A DNA stretch of 62,762 bases from an uncultured Wenzhouxiangella sp. (lineage in GTDB: Bacteria; Pseudomonadota; Gammaproteobacteria; Xanthomonadales; Wenzhouxiangellaceae). Each line of letters opens with the position of its first letter. Position 1 is the stretch's first letter. The stretch lies in the NCBI GenBank assembly GCA_913057195.1, contig CAJXNL010000013.1, forward strand, positions 1-62,762, given 5' to 3'. The position numbers and the translations under genes were made by a program. This document shows positions 1-62,762 of the stretch, in pieces. The notes beneath the pieces were generated by a model. The model did not search any database. It was not told the DNA's origin and saw only the letters and a program-made list of their open reading frames with translations.

Positions 1-207
1 GTTCAATTGCTCATTATTTTGGCGATTGTGCTGCTGATTTTTGGCACCAAAAGAATTCGCTCATTGGGCAGTGACTTAGGAGGCGCCATCAAAGAGTTTC
101 GCAAAGGCATGGGCGATGACAATGCCTCCGACTCAAAAACCGATGAGGCATCGCAGGCTTCAGAGGACAACGATGCCTCTGATCATTCCAACAACAAACA
201 TCACTGA
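1..207 (+). CDS. tatA: Twin-arginine translocase subunit TatA (5' end outside window)
   Basis: TatA oligomerises in the inner membrane to form the pore through which folded twin-arginine substrates are exported. The reading frame is open from base 1 (Val-Gln-Leu-Leu-Ile-Ile), so roughly the first seven residues, usually Met-Gly-Gly-Ile, lie outside the window. What remains is the single N-terminal membrane helix, the hinge [18 protein letters not shown] followed by an amphipathic helix (FRKGM), and a hydrophilic acidic and histidine-rich tail (HSNNKHH). It is the first gene of a tatABC operon; tatB follows after 11 bases. Identification is secure from the FGTK hinge and the neighbours; only the start is missing. 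Confidence 0.93.
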
Positions 208-218
208 AGCAGTCGACT

Positions 219-467
219 TTGGGCGGCATCGGTCTGACTGAACTCATTCTTTTGGCGGTGATCGCCCTGCTGGTGGTCGGCCCGCAGCGCCTGCCTGAGA
301 TTGCCCGAACCGCGGGTCAGCTCTCGAAAACTGCCCGCGGGGCGTGGCAGAGCCTGAAGTCAGAATTCCAGACCGAGTTGGATCTGGACCACAATCGCAA
401 GGTCATGAAGCAATCAAAATCGTCGGCTTCACCCAAAACACCGAAAGACGATGATGTCTCCAAGTAG
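219..467 (+). CDS. tatB: Sec-independent translocase subunit TatB
   Basis: TatB forms the substrate receptor of the Tat system together with TatC. The 82-residue product has an N-terminal membrane helix (GLTELILLAVIALLVVGPQ), the TatB hallmark GPQRLPEIARTAG, and an amphipathic helix with a charged tail. The start is a TTG: the first ATG in frame is far inside the protein, and TTG places Gly-Ile-Gly-Leu-Thr-Glu-Leu exactly where TatB proteins have (F)DIGFSEL. At 82 residues it is shorter than typical TatB (about 120-170), because the C-terminal tail is reduced. Its last 17 bases overlap the start of tatC, suggesting coupled translation. Confidence 0.9.
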   Translation: MGGIGLTELILLAVIALLVVGPQRLPEIARTAGQLSKTARGAWQSLKSEFQTELDLDHNRKVMKQSKSSASPKTPKDDDVSK

Positions 468-1257
468 CAATGAGCCTGGTTTAGAGGGCGAGGTTGAGGG
501 GGATGAGCTGACCCTCATCGATCATCTCTTAGAGCTCCGTACGCGGATTTTCAAAGCGCTCATTGCGGTGGTGGTCTTGCTTGTTGGGTTGACGCCCTTC
601 GCGCGCGAGCTTTATGCGCGCTTGTCTGAGCCTTTGGTGAAGCATTTGCCCGAGGGCGCAAACATGATTGCCATTGATGTGGCCTCTCCGTTTTTTGCGC
701 CGTTTAAGCTCGTGCTGCTGCTGGCGTTGCTGCTGGCAATGCCTGTGGTGTTATATCAAGCCTGGGCTTTTGTGGCCCCCGGACTTTATCGCGAAGAAAA
801 ACGTTTGGCGCGCCCGTTGCTGGTGGCTGCGGTGGTGTTGTTTTATGCCGGCTGTGCGTTCGCGTACTTTTTGGTTTTTCCGATTGTTTTTTCTTTTTTC
901 ACTGCCATGGCGCCCGAAGGGGTGGCCGTGATGACCGACATCAACCGCTACTTGGACTTTGTCATTGCGTTGTTCATCGCTTTCGGCCTGGCTTTCCAAG
1001 TGCCCGTGGTGACCATTGTGTTGGTGGCCATCGGCGTGGTGAGCGTTGCGGGATTGGCGAAAGCGCGTGGCTATGTGGTGGTTGGGGCGTTCACGGTGGC
1101 GATGTTGATCACGCCACCTGATGTCATTTCACAAACCTTGTTGGCGCTGCCGGTGCTGCTGCTCTACGAGCTGGGCATTGTGTTTGCAAGGGTATTGGTC
1201 CGACGGCCTCAAAGGACGAACTCATCGTCGTTGCCCGACGATTCATCTGATGACTGA
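451..1257 (+). CDS. tatC: Twin-arginine translocase subunit TatC
   Basis: TatC is the polytopic receptor that recognises the twin-arginine signal peptide. The 268-residue product shows the TatC N-terminal signature (LIDHLLELRTRIFKAL), six predicted membrane spans, and the conserved periplasmic loop region after span 3 (FPIVFSFFTAMAPEGV). Two tandem ATGs (451 and 454) are possible starts and both overlap the end of tatB. Length matches the family. The 3' end overlaps the convergent membrane-protein gene by 49 bases (1209-1257), so the hydrophilic C-terminal tail of TatC is encoded antisense to that gene's tail. Confidence 0.96.
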   Translation: MMSPSSNEPGLEGEVEGDELTLIDHLLELRTRIFKALIAVVVLLVGLTPFARELYARLSEPLVKHLPEGANMIAIDVASPFFAPFKLVLLLALLLAMPVVLYQAWAFVAPGLYREEKRLARPLLVAAVVLFYAGCAFAYFLVFPIVFSFFTAMAPEGVAVMTDINRYLDFVIALFIAFGLAFQVPVVTIVLVAIGVVSVAGLAKARGYVVVGAFTVAMLITPPDVISQTLLALPVLLLYELGIVFARVLVRRPQRTNSSSLPDDSSDD

Positions 1258-2066
1258 GGCGACTCGGGGATCCAACCAAAAATATCGCAAAAGGCGACAT
1301 ATTGTGCACCCGCCAGCGTCATTTGCAGCCCCATGGTCATCACCAAGATTAAAATTTGAGCGAACATCACGCCCATCACCCCAGGCAGCTGTGCGAGAAC
1401 CCCAACCAGCGAGACCAGCACCATCACAAAGCCGGTGAACAGCACCATTAGGGTGATGATAAAGCCGATAAAGGCAGCCGGGTTCATAACGATCGCTTTG
1501 AAACTCGCGCGCACTGCAGGCCACAGACCGACTTCACCGAACACGCTCAGCGGCACCGCAAAATAAAGGCCCATCACCAACAGCACCACGGTGCCTGCGG
1601 CCAGATACAAACCGCCCCCCATGCGCAAGTTTTCGGCCATGGCCACAAAGTTTTGGGGGTCTGCCAAGGCGGCTTGCAACTCAGCCTCGCTGACTTGACT
1701 GCCCAACCAGGAGGCGACAAAGCTCAGTGCAACCATTGCGCCGATGATGGTCCACAGACCCAAGAGCATCAGAATTGGGCGTGCTTTGGGCCGGTGCCAT
1801 CCGCTCAGGAGAGTGGCTGAGGTCGGGTGTTGACGAGCGGCGACTTGGTCAAACGCCACCAAAACGCCGGCTGTGAGCAAAGGCGTGATCGCGGCCAGAA
1901 TCAATTGCCCGATGAAAGGAATAATGGCCACCATGGACAGCAGCAACCACATCGCGCCGACGCCCGTTAGGGAGCGCGCACCCAGTCGCAAGAGCATAAA
2001 CGACCGCATCAGCCAAAAGAAGCCCTGCCCAAACGTGACGCGTTGAATTCGGTCGTCAGGCCTCAT
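1209..2066 (-). CDS. BPSS1780-like multi-pass membrane protein of unknown function
   Basis: The 285-residue product has about six hydrophobic segments, with a cytoplasmic-looking start (MRPDDRIQRVTFGQGFFWL) and a hydrophilic acidic C-terminus. The N-terminal stretch with a Gly-x-x-Trp-Leu motif and the repeated Leu-Ala-Gly-Val pattern resemble the BPSS1780/COG5473-type integral membrane proteins, whose function is unknown. It lies directly downstream of the LOG-family gene with a 4-base ATGA overlap (2063-2066), so the two are probably cotranscribed. The 3' end overlaps tatC convergently. The membrane topology is clear; the family assignment is moderate. Confidence 0.72.
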   Translation of the reverse strand: MRPDDRIQRVTFGQGFFWLMRSFMLLRLGARSLTGVGAMWLLLSMVAIIPFIGQLILAAITPLLTAGVLVAFDQVAARQHPTSATLLSGWHRPKARPILMLLGLWTIIGAMVALSFVASWLGSQVSEAELQAALADPQNFVAMAENLRMGGGLYLAAGTVVLLVMGLYFAVPLSVFGEVGLWPAVRASFKAIVMNPAAFIGFIITLMVLFTGFVMVLVSLVGVLAQLPGVMGVMFAQILILVMTMGLQMTLAGAQYVAFCDIFGWIPESPQSSDESSGNDDEFVL

Positions 2067-2659
2067 CGTGCTTTCACTGCTGCAGATTCATGGAGTGCGT
2101 TGGTCGACCACGCTGGTGCCTCCCCGAATGCTTGAAGAATATCGGCGGGGTGGGCCACGCTTTGCCACATGTTTAAGTGAGTTGGGCTCATAAAGTGCTC
2201 TTTGACGCTGTGCTCTAAAAATGACAGCAACTCATCGTAATACCCCCGAGTGTTGATCAAGACAATGGGGCCTAAGTATTGACCCAAGCGTTTGAGGGTC
2301 ATCACTTCAAACAGCTCTTCGAATGTCCCGCACCCTCCGGGCAGCGCGATGACCGCGTCGCTGCCTTCGAGCATTTTTTCTTTGCGGGTGCGCATGTCCT
2401 CAACGATCTCCAGCGATGTCAATCCTGGGTGACCTTGTTCAATCTTTGTGAGAAAAGCGGGCATCACACCGTGTACCCGGCCGCCGGCTTGGAGCGCACC
2501 GTTGGCCATGGCACCCATCAAGCCGTGACCGCCTCCCCCAAAGATCACCTCATGCCCCGCTTTGGCCAAAATCTCACCCAATAAAGCCGCGGCGCTGATA
2601 TAGTCATCGTGGAGTGCCTGCGAGGATGCGGCATACACCGTGACACGATCAATGGACAT
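2063..2659 (-). CDS. LOG-family nucleoside 5'-monophosphate phosphoribohydrolase
   Basis: LOG-family (TIGR00730, formerly annotated lysine decarboxylase) enzymes cleave the N-glycosidic bond of purine or cytokinin nucleotides. The 198-residue protein carries the family hallmarks: FGGGGHGLMG (residues 40-49), then MRTRKEKM, and PGGCGTFEE (107-115), which binds phosphate and holds the catalytic Glu. Start ATG at 2659 fits the usual N-terminus (VYAASSQ). It is divergent from the cytochrome c gene, with only about 25 bases between the likely starts, and couples to the downstream membrane gene by an ATGA overlap. The physiological substrate cannot be inferred. Confidence 0.9.
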   Translation of the reverse strand: MSIDRVTVYAASSQALHDDYISAAALLGEILAKAGHEVIFGGGGHGLMGAMANGALQAGGRVHGVMPAFLTKIEQGHPGLTSLEIVEDMRTRKEKMLEGSDAVIALPGGCGTFEELFEVMTLKRLGQYLGPIVLINTRGYYDELLSFLEHSVKEHFMSPTHLNMWQSVAHPADILQAFGEAPAWSTNALHESAAVKAR

Positions 2660-2684
2660 GGGTCAATGCAGACTGTTTGTTGTT

Positions 2685-3191
2685 ATGCATAAACGCTATT
2701 GTAATCTCAACAACCCGACGAGCGGGCGAACAGCCTTGGCCTTATTGCTGGCATCGGCGGTGTGGATGTTGGTCGGTTGCAGTCCTTCCAGCCCGCCACC
2801 GGCCGAGTTGGCGTTCGGCCAGGAGCCCTATCTTCGATACTGTGCCTCTTGTCATGGGAATCAAGGCGGCGGCAAGCCACCAACGTTCCCGCCATTGGCC
2901 CAGTCTGAATGGCTGACGTTGGGGTCCGATGCGTTGGGGTTGATTGTGTTGTATGGCCTAAAGGGCGAAATTGAAGTTGCTGGGCAGACATACAGGGGCT
3001 ACATGCCCCCCATGCAGCACATCTCGGATGAGGAGATTGCCGCGCTGCTGACATACATGAATGAGGCCTGGGCAGACGGGGGTGAGGCGGTGAGTGCGGC
3101 GGACATCACCCGACTGCGCGGTGCATTCGACGGGCCTCGGGCGCCTTTGGATGGATATGAGGGCTTGATGGACGCTTTGGACGCCCTGTAA
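2685..3191 (+). CDS. Lipoprotein c-type cytochrome, single haem
   Basis: A probable small periplasmic electron carrier tethered to a membrane. From the ATG at 2685 the 168-residue protein has a lipoprotein signal ending in the lipobox LVGC (Cys32), a short Pro/Ser linker, and one haem-binding CASCH motif (53-57). A Met-Pro-Pro-Met segment after YRGY supplies a likely axial ligand, as in cytochrome cL/cbb3 CcoP-like class I domains. Upstream ATG and GTG codons would run into the divergent LOG gene, so 2685 is preferred. The rhomboid gene begins at the base right after the stop codon. The partner enzyme is not encoded nearby. Confidence 0.82.
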   Translation: MHKRYCNLNNPTSGRTALALLLASAVWMLVGCSPSSPPPAELAFGQEPYLRYCASCHGNQGGGKPPTFPPLAQSEWLTLGSDALGLIVLYGLKGEIEVAGQTYRGYMPPMQHISDEEIAALLTYMNEAWADGGEAVSAADITRLRGAFDGPRAPLDGYEGLMDALDAL

Positions 3192-3833
3192 GTGGCTTGG
3201 CACCGCACCACATCGCCACCGGCGTCGCTGGTCATCATCGGATTGACGGTGGTGATCTATTTCCTTCAAAGCAGCGCGTTCGTTGATGCCTTACGCGTGT
3301 TTGCGCTGTGGCCGATGGAGACCCCTGAGCGACTGCGGTTCGGTCAAACAGTCTTGGAGACCGGATTTGCCTGGTGGCAACTGATCAGCTATGGGTTTTT
3401 GCATGGGGGTTGGGCGCATTTGTTTTTCAACATGTTTGCGCTGTATATGTTCGGGCTGCCCATTGAGCGTGCCTGGGGCACGCGGCGGTTTATCTACTTT
3501 TATCTGGTGTGTTTGGTGGGGGCTGGATTGGTGCAGCTTGCCGTGGCGCACGTCTCCGGTGAGGTCTATCCCACCATCGGCGCATCGGGTGCCGTGTTTG
3601 GCGTGCTGCTGGCGTTTGGGATGATGTTTCCCAACACCCCTTTGATGCTGCTGTTTCCGCCGATCCCCATTAAGGCCAAGTGGTTTGTTTTGGGCTATGG
3701 TGCGCTGACACTGTTTTTTGGGGTGACCGGCACCATGTCGGGGGTGGCACACTTTGCGCACTTAGGCGGCATGCTCTTTGGTTTGGGTTTGATTTTGTAC
3801 TGGGGTCGGCAAGACTATCGTCGCCGCGGCTGA
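3192..3833 (+). CDS. Rhomboid-family intramembrane serine protease
   Basis: Rhomboids cleave membrane helices using a Ser-His dyad buried in the bilayer. The 213-residue product has six predicted spans and the core signatures: HGGWAHLFFNM (71-81) with the conserved His and Asn of the oxyanion region, GASG (130-133) with nucleophile Ser132, and AHLGG (189-193) with catalytic His190. The start GTG abuts the stop of the cytochrome gene without a gap, so translation is probably coupled. It converges with topA. Length is typical for a minimal bacterial rhomboid without an extra seventh helix. The substrate is unknown. Confidence 0.9.
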   Translation: MAWHRTTSPPASLVIIGLTVVIYFLQSSAFVDALRVFALWPMETPERLRFGQTVLETGFAWWQLISYGFLHGGWAHLFFNMFALYMFGLPIERAWGTRRFIYFYLVCLVGAGLVQLAVAHVSGEVYPTIGASGAVFGVLLAFGMMFPNTPLMLLFPPIPIKAKWFVLGYGALTLFFGVTGTMSGVAHFAHLGGMLFGLGLILYWGRQDYRRRG

Positions 3834-3849
3834 CCCTATCAGAGGCCGG

Positions 3850-6318
3850 TCAGGACGTTGTCTTTTGCGCGGTGTTCTTTTTTGCCGAGGTTTTTTTGGC
3901 TGTCTTTTTCTTGCTTGCTTTCTTTTTGGTGGCTTTTTTCTTGGTCGTTTTTTTCTTCGTCGTTTTTTTCTTCGTGACTTTCTTAGTGGCGGCCTTTTTC
4001 TTGGCAGCTTTCTTTTTTCCGAATTTGCCGCGCCGCCCTTTCGGCGGGGCTTCAGCAATCAATTTTTGACAGGTCTCAAGGTCCAAGGTTTCGGGCTCGA
4101 CGTCTTTGGGAACCTTGGCGTTGACGTTGCCGTCGGTGATAAAAGGGCCGTAGCGACCTTTTAGAATCTCAATGCCTTTTTCAGGGAACGCTTTGATGAC
4201 GCGGTCTTTGAGCATTTGTTTGTGTTCGGCGATCAGCTCAAGCGCTTGCTCGCGTGTGACATCCAGAGGATCCACCTCTTTGAGCGAGACAAAGTTTCTT
4301 TGCCCATAGCGGACATAGGGACCAAACCGCCCAATGTTGGCTTGGATGGGCTCGCCCTCAGGTGTTTCGCCTAAGTCTCGTGGGAGCTTAAACAGTTCCA
4401 AGGCTTCTTCCAGGGTGATGTGGTCCATTTTTTGGCCCGGCCGAAGACCAGCGAATGCGGGCTTTTCATCATCTTCAGCCTGTCCAATTTGAGCGAATGG
4501 ACCATAGCGCCCGACCCTCACGATGACCGGTTTGCCGGTTTTAGGGTCGGTGCCCAGCTCCCGTGCCAACTGCGCTTCTTGGCGTGACACCGTGTCTTCT
4601 TTTTCATTGACGCGCTCGATAAACGGCGTCCAAAACTCTCTCAGTAACGGCCGCCACTCATGCTCTCCTCGGGAGATGGCATCGAGCTCATCTTCGAGTC
4701 GCGCGGTGAAATCGTAGTCGACGTACTGTTCAAAGTGTTTGGATAAGAACTTCGCCACGACCCGCCCCGTGGATGTCGGTGTGAACCGGCGGTTCTCAAG
4801 CTCCACGTATTCGCGGTCTTTCAGGGTTTGAATGATGGATGCATAGGTCGACGGTCTGCCGATGCCGTATTCTTCCAAGGCTTTCACCAAGCTGGCCTCT
4901 GAGTAACGCGGTGGCGGTTCGGTGAAATGTTGCTCAGGTGTGACCGCTTGAAGCGCCACCCGATCGCCTTCTTTGAGATCGGGCAGGCGATTGTCGGTAT
5001 CCGACTGCGCGTCCTGATATACCGATAAAAACCCCGGCTCAATCAAAATTGACCCGTTGGCTCTGAACGTCTCCTCGCCCACATCAAATTCAGCGGAGAC
5101 GGTGTCATAGACGGCCGGGATCATTTGACTGGCCACCGCTCGGTTCCAGATCAACTGATAAAGTCGAAATTGCTCTTCAGTCAGATGCGATTTGATTTTG
5201 AGCGGCGTTAACTTCGCCGAAGTGGGCCGAATGGACTCGTGCGCCTCTTGTGCATTTTTGGACTTTGACTGATAAAAATTCGGTTTGTCTGGCACCAAGT
5301 GCGCGCCGTAGTCAGACTGGATCACGCCCCGGATCTCGCCGAGCGCATCGTTTGAAAGCGCCACTGAATCGGTTCGCATGTAGGTGATCAGCCCTTGGTT
5401 TTCACCACCGCCGATATCAATGCCCTCATACAGCTGCTGGGCCGTGCGCATGGTTCGCTGCGTGGTAAACCGCAGGCGCCGCGCGGCCTCCTGTTGCAAC
5501 GTGGAGGTGATAAAGGGCGGTTGGGGACGGCGGCGTCTTTGGCTCTTTTTCATTCGAGCCAGGGTCAGCGTGGGGCCATTCGGCCCGGCATCGGCGTTGT
5601 CCTCAATGCGCTTGACCACATCGGTCGCGTCTTCATTGGAGGTGATGTCGAACTGTTCGAGCTTTTTGCCTCGGAGTTTGACCAGATTGGCTGAGAAGGG
5701 CTCGTCTTCATTGCCTAAGGTGGCGCCAATGGTCCAGTATTCCAGGGGATTGAACGCCTCAATCTCTTCCTCGCGCTCGACAATCATCCTAAGGGCAGGC
5801 GATTGCACCCGCCCGGCGGACAGGCCTCGGCTGACTTTTTTCCAAAGCAGCGGCGAGAGGTTGAACCCGACCAGATAGTCCAGGGCTCGTCTGGCCTGTT
5901 GGGCATCCACCAATGAGTCGGCCAGCGCTCTGGGGTGGGCCATGGCCTGATCGATGGCGCTTTTGGTGATCTCTGAAAACACCACCCGATGGATGGGCTT
6001 GTCGGCCGCAATGCCGCGCTCTTTTAGAATCTCGGCGATGTGCCAAGAAATGGCCTCACCCTCGCGATCTAAGTCGGTGGCGAGATAGACGGTGTTGGCC
6101 TTTTTTGCGCTGGAGACAATCTTGTCAACGTGCTTTTTGTTTCGATCGATGACTTTGTAGTGCATTTCAAAGTCATGCTCAGGGTCCACGGCCCCACCTT
6201 TGGGCACGAGGTCTCGAACATGGCCGTATGAGGCCAACACTTCAAAGTCTGATCCCAGGTATTTATTGATGGTGGTCGCTTTGGCTGGCGACTCAACGAT
6301 AAGAAGATTTTTAGCCAT
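3850..6318 (-). CDS. topA: DNA topoisomerase I (type IA) with lysine-rich tail
   Basis: Relaxes negative supercoils through a transient 5'-phosphotyrosine link. The 822-residue protein begins with a TOPRIM domain (LLIVESPAKATTINKYLG, then DLDREGEAISWHI), followed by the type IA core with the catalytic Tyr in GLITYMRTDSVALS and a GRPSTYA motif. The C-terminal part has three topoisomerase C-terminal repeats, each with a GR(Y/F)GP(F/Y) core, and no CxxC zinc ribbons, unlike the E. coli enzyme. It ends in about 58 residues dominated by Lys with Ala and Thr. The gene follows smg with a 1-base contact at 6318 and is probably cotranscribed with it. Confidence 0.97.
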   Translation of the reverse strand: MAKNLLIVESPAKATTINKYLGSDFEVLASYGHVRDLVPKGGAVDPEHDFEMHYKVIDRNKKHVDKIVSSAKKANTVYLATDLDREGEAISWHIAEILKERGIAADKPIHRVVFSEITKSAIDQAMAHPRALADSLVDAQQARRALDYLVGFNLSPLLWKKVSRGLSAGRVQSPALRMIVEREEEIEAFNPLEYWTIGATLGNEDEPFSANLVKLRGKKLEQFDITSNEDATDVVKRIEDNADAGPNGPTLTLARMKKSQRRRRPQPPFITSTLQQEAARRLRFTTQRTMRTAQQLYEGIDIGGGENQGLITYMRTDSVALSNDALGEIRGVIQSDYGAHLVPDKPNFYQSKSKNAQEAHESIRPTSAKLTPLKIKSHLTEEQFRLYQLIWNRAVASQMIPAVYDTVSAEFDVGEETFRANGSILIEPGFLSVYQDAQSDTDNRLPDLKEGDRVALQAVTPEQHFTEPPPRYSEASLVKALEEYGIGRPSTYASIIQTLKDREYVELENRRFTPTSTGRVVAKFLSKHFEQYVDYDFTARLEDELDAISRGEHEWRPLLREFWTPFIERVNEKEDTVSRQEAQLARELGTDPKTGKPVIVRVGRYGPFAQIGQAEDDEKPAFAGLRPGQKMDHITLEEALELFKLPRDLGETPEGEPIQANIGRFGPYVRYGQRNFVSLKEVDPLDVTREQALELIAEHKQMLKDRVIKAFPEKGIEILKGRYGPFITDGNVNAKVPKDVEPETLDLETCQKLIAEAPPKGRRGKFGKKKAAKKKAATKKVTKKKTTKKKTTKKKATKKKASKKKTAKKTSAKKNTAQKTTS
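3853..4020 (-). repeat. Degenerate KKKxTKK-type repeat encoding the TopA tail
   Basis: On the plus strand this stretch is a run of T-rich units of the TTTTTTC(T/G)T type, giving, on the coding strand, tandem Lys-Lys-Lys-Ala/Thr codons. It encodes a histone-H1-like basic tail. Codons vary between AAG and AAA, so the array is degenerate rather than a pure microsatellite. Confidence 0.75.
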
Positions 6319-6839
6319 CAGTGTCGGTAATCGCCTTCTTCATCGAACATCAAGTCTTCCATCCAAGCATAGTTGGCTTCCTGCCCTGGCTGGTTGAACA
6401 GCACCATCAACACCACCCACTTGACTTCTTCCATGGCGACTTCGTCGGCATCCAGCGCCATCAAGCGATCAATGACCAGTTCACGGCTGATGGGGTCAAG
6501 GACGCCGACGTTTTCGAGATAAAGCAGCAACCCGCGCGCGTCGACATCCAGTCGTTGCAACTCCTCGGCATTGAATATCCGACAGCTCTTGGGCACTCGA
6601 GTGGTTGGGAACGCCGGCATGCTGGCCGGTGTGTCTTCTTTGGGGCGATTCATGATCGCCACTTGGCGTTGCTCTGCCAGCTCATCCAGCCAGGCAAAGG
6701 CGCGCTCGATTTCTCTGGCTGAAAACCCGACCTCTTCAAGGCTGCGCGATAAAGTGGCGCGATCGGGGGTGGATTCAGGCTCTTCGTAGATGTAGTTCTC
6801 GAACAGATACATCAACAAATCGAGTACGTTTTCTTTCAT
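6318..6839 (-). CDS. smg: Smg / DUF494 family protein
   Basis: Smg is a conserved gammaproteobacterial and betaproteobacterial protein of unknown function, normally found between dprA and topA. The 173-residue product matches over its whole length: the N-terminal MKENVLDLLMYLFENYI, the acidic linker, and RIFNAEELQRLDVDARGLL with ELVIDRLMALDADEV in the second half. It has no signal peptide or membrane span. It lies directly upstream of topA, touching it at base 6318. The usual dprA partner is absent upstream, where a 347-base gap separates it from the divergent def gene. Confidence 0.92.
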   Translation of the reverse strand: MKENVLDLLMYLFENYIYEEPESTPDRATLSRSLEEVGFSAREIERAFAWLDELAEQRQVAIMNRPKEDTPASMPAFPTTRVPKSCRIFNAEELQRLDVDARGLLLYLENVGVLDPISRELVIDRLMALDADEVAMEEVKWVVLMVLFNQPGQEANYAWMEDLMFDEEGDYRH

Positions 6840-7186
6840 TCATGGATCCTTAAAAGCTTGCGAATCGGCGCCACAGCACGCCCACTTGACCCCGCTGAGC
6901 CATCGAACACAGTGACCAAAGCCAGGATACCGAATTATCCCACCCATTGTGGCTCGCTGGGCGCTGATTCGAGACCATCGACCGCCGTTTCGGGGTTGAG
7001 GAGCGTATTTTCACTATGCGGGTGAATGGCGACCAGGTCAACCCCTCGCGGCCGACGGCGTTGTGGGTTGGCATGGGAGGGTCGACAAAAATCTGTAAAA
7101 TGGAGACATTCAATTGCCAACGCCAATGTGCTGGACGGACCTTGGGCCGTGTCCAAGCCAAGCGTGATCAGTGACCCCAATATCTC
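6840..7186. other. Divergent intergenic region between smg and def (no gene seen)
   Basis: This is the only gap over 300 bases. Short open frames on the minus strand (about 80-100 codons) have no recognisable motif, and their codon use does not resemble the neighbours. In related genomes dprA and often a LysM gene occupy this position; I see no dprA motif here. The region must carry the promoters for smg-topA and for the def operon. An AT-rich block at 7085-7101 (containing TGTAAAAT) and GATAAT on the minus strand near 6938 are possible -10 elements, but neither has a convincing -35. Confidence 0.5.
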
Positions 7187-7687
7187 ATGGCCATGTTAGA
7201 CATATTAGAGTTTCCCGATCCCAGACTCAGACAAGTCGCCGCGCCGGTGACCACGGTGGATGCTGATGCCCGTGCGCTGGCCGAGGCGATGATTGAGACC
7301 ATGTATGCGGCCAAAGGCATCGGTCTGGCCGCGATTCAGGTCAATGATCGTCGCCGGGTGTTTGTGATGGACACCAGCCCCGGTCAGGATCAGCCACAGG
7401 TGTTTTTTAACCCCGAGATCATCGAGCGCAGTGGCGCCCAGGTCGGTGAGGAGGGGTGTCTGTCGATCCCCGGTGTGGTGGCTGATGTCGAACGTGCTGA
7501 CGCGATTAAGGTTCGCGCCTTGGGCTTGGATGGTCAAGCCTTTGAGCTTGAGGCCGACGGGTTGAGCGCGGTCTGCATTCAGCATGAGATTGATCACTTG
7601 GATGGCAAGGTGTTTCTTGATCGCTTATCGCCCTTGAAGCGACGGATGCTCCAAAAGAAATACCAAAAACACCGTCAGCAGGCCTAA
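7187..7687 (+). CDS. def: Peptide deformylase
   Basis: Removes the N-formyl group from nascent proteins at the ribosome exit. The 166-residue enzyme has the three diagnostic motifs: [17 protein letters not shown] with the metal-ligand Cys, and QHEIDHLDG (HExxH) with the other two ligands and the catalytic Glu. The start at 7187 gives [15 protein letters not shown], matching the family N-terminus; a second ATG six bases later is possible. It heads the def-fmt-rsmB operon, with fmt starting 9 bases after its stop. Confidence 0.97.
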
Positions 7688-7696
7688 GCGACGGGC

Positions 7697-8626
7697 ATGA
7701 CGCTCAATATTCTCTTTGCTGGCACGCCTGAGTTTGGGCTGCCGTCACTGGCCCGTTTGATCGATCTGGGACACACACCGTCTGCGGTGTTGACCCAGCC
7801 CGATCGCCCGGCCGGCCGCGGACGCCGGCTGCAGGTCAGCCCGATCAAGCAGCTGGCCACAGACCATGGCATCGAAGTCTTGCAACCGTCTACCCTCAAA
7901 GGGTTTGACCTCACCGATCGATCGGCCGACCTATTGGTGACGGCCGCCTATGGCCTGCTGTTGCCCAAAGCCGTGCTGGATGCCCCGCGCTTGGGGTGTT
8001 GGAACCTCCATGCGTCCTTGTTGCCCCGCTGGCGCGGAGCCAGCCCCATTCAACAAGCCATCTTGGCCGGTGATCCGCAAACTGGGATTTCTTTGATGCA
8101 GATGGATGAGGGTTTGGACACGGGGCCTGTGCTGCTGCAAAAGGCGTTGGACATTGGCGAGGCCGAGACCGCCGGTGAATTACACGATCGCCTGTCGTGG
8201 CTGGCGGCCGAGGTGTTGGCCGAAGCCATCCAAGCGCTGGAAGCCGATGAATTGCCGCCGGCGTGGCCGCAGCCTGCCACTGGCGTCAGCCACGCGCCGC
8301 TGATCACCAAAGCCAATGCCAAGCTTGATTGGGCCCAGCCCGCCGAGCAGTTGGCACGCGCGGTGCGTGCCTACAACCCGTGGCCCGTAGCGCATACGGA
8401 CATTTTTGCCGAGCGCGGGGTGGCCACGCTGCGCATTCTCGAGGCCCGTGCCGTGCCCATGCCCCCCGATCACTCGGGGCGAGCGGGGGCGATTGTCCCG
8501 AGCGATGGCTCGGCATTGATGGTGGCTTGCGGCGAGGGTGCGTTGGCCATTGATCGGCTGCAAGTCCCTGGCAAACGCCCAGTGGCTGCTCGAGACTTTC
8601 TCAATGCCCGCCCCGACTGGCGCTGA
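7697..8626 (+). CDS. fmt: Methionyl-tRNA formyltransferase
   Basis: Transfers a formyl group from 10-formyl-THF to Met-tRNAfMet for translation initiation. The 309-residue product starts MTLNILFAGTPEFG, has the folate-binding/catalytic segment with NLHASLLPRWRGASPIQ (conserved Asn, His and Arg) and the catalytic Asp in LMQMDEGLDTGPVL, followed by the C-terminal tRNA-binding domain with RAYNPWP. Length is normal. Its end overlaps the rsmB start at 8604 by 23 bases. Pairing with def is functional: formylation and deformylation of the initiator Met. Confidence 0.97.
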   Translation: MTLNILFAGTPEFGLPSLARLIDLGHTPSAVLTQPDRPAGRGRRLQVSPIKQLATDHGIEVLQPSTLKGFDLTDRSADLLVTAAYGLLLPKAVLDAPRLGCWNLHASLLPRWRGASPIQQAILAGDPQTGISLMQMDEGLDTGPVLLQKALDIGEAETAGELHDRLSWLAAEVLAEAIQALEADELPPAWPQPATGVSHAPLITKANAKLDWAQPAEQLARAVRAYNPWPVAHTDIFAERGVATLRILEARAVPMPPDHSGRAGAIVPSDGSALMVACGEGALAIDRLQVPGKRPVAARDFLNARPDWR

Positions 8627-9923
8627 GCCGCGCTGGGCCGCGGCCCAAGTCGCACAGCGGGTCCTGGATCAGGGCCAGGCCAGCGATGCGGCGATGGAGG
8701 TGGTGTGTCAGGGCCTGACTCGTGGGCAAGACCGTGCGCTGGCGCGTCGATTGGTGCACGGTTTGATGCGCGATTGGCCCATGGTGTCTGGCCTATTAAA
8801 GGCTTTGCTGCAAACCCCACTCAAGCGTCGCGATCGTGGGGTGTACTTTATTTTGTGCATTGGCTTGTCTGAGCTTCGAGCCGAGCGAGAGCCCGATCAT
8901 GCGGCAGTGAATGCGGCGGTGGAGGCGACCAAGCTGGCCAAAGCCAAGCACATGAGCAAGCTGGTCAATGCGGTGTTGAGGCGATTTTTGCGCGAGCGCG
9001 AGGCGCTTGAGGCTGATCAGGCCGATGCATTGACGGTTCAGTGGGGCCACCCAGCGTGGTTCATTCAAGCCCTCCAACATGACTGGCCAGAGGACTGGCA
9101 GCGCATCCTTGGTGCAGGCAATGTGTCGCCACCACTGACGCTGCGTGTCAATCGACGCCACTGGTCGCGTGATGATGCCTTATCGGCATTGACTCAGCAT
9201 GGCCTTGAGGCACACCCGATCCCCGGACTGGCCGACGCCGTTGAGCTCGAACGGCGCGTGGCGATTCGTGACATCCCTGAGTTTTCGACCGGCGGCTGGT
9301 CGGTGCAGGATGCCAGCGCCCAGTGGGCGGTCGATTGGCTTCAACTCACACCTGGGCTGCGGGTGTTGGATGCGTGCGCTGGCCCGGGCGGGAAAGCCGC
9401 CCACGCGCTGGAACGGGCCGATATTGAACTCCACGCGGTGGATTCTGACGGTGAGCGATTGGCGCGCGTGGAGACAGGCCTGGCGCGTCTGGGGCTGAGT
9501 GCTCAGCTGATTCATGCCGATGCCACCTCGGTGGCATCGTGGTGGGATGGCGGTTTGTTTGACCGGGTGTTGCTGGATGCGCCGTGCTCGGCGACCGGCG
9601 TCATTCGTCGCCACCCAGACATTCGATGGTTGCGCCAGGCGGGTGATCTCTCAAATCTCGTCGCCACCCAGCGCGCGTTGCTGGATGCGCTCTGGCCACT
9701 GGTCAAGCCCGGCGGTATCCTTGTCTATGTCACCTGCTCGGTATTGGCTGATGAGAATGACCGGCAGATGGCCTCATTTGTAGAGAGACACAGCGATGGA
9801 TCAATCCTCCAATCCCCACCCACGCCCACCGCGCCCGGACGCGCTGTCTCACCGGGTTGGCAGGTGCTGCCGGGTGAGGGTGGCTGGGATGGTTTTTATT
9901 TTGCTGCTGTTGAGCGCGTGTGA
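8604..9923 (+). CDS. rsmB: 16S rRNA (cytosine-967-C5)-methyltransferase
   Basis: Uses SAM to make m5C967 in 16S rRNA. From ATG 8604 the protein has 439 residues: an N-terminal NusB-like RNA-binding domain (AAAQVAQRVLDQGQ onward), then the RsmB/NOP methyltransferase with SAM motif I DACAGPGGKAAHALE, motif IV DAPCSATGVIRRHPD with one catalytic Cys, and motif VI VTCSVLADEND with the second. An upstream GTG-type start at 8538 would add an unmatched 22 residues, so 8604 is chosen. It overlaps the end of fmt, and its tail overlaps the next gene's earliest possible start. Confidence 0.95.
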   Translation: MPAPTGAEPRWAAAQVAQRVLDQGQASDAAMEVVCQGLTRGQDRALARRLVHGLMRDWPMVSGLLKALLQTPLKRRDRGVYFILCIGLSELRAEREPDHAAVNAAVEATKLAKAKHMSKLVNAVLRRFLREREALEADQADALTVQWGHPAWFIQALQHDWPEDWQRILGAGNVSPPLTLRVNRRHWSRDDALSALTQHGLEAHPIPGLADAVELERRVAIRDIPEFSTGGWSVQDASAQWAVDWLQLTPGLRVLDACAGPGGKAAHALERADIELHAVDSDGERLARVETGLARLGLSAQLIHADATSVASWWDGGLFDRVLLDAPCSATGVIRRHPDIRWLRQAGDLSNLVATQRALLDALWPLVKPGGILVYVTCSVLADENDRQMASFVERHSDGSILQSPPTPTAPGRAVSPGWQVLPGEGGWDGFYFAAVERV

Positions 9924-10455
9924 CCGGCCCGCTGAAATCGGATCGTCGGCAGACTGGGCGCTGTCTTTGAGCGAGCCACAGATCGAGTGGCGCGGCGGCG
10001 TGTTGGGCGTGTCCACCGGCATTGCACTCACGCCGTCAGCAGCCATATTGGAAGCGCTGGATCATGGGGTGGCGGTGAGTGTCGTGGTGGCCACCCGCGT
10101 GCATCCTTGGCACGGTGCGCTGGCGGCCACTGACCAAACGCGCAATCACCGCTTTGAGATTCGTTACCTGCCGTTGATTGAACACCATCAATTAACGGAG
10201 TTAAAGACGGGTCAGACCGACACTTATCCTCGCTTGAGCATGCTGCTGCGTGCGTTGTCTGAGCGCCGCTGGCTCGACACCCACCTGACCCGTGACCAAG
10301 CCAGCACCGATGAGTGGCAAGTTCAGGTGCGCGTTGATATTGATCGCGAGCGATTGCCCGCGCCGATGCAGCTGTCTGCGTGGCGAGATGAGCGTTGGCG
10401 GAGTGGACAAGACTGGCTGACTTGGCGCGTGGGACCTGACCATCATGCGCCATAG
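9874..10455 (+). CDS. DUF4390 putative lipoprotein
   Basis: Function unknown; DUF4390 proteins are usually encoded between rsmB and ntrY-like kinases, as here. The best start is GTG 9874 (or ATG 9889), giving a lipoprotein signal MRVAGMVFILLLLSAC. An ATG at 9796 is in frame but would prepend a Pro/Arg-rich stretch and overlap rsmB by 128 bases. The mature part is predicted beta-rich and contains the family segment HRFEIRYLPLIEHHQL and YPRLSMLLRALSERRW. The 3' end overlaps the kinase gene by 11 bases, so it may act as an envelope partner of that kinase; this is inference from position only. Confidence 0.8.
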   Translation: MRVAGMVFILLLLSACDRPAEIGSSADWALSLSEPQIEWRGGVLGVSTGIALTPSAAILEALDHGVAVSVVVATRVHPWHGALAATDQTRNHRFEIRYLPLIEHHQLTELKTGQTDTYPRLSMLLRALSERRWLDTHLTRDQASTDEWQVQVRVDIDRERLPAPMQLSAWRDERWRSGQDWLTWRVGPDHHAP

Positions 10456-12643
10456 CTTTGCTCGGGCGAAGTCCATCTTGAGCCGGCGGATGCACCCCTG
10501 GCTTCAGCGGTTGTTGCGGGTGTTGCCGTGGGCCTCCCTGCTGCTGATGTTGCTGACGGCCCTGTATTTGGTGATCAGCGTTGAGCAAGACACCACACAG
10601 CTGAGTCGACATGTGCTGTGGGTGTTTTTGTCTGCCACCGCGGCGCTGGTGCTGCTGGCGGCACTGATCGTGGGCCGGCTTTTAAAACTGCGCCAAAGAA
10701 TCAAAGCCGGCGAGCCGGGGGCGCAGTTAACTGCTCGGCTGGTGAAGATCTTTTCAGCTTTGGCGCTGCCGCCTGTGGTGGTGCTGTATCTGTTTGCGCT
10801 GCAGTTTCTCAGTGAGACCGTTGAGGGGTGGCTGGATGCACAAACCGAACATGCGCTGTCACAGTCCATCGAGCTGGGTCAGATGTTTTTGGACTTTCGA
10901 ACCCGTGAGGTCAGCGCCAGCCTGGCGCGGATCGCCGATGAACTGGACCAGAACTCGCCTGAGGACTGGGATGAGGCGTTGTTTTCACATGTTCGCTCCG
11001 CCGGACCGACGGAGTTGGCGGTGCTGGACGCCTCGGGGCAGGCGCGAACCTCGGTCAGCCTGGACCCACGGATTTTGATGCCTGATCTGCCCGATCCTTT
11101 TGCACTCAGTCAGGCGAGGGAGCAAACCACCCATGCCGCCGCTGAGCCAAGTGAGAACGGATTGGTGATTCGGGTGCTTCGGCAATTGCCGCGTCCTGGG
11201 CTGGGCCAATCGCCCTTGATTTTGCAAGCGATCTATCCCTTGCCCAGTGAGTTTTCAGGCATGGCGCAAGACATTGAGCAGGCTTACTATCGATATCAGA
11301 ACGTGGCGTTTTTACGCGAGCGCTTGGAGCAAAGCCTGGTGTTGATTTTGTCGCTGGTGCTGTTGCTGACCGCGCTTCTTGCGCTGTTGCTGGCCTTTAA
11401 CGCGGCCAGGCGAGTGACTCAGCCGGTCAAAGAGTTGGCGCTGGCCACCCAAGAGCTGGCGGCAGGTCGCTTCCCAAAAGCCTTGAAAAGCACCACCCCC
11501 GACGAGCTTGGGTTTTTGGTGGAGTCATTCAACACCATGACCCAAGAGCTGGCGCAGTCCAGACAGGCCTTGGAAGCGCAGCGGCGCTATTTGGAAGTGG
11601 TGTTGAGTCGGCTCTCTGCCGGGGTGATCGCGGTGGATCAAAACGGCACAGTGACCGCGCTCAACCCATCGGCCTGTGAGATTTTGATGCTGGATCGAGA
11701 CGCCGATCACAATCAGTCCATTCATGATCTGATCACCGCTCATCCCAGATTGCAGCCGCTGTTTGATTTGATCATTGATCGATTGGAGACGCCAAGCGGT
11801 GAGTGGCGCCAAGAGATACAAATCGGCGACTCGCCCCAGGGCGCATCGACAGGCGAACGTCCTTTGGTGCTGGTGTGCCGAGGGTCTGATCTTCCTGGCG
11901 AAACCGGAGGGCACGTGGTGGTCTTTGACGATGTGACGGTCTTGGATCAAGCCCAACGCGAAGCAGCATGGTCGGAAGTGGCGCGCCGTTTGGCCCATGA
12001 GGTCAAAAACCCATTGACTCCCATCCAGCTGGCCGCCGAGCGGCTTGAGCACAAACTCGGTGACAGCCTCACCGATGAGCAAGCCGCGCTGTTGACACGG
12101 GCCACGTCAACCATTGGCACGCAAGTGGATGCCTTGAGGCGGTTGGTGGATGCGTTCGGTGATTATGCCAAGCCCAAACCCCCAAAGATGGAGCGCATCA
12201 ATGTGGCGAGCATCCTCCAAGCGGTGGTCGATTTGTATACAAGCGCCGGTGAGTCTGCTCATTTCAAACTGGAGATTGAACCGTCACTCATGGTCACTGC
12301 CGATGCGGCGAGACTGCGCCAGGTGTTTATCAACCTCATTGCCAATGCCATCGAGGCGCAGCCCGGTCGATGCCCCACCATTTTGATTCGAGCGCAGCGC
12401 GGTGACGATTCGTCTGGTGCGGTGGTGTTCTCCTTTGTCGACGATGGCCCAGGCTTTGCCGATGCAATCAAAGCGCGCGTGTTTGAGCCATACGTCACCA
12501 GCAAAGAGGGGGGCACAGGGCTTGGGTTGGCGATTGTTCGGCGCATCATTGAAGAGCATCGCGGCGAGATTGATGTGAGCAATGACTCAAGCGGTGAGCT
12601 GGGTGGTGCGGTGGTGCGCTTATGGTTGCCGGGGCACGGGTGA
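10445..12643 (+). CDS. ntrY: NtrY-like membrane sensor histidine kinase
   Basis: A 732-residue sensor kinase with the NtrY layout. Two spans lie near residues 20-42 and 56-78, a third near 100-122, then a roughly 170-residue extracytoplasmic region, and another span near residues 297-320. HAMP (RRVTQPVKELALATQEL), PAS (near 375-480), HisKA with phosphoacceptor His518 in ARRLAHEVKNPLTPIQ, and a HATPase domain with N-box (INLIANAIEA), G1 (DDGPGFA) and G2 (GGTGLGLAI) follow. It overlaps the DUF4390 gene and is followed by an NtrX-like regulator. In characterised systems NtrYX links nitrogen, redox or envelope state to transcription; the signal here is unknown. Confidence 0.92.
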   Translation: MRHSFARAKSILSRRMHPWLQRLLRVLPWASLLLMLLTALYLVISVEQDTTQLSRHVLWVFLSATAALVLLAALIVGRLLKLRQRIKAGEPGAQLTARLVKIFSALALPPVVVLYLFALQFLSETVEGWLDAQTEHALSQSIELGQMFLDFRTREVSASLARIADELDQNSPEDWDEALFSHVRSAGPTELAVLDASGQARTSVSLDPRILMPDLPDPFALSQAREQTTHAAAEPSENGLVIRVLRQLPRPGLGQSPLILQAIYPLPSEFSGMAQDIEQAYYRYQNVAFLRERLEQSLVLILSLVLLLTALLALLLAFNAARRVTQPVKELALATQELAAGRFPKALKSTTPDELGFLVESFNTMTQELAQSRQALEAQRRYLEVVLSRLSAGVIAVDQNGTVTALNPSACEILMLDRDADHNQSIHDLITAHPRLQPLFDLIIDRLETPSGEWRQEIQIGDSPQGASTGERPLVLVCRGSDLPGETGGHVVVFDDVTVLDQAQREAAWSEVARRLAHEVKNPLTPIQLAAERLEHKLGDSLTDEQAALLTRATSTIGTQVDALRRLVDAFGDYAKPKPPKMERINVASILQAVVDLYTSAGESAHFKLEIEPSLMVTADAARLRQVFINLIANAIEAQPGRCPTILIRAQRGDDSSGAVVFSFVDDGPGFADAIKARVFEPYVTSKEGGTGLGLAIVRRIIEEHRGEIDVSNDSSGELGGAVVRLWLPGHG

Positions 12644-12708
12644 TATCGCGCCCATTTGGCGGTATCCTTGGATCGGCTCGCCGATGGAAGACATGAGACA
12701 ATAGCGCT

Positions 12709-14061
12709 ATGGCAACGGCATCAATCATGGTGGTGGACGACGCACCCGATATCCGTTCCTTGATCGGGGAGATCTTGGCCGATGAGGGGTACTCGGTCAT
12801 TGAGGCTGCCGATGCGGTTGCGGCTCGGGAAATGCGAAGCCTCCACCACCCCGATTTGATTTTATTGGATGTTTGGATGCCCGGCGACGATGGCATCAGC
12901 CTTCTTCGGGAGTGGGCCGAGGCGGGGGCACTGAAGACACCGGTGGTGATGATCTCAGGCCACGGCTCAGTCGACGCTGCGGTGGAAGCCACGCGGTTGG
13001 GGGCCGTTGACTTCATCGAAAAACCCGTCTCCATGGCGAAACTTTTGGCCACCGTCGACAAGGCGCTCACCCAGGCAGAGCAACGCCGTGATGCGATCGA
13101 ATCACCCAGCGTGAACCCAGAAGTGATGGAGCCTTTGGGGCGGTCTGCGGCAGTCCAGGCGCTGCGTCAAAAATTGGATAAGGTGGCTGAACACCTGGCG
13201 CCTGTGTTGATCAGTGGTGAGCCGGGTGTCGGGAAGTATCAAACAGCCCGCTGGATCCATGCCCACAGTAAAAAAAGCGATGGGCCTTTTATTTCGGTGA
13301 ATGCCGAGCGCTTGGTTGAAGACAGCCATACCGATGGGGTGGTCTTGGGCTTTCAATCCAACGCCGCTGGTCTCTTGGCACAGGCCGCTGGAGGCAGTTT
13401 ACTGATTGAGGACGTTGCCAAACTGAGCTCAGGTTTGCAAACGCAGCTCGCCCGATGGCTTGAGGTGCAGGCGGGCCAATCTCACCCCGCATCAAAGGGT
13501 GTTCGGCTGTTGGCCACCACTTCGGAGTCTTTGCGTGCGAAGGTCAGGGCAGGGCGGTTTGATGAGGGGCTGTACTACCAGCTGGGGGTGTTGCAAGTTG
13601 AGGTGCCACCGCTTCGAGAGCGCCGCGACGACTTGCCGGATCTGGTTCGTTTCTATGCTGAATACTACCCCTCGCGAGATGGTCTGGCGTACCGTCCGTT
13701 TTCGGTGGCGGCACAAAACAAACTCCGTCAATACGATTGGCCGGGAAATTTGCGAGAGTTGAGAAACCTCATCCAGCGCATTCTCATGATGGGTCATGAG
13801 GGCGAGGTCTCGGTCAGTGAGGTCGAACGGGCGTTGGCCAACGCGGGCCCGGCCGAGCACCATCCGTTGAGTGGTGATGTGCCCGATTGGTTTCGGTTGC
13901 CACTGCGCGAGGCACGCGAGGCCTTCGAGCGAGATTATTTGTTAACGCGGCTCAAAGCGGTCGATGGCAGCGTGGGCAAGCTGGCTGAAGCCATCGAGAT
14001 GGAGCGCACGCACCTGTATCGCAAGCTCCGCCAACTGGGGATTGATCCCAAGCAGGTATAG
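12709..14061 (+). CDS. ntrX: NtrX-like response regulator with degenerate AAA+ domain
   Basis: A 450-residue three-domain regulator. The receiver is intact: acidic pocket D10-D11, phosphoacceptor Asp54 in LILLDVWMPG, Ser83 and Lys105. The central domain keeps Walker A (GEPGVGK, 170-176) but lacks GAFTGA; Walker B reads SLLIEDVAK instead of TLFLDEIGD, and the arginine-finger segment reads GRFDEGLYYQL instead of GRFRxDLYYRL. The C-terminal Fis-type helix-turn-helix is normal (GKLAEAIEMERTHLYRKLRQLG). It should bind DNA and be phosphorylated by the upstream kinase, but is unlikely to remodel sigma-54 polymerase. trkA starts 3 bases after its stop. Confidence 0.9.
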   Translation: MATASIMVVDDAPDIRSLIGEILADEGYSVIEAADAVAAREMRSLHHPDLILLDVWMPGDDGISLLREWAEAGALKTPVVMISGHGSVDAAVEATRLGAVDFIEKPVSMAKLLATVDKALTQAEQRRDAIESPSVNPEVMEPLGRSAAVQALRQKLDKVAEHLAPVLISGEPGVGKYQTARWIHAHSKKSDGPFISVNAERLVEDSHTDGVVLGFQSNAAGLLAQAAGGSLLIEDVAKLSSGLQTQLARWLEVQAGQSHPASKGVRLLATTSESLRAKVRAGRFDEGLYYQLGVLQVEVPPLRERRDDLPDLVRFYAEYYPSRDGLAYRPFSVAAQNKLRQYDWPGNLRELRNLIQRILMMGHEGEVSVSEVERALANAGPAEHHPLSGDVPDWFRLPLREAREAFERDYLLTRLKAVDGSVGKLAEAIEMERTHLYRKLRQLGIDPKQV

Positions 14062-14064
14062 ACA

Positions 14065-15444
14065 ATGCAAATCATCATTCTAGGTGCAGGCCAAGTGGGC
14101 ACAGGAATGGCCCACAGCTTATCTCGAGAAGACAACGACATCACCATCGTCGATATCGATGCCGAACGACTGCGCCAGCTTCAAGAAAAGCTGGATGTGC
14201 GCACGGTTCAAGGACACGCATCTCACCCACAAACCCTGATTCGATCAGGCATTGAGGATGCGGATTTATTGATCGCATTGACCAACTCCGATGAGACCAA
14301 CATGGTCGCTTGCCAAGTCGCCTACTCATTGTTCAATACGCCGATGAAAGTGGCGCGGGTGCGTGCCGCTGACTACCTTGAGCACCCTGAGTTGTTTGAT
14401 CGCGAGCACTCGCCGATCGATGTTCTGATCAGCCCAGAACGTTTGGTGACCGAGCACATCCAAAGGCTCATTGAGATTCCAGGGGCCTTGCAGGTGTTGG
14501 ATTTTGCCGGCGGCAAAGCCCAATTGGTGGCCACGCGCGCCTTTCCAGATGGACCGTTGGTGGGTCGTGAACTGAAGTCACTCAAAGAGAAGCTCCCTGC
14601 CGGTGTGGATGCCCGCGTCGCTGCGATCTTTCGCGATGATCAGGCCATCATTCCGGAAGGGGATACCACCATCGAAGTCGATGACATCGTGTTTTTCCTG
14701 GCCGCGACTCGAGATACCCCGGTGGTGATGCGCGAGCTTCGCCGCATGGGCGGGCCCGCGAACCGAATCATGCTGGCCGGTGGTGGCAACATCGGCGCCG
14801 GTTTGGCCAAACAGCTCGAGCGCAGTCATCATGTCAAGATTATTGAGCAAAACCCGGGGCGCGCTGAGGCCATTGCCGATGACCTTGATACCTCGATCGT
14901 GTTGGTCGGCGACAGCGCCGATGAGGATCTTTTGCACGAGGAAGGCATCGATGAAATGGACGTGTTTTGTGCCCTGACCAATGATGATGAGGCCAATATT
15001 TTGTCATCGATGCTGGCCAAGCGGATGGGCTGTGAGAAGGTGATCACACTCATCAATCGTCCAGCCTATGTGGATTTGGTGGAAGCCGATCGAATCGATG
15101 TGGCCATCAGTCCGCAGCAAATCACCATCGGTGCGTTGCTTACGCACATTCGCAAAGGCGATATGGTTCGCGTCCACTCGTTGCGACGGGGGGCTGCTGA
15201 AGCCATTGAAGCAGTGGCCCATGGTCAGCCAGGCAGTTCAAAGGTGGTGGGCAAGCTCATTGGAGAGATTGATTTGCCGCATGACACCATCACCATTGGG
15301 GGAATTGTTCGCGGTGATGAAATCATCATCGCGCACCATGATGTGATGATCCAAAACGACGATCACGTGATCATGTTCGTGGCCGATCAAAAAGCGATCA
15401 AAACGGTCGAAGCGTTGTTTTCGCCTGATGCGGTGTTCGCCTAG
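14065..15444 (+). CDS. trkA: Trk potassium uptake regulatory subunit TrkA
   Basis: Cytoplasmic gating ring of the Trk K+ channel, binding NAD(H) or ATP. The 459-residue protein is a tandem duplication of RCK_N plus RCK_C: the first Rossmann motif is ILGAGQVGTGMA at the N-terminus and the second is MLAGGGNIGAGLA near residue 234. Each is followed by an Asp/Glu (IVDIDAERL; IIEQNPGRA) at the end of the second strand and a TrkA_C domain. Length is normal. The stop codon is immediately followed by the trkH start, so the two subunits are translationally linked. Confidence 0.97.
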   Translation: MQIIILGAGQVGTGMAHSLSREDNDITIVDIDAERLRQLQEKLDVRTVQGHASHPQTLIRSGIEDADLLIALTNSDETNMVACQVAYSLFNTPMKVARVRAADYLEHPELFDREHSPIDVLISPERLVTEHIQRLIEIPGALQVLDFAGGKAQLVATRAFPDGPLVGRELKSLKEKLPAGVDARVAAIFRDDQAIIPEGDTTIEVDDIVFFLAATRDTPVVMRELRRMGGPANRIMLAGGGNIGAGLAKQLERSHHVKIIEQNPGRAEAIADDLDTSIVLVGDSADEDLLHEEGIDEMDVFCALTNDDEANILSSMLAKRMGCEKVITLINRPAYVDLVEADRIDVAISPQQITIGALLTHIRKGDMVRVHSLRRGAAEAIEAVAHGQPGSSKVVGKLIGEIDLPHDTITIGGIVRGDEIIIAHHDVMIQNDDHVIMFVADQKAIKTVEALFSPDAVFA

Positions 15445-16899
15445 ATGAGAGTGAACGCCTATGCCCCGGTCCAGCGGGTGGTCGGTGTGCTGTTGGCGCT
15501 GATCAGCGTCAGTTTCTTGCCGCCGATGGTGGTGTCTTGGGTGGTGGGCGACGGCATTGGCTGGTCGTTTGTGGTCAGTTTTTTGCTCGTGTCTGGCGTG
15601 GGGGGGCTGCTCTACTGGCCCGTCCGGCAGGCCGATCGAGACCTTCGGATCAGCGATGGGTTTTTGGTGGTCGTGGCGTGCTGGGCTGCGGTGTGCCTGG
15701 CTGGCTCTTTGCCTTTTGTCTTGGGGCTGGAGGCGTCTTTGGCCGACGCCATCTTTGAATCGACATCGGGGATCACCACCACCGGTGCGACCGTGTTTTC
15801 AGGTCTGGACGCCATGCCCGTATCGATCTTGTGGTACCGCCAGCAGCTCCAGTGGATGGGTGGGCTTGGGATTATTATTTTGGCCGTGGCGATCTTGCCC
15901 ATGCTGCGCGTCGGCGGGATGCAGGTCTATAAAGCCGAGGCCACCGGGCCGATGAAAGAAAACCGCCTGACGCCCAAAATCGCCGAGACCGCCAAGGCGC
16001 TGTGGCTGATCTATATTGCATTGACCATCATTTGTGCAGCGGCCTATTGGGCTGCGGGCATGTCGGCGTTTGATGCGCTGATGCACAGTTTTTCGACCAT
16101 CGCCACCGCGGGTTTCTCGACCCACGACGCATCGATTGGTCATTTCAATAGCCCACTCATTGAATGGCTGGTGATTGTTTTTGTGTTCATAGCCAGCCTC
16201 AATTTCGCGCTGCACTTTTTAGCGCTGCGCCGGGCGAGCATGCAGGTGTATCTTAAAGACCCTGAGCTGAAATTGTTTGCCGCTTTGGTGGTGTTGATCA
16301 GCGTATTGGTCACGGTGCTGCTGTGGCGTCAAGATGTTTCGGGTGGGTTCTGGGCAGCGCTTCGAACGGGCGCATTTCATACCGTGTCGTATATCACCAC
16401 CACCGGATTTGCGACTGAAGGGGTGTACCTGTGGCCTGGGACCTTGCCGCTGCTGCTGTTGATGATCAGCGCATTGGGGGGTTGCGCGGGGGCGACCACC
16501 GGCGGCTTTAAAATGATCCGCGTTTATTTGTTGACCAAACAAGGCATTCGTGAGTTGAAGCGGCTGGCGCACCCTCGCTCGGTGGTGCCTTTGAAGCTCG
16601 GTGGGCGAACATTGGATGATGAAGTCGCGAATGCGGTGTGGGGCTATGTGTCGCTTTATATCGTATGCATTGTTGTGTTGACGCTGTTGGTTTCAGGGCT
16701 CGAGGCTGATTTGGTCACCGCTGTGTCGGTGGTGTTTTCAGCCATGAACAATCTGGGGCCTGCGTTGGGTGGGGCAGGCGCCAACTGGGGTGGCTTAAGT
16801 GACATCACCAAAGGATTGATGAGTTTTGCGATGCTGTTGGGTCGGCTTGAGATTTTTACAATCTTGGTGCTGTTAACACCGACGTATTGGAAGCACTGA
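15445..16899 (+). CDS. trkH: Trk system potassium transporter TrkH
   Basis: The channel-forming subunit for low-affinity K+ uptake. The 484-residue membrane protein contains four M1-P-M2 repeats with recognisable selectivity-filter segments: STSGITTTGATVF, SFSTIATAGFSTHD, TVSYITTTGFATEG and, less conserved, SAMNNLGPALG. The gating loop region between repeats 3 and 4 has GGCAGATTGGFKMIR. Length and motif order match TrkH. The start ATG directly follows the TrkA stop. A small TPR gene follows 15 bases later. Confidence 0.97.
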   Translation: MRVNAYAPVQRVVGVLLALISVSFLPPMVVSWVVGDGIGWSFVVSFLLVSGVGGLLYWPVRQADRDLRISDGFLVVVACWAAVCLAGSLPFVLGLEASLADAIFESTSGITTTGATVFSGLDAMPVSILWYRQQLQWMGGLGIIILAVAILPMLRVGGMQVYKAEATGPMKENRLTPKIAETAKALWLIYIALTIICAAAYWAAGMSAFDALMHSFSTIATAGFSTHDASIGHFNSPLIEWLVIVFVFIASLNFALHFLALRRASMQVYLKDPELKLFAALVVLISVLVTVLLWRQDVSGGFWAALRTGAFHTVSYITTTGFATEGVYLWPGTLPLLLLMISALGGCAGATTGGFKMIRVYLLTKQGIRELKRLAHPRSVVPLKLGGRTLDDEVANAVWGYVSLYIVCIVVLTLLVSGLEADLVTAVSVVFSAMNNLGPALGGAGANWGGLSDITKGLMSFAMLLGRLEIFTILVLLTPTYWKH

Positions 16900-16914
16900 A
16901 TTGGAGGTTGCTGT

Positions 16915-17220
16915 ATGGACGTGGCGGCCCTTGAGAACATGATTGAGCAAGGCCGAGACAGTTATGAAGCCCGCTTGGCGGTGGGGCAGGCGTATCTTAA
17001 GCGCGGCCAATTCAGCCACGCGGCTGCACATCTTAAAGTGGCCACCACCACCGAGCCCGATAAAACCGTGGGCTGGCAGTTGTTGGGGCAAGTTTGGCGT
17101 GACCAAGGCGAAGACGCCGCGGCCCGTGCCGCGTGGGAGCGAGGGATCGAAGTGGCCTCAGCCAATGGCGATGAGCAAGCCAAAAAAGTGATGCAAGTCT
17201 GGCTCAAACGCCTGGGGTGA
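16915..17220 (+). CDS. Small tetratricopeptide-repeat protein
   Basis: A 101-residue soluble protein built of about two TPR units: ARLAVGQAYLKRGQFSHAA and GWQLLGQVWRDQGEDAAA, each with the conserved small-Gly-Leu/Ala pattern, then a capping helix (QAKKVMQVWLKRLG). No signal peptide. A GGAGG ribosome-binding site sits just upstream of ATG 16915. It is the last gene of the ntrYX-trkAH run and converges with the nuclease gene. TPRs mediate protein contacts; the partner is unknown. Confidence 0.8.
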   Translation: MDVAALENMIEQGRDSYEARLAVGQAYLKRGQFSHAAAHLKVATTTEPDKTVGWQLLGQVWRDQGEDAAARAAWERGIEVASANGDEQAKKVMQVWLKRLG

Positions 17221-17239
17221 TGCCTCACGCCCTGCCAAT

Positions 17240-18091
17240 TCAGTCAGCAAACACTTCGTTGAGAATGCCGGCTAATCGGAGTCCACTGCGCGCCAGCTGC
17301 AGTTCTGCTGCGGGCATCCACACATCGCGATAGGTCTCATCCATGATCGGCACCGGCGTTGTGCGTTGCTGACCACCTTCATGCTCGCCGTGCCGTGGCA
17401 CCGGGTAGAGGCCTGCGAAAATATACCGCCTGGCTTCAGTCACCCAGGGCTTGGGATCAGTTTGGGTGATCCACAGCGCTTTTTGCGCATCAGAGTAGCT
17501 TCGGTTCAGGTGGTCGGCGTATTCGCGGGCACTGAACCGATCCAGGCGAGGCTCAATCACGTTGAGGTCCCAGTATCGGTGTAAGTTGTAAGGCTCGTCT
17601 CGATAGATCACTTCAAAATCATTGCCACCGCGGTCGTCAGCAAAGCCTGTGTGCAGCGGTTGGTGAATGTCACCGACAAAATGCACTAAAAACTTCAAAG
17701 CTTCGATGCGCGTTTGTCGGGGCAGGTCGTCATCCCTCAGTGCTTGCTGATATTTCAAAACCGCGGTGTAGGCCGTGCCTTGCGGCAAATGAAGATCGTC
17801 ATGGCTGGGCCGAAGTTGGTCTCTGGGCCCGTTGACATAATGATAGGGCGCGGTATCGCGTCTCTCGCCCCGAACGCGGTCTGCCCAAGCGGCCACCTCG
17901 CCGAGGCTGTCATCGCCCAGCAGCGCTTCAACAGCGGTTTGAGCTTCAGCGCTCAGGTGGATCTCAGCCAGATGGCCGCTGGTTTCGTGGGCGTAGCGTG
18001 ACCACCCGAGCGATTCGCTCATGGGCACCCACCAACCAGTGATCAGCAAGCAAAGGGAGGCGGCTTGTGTTGAACGCAAGACAAATCGCAT
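17240..18091 (-). CDS. Secreted S1/P1-type nuclease
   Basis: S1/P1 nucleases are zinc enzymes that degrade single-stranded RNA and DNA, releasing 5'-nucleotides. The 283-residue precursor has a signal peptide (to about residue 28) and then a Trp near the mature N-terminus (LGWSRYAHETSGHLAEI), whose amino group is normally a zinc ligand. Other ligands are recognisable: WADRVRGE, YHYVNGP, HFVGDIHQPLH, RGGNDFEV and NLHRYWDLNVIE. The mature N-terminus is not exactly Trp as in the fungal enzymes, so the cleavage site is uncertain. It is the last gene of the minus-strand run starting with the SLC13 permease, probably for nucleic-acid scavenging. Confidence 0.88.
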   Translation of the reverse strand: MRFVLRSTQAASLCLLITGWWVPMSESLGWSRYAHETSGHLAEIHLSAEAQTAVEALLGDDSLGEVAAWADRVRGERRDTAPYHYVNGPRDQLRPSHDDLHLPQGTAYTAVLKYQQALRDDDLPRQTRIEALKFLVHFVGDIHQPLHTGFADDRGGNDFEVIYRDEPYNLHRYWDLNVIEPRLDRFSAREYADHLNRSYSDAQKALWITQTDPKPWVTEARRYIFAGLYPVPRHGEHEGGQQRTTPVPIMDETYRDVWMPAAELQLARSGLRLAGILNEVFAD

Positions 18092-18111
18092 AAAGTGGGC
18101 CCAAATACAAT

Positions 18112-19161
18112 TTAAGGAATCAGTATCAGTTTACCAACACTTTGACCCGACTCGATTCTTTGATGGGCTTTTGGTGCATCAGCCAATGGGAACGTCTCAA
18201 CGGGTAAAGGCGTTAACTCGCCTGATTCAAAATGGGCCAACACCCAATGCATGCCTTCGCGCAAACTCGGGGCGTGGGATTGCAAAAAGCTCAGATTCGC
18301 AGCCAGCACACTTTTGTTGTGCTGGGTCATTTTTAAAGGGCTAAAGCGTGGCGTGCGACACCAATCCCAGGCCAATTTAAGCCAGTTCAACCGACCATTT
18401 TTGGGCAGCATGCTGGCAAAGCCATACACCACCACTCGCCCGGTGGGCGCCAAGTGGGCATAGCTTTGCGCGAGTGTGTCAACGCCGTTGGCGTCGAACA
18501 CGGCATCATAGCCGTCGGGTGAGCATTCTCGCGCGCGTGACCACAGGTCCTGATCAGTGCGGCAAATGACCTCATTGGCCCCCATCGCGCGGGCGTGATC
18601 GATTTTATGGGCGGCACCGACAACACCGATGATCTGTGCCCCCGCCAGGCGCCCGATCTGACACAGCGCGGAGCCGACCCCGCCGGCGGCGGAGTGGATC
18701 AACCACTGTTCCTTGGGGCGCGGATGGACTTGTCGGTGGATCATCCACCAAGCGGTCAAAAACACCGTGGGCAAGGCCGCGGCCTCAGCAAAGCTTAAAT
18801 GCTCGGGCTTTTTAAACACCCCATCGGCGGGCAGCGCCAGGTGGCTGGTGTAGCCGCCGAATAGGCTCAGACCAATGACGTGATCGCCCACTGACCAGCG
18901 ATCCTGGGCGGCCTCGCCGACTTCGATCACTCGACCCGCAACCTCAAACCCCGGAATGATCGGGTATCCATGGAGGGCTTTGGCTGAGGCATACAGGCCC
19001 ATGCGAATGATTCCATCGGCATAGTTGACCCCGACCGCTTCGCAAGCAATCACGACCTCATTTTTATGGGCGCGGGGCACTGGACCTTCGTGGCACACCA
19101 ACGCCTCGTAACCGCCAGGCTTGGCGATTTCAATGTAGCGCCGGCTCAGGCCTGAGGTCAT
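18112..19161 (-). CDS. Zinc-independent MDR-family quinone oxidoreductase
   Basis: A 349-residue NAD(P)H-dependent medium-chain reductase of the quinone oxidoreductase/VAT-1 type. It has the GroES-like N-terminal domain with AVGVNYADGIIRMGLY and PGFEVAGRVIEVG, and the nucleotide-binding motif HSAAGGVGSALCQIG. The zinc-ligand cysteines of alcohol dehydrogenases are missing, as expected for this branch. Start ATG 19161 overlaps the stop of the btuF-like gene in an ATGA arrangement; the frame is open further upstream but that extension lies inside btuF. The substrate is unknown. Confidence 0.88.
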   Translation of the reverse strand: MTSGLSRRYIEIAKPGGYEALVCHEGPVPRAHKNEVVIACEAVGVNYADGIIRMGLYASAKALHGYPIIPGFEVAGRVIEVGEAAQDRWSVGDHVIGLSLFGGYTSHLALPADGVFKKPEHLSFAEAAALPTVFLTAWWMIHRQVHPRPKEQWLIHSAAGGVGSALCQIGRLAGAQIIGVVGAAHKIDHARAMGANEVICRTDQDLWSRARECSPDGYDAVFDANGVDTLAQSYAHLAPTGRVVVYGFASMLPKNGRLNWLKLAWDWCRTPRFSPLKMTQHNKSVLAANLSFLQSHAPSLREGMHWVLAHFESGELTPLPVETFPLADAPKAHQRIESGQSVGKLILIP

Positions 19162-20042
19162 GGCGCGTCTCGATGGTTTTGAACCAGTGCGCACAGCCGC
19201 TCGATCCCTTGCAAGATTCTGGGGGTGGGGCGGACCAGCAGATTGGGATCCACCACGCTCAGGGTGGTTTGGGCCAGTGCGCCATCCAGGTGGGGTGTCC
19301 ACACTTCAAAGGGCGCCACCGGAGGCCCCGACACGTTGGGTTCGTGTCCCGACACAATCATGTCCGGCTTCGCTGCCAGCACCGATTCGGGATCAACGCT
19401 GAGGGCTTCGCTGTCGACATGACCAAATACATTGACCGCATCGCAGCTGGCGAACACTTCATTGATGACGTGGCGCCCCCCAAAGGTATACAACGGGCGA
19501 GCGGCAATCTGATAGAACACGCGAACCGGCTCAGCTGTGCTGTTTGGTGGTGCGCGGTTTTGCCACTGAGCGAGCGCTTCGGCATACGCTTTGGCCTGCG
19601 CCTCAGCCCTCTGAGCGGTGCCAGCGGCTCGGCCGATGTGCTCAATCGCGGTTTTGATCTGGTCGAGTGTTTGGGTTTCAATCCAAACCACCTCCACCCC
19701 CAGGCCTTGGAGTTGTTCAGCCACCTCTGGCGGCGTGCCGCCCCGCCAAGCCAGGGCCATGTCCGGGTCCAATGACACGATGGCTTCCATGTCAAAGCGG
19801 AAAGCATCGCCAATGCGAGGCAGCTCAAGGGCGGCTTCGGGCCAATGGCTGTAGGCCACCACCCCCACCACCTGCGCCCCCGCACCGGCGGTGAACGCCA
19901 GTTCGGTGAGGTGTGGTGCCAGCGTCACCAGTGTGGGTGGGTCTTTCTTTGCCTGCACCAGATGAGGCCAAGCGGCCAACCCAATACAGCCGATGAGGAC
20001 CCAGTAGGCGATGCGAAGCCTGACCTTAAATCTGATAGGCAT
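19158..20042 (-). CDS. BtuF-like periplasmic cobalamin/metal-chelate binding protein
   Basis: A 294-residue class III solute-binding protein. It has an Arg-rich signal peptide ending near VQA (residue 31), then LVTLAPHLTELAFTAGAG, which is the BtuF/FhuD N-lobe signature, and YSHWPEAA with RIGDAFRFDMEAIVSLDPD. The long backbone helix is QTLDQIKTAIEHIGRAAG. Family members deliver vitamin B12 or ferric chelates to BtuCD-type importers. No permease or ATPase gene is adjacent, so this is an orphan binding protein in this window. The start overlaps the SLC13 permease gene by 17 bases. Cobalamin specificity is a family-level guess. Confidence 0.85.
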   Translation of the reverse strand: MPIRFKVRLRIAYWVLIGCIGLAAWPHLVQAKKDPPTLVTLAPHLTELAFTAGAGAQVVGVVAYSHWPEAALELPRIGDAFRFDMEAIVSLDPDMALAWRGGTPPEVAEQLQGLGVEVVWIETQTLDQIKTAIEHIGRAAGTAQRAEAQAKAYAEALAQWQNRAPPNSTAEPVRVFYQIAARPLYTFGGRHVINEVFASCDAVNVFGHVDSEALSVDPESVLAAKPDMIVSGHEPNVSGPPVAPFEVWTPHLDGALAQTTLSVVDPNLLVRPTPRILQGIERLCALVQNHRDAP

Positions 20043-21870
20043 ACGTCAATGTGGTGGTCAGGACCAACCACAGCATGATCATCAGTGGCAAACCGACACG
20101 AACAAAGTCATTGAACTTATAGCCGCCGGCGTTCATCACCAGCAAGTTGGTTTGATAGGCCATGGGCGTGGCAAAGCTTAAGTTGGCGCCAAATAAGACG
20201 GCCAAGACAAATGGCTCAGCGGGCAGCATCAACTGTTGCGCCACCGAGATCGCAATCGGGGTGCCAATCACCGCGGCGGCGTTGTTGGAGACCACGTTGG
20301 TCAAGGCTGCCATGGCGAGCATTAAAAAGCCCAGGATCACGAATCCAGGCACCCCAAAGCTGATGGCCAAAAAGACCTGCGCCAGCCAGTCAGCAGCACC
20401 GGTCTGCATCAGCGCCATGCCCAGTGCCAGGCTGGCAACAATGATCATGATGACTTGCACCGACAACGCCCCCATGGCCTCTTTCCAGGTCAAGGTGCGG
20501 GTGATCAGTAGAGCCAGCACACCCAACACGGCGCTGATGGCAATCGGCAATATTCCGACCGCGGCCATCAAAATGACCCCAGCCATGATGCCCAGTGCCA
20601 GCGGGGCTTTGGCCGTTTTCGGCAAATCAACCCCGCCATCAAGCACCAAAAAGTCCGTGCCTTCTTTGAGCACGTTGAGGTGTTTGGCGGCGGCTTGGAC
20701 CAACAGCACATCGCCCGACTTCAAAACGGTGTTGTCCACACCGGTGGCGCGTGTTTCGTCTTGTCGATCAAAACGGTGCAGCGCCAGCAGCCGAAGTTTG
20801 TAGCGAGACAGCAGTCGTGCTTGGCCAATTCGCACGCCCAGCAAAGACGAGTTTGGCGTGATGGCCACCTCAGCGATGGTTTGGTTTTGTTTGGCATAGT
20901 CCAGCGGGTGGGCCTCATCCACTTCAACGTCGCCTGAGAACAGCTTGCCACCGAGCAAGTGGGCAAACTCTCGAAGGTTGTCTTGGGTGTTGGTTGTGGT
21001 GATTCGGTCGCCGGCCGCCAAGACCACATCAGGCAAAGGCGTGACGAACACCCCAGGCCCGCGCTGGATTTTTTCGACTTTGAGCTCACCGCGGCAGGCA
21101 TCAATGGCGTCTGCCAACGTGCTGCCCGTGGCCTGGCTGCCCTCATCCAAACGAATTTGGGCGGTGTAGAGCCGCTTCACCGGTGATTTCATTGGCACCT
21201 GTCGCTTCGGCAACAGCTTGGGTGCAATCAACCATAAATACAACACCGCCACACCCCCGGCGATCGCCGCCGGCAAAAAGAAGTCAAACATCTGAAACTC
21301 AGCCACGCCCATATCGGCCGCCACACCCACCACCAGCAGGTTGGTGGAGGTGCCAATGGTCGTGGCCATGCCGCCGACAATGCTGATCAGCCCGATCGGC
21401 AAGAGCATGCCCGAGGGGGATCGCCCGGTGCGAAGCGCCACCCCCAACAGGATGGGCAGCAACATCACCACGATGGGGGTGTTGTTAATAAACGCGCTCA
21501 ACACCGCACACACCAAAAGCGTGCCCAGCATCGACAGGGTGGGTGACTTGCGCCACAGGGTGGTCAACAATCGCCCCACAGGCTCCAGCGCGCCGGAGCG
21601 GATCAGTCCCTCACCCAGGATCATCAGCGCCGAGACGGCAATTAAGGCTTGGTGGCCAAACCCTTGAAAAAAGTCACTGGCGCTTAGGGTGTCGCCGTTG
21701 GTTCGGGTGTAGGGGAACAGTTCAAACCCAATGGTTAAAAGCGCCAGCACCACCAGAGAACTCGTTTCGAGTGGGATGCGCTCACGCGAGAACAATGCCA
21801 GTGCCACCAGCACCAGCATCAGCACCATTAACGCGTGTATGTTGGGCATCAAAATGGACATCAGCGCCAT
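20026..21870 (-). CDS. SLC13-family permease with central RCK_C (TrkA_C) domains
   Basis: A 614-residue transporter of the DASS/SLC13 superfamily. Two hydrophobic halves flank a hydrophilic section (about residues 210-400) holding two TrkA_C domains, recognisable from GDRITTTNTQDNLREF and GDVLLVQAAAKHL. Both halves carry the ion-substrate hairpins, with FINNTPIVVMLLPI and TTIGTSTNLLVVG in the first half and LTNVVSNNAAAVIGTPIA in the second. Substrates of this branch (sulfate, carboxylates or others) are not predictable. I chose ATG 21870; ATG 21861 is equally plausible. It starts about 45 bases from the divergent lgt gene and heads a four-gene minus-strand run. Confidence 0.88.
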   Translation of the reverse strand: MALMSILMPNIHALMVLMLVLVALALFSRERIPLETSSLVVLALLTIGFELFPYTRTNGDTLSASDFFQGFGHQALIAVSALMILGEGLIRSGALEPVGRLLTTLWRKSPTLSMLGTLLVCAVLSAFINNTPIVVMLLPILLGVALRTGRSPSGMLLPIGLISIVGGMATTIGTSTNLLVVGVAADMGVAEFQMFDFFLPAAIAGGVAVLYLWLIAPKLLPKRQVPMKSPVKRLYTAQIRLDEGSQATGSTLADAIDACRGELKVEKIQRGPGVFVTPLPDVVLAAGDRITTTNTQDNLREFAHLLGGKLFSGDVEVDEAHPLDYAKQNQTIAEVAITPNSSLLGVRIGQARLLSRYKLRLLALHRFDRQDETRATGVDNTVLKSGDVLLVQAAAKHLNVLKEGTDFLVLDGGVDLPKTAKAPLALGIMAGVILMAAVGILPIAISAVLGVLALLITRTLTWKEAMGALSVQVIMIIVASLALGMALMQTGAADWLAQVFLAISFGVPGFVILGFLMLAMAALTNVVSNNAAAVIGTPIAISVAQQLMLPAEPFVLAVLFGANLSFATPMAYQTNLLVMNAGGYKFNDFVRVGLPLMIMLWLVLTTTLTYAYQI

Positions 21871-21914
21871 TCTACGGTATTGCAGGTGACAAAGCCCGTG
21901 CGATAATGACAGCG

Positions 21915-22727
21915 ATGTCAACCACTGCAATGACCCATCAGATTGATCCTGTCGCCATCAGCCTGTTTGGCTTTGATGTGTATTGGTATAGCGTGATGTA
22001 CCTGGTGGCGTTTGGCCTGTTTTGGTGGTTGGGCACGCGCCGCGCACAGCAGCCCCATGCGCCGATCAACCGAGACCAAGTGGGCGATCTTTTGTTTTGG
22101 GGGGTGATCGCTGTCATTGCCGGTGGCCGGTTGGGATATGTGCTGTTTTATGTGCCCGATGAGCTGCTGGCCAACCCTGCCATGGTGTTGAACATTCGAG
22201 ACGGTGGCATGAGTTTCCACGGCGGATTGATCGGCGTGATCGCCATGATGTGGTTTTATGGCCGTCATTTAGGCATTGGCTTTTTTCGCCTGTCTGATTT
22301 TGTGGCGCCTTTGGTGCCCACAGGTTTGGCCGCGGGGCGCATCGGCAATTTCATTGGGGGTGAGCTGTGGGGTCGGCCCAGTGATGTGCCCTGGGCGATG
22401 GTGTTCCCAGCCGCTGGTGATGGGCTGGCGCGCCACCCATCACAGCTTTATCAAGCCGGGCTCGAGGGCTTGGCGTTGTTTGCGCTGCTGTGGTGGTACA
22501 GCCACCGTCAGCGGCCGGTGGCCGCGGTCAGTGCGTTGTTCTTGATGGGTTATGGGGCGTTTCGTTTCTTGGCCGAATTTTTCAGACAGCCCGATGCGCA
22601 TCTTGGGTTCGTGGCTTTGGATTGGATGACTCAGGGTCAATTGCTGTCACTGCCGATGATGGTGGCGGGGGCGTTGATTATGGGGTGGGCTTATGCCCGT
22701 CGATCACAGGGCATTGCCAAACACTAA
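21915..22727 (+). CDS. lgt: Prolipoprotein diacylglyceryl transferase
   Basis: Attaches diacylglycerol to the lipobox Cys of prolipoproteins in the inner membrane. The 270-residue product has seven predicted spans, the conserved MSFHGGLIG with the essential His, and the Lgt signature GRIGNFIGGELWGRP. In that signature the Asn after Phe-Ile (Asn149 in E. coli numbering) is Gly here, while the essential Arg and first Asn are kept. ATGs at 21906, 21915 and 21930 are all possible starts. The window encodes three or more likely lipoprotein substrates. It heads lgt-thyA-folA-apaH. Confidence 0.95.
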   Translation: MSTTAMTHQIDPVAISLFGFDVYWYSVMYLVAFGLFWWLGTRRAQQPHAPINRDQVGDLLFWGVIAVIAGGRLGYVLFYVPDELLANPAMVLNIRDGGMSFHGGLIGVIAMMWFYGRHLGIGFFRLSDFVAPLVPTGLAAGRIGNFIGGELWGRPSDVPWAMVFPAAGDGLARHPSQLYQAGLEGLALFALLWWYSHRQRPVAAVSALFLMGYGAFRFLAEFFRQPDAHLGFVALDWMTQGQLLSLPMMVAGALIMGWAYARRSQGIAKH

Positions 22728-22776
22728 AAGGCGCCAATGGTCCGAAGACCGTTGGGCCTACATTTAAGGATTGAGC

Positions 22777-23610
22777 ATGGACGCTTATCATCAACTGTTA
22801 CAACGCATTTTAGATGAGGGGGTTCGGCGTGAAGACCGAACTGGCACAGGCACGGTGTCGATTTTTGGTCACCAAATGCGCTTTGATTTGTCTGACGGGA
22901 TGCCGCTGGTCACCACCAAAAAGCTTCACCTTCGCTCAATCATTCACGAGCTTTTGTGGTTTCTTCAAGGCGATACCAATGTGCGCGCGTTACAAGCCGT
23001 GGGGGTCAGCATTTGGGATGAATGGGCCGCCGAAGACGGTTCGCTGGGCCCATTGTACGGCGCGCAGTGGCGCGCATGGCCGACAGCCCGCGGCGAGAGC
23101 ATCGATCAGCTCAACGATGTTGTCGATCAACTCAAAGCCCGCCCCAATTCAAGACGTCACGTGGTCAGTGCCTGGAATCCGGCCGACTTGCCCGATGAGC
23201 GCGTGTCCCCTCAAGAGAATGTGGCCCAAGGGCGGATGGCACTGGCGCCTTGCCACTGCCTGTTTCAGTTTTACGTGGCCGATGGGCGCTTGAGTTGTCA
23301 GCTTTACCAGCGCTCGGCAGATTGCTTTTTGGGCGTGCCGTTTAATATTGCCTCATATGCCTTGTTGACTTACATGGTCGCGCAAGTGGTGGATCTTGAG
23401 CCTGGCGAGTTTATTCATACCTTTGGCGATGCCCACATTTACCTCAATCACCTCGATCAGGTGCATGAACAGCTCTCGCGCACGCCTCGAGCGTTGCCGA
23501 CCCTTTCCCTTAATCCGAACAGGCGCCGGCTTGAGGACTTTGTGTATGACGATTTTGAGTTGGTCGGTTACGACCCGCACCCGGCCATCAAAGCGCCCAT
23601 TGCCGTTTGA
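22777..23610 (+). CDS. thyA: Thymidylate synthase
   Basis: Converts dUMP to dTMP with 5,10-methylene-THF, leaving dihydrofolate. The 277-residue enzyme has REDRTGTGT near the start, the catalytic Cys in [12 protein letters not shown], the dUMP-phosphate Arg in [19 protein letters not shown], and the dUMP-binding Asn in that same block. The position after the nucleophile is His-Cys rather than His-Ala/Thr. The start is ATG 22777, not the TTG six bases upstream. It is followed by folA, which regenerates THF from the dihydrofolate produced here, a textbook pairing. Confidence 0.97.
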
Positions 23611-23627
23611 TTGAATGGAGTGAGCGC

Positions 23628-24170
23628 ATGAGCCAACCCCGAATTCACTTGGTGGCCGCCATGACTCAAGACCGTGTGATTGGTCGTGATGGCGCCATGC
23701 CGTGGCACTTGCCCAGAGACTTGGCCCACTTTAAAGCGGTCACCCTCGGTCACCCGGTCATCATGGGTCGATTGACGTTCGAGTCGATCCTTGCCAGCTT
23801 GGGCCGGCCCTTGCCTGGCCGGCACAACATGGTGATCAGTCGGGGTCAGCCTGAGGTGCCTGACGGGGTGGGGGTTTACTCAAGTGTTGATGAAGCGATC
23901 GATCAATGCAAGGTCAATGGGGCGGATGTGGTTGATGTCATTGGGGGCGGTCAGATCTATGCGATGACGTTGCCGATGGCCGATCGGCTGCATTTGACAT
24001 TGATTGATGCCGATGTGGCAGGCGATACGTGGTTTCCAGACATTGATCTGTCTCAATGGCGCGTCGTCCACACCGACACCCAGCCCGCAGATGATCAAAA
24101 CGCCTATCCAATGACCTTCGTCACGCTCGATCGGCCGAGCCCTCCAGCGAAAGAGTCTTTGCAAAAATGA
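23628..24170 (+). CDS. folA: Dihydrofolate reductase
   Basis: Reduces dihydrofolate to tetrahydrofolate with NADPH. From ATG 23628, preceded by a GGAGTGA ribosome-binding site, the protein has 180 residues. The signatures are MTQDRVIGRDGAMPWHLPRDL (substrate loop with the catalytic acid region), HPVIMGRLTFESI and the NADPH-binding VIGGGQIYAMTLP. Length is slightly above the E. coli enzyme because of a short C-terminal extension. Its stop overlaps the apaH start by 4 bases (ATGA). Confidence 0.95.
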   Translation: MSQPRIHLVAAMTQDRVIGRDGAMPWHLPRDLAHFKAVTLGHPVIMGRLTFESILASLGRPLPGRHNMVISRGQPEVPDGVGVYSSVDEAIDQCKVNGADVVDVIGGGQIYAMTLPMADRLHLTLIDADVAGDTWFPDIDLSQWRVVHTDTQPADDQNAYPMTFVTLDRPSPPAKESLQK

Positions 24171-24991
24171 AACGCCAGATCTTTGTGGGTGATGTCCATG
24201 GGTGCATGGACACCCTGACCCAATTGCTGGACACGCTCCACTTTGATCCGCGCAACGACCGATTGCGCTTTGTGGGCGATCTTGTGAATCGGGGCGGGCA
24301 GTCACTGGCGGTTCTTCGATACGTCGTTGATCTGGGTAAAGCCGGTGACTGCGTGTTGGGCAATCATGATCTGGCGTTGCTTCGTTATGCGCATCAAAAG
24401 CCCAGCCAGCGCAAGAAAAATGATGAGTTTGAAGCGGTCCTCGCGGCCAAAGATGCCACCACTTTGCTGGATTGGCTCAGGCATCGGCCGCTTTTTTGGT
24501 CGAATCAGCGCCACAGATTGGCAATGGTCCACGCCGGCATTGACCCAAGGTGGGGTGTGGCGGCGACCGCGGCACGGGCTGATGAGCTCTCGCATGCGTT
24601 GATCCATGAGCCAGCGGCGTTTTTTGAGCACATGTATGGCAACTCACCTAAGCGGTGGCGAGCGCATCAGCCGCATTTTAAGCGGCTGCGCGCCATCACC
24701 AACGTGTTCACTCGGATGCGGTTTTGCGCCCCCGATGGGCGCTTAGACTTCCAGTCAAAAGGCAATCCCAAAAAACCACCCAAAGGATTTTCGCCGTGGT
24801 GGGTTCATCGGCATGCCGATTGGAAAGACTGGTTGATTGTGTTCGGCCACTGGTCAACGCTGGGCCTGATGGTCAAAAAGCGGGTGGTGTGTTTGGACAG
24901 TGGCTGTGCATGGGGCGGCGAGCTCAGCGCGTTGGTGTTCGATCCTGATCAAGCCCATCATGACATTGTTTCGGTCCCGGCCAAGCGCTGA
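24167..24991 (+). CDS. apaH: Symmetrical bis(5'-nucleosyl)-tetraphosphatase
   Basis: Hydrolyses Ap4A to two ADP and removes Np4N caps from RNA. The 274-residue protein contains the metallophosphatase motifs GDVHGCMDTL, GDLVNRGGQSL, GNHDLALLR, and FGHWSTLG with a final GCAWGGELSALV. All metal-ligand positions appear present. The start overlaps folA by 4 bases. It is the terminal gene of the lgt-thyA-folA-apaH operon and converges with aroE, leaving only 18 bases between stops. Confidence 0.96.
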   Translation: MKRQIFVGDVHGCMDTLTQLLDTLHFDPRNDRLRFVGDLVNRGGQSLAVLRYVVDLGKAGDCVLGNHDLALLRYAHQKPSQRKKNDEFEAVLAAKDATTLLDWLRHRPLFWSNQRHRLAMVHAGIDPRWGVAATAARADELSHALIHEPAAFFEHMYGNSPKRWRAHQPHFKRLRAITNVFTRMRFCAPDGRLDFQSKGNPKKPPKGFSPWWVHRHADWKDWLIVFGHWSTLGLMVKKRVVCLDSGCAWGGELSALVFDPDQAHHDIVSVPAKR

Positions 24992-25009
24992 GACCTGCCT
25001 ACGTGGGGC

Positions 25010-25855
25010 TTATGCCACGTTCATTTGCTCGCGCAGCGCGCGCACCACATCGGCGGTGTCTGGTCGGTGGCCTGTCCAATGCTCGAATGAGAGCGCGGCT
25101 TGCTCGACCAGCATGCCCAGCCCGTCGACCACCCAGCGGTCCGCTTGCATCGCCCACGCCCGAAATGGCTGGTGCGCTGGTCCGTAGTTGAGGTCATAAC
25201 ACCATGCTTTGGGCGCCAAGGCATCCAAGCGGGGGAGGGTGAACGTGCCCAGGTGGCCTTGGGCACTGGCTTGGATCATGCCATCGAAGGGACCAAGGTG
25301 CACCGGCCCTGGCCCGTTGGGGTCCAACGGGTGAGCGCTTAAGCGCGGATCATTGAACCGCTCACAGAGCCTTTGAGCGCGCGAGAGCGTGCGATTGAGC
25401 ACCGCCACGGTCGCCACGCCAGCGGCAAGCAGTGGCCCGATGATGCCCGCACTCGCGCCGCCAGCCCCGATGATGAGAATGCGTTGATCCCGCAGCGTCA
25501 AGCCTTGGGTGTGAATGTCCTTGACGAGGCCCACACCGTCGGTGTTGGTGCCCCACCAGCCGGTGTCGGTGCGCACCAAAGTATTGACTGCACCGGCATC
25601 GGAGGCCGTGTCTGATCGTGCTTGGCACACGTTCAGCGCGTGTTCTTTGAGCGGCACGGTCAAGTTCAGGCCCTTAAAGCCGGCTGCATGAAGCCTTGCC
25701 AATTGATCGTTAAGACCTTCCACAGAACAGCGAATGGCTTGATAGTCGACCGGGATGTGGGCCTGTTGAGAAAACAGGGCATGGATGGTGGGTGATCGCG
25801 AGTGCTCGATGGGATCGCCCAGCACGGCCAATTGCATCGGTGATTGGGCCATCAT
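25010..25855 (-). CDS. aroE: Shikimate dehydrogenase
   Basis: Catalyses NADPH-dependent reduction of 3-dehydroshikimate to shikimate. The 281-residue protein starts MMAQSPMQLAVLGDPIEHSRSP, which carries the shikimate-binding Ser-x-Ser. It has NLTVPLKEHA with the catalytic Lys, GTNTDGVGLV with the catalytic Asp, the dinucleotide motif GAGGASAGI, and NRTLSRA, which usually selects NADP. Start ATG 25855 overlaps the mnmC stop in an ATGA arrangement; a longer open frame upstream runs inside mnmC and is not used. Confidence 0.95.
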   Translation of the reverse strand: MMAQSPMQLAVLGDPIEHSRSPTIHALFSQQAHIPVDYQAIRCSVEGLNDQLARLHAAGFKGLNLTVPLKEHALNVCQARSDTASDAGAVNTLVRTDTGWWGTNTDGVGLVKDIHTQGLTLRDQRILIIGAGGASAGIIGPLLAAGVATVAVLNRTLSRAQRLCERFNDPRLSAHPLDPNGPGPVHLGPFDGMIQASAQGHLGTFTLPRLDALAPKAWCYDLNYGPAHQPFRAWAMQADRWVVDGLGMLVEQAALSFEHWTGHRPDTADVVRALREQMNVA

Positions 25856-27639
25856 GCCACCCGATCCAAATAGCGCATCGGGCTTAAGGCCTTGATCATC
25901 TGTGGGTCCATGGCGGCACCGCCTAAATGAATCGACTCGCCAATGTGATCGGCCAGCAGGTCGGCGCACATGGGCGTGTGGGTGATGCCTCGCGAGCCAT
26001 GGCCCACGTTGAGATAGACATGCTCGCCCAGGGCGGGCACTGGGCCCACCAGGGGCAGGCGGTCGGGGGTGGTGCAACGAAATGCGGAGCGATGACCGAC
26101 AACGCGCATCGACTCGCCGCCCAAAGTCTGCCAAATGTCGGGCAGGTGCACTTTGAGTTGTTCGATGTTGTGTTGATCGTCGGCCGCCACACTCGTGACG
26201 TGTTGGTTGTGCAAGTCATACGTTGCCCCCACACAGTGCCGGCCGGCCAATGCCGGGGTGACGTACCCCAAGTGACAGTGCGCTCGCGTTAAGCGGTCAT
26301 GTTCAGGACCGGCTTCGATTTCGGTCACCTGTCCGCGGATGGTGCGCAAAGGCAAGTCGGCCAGTGCGGGGTAGGCCGTGACCCCGTGGGCGTTGGCCAG
26401 GATGAGCGCATCGCTGTCGCCCGCTTCCAGTGAGGTGATCGCGGTGGCCTGGTAAGCAATCTGTGGGTGATCCAAAAGCCGTTCAATCCAGGCTTTGGGG
26501 TGGATGTACCCGGCGCCTTTCAAGCACGCGGTCTGATCGTCAATGAGGGCCAACAGGGCCTCGGGCCAGGCGCCCGTGGCATGCGCTTGATGGGCATTTT
26601 TGCGACGTCGGTCTTGTTTGAGGTGGAGCATGACATCGTTGAGCTGGCCATGGTCAGGGTCATCGGGAAACCCCAGCCGCCGAAACCACGCCAGTGCCCG
26701 AATCAGTGCGTTGAGATAAAACCGATTTTGAGACTGCAGGTGGGGTGAGGGTGTGGCATAGACCACGCCCGCTAAGTTGCCAGACCCACCGCTGGCAGGC
26801 CCATTGGGGTCACAAACACTCACCGTCCAGCCGCGTTGGGCCAAGGCGCGCGCGGTGGTGGCCCCTGCCAACCCCGCACCCGCGACCACGGCGTGGCCGC
26901 CGCGTTGGCGGCGGGGCGTGTGGGTGCCTGGGTTGATGCCCTCGATGCGGTGTTTTTTGTCCCCAAATCCCGAACATCGCTTTACGATAAAGCCTGCATC
27001 GGCCAAGCCGCGTCGGACCTCACCGGCGGCGCTGAAAGTGGCCAGCGTCGCCCCGGGCACTGAGCGGTCTTTAAGGGCTTTAAAGAGGGCCGAGGTCCAC
27101 ATGGTAGGGTTTTTGGCAGGCGCAAACCCATCCAAAAACCAGGCATCAACCAGGGCGTTGGATTGCTGAAACAGCGCCGTGGCATCGCCCCAGACCAAGG
27201 TCAGCAGGATGCGATCACCCAACGCCACCCGATGGTGGCCGGGACCAGGGGCAGGATATTGGGCCATCAGGCTGTCAGACCACGATTGAAGTGCGGGCCA
27301 CTGAGCGACGGCGCGGGCAAGGTCGTCGCGTTTGAGTGGGTGCAGATCAACCGATACGATCTCAAGTCGCGCCCCCTTGGGTGCGTGGGTGGCGAAGCGC
27401 TCGGCGGCCAGCAGCGCGTTGAGCCCTGTTCCAAAGCCCGTCTCACCGATCACAAAGACCCCATCGTTGGGCAATGCTGCAAACCGCTCCATCAGTCGGT
27501 TGCCTTCGATAAACACGGTTTGAGACTCGGCGAGTCCATCGCCATGGCCAAAATAGCCATCACCAAAGGCCACCGCGTAGGGGACTGGACCGTTCCAGTT
27601 CACCTGGGCCGGCTCGATGGGATCAAAAAAATCGCGCAT
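25852..27639 (-). CDS. mnmC: Bifunctional tRNA mnm5s2U biosynthesis protein MnmC
   Basis: Completes the wobble-uridine modification of tRNA: the oxidase removes the carboxymethyl group from cmnm5U and the methyltransferase makes mnm5U. The 595-residue protein starts MRDFFDPIEPAQVNWN. The N-terminal methyltransferase has FVIGETGFGTGLNALL (SAM site) and WFLDGFAPAKNPTMW. The C-terminal FAD domain has VVAGAGLAGATTARAL and ends with the FAD-contacting VGHGSRGITHTPM. Both catalytic halves look intact. An in-frame extension upstream of 27639 overlaps the divergent promoter region and is not used. Confidence 0.95.
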   Translation of the reverse strand: MRDFFDPIEPAQVNWNGPVPYAVAFGDGYFGHGDGLAESQTVFIEGNRLMERFAALPNDGVFVIGETGFGTGLNALLAAERFATHAPKGARLEIVSVDLHPLKRDDLARAVAQWPALQSWSDSLMAQYPAPGPGHHRVALGDRILLTLVWGDATALFQQSNALVDAWFLDGFAPAKNPTMWTSALFKALKDRSVPGATLATFSAAGEVRRGLADAGFIVKRCSGFGDKKHRIEGINPGTHTPRRQRGGHAVVAGAGLAGATTARALAQRGWTVSVCDPNGPASGGSGNLAGVVYATPSPHLQSQNRFYLNALIRALAWFRRLGFPDDPDHGQLNDVMLHLKQDRRRKNAHQAHATGAWPEALLALIDDQTACLKGAGYIHPKAWIERLLDHPQIAYQATAITSLEAGDSDALILANAHGVTAYPALADLPLRTIRGQVTEIEAGPEHDRLTRAHCHLGYVTPALAGRHCVGATYDLHNQHVTSVAADDQHNIEQLKVHLPDIWQTLGGESMRVVGHRSAFRCTTPDRLPLVGPVPALGEHVYLNVGHGSRGITHTPMCADLLADHIGESIHLGGAAMDPQMIKALSPMRYLDRVA

Positions 27640-27730
27640 GGGGTGATCATAGCAATTGATCCATCGCAGCGGCGTTTGACGCCGTGTGCCGAGCCCCCCG
27701 AGGGGGTGGGGTGATGACAATGGCACCTGG

Positions 27731-27766
27731 TTGCCACGCCCCGCGCCATTATGTTATATTGTTTCA
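27731..27766 (+). promoter_or_regulatory. Predicted promoter with overlapping Zur-like half-palindrome
   Basis: TTGCCA (27731-27736) and TATATT (27755-27760) are spaced by 18 bases, a good sigma-70-type arrangement, about 30 bases upstream of the MerC-type ORF. Overlapping the -10 is TGTTATATTGTTTCA (27752-27766). It matches the left arm of the gammaproteobacterial Zur palindrome (TGTTATA-N-TATAACA) perfectly and the right arm at four of seven positions. Zinc control is inference. Confidence 0.5.
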
Positions 27767-27792
27767 ATTCATTCTGTCAGCGGGCTTGTGTG

Positions 27793-28191
27793 ATGAAAGT
27801 GACTAAAAAAGACGCCGTGGCCTTGGACAAAGCCGCCATCGGCGTGTCTTTATTGTGTGTGGTGCATTGCTTGAGCATCCCCTTTATTTTGGCTTTGGGG
27901 CCTGCGCTGAACTTGTGGTTTTGGGGGAGTGAGGGATTCCACGCCGCACTATTGGCGGTGGTGTTGCCGTTGAGTTTGGTGGCTTTTTGGAGAGGTTACC
28001 GCACGCACCGAAACGCCAGGCTCTGGACGCCCGGGCTGATGGGTCTGGGGATTGTGACCGTCACTGCGATCTTGGAGCACTTTTTGATCGGACCTGGGAC
28101 AGCCGCGGTGATGACCTCCGGGGGCGGATTGTTCTTAATCGCGGCGCACCTGATGAACCTCAAAGACCAACGGGCGTGCTGCAGCCCCTGA
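27793..28191 (+). CDS. MerC domain-containing membrane protein
   Basis: The 132-residue protein has four predicted membrane segments and the MerC-family motif VSLLCVVHCLSIP, in which two Cys separated by Val-Val-His form a metal-binding pair, plus a second Cys pair at the very C-terminus (RACCSP). MerC proteins were first described as mercury-uptake proteins; chromosomal homologues outside mer operons are often zinc-regulated and of unknown role. There is no merR, merT or merA nearby. Start ATG 27793 is preferred over an earlier TTG. A promoter with a possible Zur site precedes it. Confidence 0.82.
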   Translation: MKVTKKDAVALDKAAIGVSLLCVVHCLSIPFILALGPALNLWFWGSEGFHAALLAVVLPLSLVAFWRGYRTHRNARLWTPGLMGLGIVTVTAILEHFLIGPGTAAVMTSGGGLFLIAAHLMNLKDQRACCSP

Positions 28192-28274
28192 TTCACGCCC
28201 GCCAAGCGCCGGTTGCCTTCCTGAAAGCGCCAGTGGTAAGGTGCCAAAGCGTCATGTTTTGGGAGGGTTAATCC

Positions 28275-28577
28275 ATGAGCGAAGCGTTTTCGTCATTTAA
28301 AACGTTCTATCCTTACTATCTTTCAGAACACCAAGACCTTCGCTGTCGCAGGCTTCACTTTGTCGGCACTTGGCTGGTGATCTTGGCCGCGGTTTTGGGC
28401 TTTGTGCACTCTGCGTGGTGGTTCGTGTCGATGCCTTTGTTTGGTTACGGATTCGCATGGATTGGTCACATGGTGTTTGAGAAAAATCGGCCCGCGACCT
28501 TTTCTTATCCGCTGTACAGTTTGGCTGGCGATTGGGTGATGTTTTTCGATATCCTCCGCGGACGGGTTAAAATCTAA
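28275..28577 (+). CDS. DUF962 / Mpo1-like protein, short form
   Basis: The 100-residue product matches the short DUF962 (Mpo1-like) family: YLSEHQDLRCRRLHFVGT, two membrane segments, and WIGHMVFEKNRPATF followed by YPLYSLAGDWVMFF. Yeast Mpo1 is a dioxygenase that alpha-oxidises 2-hydroxy fatty acids, with conserved His residues as iron ligands; two of the matching His positions are seen here (HFVG and GHMVFEKNRP). A GGAGGG ribosome-binding site precedes ATG 28275. A second, different DUF962 gene lies just beyond gcvH. Confidence 0.85.
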   Translation: MSEAFSSFKTFYPYYLSEHQDLRCRRLHFVGTWLVILAAVLGFVHSAWWFVSMPLFGYGFAWIGHMVFEKNRPATFSYPLYSLAGDWVMFFDILRGRVKI

Positions 28578-28673
28578 GGTTGAAGCGATTGCGGTGGTTC
28601 GCCGCCGGGCAGCCAAAACAGCACTTCAACGCGATCATCATCAGCAACTGTCAATTCGGTAAAAGGACATTTC

Positions 28674-29060
28674 ATGAGTGAGATACGTTCAGATCGGCGC
28701 TACAGCGAAAGCCATGAGTGGGCCAGCGAGGAAGATGCCGGTGTGGTGAAGGTGGGCATCACCGATCACGCCCAAGGCCAGCTGGGCGATCTGGTTTTTG
28801 TCGAACTGCCCGAGGTGGGTGCTCATGTGGCTCAGGGCGACGCTTGCGCGGTGGTTGAATCGGTCAAAGCGGCCTCTGACATTTACTCGCCGGTGACCGG
28901 TGAGGTCATGGAGATCAACGATCAGTTGGGCGATGCCCCCGAAATGGTGAACTCAGATCCGTACAACGACGGTTGGCTGTTCACGGTCAAACTTGAAGAC
29001 AACCAAGAGCTCGGCAACCTGATGGATGCCGAGGGCTATGCGGCGCATACCGAGGACTGA
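28674..29060 (+). CDS. gcvH: Glycine cleavage system H protein
   Basis: Lipoyl carrier of the glycine cleavage complex, shuttling the aminomethyl group between P, T and L proteins. The 128-residue protein has the lipoyl site Lys65 in [14 protein letters not shown] and the conserved YSESHEW start and [11 protein letters not shown] end. A ribosome-binding site (AAAGGA) precedes ATG 28674. The genes for T and P proteins are not in the window, so this gcvH stands alone between two DUF962 genes. It may also serve as a lipoyl donor substrate. Confidence 0.95.
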
Positions 29061-29080
29061 CCGAGGACGGATGGGCGCGG

Positions 29081-29533
29081 TCAGTACGACCAATCCAAAC
29101 GCCGGTAGATGAACCCCATCAGCCACGCTGGGCCAATCAATAGAAATTGAAGGTCTTTGAAAAACGAGGGCTTCTCACCTTCAATTTTATGGCCGATAAA
29201 CTGCCCAATCCACGCCAGTACAAACACCACCAGGGCCACCTGCCACAGCGCGTACGGGGCGGTGTTGTCGACCGCCCAGCAAATGAGCAATGACAGCACC
29301 ATAAAAAGCCCGATGCCCAGCGACAGCTTCGGCGAGAGCATAACGTAGTAAAACTGCGCTCCAAGCGCCCCCACCACGGCCCAATTCAGTCCGCTCATCG
29401 GCGAGGGGATCGACCAGATTAAAGCCAGCACAGACCAAAAAATCAGCGGCACACAGATCCAGTGAATCGCCTTGTTGGTGGGGTTGGTGTGGCTTTGTCC
29501 ATAATCGTCAAACCAATCATCTGCTGAGCGCAT
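29081..29533 (-). CDS. DUF962 / Mpo1-like protein, long form
   Basis: A 150-residue membrane protein of the YGL010w/Mpo1 branch: WFDDYGQSHTNPTNKAIHWICVP at the N-terminus with the family His residues, four membrane segments, and WIGQFIGHKIEGEKPSF near the end, where GHK-IEGxKPSF corresponds to the FExNRPA motif of the short form. ATG 29533 gives the family N-terminus; a longer frame upstream overlaps glnE's end and is rejected. It is convergent with gcvH. Likely the true lipid alpha-oxidation homologue, by similarity only. Confidence 0.85.
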   Translation of the reverse strand: MRSADDWFDDYGQSHTNPTNKAIHWICVPLIFWSVLALIWSIPSPMSGLNWAVVGALGAQFYYVMLSPKLSLGIGLFMVLSLLICWAVDNTAPYALWQVALVVFVLAWIGQFIGHKIEGEKPSFFKDLQFLLIGPAWLMGFIYRRLDWSY

Positions 29534-29573
29534 GGCTGTTCTCCGGTTGAAATTCCAGTGGCTCCACTCTAGC

Positions 29574-32141
29574 TCAATCGGCCAGCGCCTGCCAAGCGGC
29601 CTGGATGGCGCGATCAGCGTCCACCAATTCGCCAGGATCTTGCGCGCGGGGCACACGGTCAAGCCATTGATGATGCTGGGCTTCAATGAATCGGTGCCAA
29701 TGGGCCACCAATGCCGCTTTCAGTGACTCAGACAGGCCGTCGAGTTCAGCCAACTGTTGATCGGGAAGGCGAGCATCAACCAAGACCGGATTCAGCCGGC
29801 TCTGTGTCAGCACGCCAAACTCAGCGATGAATTGGATGTCGTTGAGGCGTTGTTTGATGTCTGACTCTTGGCGTTGGCGTTTTTGCTTTTGGCGCATCTG
29901 GATCATGGCTTCGGCGGTTTGGCCACGGTGACGGGTTTGTGTGAGTACCCCTGCTCGGATTGTGTCAAATGCCGATTGCAATGTGGTGTCTCCGGCCATC
30001 CACCTTGCCCGGATCAGGGCCTGATGCTCCCACAGCCAGGCATGCTGTTGCTGATAGTCGGCAAACTGATCGATGTGGCTGACCAGCAGGCCCGCACGCC
30101 CATTTGGCCGAAGTCGGGTGTCCATCTCAACCAAGCGGCCGCCGGGCAGGGGCAATTGGACCATCGAGATCAGCCGCTGCGCGATTTTGATGACGCGAGC
30201 GGTGGACTCGGGTTGGCGGTGTAAGAACACGCAGTCCAAATCGGAGGTGTAGTGCATGGTTCTTGCGCCACCGTTGCCGTAAGCAATGACCGCCAACGGC
30301 GGGTCATCGACCAAACTGTCAAGGACGTGTTGGACGCAAGTCTCGATGACGTCGGTCAACTGCTGACTGGCGTGCGCGACGCTGATGCTGCGTCCAAGCT
30401 CTGCCAGCGCAGTTTTGAGAAAAGTGGTCTGGCGCCAGCGACCCAATTGATTTAATCCCGTTTCGGGATCATTGGCATTCAGGGTCGGGGGAGGTGGCAT
30501 GGTGAGTCGGTGGGTGGGGTCGATCAAGTCGTCCAAAAGTTGGGGCGAGTCAATCACCCATTTGGCGATTTTGTCGCTGGCCTGAAAGACTCGAATCACT
30601 TGTTCAGTGATTTCAGGGCGCTCGTGCAGCAATGCCAAATACGCTGAGCGTTGCGCGATTTGTTCAATCAAAGCCACCACATCATCCAGTCCAAGGGCCG
30701 GCTGGGGTTTGGTCAAGAGCTTTTCGATCAGTTCAGGCATCAGCCGATCCAAGCGAATGCGCCCCTCCCCAGACAGCGGGCGTTTGGCGAGGCGCTCGGC
30801 CAGCCGCTCGAGGGGTTCAACGAAGGTTTTGGGCTCAGCCTTTAAGCCTCGCTCAACCAATTCATCCGCCCAATGGGGGGTGGGCGGCCAGTGGATTGTG
30901 GATGCGGGGCGATGGGTGTGTTCAATGAATTGCCCGTGGAAGGTGGCGGCGACCCAAGCGCGGTGATCATCCAGCGCTTTGAAAAGCGCTGTTGGCTCAC
31001 CAAAGCCCATCAATGCGGCCAAGCGGTCTTTGGCGGCGCCGTGTTGCGGGAGCTGATGGGTTTGCTGGCCGGTCATCGCCTGAAGGCGATTTTCCACTGT
31101 CCTGAGAAAGGCATAGGCCTCGCGCATTTGGCGTGCGGTAATCGAGTCAAGTTGGCCGAGTCGCTCTAGCTGGGCGAGCGCAGGTAAAAATCCAGCCACT
31201 TGAAGTTCCGGGCTTCGTCCGCCTTCTAAAAGCTGCAGACTCTGCACCAAAAACTCAAGCGTTCGGATGCCTCCGGGACCGCGCTTGATGTCACGCTCAA
31301 TGCCTTGGCCCTGACTTTGGCGGTCAATTTTGTGGTGGAGTGCACGCAAGGAATCAAAGATTCCATAGTCCAAATAGCGTCGATAGATGAAAGGACGCAG
31401 CGCGTCGAGCAGCTGTGTGGTGGTGCTGTTTTCGCCCGCGGCGTGTGCGGCTTTCAACCAGGCATAGCGCTCCCAAGTCCGCCCTTCGCTCAAAAAGTAC
31501 GTCTCCATGGCGGGCAGCGACCACACCAACGCACCGGCGGAGCCAAATGGGCGAAGCCGGGTATCCATGGCCCAGACCCGGCCATGTTCGGTCACCGAGT
31601 CCATGCGCTGAATCAGCCCTTGGGCCACCGCGCTTAAGTATTGATTGGCCCCAAGCCGGCGTCGACCCGTGGCGTGGCCATCGCCTTGATGAATCATGAC
31701 CACATCAATATCGGAGTTGAAGTTCAACTCATCACCGCCCAGTTTCCCCAAGCCCACGACGGCCAGTCGGATGGGCTCACCCTCAGCATCCAATAAGGGC
31801 CCGTGCTCGGCGGCGACCGATTGTTCAGCCGAGGCCAGCGCCAGAGTGAGACAAGACCGTGCGATGGCCGACAGGCGTTGACCCACCGCTTCGATCCCGG
31901 CGTGACCGGTGATGTCCTGCACGAGGACATGGATGGATTGCTCGACTCGGTACCGTCGCAGCGCGGTCCAGAGGGCGTGATCGCTGTCGAAGGCCTCGAG
32001 CGGGGGCAGGGGGCGCGGCGCCGCCCAAGCGGTCTCCAATATCCCGGGGAATTGCCGCTGGGCGTTGGCCACGTAGTCGCTCAATTCAATCAGCGTGTCG
32101 GGGGTCATTTCAACGGCATTGAACAGGCGCGACTCGGTCAT
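29574..32141 (-). CDS. glnE: Bifunctional glutamine synthetase adenylyltransferase/deadenylase
   Basis: Adds and phosphorolytically removes AMP on glutamine synthetase in response to PII and glutamine. The 855-residue protein has an N-terminal adenylyl-removing domain with a canonical GLGKLGGDELNFNSDID and WAMDTRLRPFGSAG, and a C-terminal adenylyltransferase domain. In the second domain the corresponding motif reads AYGNGGARTMHYTSDLD instead of GxGKLGGxELxxxSDLD, although MDTRLRPNGRAG follows normally. It is about 90 residues shorter than E. coli GlnE, mostly at the N-terminus and linker. It lies downstream of groEL, separated by a terminator. Identity is sure; balanced bifunctionality is less sure. 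Confidence 0.93.
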   Translation of the reverse strand: MTESRLFNAVEMTPDTLIELSDYVANAQRQFPGILETAWAAPRPLPPLEAFDSDHALWTALRRYRVEQSIHVLVQDITGHAGIEAVGQRLSAIARSCLTLALASAEQSVAAEHGPLLDAEGEPIRLAVVGLGKLGGDELNFNSDIDVVMIHQGDGHATGRRRLGANQYLSAVAQGLIQRMDSVTEHGRVWAMDTRLRPFGSAGALVWSLPAMETYFLSEGRTWERYAWLKAAHAAGENSTTTQLLDALRPFIYRRYLDYGIFDSLRALHHKIDRQSQGQGIERDIKRGPGGIRTLEFLVQSLQLLEGGRSPELQVAGFLPALAQLERLGQLDSITARQMREAYAFLRTVENRLQAMTGQQTHQLPQHGAAKDRLAALMGFGEPTALFKALDDHRAWVAATFHGQFIEHTHRPASTIHWPPTPHWADELVERGLKAEPKTFVEPLERLAERLAKRPLSGEGRIRLDRLMPELIEKLLTKPQPALGLDDVVALIEQIAQRSAYLALLHERPEITEQVIRVFQASDKIAKWVIDSPQLLDDLIDPTHRLTMPPPPTLNANDPETGLNQLGRWRQTTFLKTALAELGRSISVAHASQQLTDVIETCVQHVLDSLVDDPPLAVIAYGNGGARTMHYTSDLDCVFLHRQPESTARVIKIAQRLISMVQLPLPGGRLVEMDTRLRPNGRAGLLVSHIDQFADYQQQHAWLWEHQALIRARWMAGDTTLQSAFDTIRAGVLTQTRHRGQTAEAMIQMRQKQKRQRQESDIKQRLNDIQFIAEFGVLTQSRLNPVLVDARLPDQQLAELDGLSESLKAALVAHWHRFIEAQHHQWLDRVPRAQDPGELVDADRAIQAAWQALAD

Positions 32142-32172
32142 GGCTCCATTATGCCCAAGCCGCGTCGCGCAT

Positions 32173-32202
32173 AAAAAAACCCCGGCAAAGCGCCGGGGTT
32201 TT
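32173..32202 (-). terminator. Intrinsic terminator of the groES-groEL operon
   Basis: A perfect 11-base-pair inverted repeat (32176-32186 with 32192-32202, core CCCCGGC/GCCGGGG) with a 5-base loop, read on the minus strand as a hairpin followed by seven or more T residues. It sits 31 bases after the groEL stop and just before glnE. Flanking T runs on both strands could make it partly bidirectional. Confidence 0.92.
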
Positions 32203-32233
32203 GGGTTTTGACAACTCGATGGGTTGTGTGGGC

Positions 32234-33907
<1,674 letters not shown>

Positions 33908-33951
33908 TTAAATCAATTTGTATCTTTGAATGAATCGTCAATTGAAGCGGG

Positions 33952-34239
33952 TCACTCGACGACAGCCATGATGTCGTCTTCACGCATCACCAAAAGCTCA
34001 TCACCGTCTGCTTTGACCTCAGTCCCTGAGTATTTGCCAAACATGACGGTGTCGCCCACTTTGACATCCAGCGCTTTTTGTTCGCCGTTGTCTAAGATCT
34101 TGCCATTGCCGACAGCCAGCACCTCACCCCGCATGGGCTTTTCCGTCGCACTGTCGGGAATGACGATGCCACCAGGACTGGTGCGCTCTTCTTCAACGCG
34201 TTTAACGATGACGCGGTCGTGTAAAGGACGCAATTTCAT
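33952..34239 (-). CDS. groS: Co-chaperonin GroES (10 kDa)
   Basis: Caps the GroEL ring. The 95-residue protein starts [18 protein letters not shown], has the mobile loop [18 protein letters not shown], and ends DDIMAVVE. An AAGGGAG ribosome-binding site lies upstream of ATG 34239. The frame is open for about 60 further codons upstream, but this is leader sequence: the added residues do not match any GroES. A heat-shock-type promoter is recognisable about 195 bases upstream. Confidence 0.98.
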
Positions 34240-34433
34240 GGGTTCTTTCTCCCTTCCAACTCTCACAATTTGGTTGATAAATGCCCCACTCACCGACCGG
34301 TTTGCTTGAGACCAGCCCAGTTGTGACCCGACGGTGCGGGGCTTGTATGCGGCAATTGCCCTAAGCTTTTGGGTGTCGTTGCCCTCTGAGACTGAAACGA
34401 CGCCCGCCAAGCCAATCACCTAAACGCCCCTTG

Positions 34434-34463
34434 TAGATGGAGACCCCCAAAGTCCTTTTCAAG
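34434..34463 (-). promoter_or_regulatory. Sigma-32 (RpoH) heat-shock promoter of groES-groEL
   Basis: Read on the minus strand: CTTGAAA (34463-34457), a 14-base spacer, then CTCCATCTA (34442-34434). This is one base off the consensus CTTGAAA-N(11-16)-CCCCATnT, and C-rich sequence precedes the -35 as in E. coli heat-shock promoters. The predicted transcript would start near 34427 and carry a leader of about 190 bases. No CIRCE inverted repeat is present. Confidence 0.8.
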
Positions 34464-34517
34464 GGGTGGGGGGCATCTTTTCAAGAAACTGCGCCAGGGA
34501 CGCTACAATGGGGGGTG

Positions 34518-34883
34518 ATGAGTGACCCAAATTCTCTTTATCTTGTCTACACGACGGTCGAAGACGTGCCTCAAGCCCGGCATTTGGCCAAGGGCTTGGT
34601 GGAGTCGCGCTTGGTGGCGTGTGCCCAAATCCAGCCTAAGTGTGAGTCGGTGTTCCCCTGGGACGGCGAGATCCAGTCTGCCAGCGAAGTGGGGCTCACC
34701 CTCAAAACCACCCAGCGCTGTTGGCCGTCAGTCAAAGCGTGGCTTGACGAGCACCACCCCTATGAGGTGCCTGAGGTCTTGGCGGTGCCGGTCAGTGATG
34801 GGTCAGCGGCCTATATGGCTTGGGCCCGCGGGTGGTTGGCGGATGGGACCAACGATCCGTCATTGCGCGGTGGCACGCCTTGA
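34518..34883 (+). CDS. cutA: CutA1 divalent-cation tolerance protein
   Basis: CutA1 is a small trimeric PII-like protein first linked to copper tolerance. The 121-residue product has LYLVYTTVEDVPQARHLAKGLVESRLVACAQI, which is the CutA1 N-terminal signature with the conserved Cys, then YPWDG-like VFPWDGEI and HPYEVPEVLAVPV. ATG 34518 is chosen because the longer frame from 34437 has an unrelated extension. TACAAT at 34504-34509 is a weak -10 candidate. It precedes dsbD, as in many proteobacteria. Confidence 0.95.
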   Translation: MSDPNSLYLVYTTVEDVPQARHLAKGLVESRLVACAQIQPKCESVFPWDGEIQSASEVGLTLKTTQRCWPSVKAWLDEHHPYEVPEVLAVPVSDGSAAYMAWARGWLADGTNDPSLRGGTP

Positions 34884-34906
34884 TCGGCGGGCGCCCCATT
34901 CGCGAC

Positions 34907-37177
34907 ATGGTTCGAGCGCTGGGCGGTTGGTGTCTGGCGGCCACCCTCGCCACCCAGGCCGTTGCACAAATCTCACCACAGGATCTTTTGCCCGTCGAGG
35001 AGGCGTTTTCAGTCGAGTTGACGCGTGTCGAGGGGGCGGTTGAGCTCCATTGGCGCATCGCGCCGGGGTACTACCTCTACCGGCATGCGTTTGAGGTCAG
35101 TGCCGATGGGGTGTCTGTGGGGACACTTAAGCTGCCACAGGGGAAGATCACCAACGATGAGTTTTTTGGCGAGACGGAAAGCTACCGCGGTGAAATGACC
35201 ATGGTGGTGCCGCTGCTCGATGCGCCGGCTGAGGCTTTCGATCTCAAGCTGGTCTCACAGGGGTGCGCGGATTTGGGGGTGTGCTACCCCCCTCATCGGC
35301 AAACCCTGCGCGTGCCCGCCGCGCCCATTGCGCACGGCCCGGGGGATAACCTGGTGTCGTCGGTGGGCCCTCAGAGCGCGATGGACAGTGGGTCAATGGG
35401 GGCGGGTTTAGAGGGGTTGGTGGGCGAATCAGCCCTGCCCGCCGAGGTGGCTTTCCAGGTGGACGCGCTCGCGGTCGAACCTCAGGTGGTCTTGGTGCGG
35501 CTTCGAGCACAGGACCGTTACTACATCTATCGTTCAAGTCTTGACTTTGTCAGCCCGTCGGCCGATGCAACCGTGGTCGGTTTTGAGGCCCCTCAGGGCC
35601 AAGCCATTGAAGATGAGTACTTCGGCCAAACCGAGGTGTATTTCGGTGAAGTGGAGGTGCCCGTTGAGTTGACGCGGTCTGACCGAGCCGCAGCGACGAT
35701 TGATTTTGAGGTGGCATTTCAGGGGTGTCTTGAAGACGGCATTTGTTACCCCCCCATGACGCGTGTGCTGTCGGTTGACCTGCCTGAACTGACCGAGGCC
35801 GAAGGGCAGAATGATGCCCCCCAACCTGAGGCGATGACTCAGTCTCGTCAGGCGTCGCCACCGCCTGTCGCTGAGCAGGACCGTTTGGCCCGTGCGCTGG
35901 CCGAGACACCGGTATTGGCCTTAGTACTTTTCCTGATCGCTGGGGTGCTGTTGGCCTTCACTCCGTGCGTGTTTCCGATGGTGCCGATATTGTCGGGCTT
36001 GATTGCGGGGCAAAGCGAGGACATCGATGCCGTTCGGGCGTTTCGATTGTCGCTGGTGTATGTGTTGTCGATGGCGTTGGTCTACACCGCGTTCGGCGTG
36101 GTGGCAGGGCTGTTTGGCCAGAATTTACAAGCGGTGTTTCAACACCCGGCGGTGTTGGTCAGCTTTGCTGGTTTGTTTGTGCTCTTGTCGCTGGCGATGT
36201 TCGGATTCTATGAGCTTCAGTTGCCCACCAAGCTGCAAACCAAACTCAATGAGTTGTCCAACCGCGCAGAGGGCGGGACATTAATGGGCGCGGCGATCAT
36301 GGGCGCGCTGTCGGCACTGGTTGTGGGGCCCTGTGTGGCGCCGGCTTTAATGGGCGCGCTGATCTACATTGGCCAAACCGGAGACGCGGTGCTGGGGGGC
36401 GGTGCGCTGTTTGCCATGGCGATGGGCATGGGCATTCCGCTGGTGATTTGGGGCACCTCAGCGGGGCGTTGGTTGCCCAAAGCCGGCGTTTGGATGAACG
36501 CGGTCAAGGCCGTGTTCGGGGTCGGGTTGTTGGCGCTGGCGATTTGGATGTTAGAGCGGGTGGTGCCCCCGACGCTGACCATGGCGCTTTGGGGCAGTTT
36601 GGCGATTGCTTGCGGGGTGTACCTGGGCGCGCTGACGCGTTTGGATCCCACGGTCAGTGGATGGCGCAAACTGTGGCAAGCGCTGGGTGTGATCGTGCTG
36701 GTGATTGGCATTGTCCAGTGGCTGGGGGCACTCAGCGGTGGGCGAGACTGGACGCGTCCATTGGGGCACTGGCAAAGCGAGGGCGCGGCTGAGGCCGCAC
36801 CTTCGGTTGAGTTTGTGGAAGTTGAGACGTTGCCCCAATTGGAAGCGGCGGTGGCCGCCGCTGACGCGCCCGTGTTTCTTGATTTCTATGCCGACTGGTG
36901 TGTCGACTGCGTCCGTATGGAGCGGCGCACCTTTGTGGATCAGGCCGTTGCCGAACGTTTGGCGACATTGACGTTGATCAAAGTGGATGTCACCGACTAC
37001 ACCGATGCGCATCGAACCATCCTCAGCCATTTCAATTTAATTGGTCCGCCGGCAATGCTGTTTTTCCACAACGGCCAAGAAATAACTGAGCTTCGCCGCT
37101 TTGGGTTCATGGCCCCCAACGCCTTCTTATCTCACTTGGATGCAGTGGACTTGGCGGCTCAGTCTGTGTCTGAGTGA
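34907..37177 (+). CDS. dsbD: Thiol:disulfide interchange protein DsbD with two N-terminal domains
   Basis: Passes electrons from cytoplasmic thioredoxin to periplasmic reductases. After a signal peptide ending near VAQ, the 756-residue protein has two tandem nDsbD-like domains, each with a Cys pair (QGCADLGVCYPP near residue 120, QGCLEDGICYPP near 275). The eight-span core follows, with its redox Cys in TPCVFP (about 353) and GPCVAP (about 475), then a C-terminal thioredoxin domain with WCVDC (665-668). E. coli DsbD has one N-terminal domain. ATG 34907 is chosen because it gives a clean signal peptide; an earlier GTG lies inside cutA. Confidence 0.95.
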   Translation: MVRALGGWCLAATLATQAVAQISPQDLLPVEEAFSVELTRVEGAVELHWRIAPGYYLYRHAFEVSADGVSVGTLKLPQGKITNDEFFGETESYRGEMTMVVPLLDAPAEAFDLKLVSQGCADLGVCYPPHRQTLRVPAAPIAHGPGDNLVSSVGPQSAMDSGSMGAGLEGLVGESALPAEVAFQVDALAVEPQVVLVRLRAQDRYYIYRSSLDFVSPSADATVVGFEAPQGQAIEDEYFGQTEVYFGEVEVPVELTRSDRAAATIDFEVAFQGCLEDGICYPPMTRVLSVDLPELTEAEGQNDAPQPEAMTQSRQASPPPVAEQDRLARALAETPVLALVLFLIAGVLLAFTPCVFPMVPILSGLIAGQSEDIDAVRAFRLSLVYVLSMALVYTAFGVVAGLFGQNLQAVFQHPAVLVSFAGLFVLLSLAMFGFYELQLPTKLQTKLNELSNRAEGGTLMGAAIMGALSALVVGPCVAPALMGALIYIGQTGDAVLGGGALFAMAMGMGIPLVIWGTSAGRWLPKAGVWMNAVKAVFGVGLLALAIWMLERVVPPTLTMALWGSLAIACGVYLGALTRLDPTVSGWRKLWQALGVIVLVIGIVQWLGALSGGRDWTRPLGHWQSEGAAEAAPSVEFVEVETLPQLEAAVAAADAPVFLDFYADWCVDCVRMERRTFVDQAVAERLATLTLIKVDVTDYTDAHRTILSHFNLIGPPAMLFFHNGQEITELRRFGFMAPNAFLSHLDAVDLAAQSVSE

Positions 37178-37204
37178 CCGTGTCAGCAAACCACCGGATA
37201 TAAT
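37174..37204 (+). promoter_or_regulatory. Possible promoter of the TlpA-like gene
   Basis: A consensus -10 TATAAT at 37199-37204 lies 44 bases before the ATG. The only -35 candidate is GTGACC (37174-37179), 19 bases upstream, which is weak. The site is just inside and past the end of dsbD. Confidence 0.4.
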
Positions 37205-37247
37205 GGCGTCTTTGTCAGCCTGCCATTGAGTCAACGCGAGTTTTGAT

Positions 37248-37790
37248 ATGCACCCATGGATTCAAGCCAGCTTTAAATGGATCGCCATCGGAGCATTGGG
37301 CATTGCCTTGGGTGCGGGTTTGGCTTATTTCACCCGACCCGATGTTCCCGACCCGGGCAGTGAAGGGGCGAGCGTTGGCGATCCGCGGCCGCCTTTACAG
37401 CACACCACATTGGACGGCGAGATGGCTTCGATTGACGCGTTCGATGGTCAAGCGGTGCTGGTGAACTTCTGGGCCACATGGTGCGCCCCCTGCCGGCGGG
37501 AGATGCCGCTGTTGCAAAGCGCCTATGACACGCACGGACAGGACCTGGTGGTGCTGGGGGTGGCGATGGACGATGCAGAACCCGTGGCCGATTTCATCGC
37601 CTCATTGGGGATCACCTACCCAATCTGGGTGGGCCAGACTGATGTGTCTGCCGCGCAGCGGCGTTGGGGCAATGCGGCCGGAGCATTGCCGTACACGGTG
37701 CTGGTGGATGCCCAAGGGGTGATCCGCTGGCAACACTTGGGCGAGGTCAGCCGCGCGCAGCTGGATGAGGCTTTGGCGATCATTTTTTAA
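37248..37790 (+). CDS. TlpA/ResA-family thiol-disulfide oxidoreductase
   Basis: A 180-residue periplasmic thioredoxin tethered by an N-terminal membrane anchor (residues about 12-28). The redox motif is WCAPC in VLVNFWATWCAPCRREMP, with the cis-Pro in AGALPYTVLVD. TlpA/ResA proteins reduce apocytochrome c or sit in other envelope thiol pathways and receive electrons from DsbD or CcdA, and dsbD is the gene immediately upstream. The window's own cytochrome c lipoprotein (2685-3191) could be one client; that is speculation. Confidence 0.92.
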   Translation: MHPWIQASFKWIAIGALGIALGAGLAYFTRPDVPDPGSEGASVGDPRPPLQHTTLDGEMASIDAFDGQAVLVNFWATWCAPCRREMPLLQSAYDTHGQDLVVLGVAMDDAEPVADFIASLGITYPIWVGQTDVSAAQRRWGNAAGALPYTVLVDAQGVIRWQHLGEVSRAQLDEALAIIF

Positions 37791-37844
37791 AGCCAAAAGA
37801 CGCGCCTAAGATACGCTAACGAATGGCGATCTTCGTCGATTGTG

Positions 37845-37873
37845 TAGACAAAATGCCAACTTTTCGGCACAAT
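37845..37873 (+). promoter_or_regulatory. Predicted sigma-70 promoter of aroQ-accB-accC
   Basis: TAGACA (37845-37850) and CACAAT (37868-37873) are 17 bases apart, 36 bases before the aroQ start. The region is AT-richer than its surroundings. Confidence 0.55.
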
Positions 37874-37908
37874 GGAAGATCTTGTCTGCAATGGCTGAGT
37901 GATCTTTC

Positions 37909-38367
37909 ATGCGTATTTTGGTCCTCCACGGTCCCAACTTGAACCTTTTAGGCCAGCGCGAGCCGGCCGTCTACGGCACCACCACCCTTGATGATCTCAA
38001 TACCGAACTGCAGCGTTTCGCTCAGGCCTGTGGCGTCGAGCTGGAAATTGTCCAGTCCAACGCCGAGCATGCATTGATCGATCACATTCAGCACGCTCCA
38101 GAGCGCGGTTTTGAGGCGCTTTTGATCAACCCAGGCGCGTACACGCACACCTCCGTGGCCATTCGGGATGCGCTGAGCGCGACAGGCATCAAGTTTGTCG
38201 AGGTTCACATGAGTCAAGTGGCCGCGCGCGAGCCTTTTCGTCATCACTCGATGATCGCCGATTTGGCAGCCGGAACGGTGTCTGGATTCGGCGCGGATTC
38301 TTATCTGCTGGGTTTGCAGGCTTTGGTGAACCAACACGGCGATGGCGGTGGTGAGACGGACGGATGA
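37909..38367 (+). CDS. aroQ: Type II 3-dehydroquinate dehydratase
   Basis: Third step of the shikimate pathway, dehydrating 3-dehydroquinate. The 152-residue protein has [20 protein letters not shown] with the catalytic Tyr, [12 protein letters not shown], and [17 protein letters not shown] with the substrate-binding Asn. [18 protein letters not shown] carries the catalytic His, with small substitutions compared with the usual VEVHLSNIHAREEFR. It overlaps the accB start by 4 bases (ATGA), the usual aroQ-accB-accC arrangement. Confidence 0.97.
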
Positions 38368-38369
38368 GC

Positions 38370-38846
38370 ATGGATCTTCGAAAAATCAAAAAACTGATTG
38401 AGCTGTTAGAAGAGTCGAATCTGGCTGAAATTGAAATTCATGAGGGTGAGGAGTCGGTGCGCTTGAGTCGCCAGCGTCCGGCCTCGGCCATCCCGCAGCC
38501 GGCTTCTGTGGTCGTGCCCGAGGCGGCTGAGGCGAGTGCCTCACCGGTGCCCCAGTCAAAGTTGGCAAGCGATGATGGGGGCGCTGCAAAAGATGCGTTG
38601 CCGCCTGGCGATATCATCCGCTCGCCCATGGTGGGGACGTTTTATTCTGCTGCCAATCCTGAGTCTCCACCCTTTGTCAGCGTCGGCACCACTGTCAGCG
38701 AAGGGGATGTTTTGTGTTTGGTTGAGGCGATGAAAATGTTCAACCAAATCGAAGCGGAGGCCGACGGCGAGGTGGTCGCGGTGCTGGTTGAAGACGGTCA
38801 ACCCGTTGAGTTTGACGAGCCCTTATTTGTTATTGCACCCGCCTAA
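38370..38846 (+). CDS. accB: Biotin carboxyl carrier protein of acetyl-CoA carboxylase
   Basis: Carries biotin between the carboxylase and transferase halves of acetyl-CoA carboxylase for fatty-acid synthesis. The 158-residue protein starts [22 protein letters not shown], has a flexible Ala/Pro/Ser linker, and a C-terminal biotinyl domain with the thumb and Lys122 in [13 protein letters not shown]. An ATG six bases upstream, overlapping the aroQ stop, is an alternative start, but 38370 matches E. coli AccB. accC follows after 51 bases. Confidence 0.97.
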
Positions 38847-38897
38847 TGTGCATGTTCAGTCACGCCACGTTGATGTCAATCAAACCCAGAGGTCGCC

Positions 38898-40244
38898 ATG
38901 GCTCGGTTTAATAAGGTGCTGATTGCCAACCGAGGTGAGATTGCTCTGCGAATTTTGCGTGCCTGCCAATCGTTGAACATATCCACCGTGGCGGTGCACT
39001 CGACCATCGATCGCAATTTAAAACACGTCGGCATGGCTGACGAGTCGGTTTGCATCGGCCCTGCCTCAGCCGCCGACAGTTATATGAACATCCCCGCAAT
39101 CATTGCAGCGATGGAGGTCACCGACGCTGAAGCAGTTCATCCTGGCTATGGGTTCTTGGCAGAAAATGCGGATTTTGCTGAGCGGATTGAAGAGTCGGGA
39201 TTTACGTTTATCGGCCCACGGGCCGAGACAATTCGCTTGATGGGTGACAAAGTCTCAGCGATCCACGCCATGTCGCAAGCCGGTGTGCCGTGCGTGCCAG
39301 GCTCTGATGGGCCTTTGGATGACAATGATCAGCGAAGCGCCCGTGTGGCTGAGGAGATCGGCTATCCGGTACTCATCAAAGCCGCAGCAGGTGGCGGCGG
39401 TCGAGGCATGCGGACCGTGCACCATGCCGAAGATTTGATCTCAGCCATTCAAACCACCCGCCAAGAAGCCGAAAACGCATTTGGCGATGGCACGGTTTAT
39501 ATGGAGAAGTTTTTGGCCAATCCGCGCCACATCGAAATCCAGGTGCTGGCCGATGCGCATGGCCATGCGGTGCATTTGGGTGAGCGCGATTGTTCAATGC
39601 AGCGCCGCCACCAAAAAGTGATTGAAGAGGCGCCTGCGCCCGGCATCACTGACGAGCAGCGAGCACACATTGGTGCAGTCTGCACACAGGCGTGTCAACG
39701 CATCGGCTATGTGGGGGCGGGAACGTTTGAATTTTTATATGAAAACGGTGAGTTCTACTTCATCGAAATGAACACCCGCATTCAAGTTGAGCATCCAGTG
39801 ACAGAATGCATCACCGGGATAGATTTGGTGCGCGCCCAAATCGAAATTGCCAGTGGTGAACCGTTGCCCTTTGGTCAAGATGACATCCAGTTTTCTGGAC
39901 ACGCGGTTGAGTGTCGAATCAACGCTGAAGATCCCGAACGCTTCTTGCCTCAACCCGGCACCATCACGGCCTTTCATGCACCGGGAGGGCCTGGCATTCG
40001 GGTCGACTCGCATGTCTATGATGGCTACACCGTGCCGCCCAATTATGATTCGATGATTGGCAAGCTGATTGCGCACGGGCCAAGTCGCAAGCAAGCGATG
40101 ACACGCATGCGTGTTGCGCTAGACGAGATGGTGCTCAAAGGCTTGGTGACCAACGTCGGACTTCACCAGCGCTTGATCCGAGACCCCGGGTTTAAAGCCG
40201 GCGAGACCAACATTCACTATCTGGAATCGAAACTGGCAAAGTGA
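38898..40244 (+). CDS. accC: Biotin carboxylase subunit of acetyl-CoA carboxylase
   Basis: Carboxylates BCCP-biotin using ATP and bicarbonate. The 448-residue ATP-grasp enzyme has [35 protein letters not shown], the glycine-rich loop [24 protein letters not shown], and the biotin carboxylase signature [18 protein letters not shown] with the catalytic Glu and Arg. Length is typical. Its last 28 bases overlap the convergent CheW-like gene. It forms an operon with aroQ and accB. Confidence 0.98.
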
Positions 40245-41077
40245 CCTTGTGCGTTGATGGCCCGCGCCAACGCGACGCGATCAAGGCCCAGTGGGGGTGG
40301 CGTGTCTGGCCGCTGCCAAGACGGCAGCTGCGTCAAATAAATCCCCATGGATGCAAAGCCGGTCGCGACCTGTTTGGGGACGTGCAGCTGCACGATGCAG
40401 CCTTCAAGCGATGCCTCCCCGACCTCTGTTATGGCCACCACGGGCGCCTCTTGACCATCCCACATCACCGTCCCCAAAGGCGCCACCGTCGGCGTTGCCC
40501 CACCGCTGGAAGCGTGCGGATCGTCTTCAGAGCGGCTGATGCGATTGGAATCGGTCAGCGGCGACATGCCATCGGCGGTCATCACCGCACAGACTTCACT
40601 GGGGATGAGCCCCCAACTCGAGGCGGGATCCTCGCCGACTGTCAGCCACACCGACGCGCTGTCTTGTTGAGGCTGCGGCGCCAATAACGATGCGTGGGGC
40701 AGGCGATCAAGCGGCGCTTCAGTCAAGAGCGGTCGCGTTGGCGCTTGGGTCTGGAAAAGATGCTGGTGCAGCAGCCGCTCGCTGAGCTGGCTGGCGTCGT
40801 TGTCGCATGACTCGGGCGATGGGTGGGGCGCCGATTGGCGAGCGAGCAAGCGGTCAATGCGCGCATACCACTGGCCCCAGTCGGCCACTGGCGCGTGGGC
40901 AGGCAGCTCGTTCAATATCATCCGCCCCAGCCAGCCCAGGCGGCGCATTGATGGGCTCAAATGCGCCGATTGAGCCACGCTGGTGAGTGCTTGGGCCAGG
41001 GGTTCACGCTCGCCACGGTCAACGAACGCCCAAAGGGCGTGCTGGTAAGCCTGTCGCAGGGTCGGTGATGGGTTCAT
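40217..41077 (-). CDS. Uncharacterised protein with possible CheW-like C-terminal domain
   Basis: I do not recognise this 286-residue protein with certainty. No signal peptide or membrane span. The N-terminal 90 residues look helical; the middle is Pro/Gln-rich linker. The C-terminal half, [20 protein letters not shown] then [17 protein letters not shown] then [20 protein letters not shown], follows the strand order of CheW/ChpC adaptor domains (hydrophobic strand, IP-x-x-x-V, G-x-x-x-W-x-G-x-x-x-P-V-V). It lies 4 bases after a coiled-coil membrane gene and next to gshB, where Pseudomonas has the pil-chp chemosensory cluster. It overlaps accC by 28 bases. The CheW call is tentative. Confidence 0.55.
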
Positions 41078-41081
41078 GGTG

Positions 41082-41849
41082 TCATGACTCAGGGCTTGGC
41101 GCGGGTGGGGTCTGTGAGGCTTGCGCGGTCGCGGTTAGGGTCTCTAAGGCGCGCTGAACATCGGTCAGGGCGTCAAGGGTTTGGGTGCATGATGCGATCA
41201 ACGGCTGGAGTTGATGGTCAATGGCTGACAGCGCGGCCAGGGTGGCCTGATGGCGTTCTTGTCCGGGCTGATCGTGCCATTGAGTCACTTGTTTTAGCAC
41301 ATCGCGCGCGCGCGTCAGCGGCGCGGCGAGGGTTTGATCCAAAGCACTGTCGATGGGCTCATCTTGCCTGGTTTCCAAGCTGGGTTGATCCGCCGGTGAG
41401 GCGGTCTGGAGCTCTTTGAGGCGCTGATTCAGTTGATCAATCCGTTCGGAGTGCCGTGCGCGGTGGTGGGTTTGCACATCGAGCCAGGCCATGTCGAGTC
41501 GTTGTTCGATGTCGTTGAGTTGAGACCGCAACGCTGAATCACCTGGATCGGTCTTGAGGGCGTCGATGCAGTCGTTGAGCTCAGCTTGCAGTGACTCTAG
41601 GACATCGCGGTGATATTCAGTCGCTTCCAGCGCTTGCAGCGTCGCCGCCAACGCTTGGCTGGTCGCGGCGTGGTGCAGGCGAGTGGCGTGATCATCACGA
41701 ACAGCCGACTGGGATCGGGGCTTCCGGATCCAGGCCACGAGCAGTGACAGCACCCAGCCCACGGCCATGGTGAACGTGGCCAGGACCCAAATCACCGGCT
41801 CGACGTTCAAGGCCCATTCGAGGAGAGGCTTTAGCGGCTCTGGCGTCAT
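41082..41849 (-). CDS. Coiled-coil membrane protein of unknown function
   Basis: A 255-residue protein with one N-terminal membrane span (about residues 18-40, with WVLSLLVAWIRK at its inner edge) followed by a long helical coiled coil (about 55-245) rich in Gln, Leu, Asp and Ala, then a short Pro-rich end. There is no methyl-accepting chemotaxis signalling tip and no HAMP. It is the first gene of a two-gene minus-strand unit with the possible CheW-like protein, divergent from gshB. Such anchored coiled coils often act as scaffolds, but no function can be assigned. Confidence 0.7.
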   Translation of the reverse strand: MTPEPLKPLLEWALNVEPVIWVLATFTMAVGWVLSLLVAWIRKPRSQSAVRDDHATRLHHAATSQALAATLQALEATEYHRDVLESLQAELNDCIDALKTDPGDSALRSQLNDIEQRLDMAWLDVQTHHRARHSERIDQLNQRLKELQTASPADQPSLETRQDEPIDSALDQTLAAPLTRARDVLKQVTQWHDQPGQERHQATLAALSAIDHQLQPLIASCTQTLDALTDVQRALETLTATAQASQTPPAPSPES

Positions 41850-41864
41850 CGTGATCCTTTGCGC

Positions 41865-41893
41865 TCGTCAGGTCGGTAGAATACCCTTATATT
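41865..41893 (+). promoter_or_regulatory. Possible promoter of the gshB operon
   Basis: TCGTCA (41865-41870) and TATATT (41888-41893), 17 bases apart, lie between the divergent start at 41849 and the gshB start. A strong GGAGG (41901-41905) follows, giving a very short leader. Confidence 0.4.
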
Positions 41894-41909
41894 GAGTCAT
41901 GGAGGCGTT

Positions 41910-42848
41910 ATGCGTCGCAACCTCATCATGGTGATGGATGACATCGCCGACATCAAGCCCAGCAAAGACACATCGTTTGCATTCTTACTTGAAGCCCAGC
42001 GACGAGGCTATGCCTTGGGTTATGCGCGCATGCACGGCTTGTCACTGCACGGCCCAAACGCCCACGCTGAATGCCACCCGTTGACCGTGACCGATGACCC
42101 CAATGACTGGTACAGCTTAGGCGAGGGCCTCACGCACGTTTTTGGGGGTGACGATCTGGTGATGATGCGCCAAGATCCCCCGGTCGACGCCGACTATCTG
42201 TACGCCACGCTGGTGCTGGATCGGGCCAAGGCCCAGGGCGCGCACGTGGTCAACGATCCCCAAGCGCTTCGTGATTTTAATGAGAAGCTGGCAATCGCTC
42301 AGTTTGGTGATTGGATGCCGCCCACGGTGGTCAGCGCCTCTCACACAACCCTGAAAGGGTTTGTTGATGAACACCAAACGGCGGTGCTTAAACCCCTGGA
42401 CGGCATGGGCGGCCGCGGCATTTTTTTGGCCCGCTCGGGCGAGGCGAACATCAATGCGATCCTTGAGACATTGACCGGCGGTGAGCGCCACATGGCCATG
42501 GCGCAGGCTTTCTTGCCGGAGATTGCCTCGGGTGATAAACGCGTGTTGGTGGTCAACGGCGAAATCGTGCCGGTGATGCTGGCGCGGATTCCCGGTGAAA
42601 GTGACTTTCGCGGCAACCTGGCCCAGGGGGGGCGGGGCGAGGCACAGCCGGTGACTGAGGTCGAGCGAGCGTTGGTCGCCGACATTGCCCCCACGCTGAT
42701 CGAGGCCGGCGTTGTGTTCGCCGGTCTCGATGTCATCGGTGATCGATTGACGGAGGTCAACGTCACCAGCCCAACTTGCGTGCGCGAGTTGGACCAGGCG
42801 TTTGGACTGAATATCGCGGGCCAACTTTTTGATGCGCTGGAAGAATAG
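41910..42848 (+). CDS. gshB: Glutathione synthetase
   Basis: Joins gamma-glutamylcysteine to glycine with ATP. The 312-residue ATP-grasp protein has MVMDDIADIKPSKDTSFA at the start, VMMRQDPPVDADYLYAT, KPLDGMGGRGIFL, the nucleotide-binding QAFLPEIASGDKRVLVVNGE, and EVNVTSPTCVRELD with the metal-ligand Glu and Asn. ATG 41910 is chosen over an upstream TTG because of the GGAGG five bases before it. The following tonB-like gene overlaps its end by 17 bases. Confidence 0.97.
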   Translation: MRRNLIMVMDDIADIKPSKDTSFAFLLEAQRRGYALGYARMHGLSLHGPNAHAECHPLTVTDDPNDWYSLGEGLTHVFGGDDLVMMRQDPPVDADYLYATLVLDRAKAQGAHVVNDPQALRDFNEKLAIAQFGDWMPPTVVSASHTTLKGFVDEHQTAVLKPLDGMGGRGIFLARSGEANINAILETLTGGERHMAMAQAFLPEIASGDKRVLVVNGEIVPVMLARIPGESDFRGNLAQGGRGEAQPVTEVERALVADIAPTLIEAGVVFAGLDVIGDRLTEVNVTSPTCVRELDQAFGLNIAGQLFDALEE

Positions 42849-43611
42849 CCCAGACCCATCGAATGACCGCCTGTGGCCAGCCCTTTTGGGCGCGGTGCTG
42901 ATCCATGTTGGCCTGGTGGTGCTGGTGGACTGGGATGGGTTCACCCCAAGCAGCGCACCATCGATGGATGTGGTCTGGGTGCCCACCGTGCCTGAGCCTT
43001 TGGCGCCGGCTCCTGAAGCGCCTGATTTTTTGGCCAATGCCAACCAAACGGGCGGACAAGAGAACGAGTCCGATCAGGCCTCTGAGCCTCCAAGCGGGCG
43101 CGCAGATCGCCCCGATGCCGCAACGCCTGATGCCCAGACGCCGAGCCAGGCGCGTGTCGATGAAGATGCGGATGAACCGGGTCGCGTGTTGGATCTGTCG
43201 GGGGCGTTGCCCAGTCGAGACAACAACGATTGGGCTCACTCGGCGCAGCGCTTGGAAGCGGACCCTCGCCATAAGCGGATCAACGCATCCACCCGCGAGC
43301 ATCGATTTGCGGCCTATATGGCCGCATGGACCCAAAAGATCGAGCGTGTGGGTCGGCTGCATTACCCACAAGAGGCGAGACGGCGAGGGCTATCGGGGAG
43401 TTTGGTTTTGAGTGTTGAGCTGTTGCCCTCAGGGCAGGTCGATGAGGTGATCATTGAACGCTCCTCGGGGCATCCATTCTTGGATGAGGCCGCGCGTGAG
43501 ATTGTGGCCATGGCGTCACCTTTTGCGCCCCTGCCGATTGAACCTGGCGAGCTCGATCGACTCACGATTACCCGAACATGGCAATTTTCAAGTGGGGGTG
43601 CCTTTCGCTGA
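42832..43611 (+). CDS. TonB-family energy transducer
   Basis: A 259-residue protein with one N-terminal anchor (near residues 17-34), a long Pro/Ala/Asp-rich periplasmic linker, and a C-terminal TonB domain (YPQEARRRGLSGSLVLSVELLPSGQV then SSGHPFLDEAAREIV). TonB proteins transmit ExbBD proton-motive energy to outer-membrane receptors. No exbB, exbD or receptor gene is nearby. The gshB-tonB-algH order is conserved in Pseudomonas (tonB3, linked there to twitching motility). ATG 42832 is used; it overlaps gshB by 17 bases. Confidence 0.88.
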   Translation: MRWKNSPDPSNDRLWPALLGAVLIHVGLVVLVDWDGFTPSSAPSMDVVWVPTVPEPLAPAPEAPDFLANANQTGGQENESDQASEPPSGRADRPDAATPDAQTPSQARVDEDADEPGRVLDLSGALPSRDNNDWAHSAQRLEADPRHKRINASTREHRFAAYMAAWTQKIERVGRLHYPQEARRRGLSGSLVLSVELLPSGQVDEVIIERSSGHPFLDEAAREIVAMASPFAPLPIEPGELDRLTITRTWQFSSGGAFR

Positions 43612-43623
43612 TAGAATGACAGC

Positions 43624-44187
43624 ATGAGTTATTTAGAACAGCAGTTTTTAGTGGCGATGCCTGATCTTGATGATCCTAACTTCACCCGCGGCGTCATGCT
43701 GATGGCACAACACAATGACGATGGGGCGTTGGGGTTGGTGATTAATCGCCCTTCAAATTTGCACTTGAGTGATTTGTTTGATCAGATGGGGTTGGACCAT
43801 CCCGACCCCAGCGCGGCTGAGAAGCTGGTGTTTGAGGGCGGGCCACTGCACCGTGAGCGGGGGTTGGTGCTCCATGAAACGGAGGCTTCAGATCCTGAAT
43901 GGGATTCCAGCTTGCACGTCGGCCGGCGGCTGAAAATCACGACTTCCAAGGACATTCTTGAGGCCATCGCCGAAGGCAAAGGGCCATCACGATTCCTGGT
44001 GGCATTGGGCTATGCCGGTTGGGAAGCCGGCCAGCTTGAACAAGAGATTCGGGACAATGTGTGGCTGAACGTCGATGTGCAAACCGACATCGTTTTTGAC
44101 GTGCCGGTGGAGCAACGTTGGGCGCAAGCCGTGGCAACACTGGGGTTTAGCGCCGACGCCTTGCAGCCCTCAGGCGGGCATGCCTAA
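43624..44187 (+). CDS. AlgH/YqgE (DUF179) family protein
   Basis: A 187-residue soluble protein with the DUF179 hallmarks: YLEQQFLVAMPDLDDPNFTRGV, DGALGLVINRPS, FEGGPLHRERGLVLH and GYAGWEAGQLEQEI. The biochemical role is unknown; in Pseudomonas the homologue AlgH affects alginate-related regulation. It is preceded by a short spacer after the tonB-like gene, and its end overlaps ruvX by 8 bases, the usual yqgE-yqgF neighbourhood. Confidence 0.94.
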   Translation: MSYLEQQFLVAMPDLDDPNFTRGVMLMAQHNDDGALGLVINRPSNLHLSDLFDQMGLDHPDPSAAEKLVFEGGPLHRERGLVLHETEASDPEWDSSLHVGRRLKITTSKDILEAIAEGKGPSRFLVALGYAGWEAGQLEQEIRDNVWLNVDVQTDIVFDVPVEQRWAQAVATLGFSADALQPSGGHA

Positions 44188-44629
44188 GTCGGGCACAGCG
44201 CTCGCGCTCGACTACGGCAAAGCCAAGACCGGCGTGGCTGTGGGTCACCCACTCACCGGCTCGGCTCAACCTTTGAACCCGCTCCCTTCAAAATCTCAAG
44301 CCCAGCTGCTGGCGGGTCTGGCTGAGCTCTTCCGCGCTTGGCAACCGGCCCACGTCGTGGTAGGTCTGCCATTGGCCTCCGATGGTTTAGACACGCCGAT
44401 GAGCGAGACCATTCGCGCGTTCGGTGACACGCTCCAGAATGCCCACCCAGGGGTTGAAGTCATCTTTCATGATGAACGTTTGACCTCACAAGCAGCAGCG
44501 AGTGTGCATGCAGATCGGCGACAATCCGGTCAATCCAGGTCGCGCGATGCCCAAAAGCTCGATTCGGTGGCCGCGGCGTTGATTTTAGAGTCGTGGATGC
44601 GCGAGCAGCAGGAGGCCTCATGTCACTGA
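44180..44629 (+). CDS. ruvX: RuvX/YqgF RNase H-fold nuclease
   Basis: YqgF is implicated in pre-16S rRNA 5'-end processing and in Holliday-junction resolution. The 149-residue protein has the RNase H-fold acidic residue in LALDYGKAKTGVAVGHP, HVVVGLPLASDG, and FHDERLTSQAAASV with the second acidic position. ATG 44180 overlaps algH by 8 bases and gives the family N-terminus; longer frames upstream do not match. The pyrB start lies within its last codons. Confidence 0.93.
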   Translation: MPKSGTALALDYGKAKTGVAVGHPLTGSAQPLNPLPSKSQAQLLAGLAELFRAWQPAHVVVGLPLASDGLDTPMSETIRAFGDTLQNAHPGVEVIFHDERLTSQAAASVHADRRQSGQSRSRDAQKLDSVAAALILESWMREQQEASCH

Positions 44630-45516
44630 ATGCTTTAATAGATATCGATGCACTGAGCGATCAGCACATTGAACGCATCATCGATCGGTCGGTGGCCTTG
44701 CTCAACGGCGCTGAGCCTTTGATCAGAAGCCACATCATGGCCAATTTGTTCTTTGAGCCAAGCACGCGGACCCGAACGTCATTCGAGATCGCCGCCAGGC
44801 GGTTGGGGCTTACGGTCATCAACATGGACGGCCCTCGGTCATCCATGACCAAAGGCGAATCCCTCATCGATACCTTGGCGACGCTGCACGCCATGGGGGT
44901 GGAGTTGGCGGTGCTTCGTCACGGACAAACTGGCATTTGCCATGAGATCCTCAACCATCTCCCCGACGGGCTGGCGTTGATCAACGCCGGCGATGGGTGT
45001 GGGAATCATCCCACTCAAGCACTTTTGGACGCGGCCACGCTCACCAGCTTGGGCGTGGCGTTTCGCGATGCCAAGATTGTGATCGTGGGTGATTTGCGCC
45101 ACTCGCGCGTGGCGCGCTCGAACATGGCGCTGTTGTCGCGACTTGGCGTTGGGAACATCACGCTAGCCGCCCCAGAGCCCTGGCTGCCTGAGACGGTCCC
45201 TGACGGTGTGATGGTGAGTCAATCGAGCACTTTGGACGACGCCTTAGACGACGCCGATGTGGTGATGATGCTCAGAGTTCAGCAAGAGCGCATGGATGAA
45301 GGGGTCGACTGGGCGGCCTACCATGCCGACTGGGGGTTGACCACCCAGCGTTTGACCCGAGCCAAACCCGATTGCTGGGTGATGCACCCGGGTCCGATGA
45401 ATCGAGGCATTGAAATCACCGATGAGGTCGCCGGCGGTGCTCAATCGCTGGTGCTCAAGCAGGTGCAAATGAGTGTTTGTACACGCATGGCCATTTTTGA
45501 GTCGATGCTGGCTTAA
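44620..45516 (+). CDS. pyrB: Aspartate carbamoyltransferase catalytic subunit
   Basis: First committed step of pyrimidine synthesis: carbamoyl phosphate plus aspartate. The 298-residue enzyme has the carbamoyl-phosphate motif FFEPSTRTRTSFE, HPTQALLDAATL, and the aspartate-binding loop HPGPMNRGIEI. No regulatory subunit (pyrI) follows, nor the inactive dihydroorotase pyrC' that accompanies PyrB in Pseudomonas. ATG 44620 overlaps ruvX by 10 bases. pyrR, often between ruvX and pyrB, is absent. Confidence 0.96.
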   Translation: MSLNALIDIDALSDQHIERIIDRSVALLNGAEPLIRSHIMANLFFEPSTRTRTSFEIAARRLGLTVINMDGPRSSMTKGESLIDTLATLHAMGVELAVLRHGQTGICHEILNHLPDGLALINAGDGCGNHPTQALLDAATLTSLGVAFRDAKIVIVGDLRHSRVARSNMALLSRLGVGNITLAAPEPWLPETVPDGVMVSQSSTLDDALDDADVVMMLRVQQERMDEGVDWAAYHADWGLTTQRLTRAKPDCWVMHPGPMNRGIEITDEVAGGAQSLVLKQVQMSVCTRMAIFESMLA

Positions 45517-45548
45517 CCTCCAGGGGCGAGTCGACTACAATTGAAGTT

Positions 45549-46214
45549 ATGACCACCGAATCCATTGAGCGCCCACTTCGCCGCATTCGAAGTTTTGTGC
45601 GCCGCCCCGGTCGGTTAACGCCTGCACAAGACCATGCCCTCAATACCCTACTGGCCCAGTATCAGTGGCAGCCCAGTGACATGGCAGATGGCGGGCCTTG
45701 GGTGATGGAGATCGGCTTTGGCAACGGCCAAGCGCTGGTGGAAATGGCCCAAGCTGAACCGGATCATCGATTCCTCGGCGTTGAGGTGCACCCACCTGGG
45801 GTGGGTCGGCTGCTCAAAGCACTTGATGACCACGGCATCGACAATGTTCGCGTGGCGATGGTTGATGCGGTCGACTTGCTTTGTCATGACATCCCCGATC
45901 ATGGCTTGGATGAGGTTCGAATTTATTTTCCGGATCCGTGGCCCAAAAAGCGCCACCACAAGCGCCGGCTGATTCAACCTGATTTTGTGGCGCTGCTGCA
46001 TGCCAAACTCAAGCCCCATGGGCGGGTGCACTTGGCGACCGATTGGGCGCCTTATGCCGAGTGGATGGTGACGGTCTTGGCCGGGCATGGCGGCTTTGAT
46101 CGCGTTTGTGAGCCTGAACTTCGACGCCCCAGTACGCACTTTGAGCGGCGCGGTCAACGGCGCGGTCACACCATTGTGGATTTGGTTTACCAGACGCAGG
46201 TGGGGGCGCTTTGA
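45549..46214 (+). CDS. trmB: tRNA (guanine-N7-)-methyltransferase
   Basis: Methylates G46 in the variable loop of tRNA with SAM. The 221-residue protein has IRSFVRRPGRLTPAQ near the start, the SAM site EIGFGNGQALVEMA, and FPDPWPKKRHHKRRL with the catalytic Asp and substrate-binding basic patch, then HLATDWAPYAEWM. Length is normal. Its stop TGA shares one base with the ATG of the SLC13 permease (TGATG at 46212-46216), indicating coupling. Confidence 0.95.
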   Translation: MTTESIERPLRRIRSFVRRPGRLTPAQDHALNTLLAQYQWQPSDMADGGPWVMEIGFGNGQALVEMAQAEPDHRFLGVEVHPPGVGRLLKALDDHGIDNVRVAMVDAVDLLCHDIPDHGLDEVRIYFPDPWPKKRHHKRRLIQPDFVALLHAKLKPHGRVHLATDWAPYAEWMVTVLAGHGGFDRVCEPELRRPSTHFERRGQRRGHTIVDLVYQTQVGAL

Positions 46215-48055
46215 TGGCGGTATCGGGTCTCACGCTCAGCGCGGACATGGTCTTGGTGCTTTTAATTCTGGGGCTGACCATTGGGCTTTTTGTCTCTGAG
46301 TGGATCCGAATTGATATCGCCGCGCTGTGTATTTTGGTGCTGATCGGTTTGCTGGGCTTGGTGCCCTCAGATCAGCTGTTCAACGGTTTCGCCTCGAACG
46401 CGGTGATTTCATTGATCGCGGTGATGATTTTGGGGGCGGGTCTGGATCGGACTGGCGTCATGAACCAGATCAGCGTCTGGATCTTGAAGTGGGGCCGAGC
46501 GTCATCCCAGCGGGTGGTGGCGCTGGTGGGCGCATCGTCGGGTGTGGTATCGAGCATGATCCAAAATGCAGGCGTGACGGCCTTGTTTATGCCGGTGGTG
46601 GGCCGTGTCTCCAGCCGTCGTCAGATCCCGCTGCCACAGCTTTTAATGCCCATGGGCTTTGGTGCGATGGTCGGTGGCACCATCACCATGGTCGGCTCTT
46701 CGCCGCTGATTTTATTGAATGATTTGATGTTGACATCCAACCGTTCGCTGCCGCCAGGGGCGGAGGCGCTGCAAGGGTTTGGGTTGTTTGCGGTCGCCCC
46801 TGTGGGGTTGGCGCTGTTGGCCACCTCGGTGGGGTATTTTTGGCTCTTTGGTCAAAAATTTCTCCCCGCCAGCGACATCAAGGGCAGCAGCCAGCCGGCC
46901 AACACTGAACATTACTTCGCCGATGTCTATGGCATTGAAGGTGAGGTGTATGAGGTGTTGGTGACGGTAGATTCGCCGCTGGTGGGCATGCGCATCAGCG
47001 AGGCAGAGCGCTTGCCTGGTGCGCCGCTTTTTCTCGGCATTCAATCCACCGATCAGCCTCGGTTGGCGCCGCCGGCCGATGAAATGGTCTGGGTGGGCAC
47101 GGTGTTGGGCGTCATGGGCCCGCGTGAGCAGGTCGGTCAGTTCGCGTTGGATCATCAGCTGAAACTCCAGCCGCGGCTAAAGACCTTCGGGCAGCTGTTT
47201 AACCCCACGCGCGCAGGCATCTCAGAGGTGGTCATCCCCCCCGGTTCACGTCTGATTGGTCAAACGATTGGCGATTCCAAACTTCGCTCCCGTTTCGGCA
47301 TCTCTGTTTTGGCCATCAATCGCCGCGGGGAGATTCTCCATGATCGGTTGAGAAACGAAGTGTTGCAGCCAGGGGATTGTTTGGTCTCTCACTCGACGTG
47401 GTCAGACTTGGCAGAGCTGGCCGATGACAAGGACTTCATCGTGGCCACCGACATTCCCAAACAAGAGCAACGTCCTCAAAAGGTCATCCATGCCCTCGTC
47501 TTTTTTGGTTTGTCCCTGGCGTTGATTGTGTTTACCGAGATTCGGTTGTCCATCGCGCTGCTGACCGGTGCCGTGGGCATGATCCTAACGGGCGTGTTAA
47601 GCATGGATGAGGCCTATCAATCGGTCAGCTGGAAGACGGTTTTTTTGATGGCCAGTTTGATTCCGTTGGGGTATGCCATGGAGGCCACGGGGACCGCAGC
47701 CTGGTTGGCTGAGCAGGTGGTCGAGATGCTGGGCACCATGCCTGGCTGGGTGCTCCAACTGGCGCTGGTGGTATTGGCAACGGTCTTTACCCTGGTGATG
47801 TCCAACGTTGGCGCCACGGTGTTGTTGGTGCCCATCGCGATCAATCTGGCCATCGTCACCGGCGGCAGCCCCGCGGTGTATGCATTGCTGGTGGCGCTGG
47901 GAGCAAGCAACGCTTTTATTTTGCCCACCCATCCGGTGAACGCCTTGATCATGGGACCGGGAGGGTATCGGGTCAAAGATTTTATTCGGATTGGCGGGTG
48001 GATGTCGGTGCTCTACATTGCGGTGGTCTTGGTGGCCGTCAATCTTTTGTTTTAG
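46214..48055 (+). CDS. SLC13-family permease with RCK_C domains (second copy)
   Basis: A 613-residue membrane transporter with the same plan as the protein at 20026-21870: first half with a SMIQNAGVTALFMPVV hairpin, a hydrophilic section (about 215-400) with two TrkA_C domains (VDSPLVGMRISEAERLPG; IPPGSRLIGQTIGDSKLR), and a second half with SNVGATVLLVPIAINLA. It differs in sequence from the other copy, so this is not a recent duplication. The substrate is unpredictable. It starts inside the trmB stop codon. Confidence 0.88.
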   Translation: MAVSGLTLSADMVLVLLILGLTIGLFVSEWIRIDIAALCILVLIGLLGLVPSDQLFNGFASNAVISLIAVMILGAGLDRTGVMNQISVWILKWGRASSQRVVALVGASSGVVSSMIQNAGVTALFMPVVGRVSSRRQIPLPQLLMPMGFGAMVGGTITMVGSSPLILLNDLMLTSNRSLPPGAEALQGFGLFAVAPVGLALLATSVGYFWLFGQKFLPASDIKGSSQPANTEHYFADVYGIEGEVYEVLVTVDSPLVGMRISEAERLPGAPLFLGIQSTDQPRLAPPADEMVWVGTVLGVMGPREQVGQFALDHQLKLQPRLKTFGQLFNPTRAGISEVVIPPGSRLIGQTIGDSKLRSRFGISVLAINRRGEILHDRLRNEVLQPGDCLVSHSTWSDLAELADDKDFIVATDIPKQEQRPQKVIHALVFFGLSLALIVFTEIRLSIALLTGAVGMILTGVLSMDEAYQSVSWKTVFLMASLIPLGYAMEATGTAAWLAEQVVEMLGTMPGWVLQLALVVLATVFTLVMSNVGATVLLVPIAINLAIVTGGSPAVYALLVALGASNAFILPTHPVNALIMGPGGYRVKDFIRIGGWMSVLYIAVVLVAVNLLF

Positions 48056-48224
48056 TCAGGGGCTTTGAGTTTGGCCATGATCGATTGCGGGGGCCATGGT
48101 TTGAACCGGTCAAAAAGTCATGGGTCTCTGGCGGGGGCATTGGCCTGATCAAAGGGGCACGGGCGGGCCTGGGGAGACGAGCGCCGAGATGGAACCAATG
48201 CCGATTAAGGGAGTCTAGATCACC

Positions 48225-48524
48225 ATGGATCCACATGCCAAAGAGAAATTCCAACGGGCTTTTTATCGCCGGTTCCAATCGCCTTTCGAGCCACCCCAGA
48301 TGAGCATCTGGGCACGCATTGGCGTGTTTTTGGTCACCATCGCTGTGCTGTCAGTGAGCTTCATGCTGGGGCTGGTGTTTCTGGCTGTGGCCGTGGGGCT
48401 GGTGGCTTTGGGCTTGATCGCGCTGGGCATTCGTCGGCTCCTGGGCAGCAAAGCCGCCCCGCCCAATCAGGATGATGACATTCGTGTCACGTATCGCGTG
48501 GTGCATCGTCGCAAAGACGACTAG
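48225..48524 (+). CDS. Small membrane protein of unknown function
   Basis: A 99-residue protein with a basic, aromatic N-terminus (HAKEKFQRAFYRRFQSPFEPP), two tightly spaced membrane segments (about 28-72), and a hydrophilic C-terminus ending VVHRRKDD. No motif is recognised. The start codon is preceded by AGGGAG about 12 bases upstream. It stands alone after a 169-base spacer and converges with the Mrp-like operon. Probably real, judging from codon use and topology, but uncharacterised. Confidence 0.6.
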   Translation: MDPHAKEKFQRAFYRRFQSPFEPPQMSIWARIGVFLVTIAVLSVSFMLGLVFLAVAVGLVALGLIALGIRRLLGSKAAPPNQDDDIRVTYRVVHRRKDD

Positions 48525-48578
48525 CTGCCAATGAGACCACAAGGGGCCTGGCAATCAATTCCGAATGGGCCGGGCCGG

Positions 48579-50291
48579 TCAGTGGTTGAGGATGCCCACA
48601 ATCAGCAGCACCGCAAAAATGACGCCGACCCAAAGCGCCATCGCACCGATGGGCCAAGACTGACCCAGGTGGTCCAGAGGCCATTTGGGTTGAGCCACCC
48701 ACCGAGCGAGCTGACGCAGCGGCGCCGTGATGGCCTCGAGGATGGCCTGGCCAAGCCGGTGCAATGCCTGCGGCAGTTTGACCAATAGAGCGCGATAAAC
48801 CACCTCGGCATCAGGCAAACCCCCGGTTGAGGGGTGGGGCAAACCCAAACCAAAACGAGCCAAACCGGCATACACCAACCCTGCACCCCCCAAAAGCATG
48901 AGTTGAGCGATGACTTTTTTGCTGGTGAGCACGGTGGTGGTGCTGTCAAACGGACGGATCAAATCCAGTAGGCCTGGCATCAGTCCGGCCATCAGCAACA
49001 TCAGGGCAGGGATCATCAACGCCAGCTGCTGGATGCCCGCGACGGGTCGGGGCGGCGCTTGGCCCGGTTCGGTGGGAGGCGTGATGAACACGCGCCAGAA
49101 AATGCGCACCCAGGCGTACAGCAGCCCAAGCACCGACAGCGACACCAACACCCAATAGAGCCCGCCGGGCAAAGTTGACGTCTCAATGGCATCGAGCATC
49201 AGTTTCTTGCTCATAAAACCGCCGGTCAGTGGCACGGCCATGTTCGCCAACGCGGCAACCGCGACACAAGCGGCCACGATCGGCCAAGGTCGGCCCAAAG
49301 CCCCCAACCGATTGGAATCGGTGGTGTTGAACTGCCCCCATATGAGGGCCATGGCCATGAACATTGCCATTTTAAAGAGCACATCCATGACCACATGCAA
49401 AGCGACGCCGTCCAGGGCCGTGGGCGTGCCCACGCCGATGGCCACCACCATCAGGCCGAGTTGGACCATCATCGAGTAGGCCAATACGCGTCGAAGGTTG
49501 TTCTCCAGCAACACGTGGGCCACCGGCCAAATCGCCATCACCACGCCAATGGGCACCAGCGCCGTCTCCCCAGGGAAGACCCGCATCAAAGCGACCACCC
49601 CCACTTTGGTTGTGACCGCCACCAGCACGGCCAAACCCGCCAGGGACGCTTTCGGATAGGCGTCGACCAACCAAAGGTGAACCAAAGGAAACCCCGCTTT
49701 GATGCCAAACCCGATCAGCAGCAGCGCGCCCGCCAGTCCCTCGAGGGCCACTGGCCCCACCATCCAGCTGCCGGTGTGGCTGGCGTGGGTCAAGATCCCG
49801 GTCAACACCGTCACGCCCGCAGCGATCTGGAACAACAAATAGCGCACACCGGCGGCGGTGGCCGCGTGATCGCGCCGGGCAAAAATCAGCGCTGAGCCGC
49901 TGAGGGCAATGATCTCAAAACAGATAAAAAAGCTGATCCAATCCCCTGCCAGAACAGTGCCGATGCCGCCGGCGAAATAGGCGAGCATCGCCCCATGCTG
50001 CCAACGGTCGGTCACCGGGGCGATAAACAGCGCCCCAATCAAGGCCGCGACATGAAACAAACCCACCATCAGCAGACCCAAGGCATCGGGCTGAATGGGG
50101 ATTAAGGTGTAGTCCATCCACTCGAGGCTGACATTCACCGCAGGACTTAAGGTTTGCCAGGCGATCCAAGCCGACACCAGCGGGGTGGCCACGGTGAGCC
50201 ACCACAGCTGGCGCTTGGGCACCACCGCCATCAAGCACGCGGCGATCAAAAAGATGACCGTGGGTGAAAGCAAGAGCATCCAATCACTCAT
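48579..50291 (-). CDS. MrpD/NuoL-type proton-conducting subunit with lateral-helix tail
   Basis: A 570-residue antiporter-like subunit, last gene of the Mrp-like operon. The proton-path residues of the MrpD/NuoLMN family are kept: Glu in FFICFEIIALSGS, Lys in IGFGIKAGFPLVHLWL, and Lys in GGFMSKKLML. After about 14 spans comes a further membrane segment, then an amphipathic helical stretch (about residues 490-540) and a final membrane anchor (AMALWVGVIFAVLLIVGIL), reminiscent of the lateral helix plus terminal span of NuoL and MrpA. The start overlaps the 38-residue small ORF by 8 bases. Confidence 0.88.
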   Translation of the reverse strand: MSDWMLLLSPTVIFLIAACLMAVVPKRQLWWLTVATPLVSAWIAWQTLSPAVNVSLEWMDYTLIPIQPDALGLLMVGLFHVAALIGALFIAPVTDRWQHGAMLAYFAGGIGTVLAGDWISFFICFEIIALSGSALIFARRDHAATAAGVRYLLFQIAAGVTVLTGILTHASHTGSWMVGPVALEGLAGALLLIGFGIKAGFPLVHLWLVDAYPKASLAGLAVLVAVTTKVGVVALMRVFPGETALVPIGVVMAIWPVAHVLLENNLRRVLAYSMMVQLGLMVVAIGVGTPTALDGVALHVVMDVLFKMAMFMAMALIWGQFNTTDSNRLGALGRPWPIVAACVAVAALANMAVPLTGGFMSKKLMLDAIETSTLPGGLYWVLVSLSVLGLLYAWVRIFWRVFITPPTEPGQAPPRPVAGIQQLALMIPALMLLMAGLMPGLLDLIRPFDSTTTVLTSKKVIAQLMLLGGAGLVYAGLARFGLGLPHPSTGGLPDAEVVYRALLVKLPQALHRLGQAILEAITAPLRQLARWVAQPKWPLDHLGQSWPIGAMALWVGVIFAVLLIVGILNH

Positions 50292-50400
50292 CGCTGAGTG
50301 TCCCGTGGTGCTTCATCGCTGATCGGGCGATCGCCACAATGGTCAGCGCCACCACAACGGCCGCCGCGCCCACCAGCGCATAACTGATCATCGCCATCAT
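50284..50400 (-). CDS. 38-residue single-span membrane protein in the Mrp-like operon
   Basis: An unannotated small ORF. It starts MMAMISYALVGAAAVVVALT, giving one hydrophobic helix (about residues 4-25), then a basic and polar tail ending GTLSDE. Its ATG overlaps the stop of the upstream antiporter subunit by 4 bases (ATGA, 50397-50400), an AAAGGA ribosome-binding site lies 8 bases before it, and its stop overlaps the start of the downstream subunit by 8 bases (50284-50291). Such two-sided coupling strongly supports translation. It could be an accessory subunit like the single-helix proteins of complex I, but there is no homology to judge from. Confidence 0.72.
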   Translation of the reverse strand: MMAMISYALVGAAAVVVALTIVAIARSAMKHHGTLSDE

Positions 50401-51863
50401 AAAACCAGTCCTTTGGCCAGCTCATACAGTGGCTCAGGGTAGAAAAACAGCAGCACGCACCCACCGGCGGTCACGCCCATGGCAATTCTCTGCGCCAGCG
50501 GGGCTTCGTGCAGACCCTCAGTGGGGACACCCTCGGCGGCCGGTGCAAAAAAACCTCGGAGCGGAATGATCAACAGATACAAAATGTTGAGCAATGAACT
50601 GATCAACAGCGCACCCACCACGATCCACTGCTCGGCTTGGAGGCTTCCCAGCAGCAGATACCATTTTGACCACATGCCCCCGAATATCGGCAAGCCAATA
50701 ATCGACAAAATGCCAACGGTCATGAAGGCGAAGGTGTAGGGCATCACCCGACCCAAACCATCAAACTGCTGAATCTTCTTGCGATTGGAGGCGACTTGAA
50801 TCGCGCCGGCAGAAAAGAACAGCGTGATCTTGGCCACTGCGTGCATGGCCATTTGCATCACCGCACCGATGACGGCCAGTGGCGTGGCCACCATGGCCCC
50901 CACAACGACATAGCTCAATTGCGCCACTGTGGAGTAGGCCAAACGTGCTTTGAAATCGTCTAACGTGAGTGCCACCAACGATGCCGCCACAATCGTAAAG
51001 GCCGCGACCCAAGACACCCAAATGCCTGCGCCGGTGTCGCTCAATGTCTCCACACCGAACACGAAGATCACCACCTTCAAAACGGTGAACACCCCGGCTT
51101 TGACCACGGCCACCGCATGCAACAACGCGCTGACGGGCGCGGGGGCAACCATGGCTGAGGGCAGCCATTTGTGGAAAGGCATCAACGCGGCTTTGCCAAT
51201 GCCGAAGGCAAAAAGGCCCAGCAACACGGGGACCCAGTGGGGCGCAATGTGCCCATCGACAATGCCGCCGGATTGAAAGGTTAAGGTGCCCGTGGCGGCA
51301 TAGGTCCAAATGATGGCTGGCAGCAGGAGTCCCACTGACGAGGCGAGCAAATAAAACAGATACACCCGCCCCCCACGTCGGGCCTCTTCGGAGCCTGAGT
51401 GGGTGACCAGAGGATACGTCGATAAGGTCAAAATCTCATAGAAGATAAACAGCGTGAGCAAGTTGGCGCTGAATGCCATGCCGGCAGCAGCGCCCAAGGC
51501 GATGGCATAGCAGGCAAAAAAGCGTGCCAAATGCGGGTAGTCCATATGCTTCATGTAGCTTTGGGCATACAGCGTCGCCACCAGCCACAGGCTGGCGCCG
51601 ATCAAAGCAAACAGCAGGCCCAAAGGCTCGAGCGCAAACCCAATCGACACGCCAGGCAACAGTTCACCCAACGTTTGGGTGGCACCCAGCCCTGACATCG
51701 TGGGTTCGATGTGTCCACAAACGGCCACAAAAAAAGCAATCGAAGCCAGCCATCCCAACCCATCACGCAGTCTGGGGTGGTTGTGAGACGCCGCGATCGC
51801 CGCGGCACCGATAAAGGGAATGGCGATCACCCACATCGGGGCCAGTGTCGGAAGCGCGGCCAT
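50397..51863 (-). CDS. MrpD/NuoM-type proton-conducting antiporter subunit (second)
   Basis: A 488-residue subunit with about 14 spans and the complete family signatures: Glu in FIFYEILTLSTYPLVTH, Lys in FGIGKAALMPFHKWLPSAM with the AP-x-PVSALLHA motif, and Lys in GGMWSKWYLL. It begins at the base immediately after the stop of the first MrpD-type gene and ends overlapping the 38-residue ORF. Its SALLHAVAVVKAG motif is closer to NuoM/MrpD than to NuoL. It lacks the C-terminal lateral helix seen in the following subunit. Confidence 0.9.
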   Translation of the reverse strand: MAALPTLAPMWVIAIPFIGAAAIAASHNHPRLRDGLGWLASIAFFVAVCGHIEPTMSGLGATQTLGELLPGVSIGFALEPLGLLFALIGASLWLVATLYAQSYMKHMDYPHLARFFACYAIALGAAAGMAFSANLLTLFIFYEILTLSTYPLVTHSGSEEARRGGRVYLFYLLASSVGLLLPAIIWTYAATGTLTFQSGGIVDGHIAPHWVPVLLGLFAFGIGKAALMPFHKWLPSAMVAPAPVSALLHAVAVVKAGVFTVLKVVIFVFGVETLSDTGAGIWVSWVAAFTIVAASLVALTLDDFKARLAYSTVAQLSYVVVGAMVATPLAVIGAVMQMAMHAVAKITLFFSAGAIQVASNRKKIQQFDGLGRVMPYTFAFMTVGILSIIGLPIFGGMWSKWYLLLGSLQAEQWIVVGALLISSLLNILYLLIIPLRGFFAPAAEGVPTEGLHEAPLAQRIAMGVTAGGCVLLFFYPEPLYELAKGLVL

Positions 51864-53336
51864 CTAAAACCCGCCCAACAGCACTTGTGCGGCTTGCTCG
51901 GCCGCGCCCAGACTCAGCCGCGTGTCGAGGCCAAAATAGATATTCAGTGCGACCATCAACCACAGCGGAATAAGCAATGCCTTGGGGGCCTCCGCCACGG
52001 GTGATTGTTGATCACGGGGCGCTTGAAACCACGCGGCTTCAATGACGCGCCAGATGTACACCACCGCCATCAACGATGTGATCAAAATCAGCACAACCAG
52101 CCACACCTGGCCGGCATCCAGCGCCCCCCAGATCAGATACCACTTGCTCACAAAGCCAGCGGTGGCAGGCACGCCGATTAAAGACAAACCCAACAGTGCA
52201 AACGCGGTCATTGTCCATGGCATCTGGCGTCCCACGCCATAAAATGCTTCAATTCGGGCGGAGCCGGTGCGGTACATCACGGTGCCCAGGGCCATAAACA
52301 GGCCGGCTTTCATCAACGCGTGATTGAATAAATGCACAAATGTGGCGGTCAGTCCGATGATGCTCACCAATGCCACCCCCAAGACCAGATAACCCACCTG
52401 AGCCACCGATGAATAGGCCATCATTCGTTTCAAATTGGGCTCAAACATCGCCACCCAAGATCCCACGACCATGCCTGCCACTGCCAAGACCATCATGATG
52501 TCGGCCAGCGGCAATGCCCCAAAACTGTAGTCCCCACCGAAAATGGTGTAGATGAACCGAAGCATCACATAAAGCGCCACTTTCGTTGCGGTGCCGGCCA
52601 AGAACACGGTGATCACATTGGGCGCAAAGGCATAGGCGTTGGGGAGCCACAAATGCAACGGCAGCAGCGCCAGTTTTAAGCCCAAGCCCACGATGATGAA
52701 CGCAAAGCCTGCGCGCACGGCGTTGGTGTCGGCCACCGCCGGGATTCGTTCAGCCAAATCGGCCATGTTGAGGGTACCGGTCATCATGTACAAAAAGCCG
52801 ATCCCAATGAGAATGAAGGTCGCACCGATCGTGCCCATGATCAGATATCGAAACGCCGCCAACAGGCCACGGCGATCTTGCCCATAGGCCACCAGCGCAT
52901 ACGTGGACAGCGACGAGATTTCTAAAAAGACAAACACGTTAAACGCATCGCCGGTCAACGTGATGCCCAAAAGGCCGGCCAACGCGAGCAAAAACAGGGC
53001 ATAGAAAATCCCTTGTCGTTCAGGAATCTCTTGGTCTGCGCTGCGTTTGCCCCAGAGCAGGGCCAGTGAAGCGATGCCCGAGACAATTAAAGCCACAAGC
53101 GCATTGGCATGGTCGACTCGATACTCGATGCCCATGGGGGGCGCCCAATTGCCAAACGCGTAGCGCATCGGCTCTGGGCCCAAGCCCAACCAAACCAAGG
53201 CGGCCAGGATTGTGCTGGCGGTCGCGGTGGCGAAGGCCAAAAGCCATGGGGCGGTTTTGCCGGGCAACAGCGCGCTCACCCCAGACAAAATCAAGGGCAT
53301 CAAGACGATAAACGGCATCCACTGGGTCAGCGTCAT
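51864..53336 (-). CDS. mrpD: Mrp antiporter subunit D
   Basis: A 490-residue subunit that is the best MrpD match of the three antiporter-like proteins, placed directly after MrpC as in all Mrp systems. It has Glu in NVFVFLEISSLSTYALVAYG, Lys in VGLGLKLALLPLHLWLPNAYA with PNVITVFLAGTATKV, and Lys in GFVSKWYLI. ATG 53336 is used rather than an upstream codon that would overlap mrpC. In Mrp complexes MrpD carries one of the proton paths of Na+/H+ antiport. Confidence 0.93.
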   Translation of the reverse strand: MTLTQWMPFIVLMPLILSGVSALLPGKTAPWLLAFATATASTILAALVWLGLGPEPMRYAFGNWAPPMGIEYRVDHANALVALIVSGIASLALLWGKRSADQEIPERQGIFYALFLLALAGLLGITLTGDAFNVFVFLEISSLSTYALVAYGQDRRGLLAAFRYLIMGTIGATFILIGIGFLYMMTGTLNMADLAERIPAVADTNAVRAGFAFIIVGLGLKLALLPLHLWLPNAYAFAPNVITVFLAGTATKVALYVMLRFIYTIFGGDYSFGALPLADIMMVLAVAGMVVGSWVAMFEPNLKRMMAYSSVAQVGYLVLGVALVSIIGLTATFVHLFNHALMKAGLFMALGTVMYRTGSARIEAFYGVGRQMPWTMTAFALLGLSLIGVPATAGFVSKWYLIWGALDAGQVWLVVLILITSLMAVVYIWRVIEAAWFQAPRDQQSPVAEAPKALLIPLWLMVALNIYFGLDTRLSLGAAEQAAQVLLGGF

Positions 53337-53343
53337 GGCGGGC

Positions 53344-53709
53344 TTAAGGCTCCTCAGGCTCGTGGCTGGGATCACCAATCAAGTCGTCTTCAATGGTGCC
53401 GTAGGCCTCTTGAATCCGAACGGCCAGCGCCAATCCCACCGCGGTGGTTGCCACGCCCACCACGATCGCTGTGAGGATGAGCACGTGCGGCAGCGGGTTT
53501 GAGTGCAGCGCCACCCCGTCTCGCAAAATCGGTGTTGCCCCACCGATGACCTTGCCGGCGGAGATGAACATAATGAACACCGAGGTTTGAAACAGCCCCA
53601 GGCTCATCAGCTTTTTGTCCATGTTGCCGTGCGCGATCACGCCGTAAAAGCCGATCATCATCAGCAACACCACAACCCAATAGTTGAAGTAGCTCAAAAT
53701 CACCGTCAT
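53344..53709 (-). CDS. mrpC: Mrp antiporter subunit C (NuoK-like)
   Basis: A 121-residue protein with three spans, homologous to NuoK/MbhG. Recognisable features are the glycine in FYGVIAHGNMDKKLMSLGL and the block HSNPLPHVLILTAIVVGVATTAVGLALAVRI, the MrpC signature with the DPLPQALVLTAIVI-type motif. The start overlaps mrpB by 4 bases. The C-terminus is acidic and Pro-rich. Confidence 0.93.
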   Translation of the reverse strand: MTVILSYFNYWVVVLLMMIGFYGVIAHGNMDKKLMSLGLFQTSVFIMFISAGKVIGGATPILRDGVALHSNPLPHVLILTAIVVGVATTAVGLALAVRIQEAYGTIEDDLIGDPSHEPEEP

Positions 53710-54152
53710 GGCGCGTCCTCATCTGTCCCGTCTTGCTCGCGTTTGCGACGGGCAAACATCGTAAAAATCAGCATGACGACCGTGGCCACTGTGATGCCAA
53801 TGCCCAGCTCGACGGTGATGATGCCTGCTTGCTGCGCGGCTTTGGGATCGGCCAACAGGGTCGAAAAGTCCAAAAAGAGCCCGCCTTGAGCCACATTTAA
53901 AAGCCCGACTGCGCAATAGAGCATCACGCCCAACACCATCAGGACAAACATGGCCCGTTCGGGGATGACCTCAAGGCCGAGGTCAAGCCCAAAAATCAAC
54001 ACAAACAAAATCCATGCGGCGGCAAACACCACACCCGCTTGGAATCCCCCGCCGGGCGAGTACTCGCCATGGAACTGTATGTAAAGCGCAAACAGCATGA
54101 TCAATGGAATCAAAAAGCGCGCAACAATGCGAAGGATTTTGTTGTCACTCAT
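53706..54152 (-). CDS. mrpB: Mrp antiporter subunit B (MnhB domain)
   Basis: A 148-residue four-span protein with the MnhB signature HGEYSPGGGFQAGVVFAAAW and a hydrophilic C-terminal tail (RRKREQDGTDEDAP). In Mrp complexes this subunit packs against the MrpA C-terminal region. ATG 54152 is chosen because it gives MSDNKILRIVARFLIPLIM; it overlaps the stop of the DUF4040 gene by 8 bases. Confidence 0.93.
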   Translation of the reverse strand: MSDNKILRIVARFLIPLIMLFALYIQFHGEYSPGGGFQAGVVFAAAWILFVLIFGLDLGLEVIPERAMFVLMVLGVMLYCAVGLLNVAQGGLFLDFSTLLADPKAAQQAGIITVELGIGITVATVVMLIFTMFARRKREQDGTDEDAP

Positions 54153-54681
54153 GGCGATGCCCCATGCCATTGCGTCGGCGCCGTCGGGTGGCGGGGACAC
54201 TCAATAGCGCATAGACCGCCAGTCCCGCTGTCAAAATCACAAAACCCTCGCCCAAGGTGTCGATTGACCGATAGCTCGCCAAAACCGCAGCCACCATGTT
54301 GGGGATGCCCATATCGTCGTAGGTGCTGGCGATGTATTGCGAACCCACATGGGCCTGTGCGGGGCTGGTGGCATCGCCAAATTCGGGGAGATCGAGGGTG
54401 GCATAGACCAAAAAAGCGCCTGTGATGCCCACCACAGCCAGCGCAAGCCAGTGGTGTCGAGCTGAGCTGTTGGGCGGTGCCTCGCGTCGGTCAACCATTG
54501 TCAAAGTGGCCAAAAACAGCAGCGTCGAAATCCCCGCGCCGACAGCGGCCTCGGTCAACGCCACATCACCGGCGTCGAGCACGACAAACAGCCCCGCTGA
54601 AATCAGGGAGTAAATGGCAAACAGCATCGATGCGGTGAATAAATCACGCACATGGACGATGGCGATGGCCACCACCACCAA
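54145..54681 (-). CDS. DUF4040/MbhD-MbhE protein, equivalent of the MrpA C-terminus
   Basis: Contains an MbhD-like DUF4040 domain (VHVRDLFTASMLFAIYSLISAGLF, then DVALTEAAVGAGISTLLFLAT) and an MbhE-like domain (NMVAAVLASYRSIDTLGEGFVILTA), the two units that form the C-terminal part of canonical MrpA. The first standard start codon is TTG 54681, giving 178 residues, but that truncates the first membrane helix. Reading further upstream, a GGAG box (54729-54726) sits 5 bases before ATC 54720 and in-frame codons encode IIEYLIDIGLLSF, the expected N-terminus. The true start is therefore probably at 54720 or 54717 with a non-standard ATC codon. Confidence 0.88.
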   Translation of the reverse strand: MVVVAIAIVHVRDLFTASMLFAIYSLISAGLFVVLDAGDVALTEAAVGAGISTLLFLATLTMVDRREAPPNSSARHHWLALAVVGITGAFLVYATLDLPEFGDATSPAQAHVGSQYIASTYDDMGIPNMVAAVLASYRSIDTLGEGFVILTAGLAVYALLSVPATRRRRRNGMGHRHE

Positions 54682-54704
54682 GAAACTTAAAAGCCCAATG
54701 TCGA

Positions 54705-55067
54705 TTAAGTATTCGATGATTCGTTCTCCGAACCGTGGTGGTCATTCGGTGGCGCTGTTTGGCTGTCTTGAGTGGGCTGGACCCCATCACTTAAAGCCGC
54801 CCGCGCGAGTGCGTGCGTGGCGGTGGGTGCTGTGAACAATAAGAACAACAAAATGAGTGCAAGCTTGAGCGTCAACAGACTCAAGCCCGTTTGCATGATC
54901 AGGCCGGCGATGATCATGAGTGCGCACAGCGTGTCGGTCATGCCGGCAGCGTGTAAGCGGCTGTAGAAGTCGGGAAAGCGCAAAACACCCAACGCACCCA
55001 ACACGCCGATCAGCCCTCCACCCAGGAGCAAGCCACCTGAGATCAAGTCAATCACCACTTCACTCAT
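54705..55067 (-). CDS. mrpG: Mrp antiporter subunit G
   Basis: A 120-residue three-span protein with the MnhG/PhaG signature GVLGALGVLRFPDFYSRLHAAGM and LLFLLFTAPTATHALARAA. The C-terminal tail is hydrophilic (Gln, Asp, His-rich). ATG 55067 gives MSEVVIDLISGG and overlaps mrpF by 8 bases. The stop overlaps the proposed ATC start of the DUF4040 gene. Confidence 0.93.
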   Translation of the reverse strand: MSEVVIDLISGGLLLGGGLIGVLGALGVLRFPDFYSRLHAAGMTDTLCALMIIAGLIMQTGLSLLTLKLALILLFLLFTAPTATHALARAALSDGVQPTQDSQTAPPNDHHGSENESSNT

Positions 55068-55365
55068 GGGCGTGATCTGAGCCAGAGGGTGGGGTGTGGG
55101 TGGCGGCCAAGTCACCACAGCGAGCGAGCTTCATGACGGCAACGACCGCTAAAAAGTTGATCAGCGCATACACCAAGGCCACGTCGACCAAGTCGCCGTT
55201 GCCCGAGAACACGGAAATCAGTGCCACCACCAACACGGTCTTGGTGCCAATCACGTTCACCGCCAAAATTCGGTCATAAATGGTGGGGCCTTTGAGCGCG
55301 CGGACCAGGGCCAAAGCCATGGTCAAAAAAACCAGCAGCACTGAAATGACATACACCCCCATCAT
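55060..55365 (-). CDS. mrpF: Mrp antiporter subunit F
   Basis: A 101-residue three-span protein with the MrpF signature RALKGPTIYDRILAVNVIGTKTV and DVALVYALINFLAVVAVMKLA, which contains the conserved Asp-x-Ala-x-x-Tyr-Ala. Start ATG 55365 overlaps the mrpE stop (ATGA). MrpF homologues exist in Mbh complexes (MbhB) and are suggested to affect cation or bile-salt efflux in some bacteria. Confidence 0.92.
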   Translation of the reverse strand: MMGVYVISVLLVFLTMALALVRALKGPTIYDRILAVNVIGTKTVLVVALISVFSGNGDLVDVALVYALINFLAVVAVMKLARCGDLAATHTPPSGSDHAHE

Positions 55366-55856
55366 GGCGATGGCCGCTTCGATTGCGCTTGGCCTTCCAA
55401 CCACAGCACTTTGTTGGCCATTTGACCCGACAAGAGCCCCTCAGCCGAGGCGTCATCGAGCGCGTGCACCCGCATCTTGTCGGGCGTGATGTCTAGCGTC
55501 ACAGTGCCTGGCGTTAACGTGCACGAGTTGGCGTATGTCACTCGGGACACTGCGGTGTGTTGGCACACGGGCACCTCAATGACGTGCGGGCGAATCTTGC
55601 CCGGCGACAGCACGCGCCGCGCAACGTGGAGGTTGGCGGTGACAATCTGACCCACCAGCCAAGCCCAGTAAGCAAAAAGCTTGGGGAAATAAAGTCCTGG
55701 GTTGTGCTCGACGCCCACCACGTCCATGCGAAGTGACAACCACACCACCAGAACCACTGAGCTGGCGCCCAAAATAAATAGAAGCGGCTTGTAGACGCCG
55801 GAGATGGCGAGCCACAAAGCAATGAGGGTCAATGTCAAAGACAAGGCGTAGCGCAT
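55362..55856 (-). CDS. mrpE: Mrp antiporter subunit E
   Basis: A 164-residue protein with two N-terminal membrane segments (ALSLTLTLIALWLAISG; FILGASSVVLVVWLSLRM), then LFAYWAWLVGQIVTANLHVARRVLSP and a cytoplasmic beta-rich domain with LTPGTVTLDITPDKMRVHALD, the MrpE/MbhA signature. It is the first gene of the ten-gene minus-strand operon. The space upstream to the cardiolipin synthase gene is only 80 bases, so the promoter must lie there. Confidence 0.92.
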   Translation of the reverse strand: MRYALSLTLTLIALWLAISGVYKPLLFILGASSVVLVVWLSLRMDVVGVEHNPGLYFPKLFAYWAWLVGQIVTANLHVARRVLSPGKIRPHVIEVPVCQHTAVSRVTYANSCTLTPGTVTLDITPDKMRVHALDDASAEGLLSGQMANKVLWLEGQAQSKRPSP

Positions 55857-55936
55857 ATGGCCTCAGATATTAGCAAGACCCGAGCAGAAGTTTTTGAAAA
55901 TCGGTCTCTGGGATGGGTGAGGCGGGGCGCTCGGGG

Positions 55937-57436
55937 TCACAGATAAGGTGAGAACAGCCAGCAGATCGAGTCGCGAAGGCGGGTCACAAACCCGCGACCG
56001 TCCACGTCGTCCAACGTCACCGCGCGGCCCGCCTGTGCGGCCGTCTCAACCAGCGCATGCATCTCCTCGGCAAAGGCGTCGCCATAGACTTCCACTTGAA
56101 GCTCAAAGTTGAGCCGAAGACTCCGGACGTCCCAGTTGGCTGATCCAATGACCGCATAGGCTTGATCGATGACCAGGACTTTCCCGTGGTGAAACGGTGG
56201 GGGTTGATAGAACACCCGCACCCCACGAAACAAAAGTTCCCAGAGCATGTTTTGAGTCGCCCAGTGAACAAACGGGAGGTTGTTGTCACTCGGCAACACC
56301 AGCACCACATCAATGCCCCGAATGGCCGCGCCTTGGATGGCGCTGACCAGCTCTCTGGGGGGCAAAAAGTAGGGCGTCATGATCCTCACCGAGTGCCGGG
56401 CCTGCGACAGGGCGGCAATAAACAGCATGGTCAGTCGGTCGAGGTCTTCGTCCGGTCCGTCGGTGATCACCCGCGCTTGCACCGGGTGCCCCAAATTGGC
56501 CTCGACCGACCGAGGGGTGCAGGCGGGTGGCAACGGGTGGGCATAGGCACTGGCCATGGCCCAGAGGCGCTCAAACTCCTGGCGCAATTGGGTGACGGCG
56601 GGTCCAATCAGTCGAAAATGCAAATCATTGGTGGGGGTGGTGTTGTTTGGGTCGTCAATTCGGTGCCGGTGCGAGATGTTGATGCCTCCAGTCATCGCAA
56701 ACTCACCATCCACAATGAAGATCTTGTGGTGGCTGCGCATGTTGATCGACAGCGATGGCGGCAACAGCGACGGCGGCAAGAACAGCCCCACGGTCGCGCC
56801 GGCCTGTCTGAGCGCTCGAGTGATTGGGGGCATCGAATAGAATCGACCGACGCCATCGATGATGATACAGACCGCCACGCCCCGCGCGACCGCGCGCTCG
56901 ATGGCTTGAACAAAGGCCTTCCCTGTCTCATCGCGATCGAAAATGTAGGTGGCGATCAAGACCTGGTGTTCGGCGGCGTCGATGGCGCTGAGCATTGCCT
57001 CAAAGGTGGCTTGGCCACCCACGAAAGTCTCCACAACGTTGTCTGTGACCAGCGGGTGGCGGCTTAGGGCCTGTCCGGCTTGCCGGAGCGGATGTCCGGG
57101 GTCGGCGGCGTGGGCCTGGCGCTCGGCATCGGGGCTCAAGTGATGGGGCGGGGTCTTTGACGAGGGGGCGTTGGGCCGTTCACTTTGATGGTGCAGAGGG
57201 CCGCCTCGTTCGGTGCCAAAGACGGCCAGGTTTAAGCCCAAGCGTTGGGCCCGGCCCCGCGCTCGGTTCAGCCCGAACAAGACGTACAGCACAGGCCCGG
57301 CCAAAGGAAACAGCAAACACACCGCCACCCAGCCAAACGCCGCTCGGGAGTCTCGCTTAAACAGCAGCGCATGCAGTGCTGTGGCGGGGGCCAGCACGGC
57401 ATGGAACAGCAGGACGATCCACGTTTCAGCGGTCAT
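55937..57436 (-). CDS. cls: Cardiolipin synthase (phospholipase D family)
   Basis: Condenses phosphatidylglycerol into cardiolipin at the inner membrane. The 499-residue protein has two N-terminal membrane segments (within residues 5-57), a poorly conserved linker (80-120), and two HKD motifs: [18 protein letters not shown] near 230 and [20 protein letters not shown] near 415. [13 protein letters not shown] and [15 protein letters not shown] match the Cls family. It is divergent from metK and lies upstream of the Mrp-like operon in the same direction. Which Cls paralogue it represents is not clear. Confidence 0.93.
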
Positions 57437-57533
57437 GCCGCCCAGTGTAGCGGGTTCACTGAAAAAGGGTGCATCGTCACACGCAGTCGGCTACAATACT
57501 TATCCTTCTATCCGAATTGAGAGATATAGTCAC

Positions 57534-58727
57534 ATGAAAGGCCGCGTATTTACCTCAGAATCGGTCTCTGAAGGCCACCCCGACAAGATGGCAGATCAGA
57601 TCTCGGATGCCATTTTGGACGCGATCTTGACTCAAGACTCGAACGCCCGGGTGGCGTGCGAGACCTTCATCAAAACAGGTGCAGTGATTGTGGGCGGCGA
57701 AATCACCACCAGCGCCTGGGTGGATCTTGAGGAACTGATTCGCCAGGTGGTGGTGGATGTGGGCTACGACAGTTCACGCGTGGGCTTCGATGGCAGCACC
57801 TGCGCGGTGATCAACATGATTGGCAAGCAGTCGGTTGACATTGCCCAAGGCGTGGATCGCCAGCTCCCCGAAGAGCAAGGGGCCGGGGACCAAGGCCTGA
57901 TGTTTGGCTATGCCTCAAACGAGACTGAGGTGCTGATGCCGGCACCCATTTACTACGCGCACCGCCTCGTAGAGCGTCAAACCGATCTTCGGAAAAGCCA
58001 CAACAATCCGCTGCCGTGGCTGAGGCCCGATGCCAAAAGTCAGGTGACCCTTCGATATGAGGGCAACGCCCCTGTGGGCGTGGACGCGGTGGTGCTGTCC
58101 ACCCAGCACGATGAGGACGTGGGCCTAGATGACATTCGCGACGGTGTGATGAAACACATCATCGAGCCGATTCTGCCTGCGGAGTGGCTGAGCGATGAGA
58201 CCCAATTTCACATCAATCCCACCGGCAAGTTTGTGATCGGCGGCCCGGTGGGTGATGCCGGCTTAACGGGCCGCAAAATCATTGTGGACACCTATGGGGG
58301 GATGGCTCGCCACGGCGGCGGGGCGTTCTCAGGCAAAGACCCCTCGAAGGTGGATCGTTCGGCCACGTATGCCGCGCGTTACGTTGCCAAGAACGTCGTG
58401 GCGGCGGGCTTGGCCGATCAGTGCGAAGTTCAGGTCAGCTACGCCATTGGCGTGGCGGAGCCGACGTCCATCTCAGTGACGACATTTGGGACAGGCAAAG
58501 TGGCCGAAGAGGTGATTGAGCGATTGATTCGTGAGCATTTTGATCTTCGCCCTTATGGCATTGTGAATATGCTCGATCTCTTGCATCCCATGTATCGACC
58601 CACGGCCACCCACGGCCATTTTGGACGTCGGTCAGAACGCATTGAAGCGGCTGGCGGTGCGTTCGACAGCTTCCCTTGGGAAAAAACAGACAAAGCCGAG
58701 GCACTCAAACAAGCGGCGGGGCTTTAA
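57534..58727 (+). CDS. metK: S-adenosylmethionine synthetase
   Basis: Makes SAM from ATP and methionine. The 397-residue enzyme starts [25 protein letters not shown], and has the signatures [12 protein letters not shown] and [23 protein letters not shown]. The frame is open for about 107 codons upstream, antisense to cardiolipin synthase, but the family N-terminus fixes ATG 57534. TACAAT at 57492-57497 could be the -10 of its promoter, though the -35 is poor. I see no SAM or SAH riboswitch in the 97-base leader. It heads metK-ahcY-metF. Confidence 0.98.
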
Positions 58728-58786
58728 GCCCATCATATTCTTTATTCATTCATCAACGGCGACTGACACAGTCAAAGGATTACCTC

Positions 58787-60247
58787 ATGAGCGCTAAACA
58801 CGAAGACACCGTCAACAGCGTCTTGTTCGACAGCACGATTGCATCTGTCGAGCATGACCACGTCATCAAAGACCTCAGCGAAGCGGCGTTTGGTCGCAAA
58901 GAGCTTGAGATCGCCGAAACCGAAATGCCCGGTTTGGTTGATATTCGCGATGAGTTTCGCGCCGATCAGCCGTTGAAAGGCGCCAAGATTGCAGGCTCGC
59001 TGCACATGACCATTCAAACGGCCGTGTTGATCGAGACCCTGGTCGACTTGGGCGCCGAGGTTCGGTGGGCGTCATGCAACATCTACTCCACCCAAGACCA
59101 CGCTGCTGCGGCGATGGTGGAGCGCGGCATTCCCGTGTTTGCTTTTAAAGGCGAGAGTTTGGTTGAGTATTGGGAGTTCACCCACCGCATCTTCCAATGG
59201 CCTGACGGCAGCACCGCCAACATGATTTTGGACGATGGCGGTGACGCCACCATGCTTTTGAACCTGGGCTCAATGGCAGAGCAAGACCCGTCAGTGTTGG
59301 ACAACCCAGGCAGTGAAGAAGAAACCGCACTGTTTGAAGCGATTAAAAAGCGTTTGAAAACAAACCCGGGCTGGTACACCGAGGCACTGAAAAATATCCA
59401 AGGGGTCACTGAAGAGACCACCACCGGCGTTGCGCGGTTGTATCGCATGCAAAAAGAGGGCTCGCTGAAGTTCCCCGCGATTAATGTCAATGACTCTGTG
59501 ACCAAATCTAAGTTTGACAACCTCTATGGTTGCCGTGAGTCGCTGGTCGATGCCATCAAACGCGCCACGGATGTCATGGTGGCTGGGAAGACAGCGATTG
59601 TGTGTGGGTATGGCGATGTCGGCAAAGGCTCGGCGCAATCCCTGCGGGCCTTAAGCGCGAATGTCTGGATCACCGAAGCCGACCCCATTTGTGCGCTGCA
59701 AGCGGCCATGGAAGGCTATAAGGTCGTCAATATTGAAGATGAGGGCGTGATTGAAGCGGCTGACATCATCGTGACGGCGACCGGCAACTTCAACGTGATC
59801 CGCCATGACCACATGCTTCGCATGAAAAACGAAGCCATCGTGTGCAACATCGGTCACTTTGATAATGAAATTGACGTGGCCTCGCTCGAGCAATATGAGT
59901 GGGATGAAATCAAGCCTCAAGTCGATCACATCACCTTCCCCGATGGCAAGCGCATCATCTTGCTGGCTCAGGGGCGTTTGGTGAACTTAGGCTGTGCCAC
60001 CGGTCACCCCAGCTTTGTGATGTCAAACTCCTTTACCAACCAAACGCTGGCACAAATCGAGCTTTGGAAAAATGGCGATCGGTATGACAATGAGGTGTAC
60101 GTGCTGCCTAAGCACCTCGATGAGAAAGTGGCCATGCTGCACTTGGACCGGATCGGTGCGCGTTTGACTGAGCTGACCCCAGCTCAAGCTGACTATATTG
60201 GCGTTCCGCAACACGGTCCGTTTAAGCCAGAGCACTACCGCTACTGA
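58787..60247 (+). CDS. ahcY: Adenosylhomocysteinase
   Basis: Splits S-adenosylhomocysteine, the product of SAM-dependent methylation, into homocysteine and adenosine using bound NAD+. The 486-residue protein has [49 protein letters not shown] with the catalytic Lys and Asp, NAD site [18 protein letters not shown], and a C-terminal [10 protein letters not shown]. It includes the roughly 40-residue insert usual in bacterial enzymes. It follows metK by 59 bases and links SAM use to methionine recycling through metF. Confidence 0.98.
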
Positions 60248-60299
60248 TCGGTCGTGGGGTCAGGTGGATGGTCCGTGGGTGGGACGAATAGGTGAGTTG

Positions 60300-61145
60300 A
60301 TGCCGTGTCCGGTCAGCTTTGAGTTCTTCCCGCCGCACGAGCCTGAGCATCAGGCTCGTTTGTTGGCGACGGCCGAGCGCTTGGCCGCGGTCTCACCGGA
60401 ATATGTCTCCGTGACGTTTGGCGCTGGCGGGTCGACCCGCCAGCGCACGCAAGAGACCGTTTCGGCCTTGTTGGCACAGACCGGATTGAATGCCGCCCCA
60501 CACATCTCGTGCATGGCCGAAGATCAAGCCGGGATTGTTGAGCTTTTAAAGACCTATCGCGACGCCGGCGTCGATCGGCTGGTGGTGCTTCGTGGCGATC
60601 GCCCATCGGGCGGTGGTCGCGGGGTATTCGCTCATGCAATTGATCTGGTTCGGTTTATCCGCGACCAATTTGGCGAGGATTTTCATCTTGAAGTGGCGGG
60701 CTATCCCGAACACCACCCCGAATCTCGATCGCCAGAGGATGATTTGAAGCACTTCAAGGCCAAAGTCGACGCCGGTGCCGATGGCGTGATCACCCAATAT
60801 TTTTTTAATGCCGAGGCCTACTTTCGGTTTGTCGATGAGGCCGAGGCTTTGGGCGTGAGCGTGCCCATCGTGCCTGGAATTATGCCGATCACCAACTACG
60901 CCAGGCTGGCACGGTTCTCCTCAACCTGTGGTGCGGAGATTCCGATGTGGATGGCCAAACGCCTCAAGGCTTGGGAAGACGCGGGCGACGATGCCTCGCT
61001 GAAAGCGTTTGGTCATGAGGTGGTGGCCCGATTGTGCCAACGCCTGATCGATGGCGGCGCGCCTGCACTGCACTTCTACACATTAAATCAAGCCAAGCCA
61101 AGCTTGGCGCTGTGTGACAGCTTGGGCCTTACTCAGACGGGTTAG
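60300..61145 (+). CDS. metF: Methylenetetrahydrofolate reductase
   Basis: Reduces 5,10-methylene-THF to 5-methyl-THF, the methyl donor for homocysteine remethylation. The 281-residue TIM-barrel flavoenzyme starts MPCPVSFEFFPPHEPEHQ with the catalytic Glu, and has VSVTFGAGGSTRQRT, HISCM, LVVLRGDRPSGG with the conserved Asp, and GADGVITQYFFNAEAY. ATG 60300 is chosen; an upstream in-frame start would overlap ahcY. Its end overlaps the convergent asparaginase gene by 17 bases. Confidence 0.96.
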   Translation: MPCPVSFEFFPPHEPEHQARLLATAERLAAVSPEYVSVTFGAGGSTRQRTQETVSALLAQTGLNAAPHISCMAEDQAGIVELLKTYRDAGVDRLVVLRGDRPSGGGRGVFAHAIDLVRFIRDQFGEDFHLEVAGYPEHHPESRSPEDDLKHFKAKVDAGADGVITQYFFNAEAYFRFVDEAEALGVSVPIVPGIMPITNYARLARFSSTCGAEIPMWMAKRLKAWEDAGDDASLKAFGHEVVARLCQRLIDGGAPALHFYTLNQAKPSLALCDSLGLTQTG

Positions 61146-62214
61146 CGACCTCGTCACCATAAATGGCGATGGTCATTTGCCCGTTGGTGTCAATCGATGC
61201 TCGGTACATCCCTTCGGTGTTAAACGGCATGGCGATGTGGCCTTGCCGATCCATGGCAATGACGCCTCCGTCGCCGCCAGCGTCGACCAGCACACCATGG
61301 ATCACCTCATCGGCCGCCTGATCCAACGACACGCCTTTGTGGCGCATGCGCGCGCAGATGTCATACGCCACCACATGACGAATAAAAAACTCGCCGTGAC
61401 CGGTCGCGCTCACGGCACAGCTGGCGTTGTCAGCATACGTGCCTGCGCCGATGATGGGTGAGTCACCGATTCGGCCAAATCGTTTGTTGGTCATGCCCCC
61501 CGTTGAGGTGCCGGCCGCCAGATTGCCGTTTTGATCGAGGGCCACCGCGCCCACGGTCGAGTACCACCGCGCGGTGTCGGTGTTGCCGGCACGGGCTGAG
61601 CGTGCGTCTTCCCACTGCTGGTATCGAAAGTCAGTGATGAACCAGTCAGACTCAATGAACTCCAGGCCTTGGGTGGTGGCGAATGCCTCTGCGCCGGCGC
61701 CGCTGAGCATCACGTGCGGCGAGTCGGTCATCACAGCATGCGCGGCCCGTATCGGGTAGCGAATGCCGCCGTCTTGAGTGCTTGCGCCCGCAATGGCGCC
61801 GGCTTGCCCGGTGGCGCCATCCATCAGTGAGGCATCGAGCTCAACAAACCCTTCATGATTGAGCACCGCGCCGCGTCCGGCGTTGAACTCCGGGGCGTCT
61901 TCCATGACGTTAATCGCTGCGATCACCGCCTCAATGCTGGTGTCACCTGCGCTGAGCCGGTCGTGGCCCGCCTTGAGCGCTTGCTCTAACGCCCCCCGAA
62001 TGGCCGCTTCGCGATCGGGCGTCATCGCCTCGCGGGTGATGGTGCCTGCACCACCGTGGATGACAATGGCCACCGAGGCATTGTCTGAGCCGGTGTTTGA
62101 ATTGGCTCTAGGGGCGCTGGCCTGGTCGGTGTTGGCCACGGGCGCCTCTGGCTGACAGGCGCTCAACAGGATCAAACCGGTGGTGATGATGCTAAAGCGG
62201 ATCAAAGAAGTCAT
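61129..62214 (-). CDS. Lipoprotein plant-type L-asparaginase/isoaspartyl peptidase
   Basis: An Ntn-hydrolase that cleaves asparagine and beta-aspartyl peptides after self-cleavage. The 361-residue precursor has a lipoprotein signal with lipobox LLSAC (Cys20), a short Asn/Ser-rich spacer, IHGGAGTITREAM, NAGRGAVLNHEGFVELDAS, and the autocleavage site with the Thr nucleophile in YSTVGAVALDQNGNLAAGTSTGG. The residues before the Thr are Tyr-Ser rather than the usual His-Asp or Gly. The C-terminal half has GRIGDSPIIGAGTYAD. Most bacterial members are cytoplasmic; this one should be membrane-anchored. Start ATG 62214 gives the clean signal peptide. Confidence 0.93.
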   Translation of the reverse strand: MTSLIRFSIITTGLILLSACQPEAPVANTDQASAPRANSNTGSDNASVAIVIHGGAGTITREAMTPDREAAIRGALEQALKAGHDRLSAGDTSIEAVIAAINVMEDAPEFNAGRGAVLNHEGFVELDASLMDGATGQAGAIAGASTQDGGIRYPIRAAHAVMTDSPHVMLSGAGAEAFATTQGLEFIESDWFITDFRYQQWEDARSARAGNTDTARWYSTVGAVALDQNGNLAAGTSTGGMTNKRFGRIGDSPIIGAGTYADNASCAVSATGHGEFFIRHVVAYDICARMRHKGVSLDQAADEVIHGVLVDAGGDGGVIAMDRQGHIAMPFNTEGMYRASIDTNGQMTIAIYGDEVANPSE

Positions 62215-62230
62215 CGGGGGTGCCTTTTGT

Positions 62231-62762
62231 TTAGGTTGCGCCGTGCGATCTGGGCGGATGTTGAGACCAGTATAGAGCGGCATATATCTTGGGATCAATG
62301 GCGTAACCCTGGTGATATCGGTTCTCGAGCCAGACATCGATCTCCGCTCTCGGGATCTGATGCACCGTGATGTCCTCCGAGGCGTCTCCGCCGCCTGGGC
62401 CGACTTGGACCAGGGCTTCGGCCCAAACGAAGATGACATATTCGCTGCTGAGGCCGGCGGAGGTGGGGACCGACATTCCCTGTTTTAATGATCCCGCGCG
62501 CCAGCCGGTTTCTTCCTCAAGTTCTCGACCCGCGGCATCCAGCATCGACTCTTGCTCGCTGCCATCCACATCGCCAATCAGGCCGGCTGGGATCTCGATG
62601 GTGGTTTTTTCGATGGGCTTTCGGTATTGCTCAACCAGCAACAGTTCATCGTTTGGGGTCCAGGCGATGATCGCAGCCACGGGGTGGTGCCGAGCCACAA
62701 ATTCCCAGTCATCGCGCTCATTTAAGACCAGATAACGGCCGGTGTAGAGGGTTTTGGCTGAA
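62231..62762 (-). CDS. NUDIX hydrolase, ADP-ribose pyrophosphatase-like (5' end outside window)
   Basis: The frame is open to the right edge (it continues KTLYTGRYLVLNERDDWEFVAR before the first internal GTG at 62698), so the N-terminus is missing. The Nudix box is present: GLIGDVDGSEQESMLDAAGRELEEETGW, with the core RELEEETGW intact. The preceding glycine spacing is slightly irregular. The LLVEQYRKPIEKTTIEIPAG segment is typical of ADP-ribose or nucleoside-diphosphate-sugar pyrophosphatases. At least 176 residues are encoded here. The substrate is uncertain. Confidence 0.88.
   Translation of the reverse strand, partial: SAKTLYTGRYLVLNERDDWEFVARHHPVAAIIAWTPNDELLLVEQYRKPIEKTTIEIPAGLIGDVDGSEQESMLDAAGRELEEETGWRAGSLKQGMSVPTSAGLSSEYVIFVWAEALVQVGPGGGDASEDITVHQIPRAEIDVWLENRYHQGYAIDPKIYAALYWSQHPPRSHGAT

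Follow-up and report, generated by a model that had tools for sequence, protein, structure and literature searches.

The window, that is, the whole stretch of 62,762 nucleotides that was analysed, has its nearest named relatives among Wenzhouxiangella and Wenzhouxiangellaceae assemblies and carries on its minus strand an Mrp-type operon in the order E-F-G-DE-B-C-D1-D2-smORF-D3. The first antiporter gene of the operon encodes an MnhE/MrpE-like protein (55362..55856) and is followed by an MnhF/MrpF-like gene (55060..55365), assigned by its position and the conserved order, an MnhG/MrpG-like gene (54705..55067), an MbhD/MbhE-like gene (DE; 54145..54711, start uncertain), which represents the C-terminal part of MrpA as a separate gene, and genes of MnhB/MrpB-like (53706..54152) and MnhC/MrpC-like (NuoK-like; 53344..53709) proteins. 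Three genes of antiporter-like subunits complete the operon: D1 (51864..53336), which is MrpD/NuoN-like and has 490 aa counted from the ATG, D2 (50397..51863; 488 aa, PRK08375-type) and D3 (48579..50291; 570 aa, PRK12668-type, MrpA-N/NuoL-like). The adjacency of MnhB, C, E and G with D-type subunits identifies the operon as that of an Mrp-type antiporter, and since no redox genes (NuoB/C/D/E/F/G/I) were found among the operon genes read, it was not assigned to complex I. A cardiolipin synthase-like gene (55937-57436, minus strand) lies directly upstream of mnhE, as it does in two related loci, L045 and L049. At the other end, a 99-aa membrane-protein ORF (48225-48524, plus strand) converges on the end of D3, and similar-looking ORFs were seen by eye in the same position in L003, L004, L012 and L024.

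In its AlphaFold model (mean pLDDT 79, 9 sequences), D3 contains a many-helix core, after which come helices at residues 457-479, 495-529 and 546-568, of which the second and third are mostly of low confidence. This end appears to follow the pattern TM15 - lateral helix - TM16, the middle helix being predicted as amphipathic. In a fold search against the 'pdb' library, the best match by E-value was the B. pseudofirmus MrpA chain 7qru_A, with a TM-score of 0.76 relative to query length, and with many other antiporter-like chains of the NuoL and MrpD types nearly as good. D2 matches MrpA (6z16_A) only up to residue 517 of the latter, suggesting that D2 carries no C-terminal extension of the TM15 - lateral helix - TM16 type. 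We infer that the complex would hold three antiporter-like subunits, D1, D2 and D3, as in complex I.

A probable coupled small gene between D2 and D3

The gene directly between D2 and D3 is smORF (50284..50400, minus strand), which was described in the initial annotation as an overlooked small membrane subunit coupled on both sides. It has 38 codons (read from 50400 to 50284 on the minus strand: MMAMISYALVGAAAVVVALTIVAIARSAMKHHGTLSDE) and ends in the tail ARSAMKHHGTLSDE. Its start codon (50400) and the stop codon of D2 share the letters ATGA, its stop lies in an overlap of 8 bases with D3, and it spans the gap of 105 bases between the two genes, all as had been stated. The AAAGGA noted 8 bases before the ATG is present and is also kept in L002, yet it falls within D2 codons. 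Hydropathy agrees with the earlier prediction of one hydrophobic stretch (maximal 19-residue Kyte-Doolittle value 2.5), whereas the D3-linked family considered below typically has two predicted transmembrane helices.

Two-sided coupling is weak evidence of coding, because 11,662 of 20,000 dinucleotide-shuffled gaps also yielded a coupled ORF, in a control that keeps the real flanks and hence takes the overlapping ATG as given. Hydrophobic coupled ORFs were rare in the same shuffles: a Kyte-Doolittle value of 1.6 was attained in 35 of 20,000 and a value of 2.5 in 0 of 20,000, the best ORF being taken here too, within a narrower search range than in the junction scan of the relatives.

Codon usage was scored with a model of 18 window genes and leave-one-gene-out references. 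The smORF frame scored 0.603 bits per codon, a value not exceeded by 245 of 269 in-frame pieces (0.358 +/- 0.187) and not attained by any of 538 out-of-frame pieces (-0.280 +/- 0.186). The other sense frames of the same stretch scored -0.085 and -0.163, and the antisense frames -0.019, 0.333 and -0.238. The small ORFs of the related loci L002 and L003 also looked coding by the usage of their own neighbours, with 0 of 152 out-of-frame pieces as high in each case (references not leave-one-out).

The nearest relative of the window stands at 67% in D3. The L002 ORF, also of 38 aa, shares 15 of 38 residues with smORF, 9 of them through synonymous codons, and the similarity is specific to the frame: aligned in frame, the pair has a BLOSUM sum of 72, against -28 and -6 for the two remaining sense frames and no more than 28 for any antisense frame. 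For the window and L003 the sum is 32 in frame and at most 17 in other frames; for L002 and L003 it is 27, hardly above the 25 of one antisense frame. Segment-wise scrambles reached the observed identity in 0 of 20,000 cases for the window and L002 (15 residues), in 33 of 20,000 for the window and L003 (11) and in 114 of 20,000 for L002 and L003 (9).

These data bear on the possibility that the gap is non-coding and the ORF due to chance. Length and coupling alone are not significant, one antisense frame reaches the 0.333 given above, and the codon differences between the window and L002 number 20, 16 and 22 of 38 at positions 1, 2 and 3, although saturation makes these counts uninformative; against this, the codon usage of the ORF frame, the frame-specific similarity and the presence of a small ORF at every readable junction (see below) make a non-coding gap very improbable. 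Thus, smORF is very probably a real small gene, albeit a putative one known from its sequence.

A proposed conserved partner of D3 in related genomes

A match to D3 was found in 51 of 101 relatives; one partial match (G082) was left out, and of the remaining 50 places three (L018, L023, L033) are truncated at the end of a contig. Each of the 47 readable D2/D3 junctions contains a small hydrophobic ORF, and the frameshifts, stops or lost helix that, according to the initial annotation, would speak against coding were seen at none of them, given that the most hydrophobic allowed ORF was chosen at each junction, which favours the hypothesis. In 41 of the 47 cases the ORF has 81-128 aa and two predicted helices, typically with an RPEDYY-like tail, the helix counts resting on a hydropathy rule. 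Four distant loci (L050-L053; Actinomycetota and Gemmatimonadota) also have a small hydrophobic ORF at this place. In L066, where D2 is broken into two pieces, the junction rule chose the wrong ORF; this locus and six duplicates (L045-L049, L090) were left out of the set of 78 proteins used for profile scores and the charge pattern. A profile of 17 two-helix members gave 65 matches in 62 of 369 genomes of the class, representing 46 of 272 genera.

The AlphaFold model of the 68-aa protein of L047 has helices at residues 3-22 and 35-58 (mean pLDDT 73, pTM 0.43) and is consistent with a hairpin, although it is not strong evidence of one. Searches of Pfam and NCBIfam with the window peptide, two two-helix members and the L004, L002 and L003 proteins returned nothing above the cut-off, a search of PDB sequences with the family profile returned unrelated proteins at best (E 0.49), and tblastn of the window peptide against plasmids gave no match. 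The small subunit is unnamed in the available portions of the literature searched, among the matches listed (including PMC7419157, PMC5703873, PMC7684303, PMC7677001 and PMC12361115), which is not a claim of its absence from print. The two-helix small protein kept beside D3 appears, from these sequence comparisons, to be conserved, widespread and without a name in the libraries searched.

Gene order was examined at 64 profile-hit loci (30 + 34), the inspection of class-wide loci covering the D1-D2-small-D3 end. Sixty of them have D2-small-D3, and in two (L071, L128) the contig ends before D3. In L075/L094 an NhaD antiporter gene stands between D2 and the small gene, leaving the small-D3 pair intact (L094:2721-5956), and L126 carries two small-D3 pairs (155-1954, 2347-2628, 5771-7612, 7566-7826), the two genes overlapping in one pair and standing about 390 bases apart in the other, and neither D2 nor any further recognised Mrp gene occurs within 9.8 kb. 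ORFs resembling a sensor kinase and a response regulator, named by eye, lie between the two pairs of L126. The small gene adjoins D3 in all 62 loci where this is visible.

For REARRANGEMENTS, the full order E-F-G-DE-B-C-D1-D2-small-D3 was found in the window, L045, L046, L047, L049 and L051, and in L094 with NhaD inserted. The Actinomycetota loci L050, L052 and L053 have the block first (D2-small-D3-E-F-G-DE-B-C-D1). On plasmids of Sinorhizobium meliloti (pB) and Phyllobacterium, the block is situated between nuoK and nuoM of complex I operons (L092:5671-16189, L093:3728-12246) in the order nuoJ-nuoK-D2-small-D3-nuoM-nuoN-nuoABC..., with no nuoL in the stretch examined in either operon. The rhizobial proteins (WP_100673255.1 of S. 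meliloti and WP_100002722.1 of Phyllobacterium) resemble smORF in being encoded between D2 and D3 with overlapping ends, and over the aligned part the S. meliloti stretch shares 46% identity with a family member from the Gammaproteobacteria; they differ from smORF, with its 38 aa and single helix, in having 84 aa and belonging to a nuo operon. The small gene, of normal length here, is annotated as 'hypothetical protein' in both plasmid records examined, so that the risk of being overlooked falls mainly on the shortened forms.

Judged by gene order, D2-small-D3 moves as a unit, of which D3 and the small gene are the most stable part. The constant place of the small gene beside D3 and the occurrence of the block in rhizobial complex I operons suggest that the small protein is probably a putative accessory helix of D3, the MrpA-N/NuoL-like subunit. 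Another explanation could be that the frame is kept open only for coupled re-initiation from D2 to D3 and that the peptide itself has no role. The overlaps of ATGA before and 8 nucleotides after the ORF and the rapid change of its sequence would fit such a spacer, but directly abutting genes would couple equally well, the hydrophobic helix is kept, synonymous substitutions are seen, and a two-helix protein of 81-128 aa with invariant residues, as found in the relatives, would be needless; this explanation is therefore very unlikely.

Proposed reduction from two helices to one

In the window's own group the junction ORFs encode two helices in L005 and L006 (68 aa each) and L004 (72 aa), and a single helix in L003 (52 aa), L002 and the window, L001 (38 aa each). 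The tail of the L005 protein reads ...LLERPEDEYDAD, and an RPEDYY-like tail is absent from all three one-helix forms. A profile of 68 two-helix members gave 24.0 bits for L005 (E 2e-6 for 1000 sequences), 14.3 for L004 and 7.3 for L006, and 4.7, 3.7 and 3.2 bits for L003, the window and L002, respectively; for these three in the same order, 27, 274 and 56 of 1000 of their own scrambles were as good, as were 0, 5 and 8 of 210 transmembrane windows of other window proteins. With L004-L006 added to the profile, the scores were 9.9, 5.7 and 7.7 bits (scrambles as good: 0, 130 and 5 of 1000; transmembrane windows: 0, 1 and 0 of 210), and with L050-L053 added too, 10.2, 5.0 and 6.4 bits (scrambles: 1, 318 and 24 of 1000; transmembrane windows: 0, 3 and 1 of 210). 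The window peptide had no significant match to the family profile and did not rise above its own scrambles. In whole genomes, the 17-member profile found the junction of G040, which is L005, at E=1.1e-4 and that of G011 weakly (0.49), gave no match in G000, G007 and G021 up to E 10, and missed the junction of G035, where its sole match lay on another contig.

In the D3 tree (83 rows, a quick build with a midpoint root), the one-helix loci L001-L003 form a clade (SH-aLRT 100), which joins L004 (98), then L006 (84) and then L005 (100), the shift to one helix lying on branches flagged as long. The one-helix form is nested inside the two-helix form, as would be expected of common descent through intermediates. 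Thus, what ties the window peptide to the family is its position, the in-register match to L002, the tree and the intermediates, and not direct sequence similarity. The smORF is likely to be a reduced form of the unnamed, conserved partner of D3; the earlier view of a small membrane subunit stands insofar as the gene is most likely real, in frame and kept at its junction, although it appears to be a shortened two-helix protein and not an isolated oddity.

Since the window peptide itself resembles the family only weakly and open coupled frames are frequent among the shuffles with real flanks, it could also be that the two-helix subunit was lost and that the coupled gap gave rise de novo to an unrelated protein with a single helix. 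Such a replacement is unlikely, given the rarity of hydrophobic coupled ORFs by chance (the 35 shuffles mentioned above), the intermediate length of the tree-adjacent L004-L006, the L003 protein, which outscores every one of its 1000 scrambles when the profile includes L004-L006 and 999 of 1000 when the wider one is used, and the alignment of the retained helix with helix 2 (YALVG / YALFG / YAVTG) along with charges distributed as in a C-in helix. Outside this group, the protein of L053 (Ilumatobacteraceae; 5805-5990), with 62 aa and one helix, scored 17.2 bits on the 68-member profile, stands apart from the other one-helix loci in the D3 tree and seems to have undergone independently the reduction proposed for smORF.

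Possible role of the small subunit

By the positive-inside rule, the absence of K/R from residues 1-8 of the one-helix forms, with 1-4 K/R at residues 24-36, suggests an N-out/C-in topology, which is probably that of smORF and is the orientation proposed for helix 2 in the hairpin. The ancestral small subunit would have comprised helix 1, an outer loop, helix 2 and a cytosolic RPEDYY-like tail; the window lineage probably dropped helix 1 and the loop, retaining helix 2 and, after it, a short charged tail. Helix 2, with basic residues towards the predicted cytosolic side, forms the conserved core of this subunit, and the apparent double loss suggests that helix 1 may be the dispensable half.

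The host complex would be a cation/H+ antiporter of the Mrp type containing three antiporter-like subunits, in which the accessory helix would most likely pack against D3, and perhaps D2, and help to assemble or hold the D2/D3 pair; the coupling on both sides (ATGA before, 8 nucleotides after) would deliver the small protein in step with D2 and D3. The simplest role would be that of a clamp or assembly factor at the D3 surface, possibly where D3 faces D2, and a structural or assembly role of this putative subunit is somewhat favoured. Taken as a whole, the explanation that a two-helix subunit was reduced to a one-helix accessory protein of D3 in an Mrp-type antiporter is given a probability of about 0.7.

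Mrp antiporters and complex I have a common membrane arm, and Chadwick et al. reportedly described in 2018 a complex I with four antiporter-like subunits, the extra ones being situated in the membrane arm. The window shares with it the extra antiporter-like subunits and differs in that redox genes were absent among the operon genes read. The likeness of smORF to the supernumerary subunits of complex I, which had been invoked earlier, may be regarded as an analogy. A further comparison is with MbhI of the Pyrococcus MBH: MbhI, like smORF, is a separate small membrane polypeptide accompanying an antiporter-like subunit, but it carries the lateral helix HL with two TMs, whereas in the window HL appears to belong to D3 and smORF is without it. 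According to the MBS paper (PMC7684303), antiporter-like subunits are joined to one another through the lateral helix and TM16, and in MBH the TMs and the lateral helix are part of MbhI, a protein of its own. An identification of smORF as MbhI was rejected in view of its 38 aa and one helix and because the family profile matched no PDB sequence significantly. With the canonical Mrp antiporter MrpA-G (PMC7419157, PMC5703873) the window has in common the E, F, G, B, C, MrpD-like and MrpA-like components; in the window, in contrast, MrpA is split into D3 and DE, and there are two further components, the small subunit and D2, the latter as a third antiporter-like subunit.

It is possible, at about even odds, that D3 and its tiny helical partner represent a portable pump module, in which the small protein is an obligate subunit of D3-type antiporter subunits that had escaped recognition and one helix of it is enough, and which would be one building block passed between Mrp antiporters and the rhizobial complex I. 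To our knowledge, the subunit inventory of the membrane arm is usually regarded as complete. A conserved small protein that follows one antiporter-like subunit through operon rearrangements would be a missing subunit for structural biologists to look for, its one-helix form may serve as a natural minimal version for testing, and the case of smORF suggests that a small subunit can turn invisible to annotation by shrinking.
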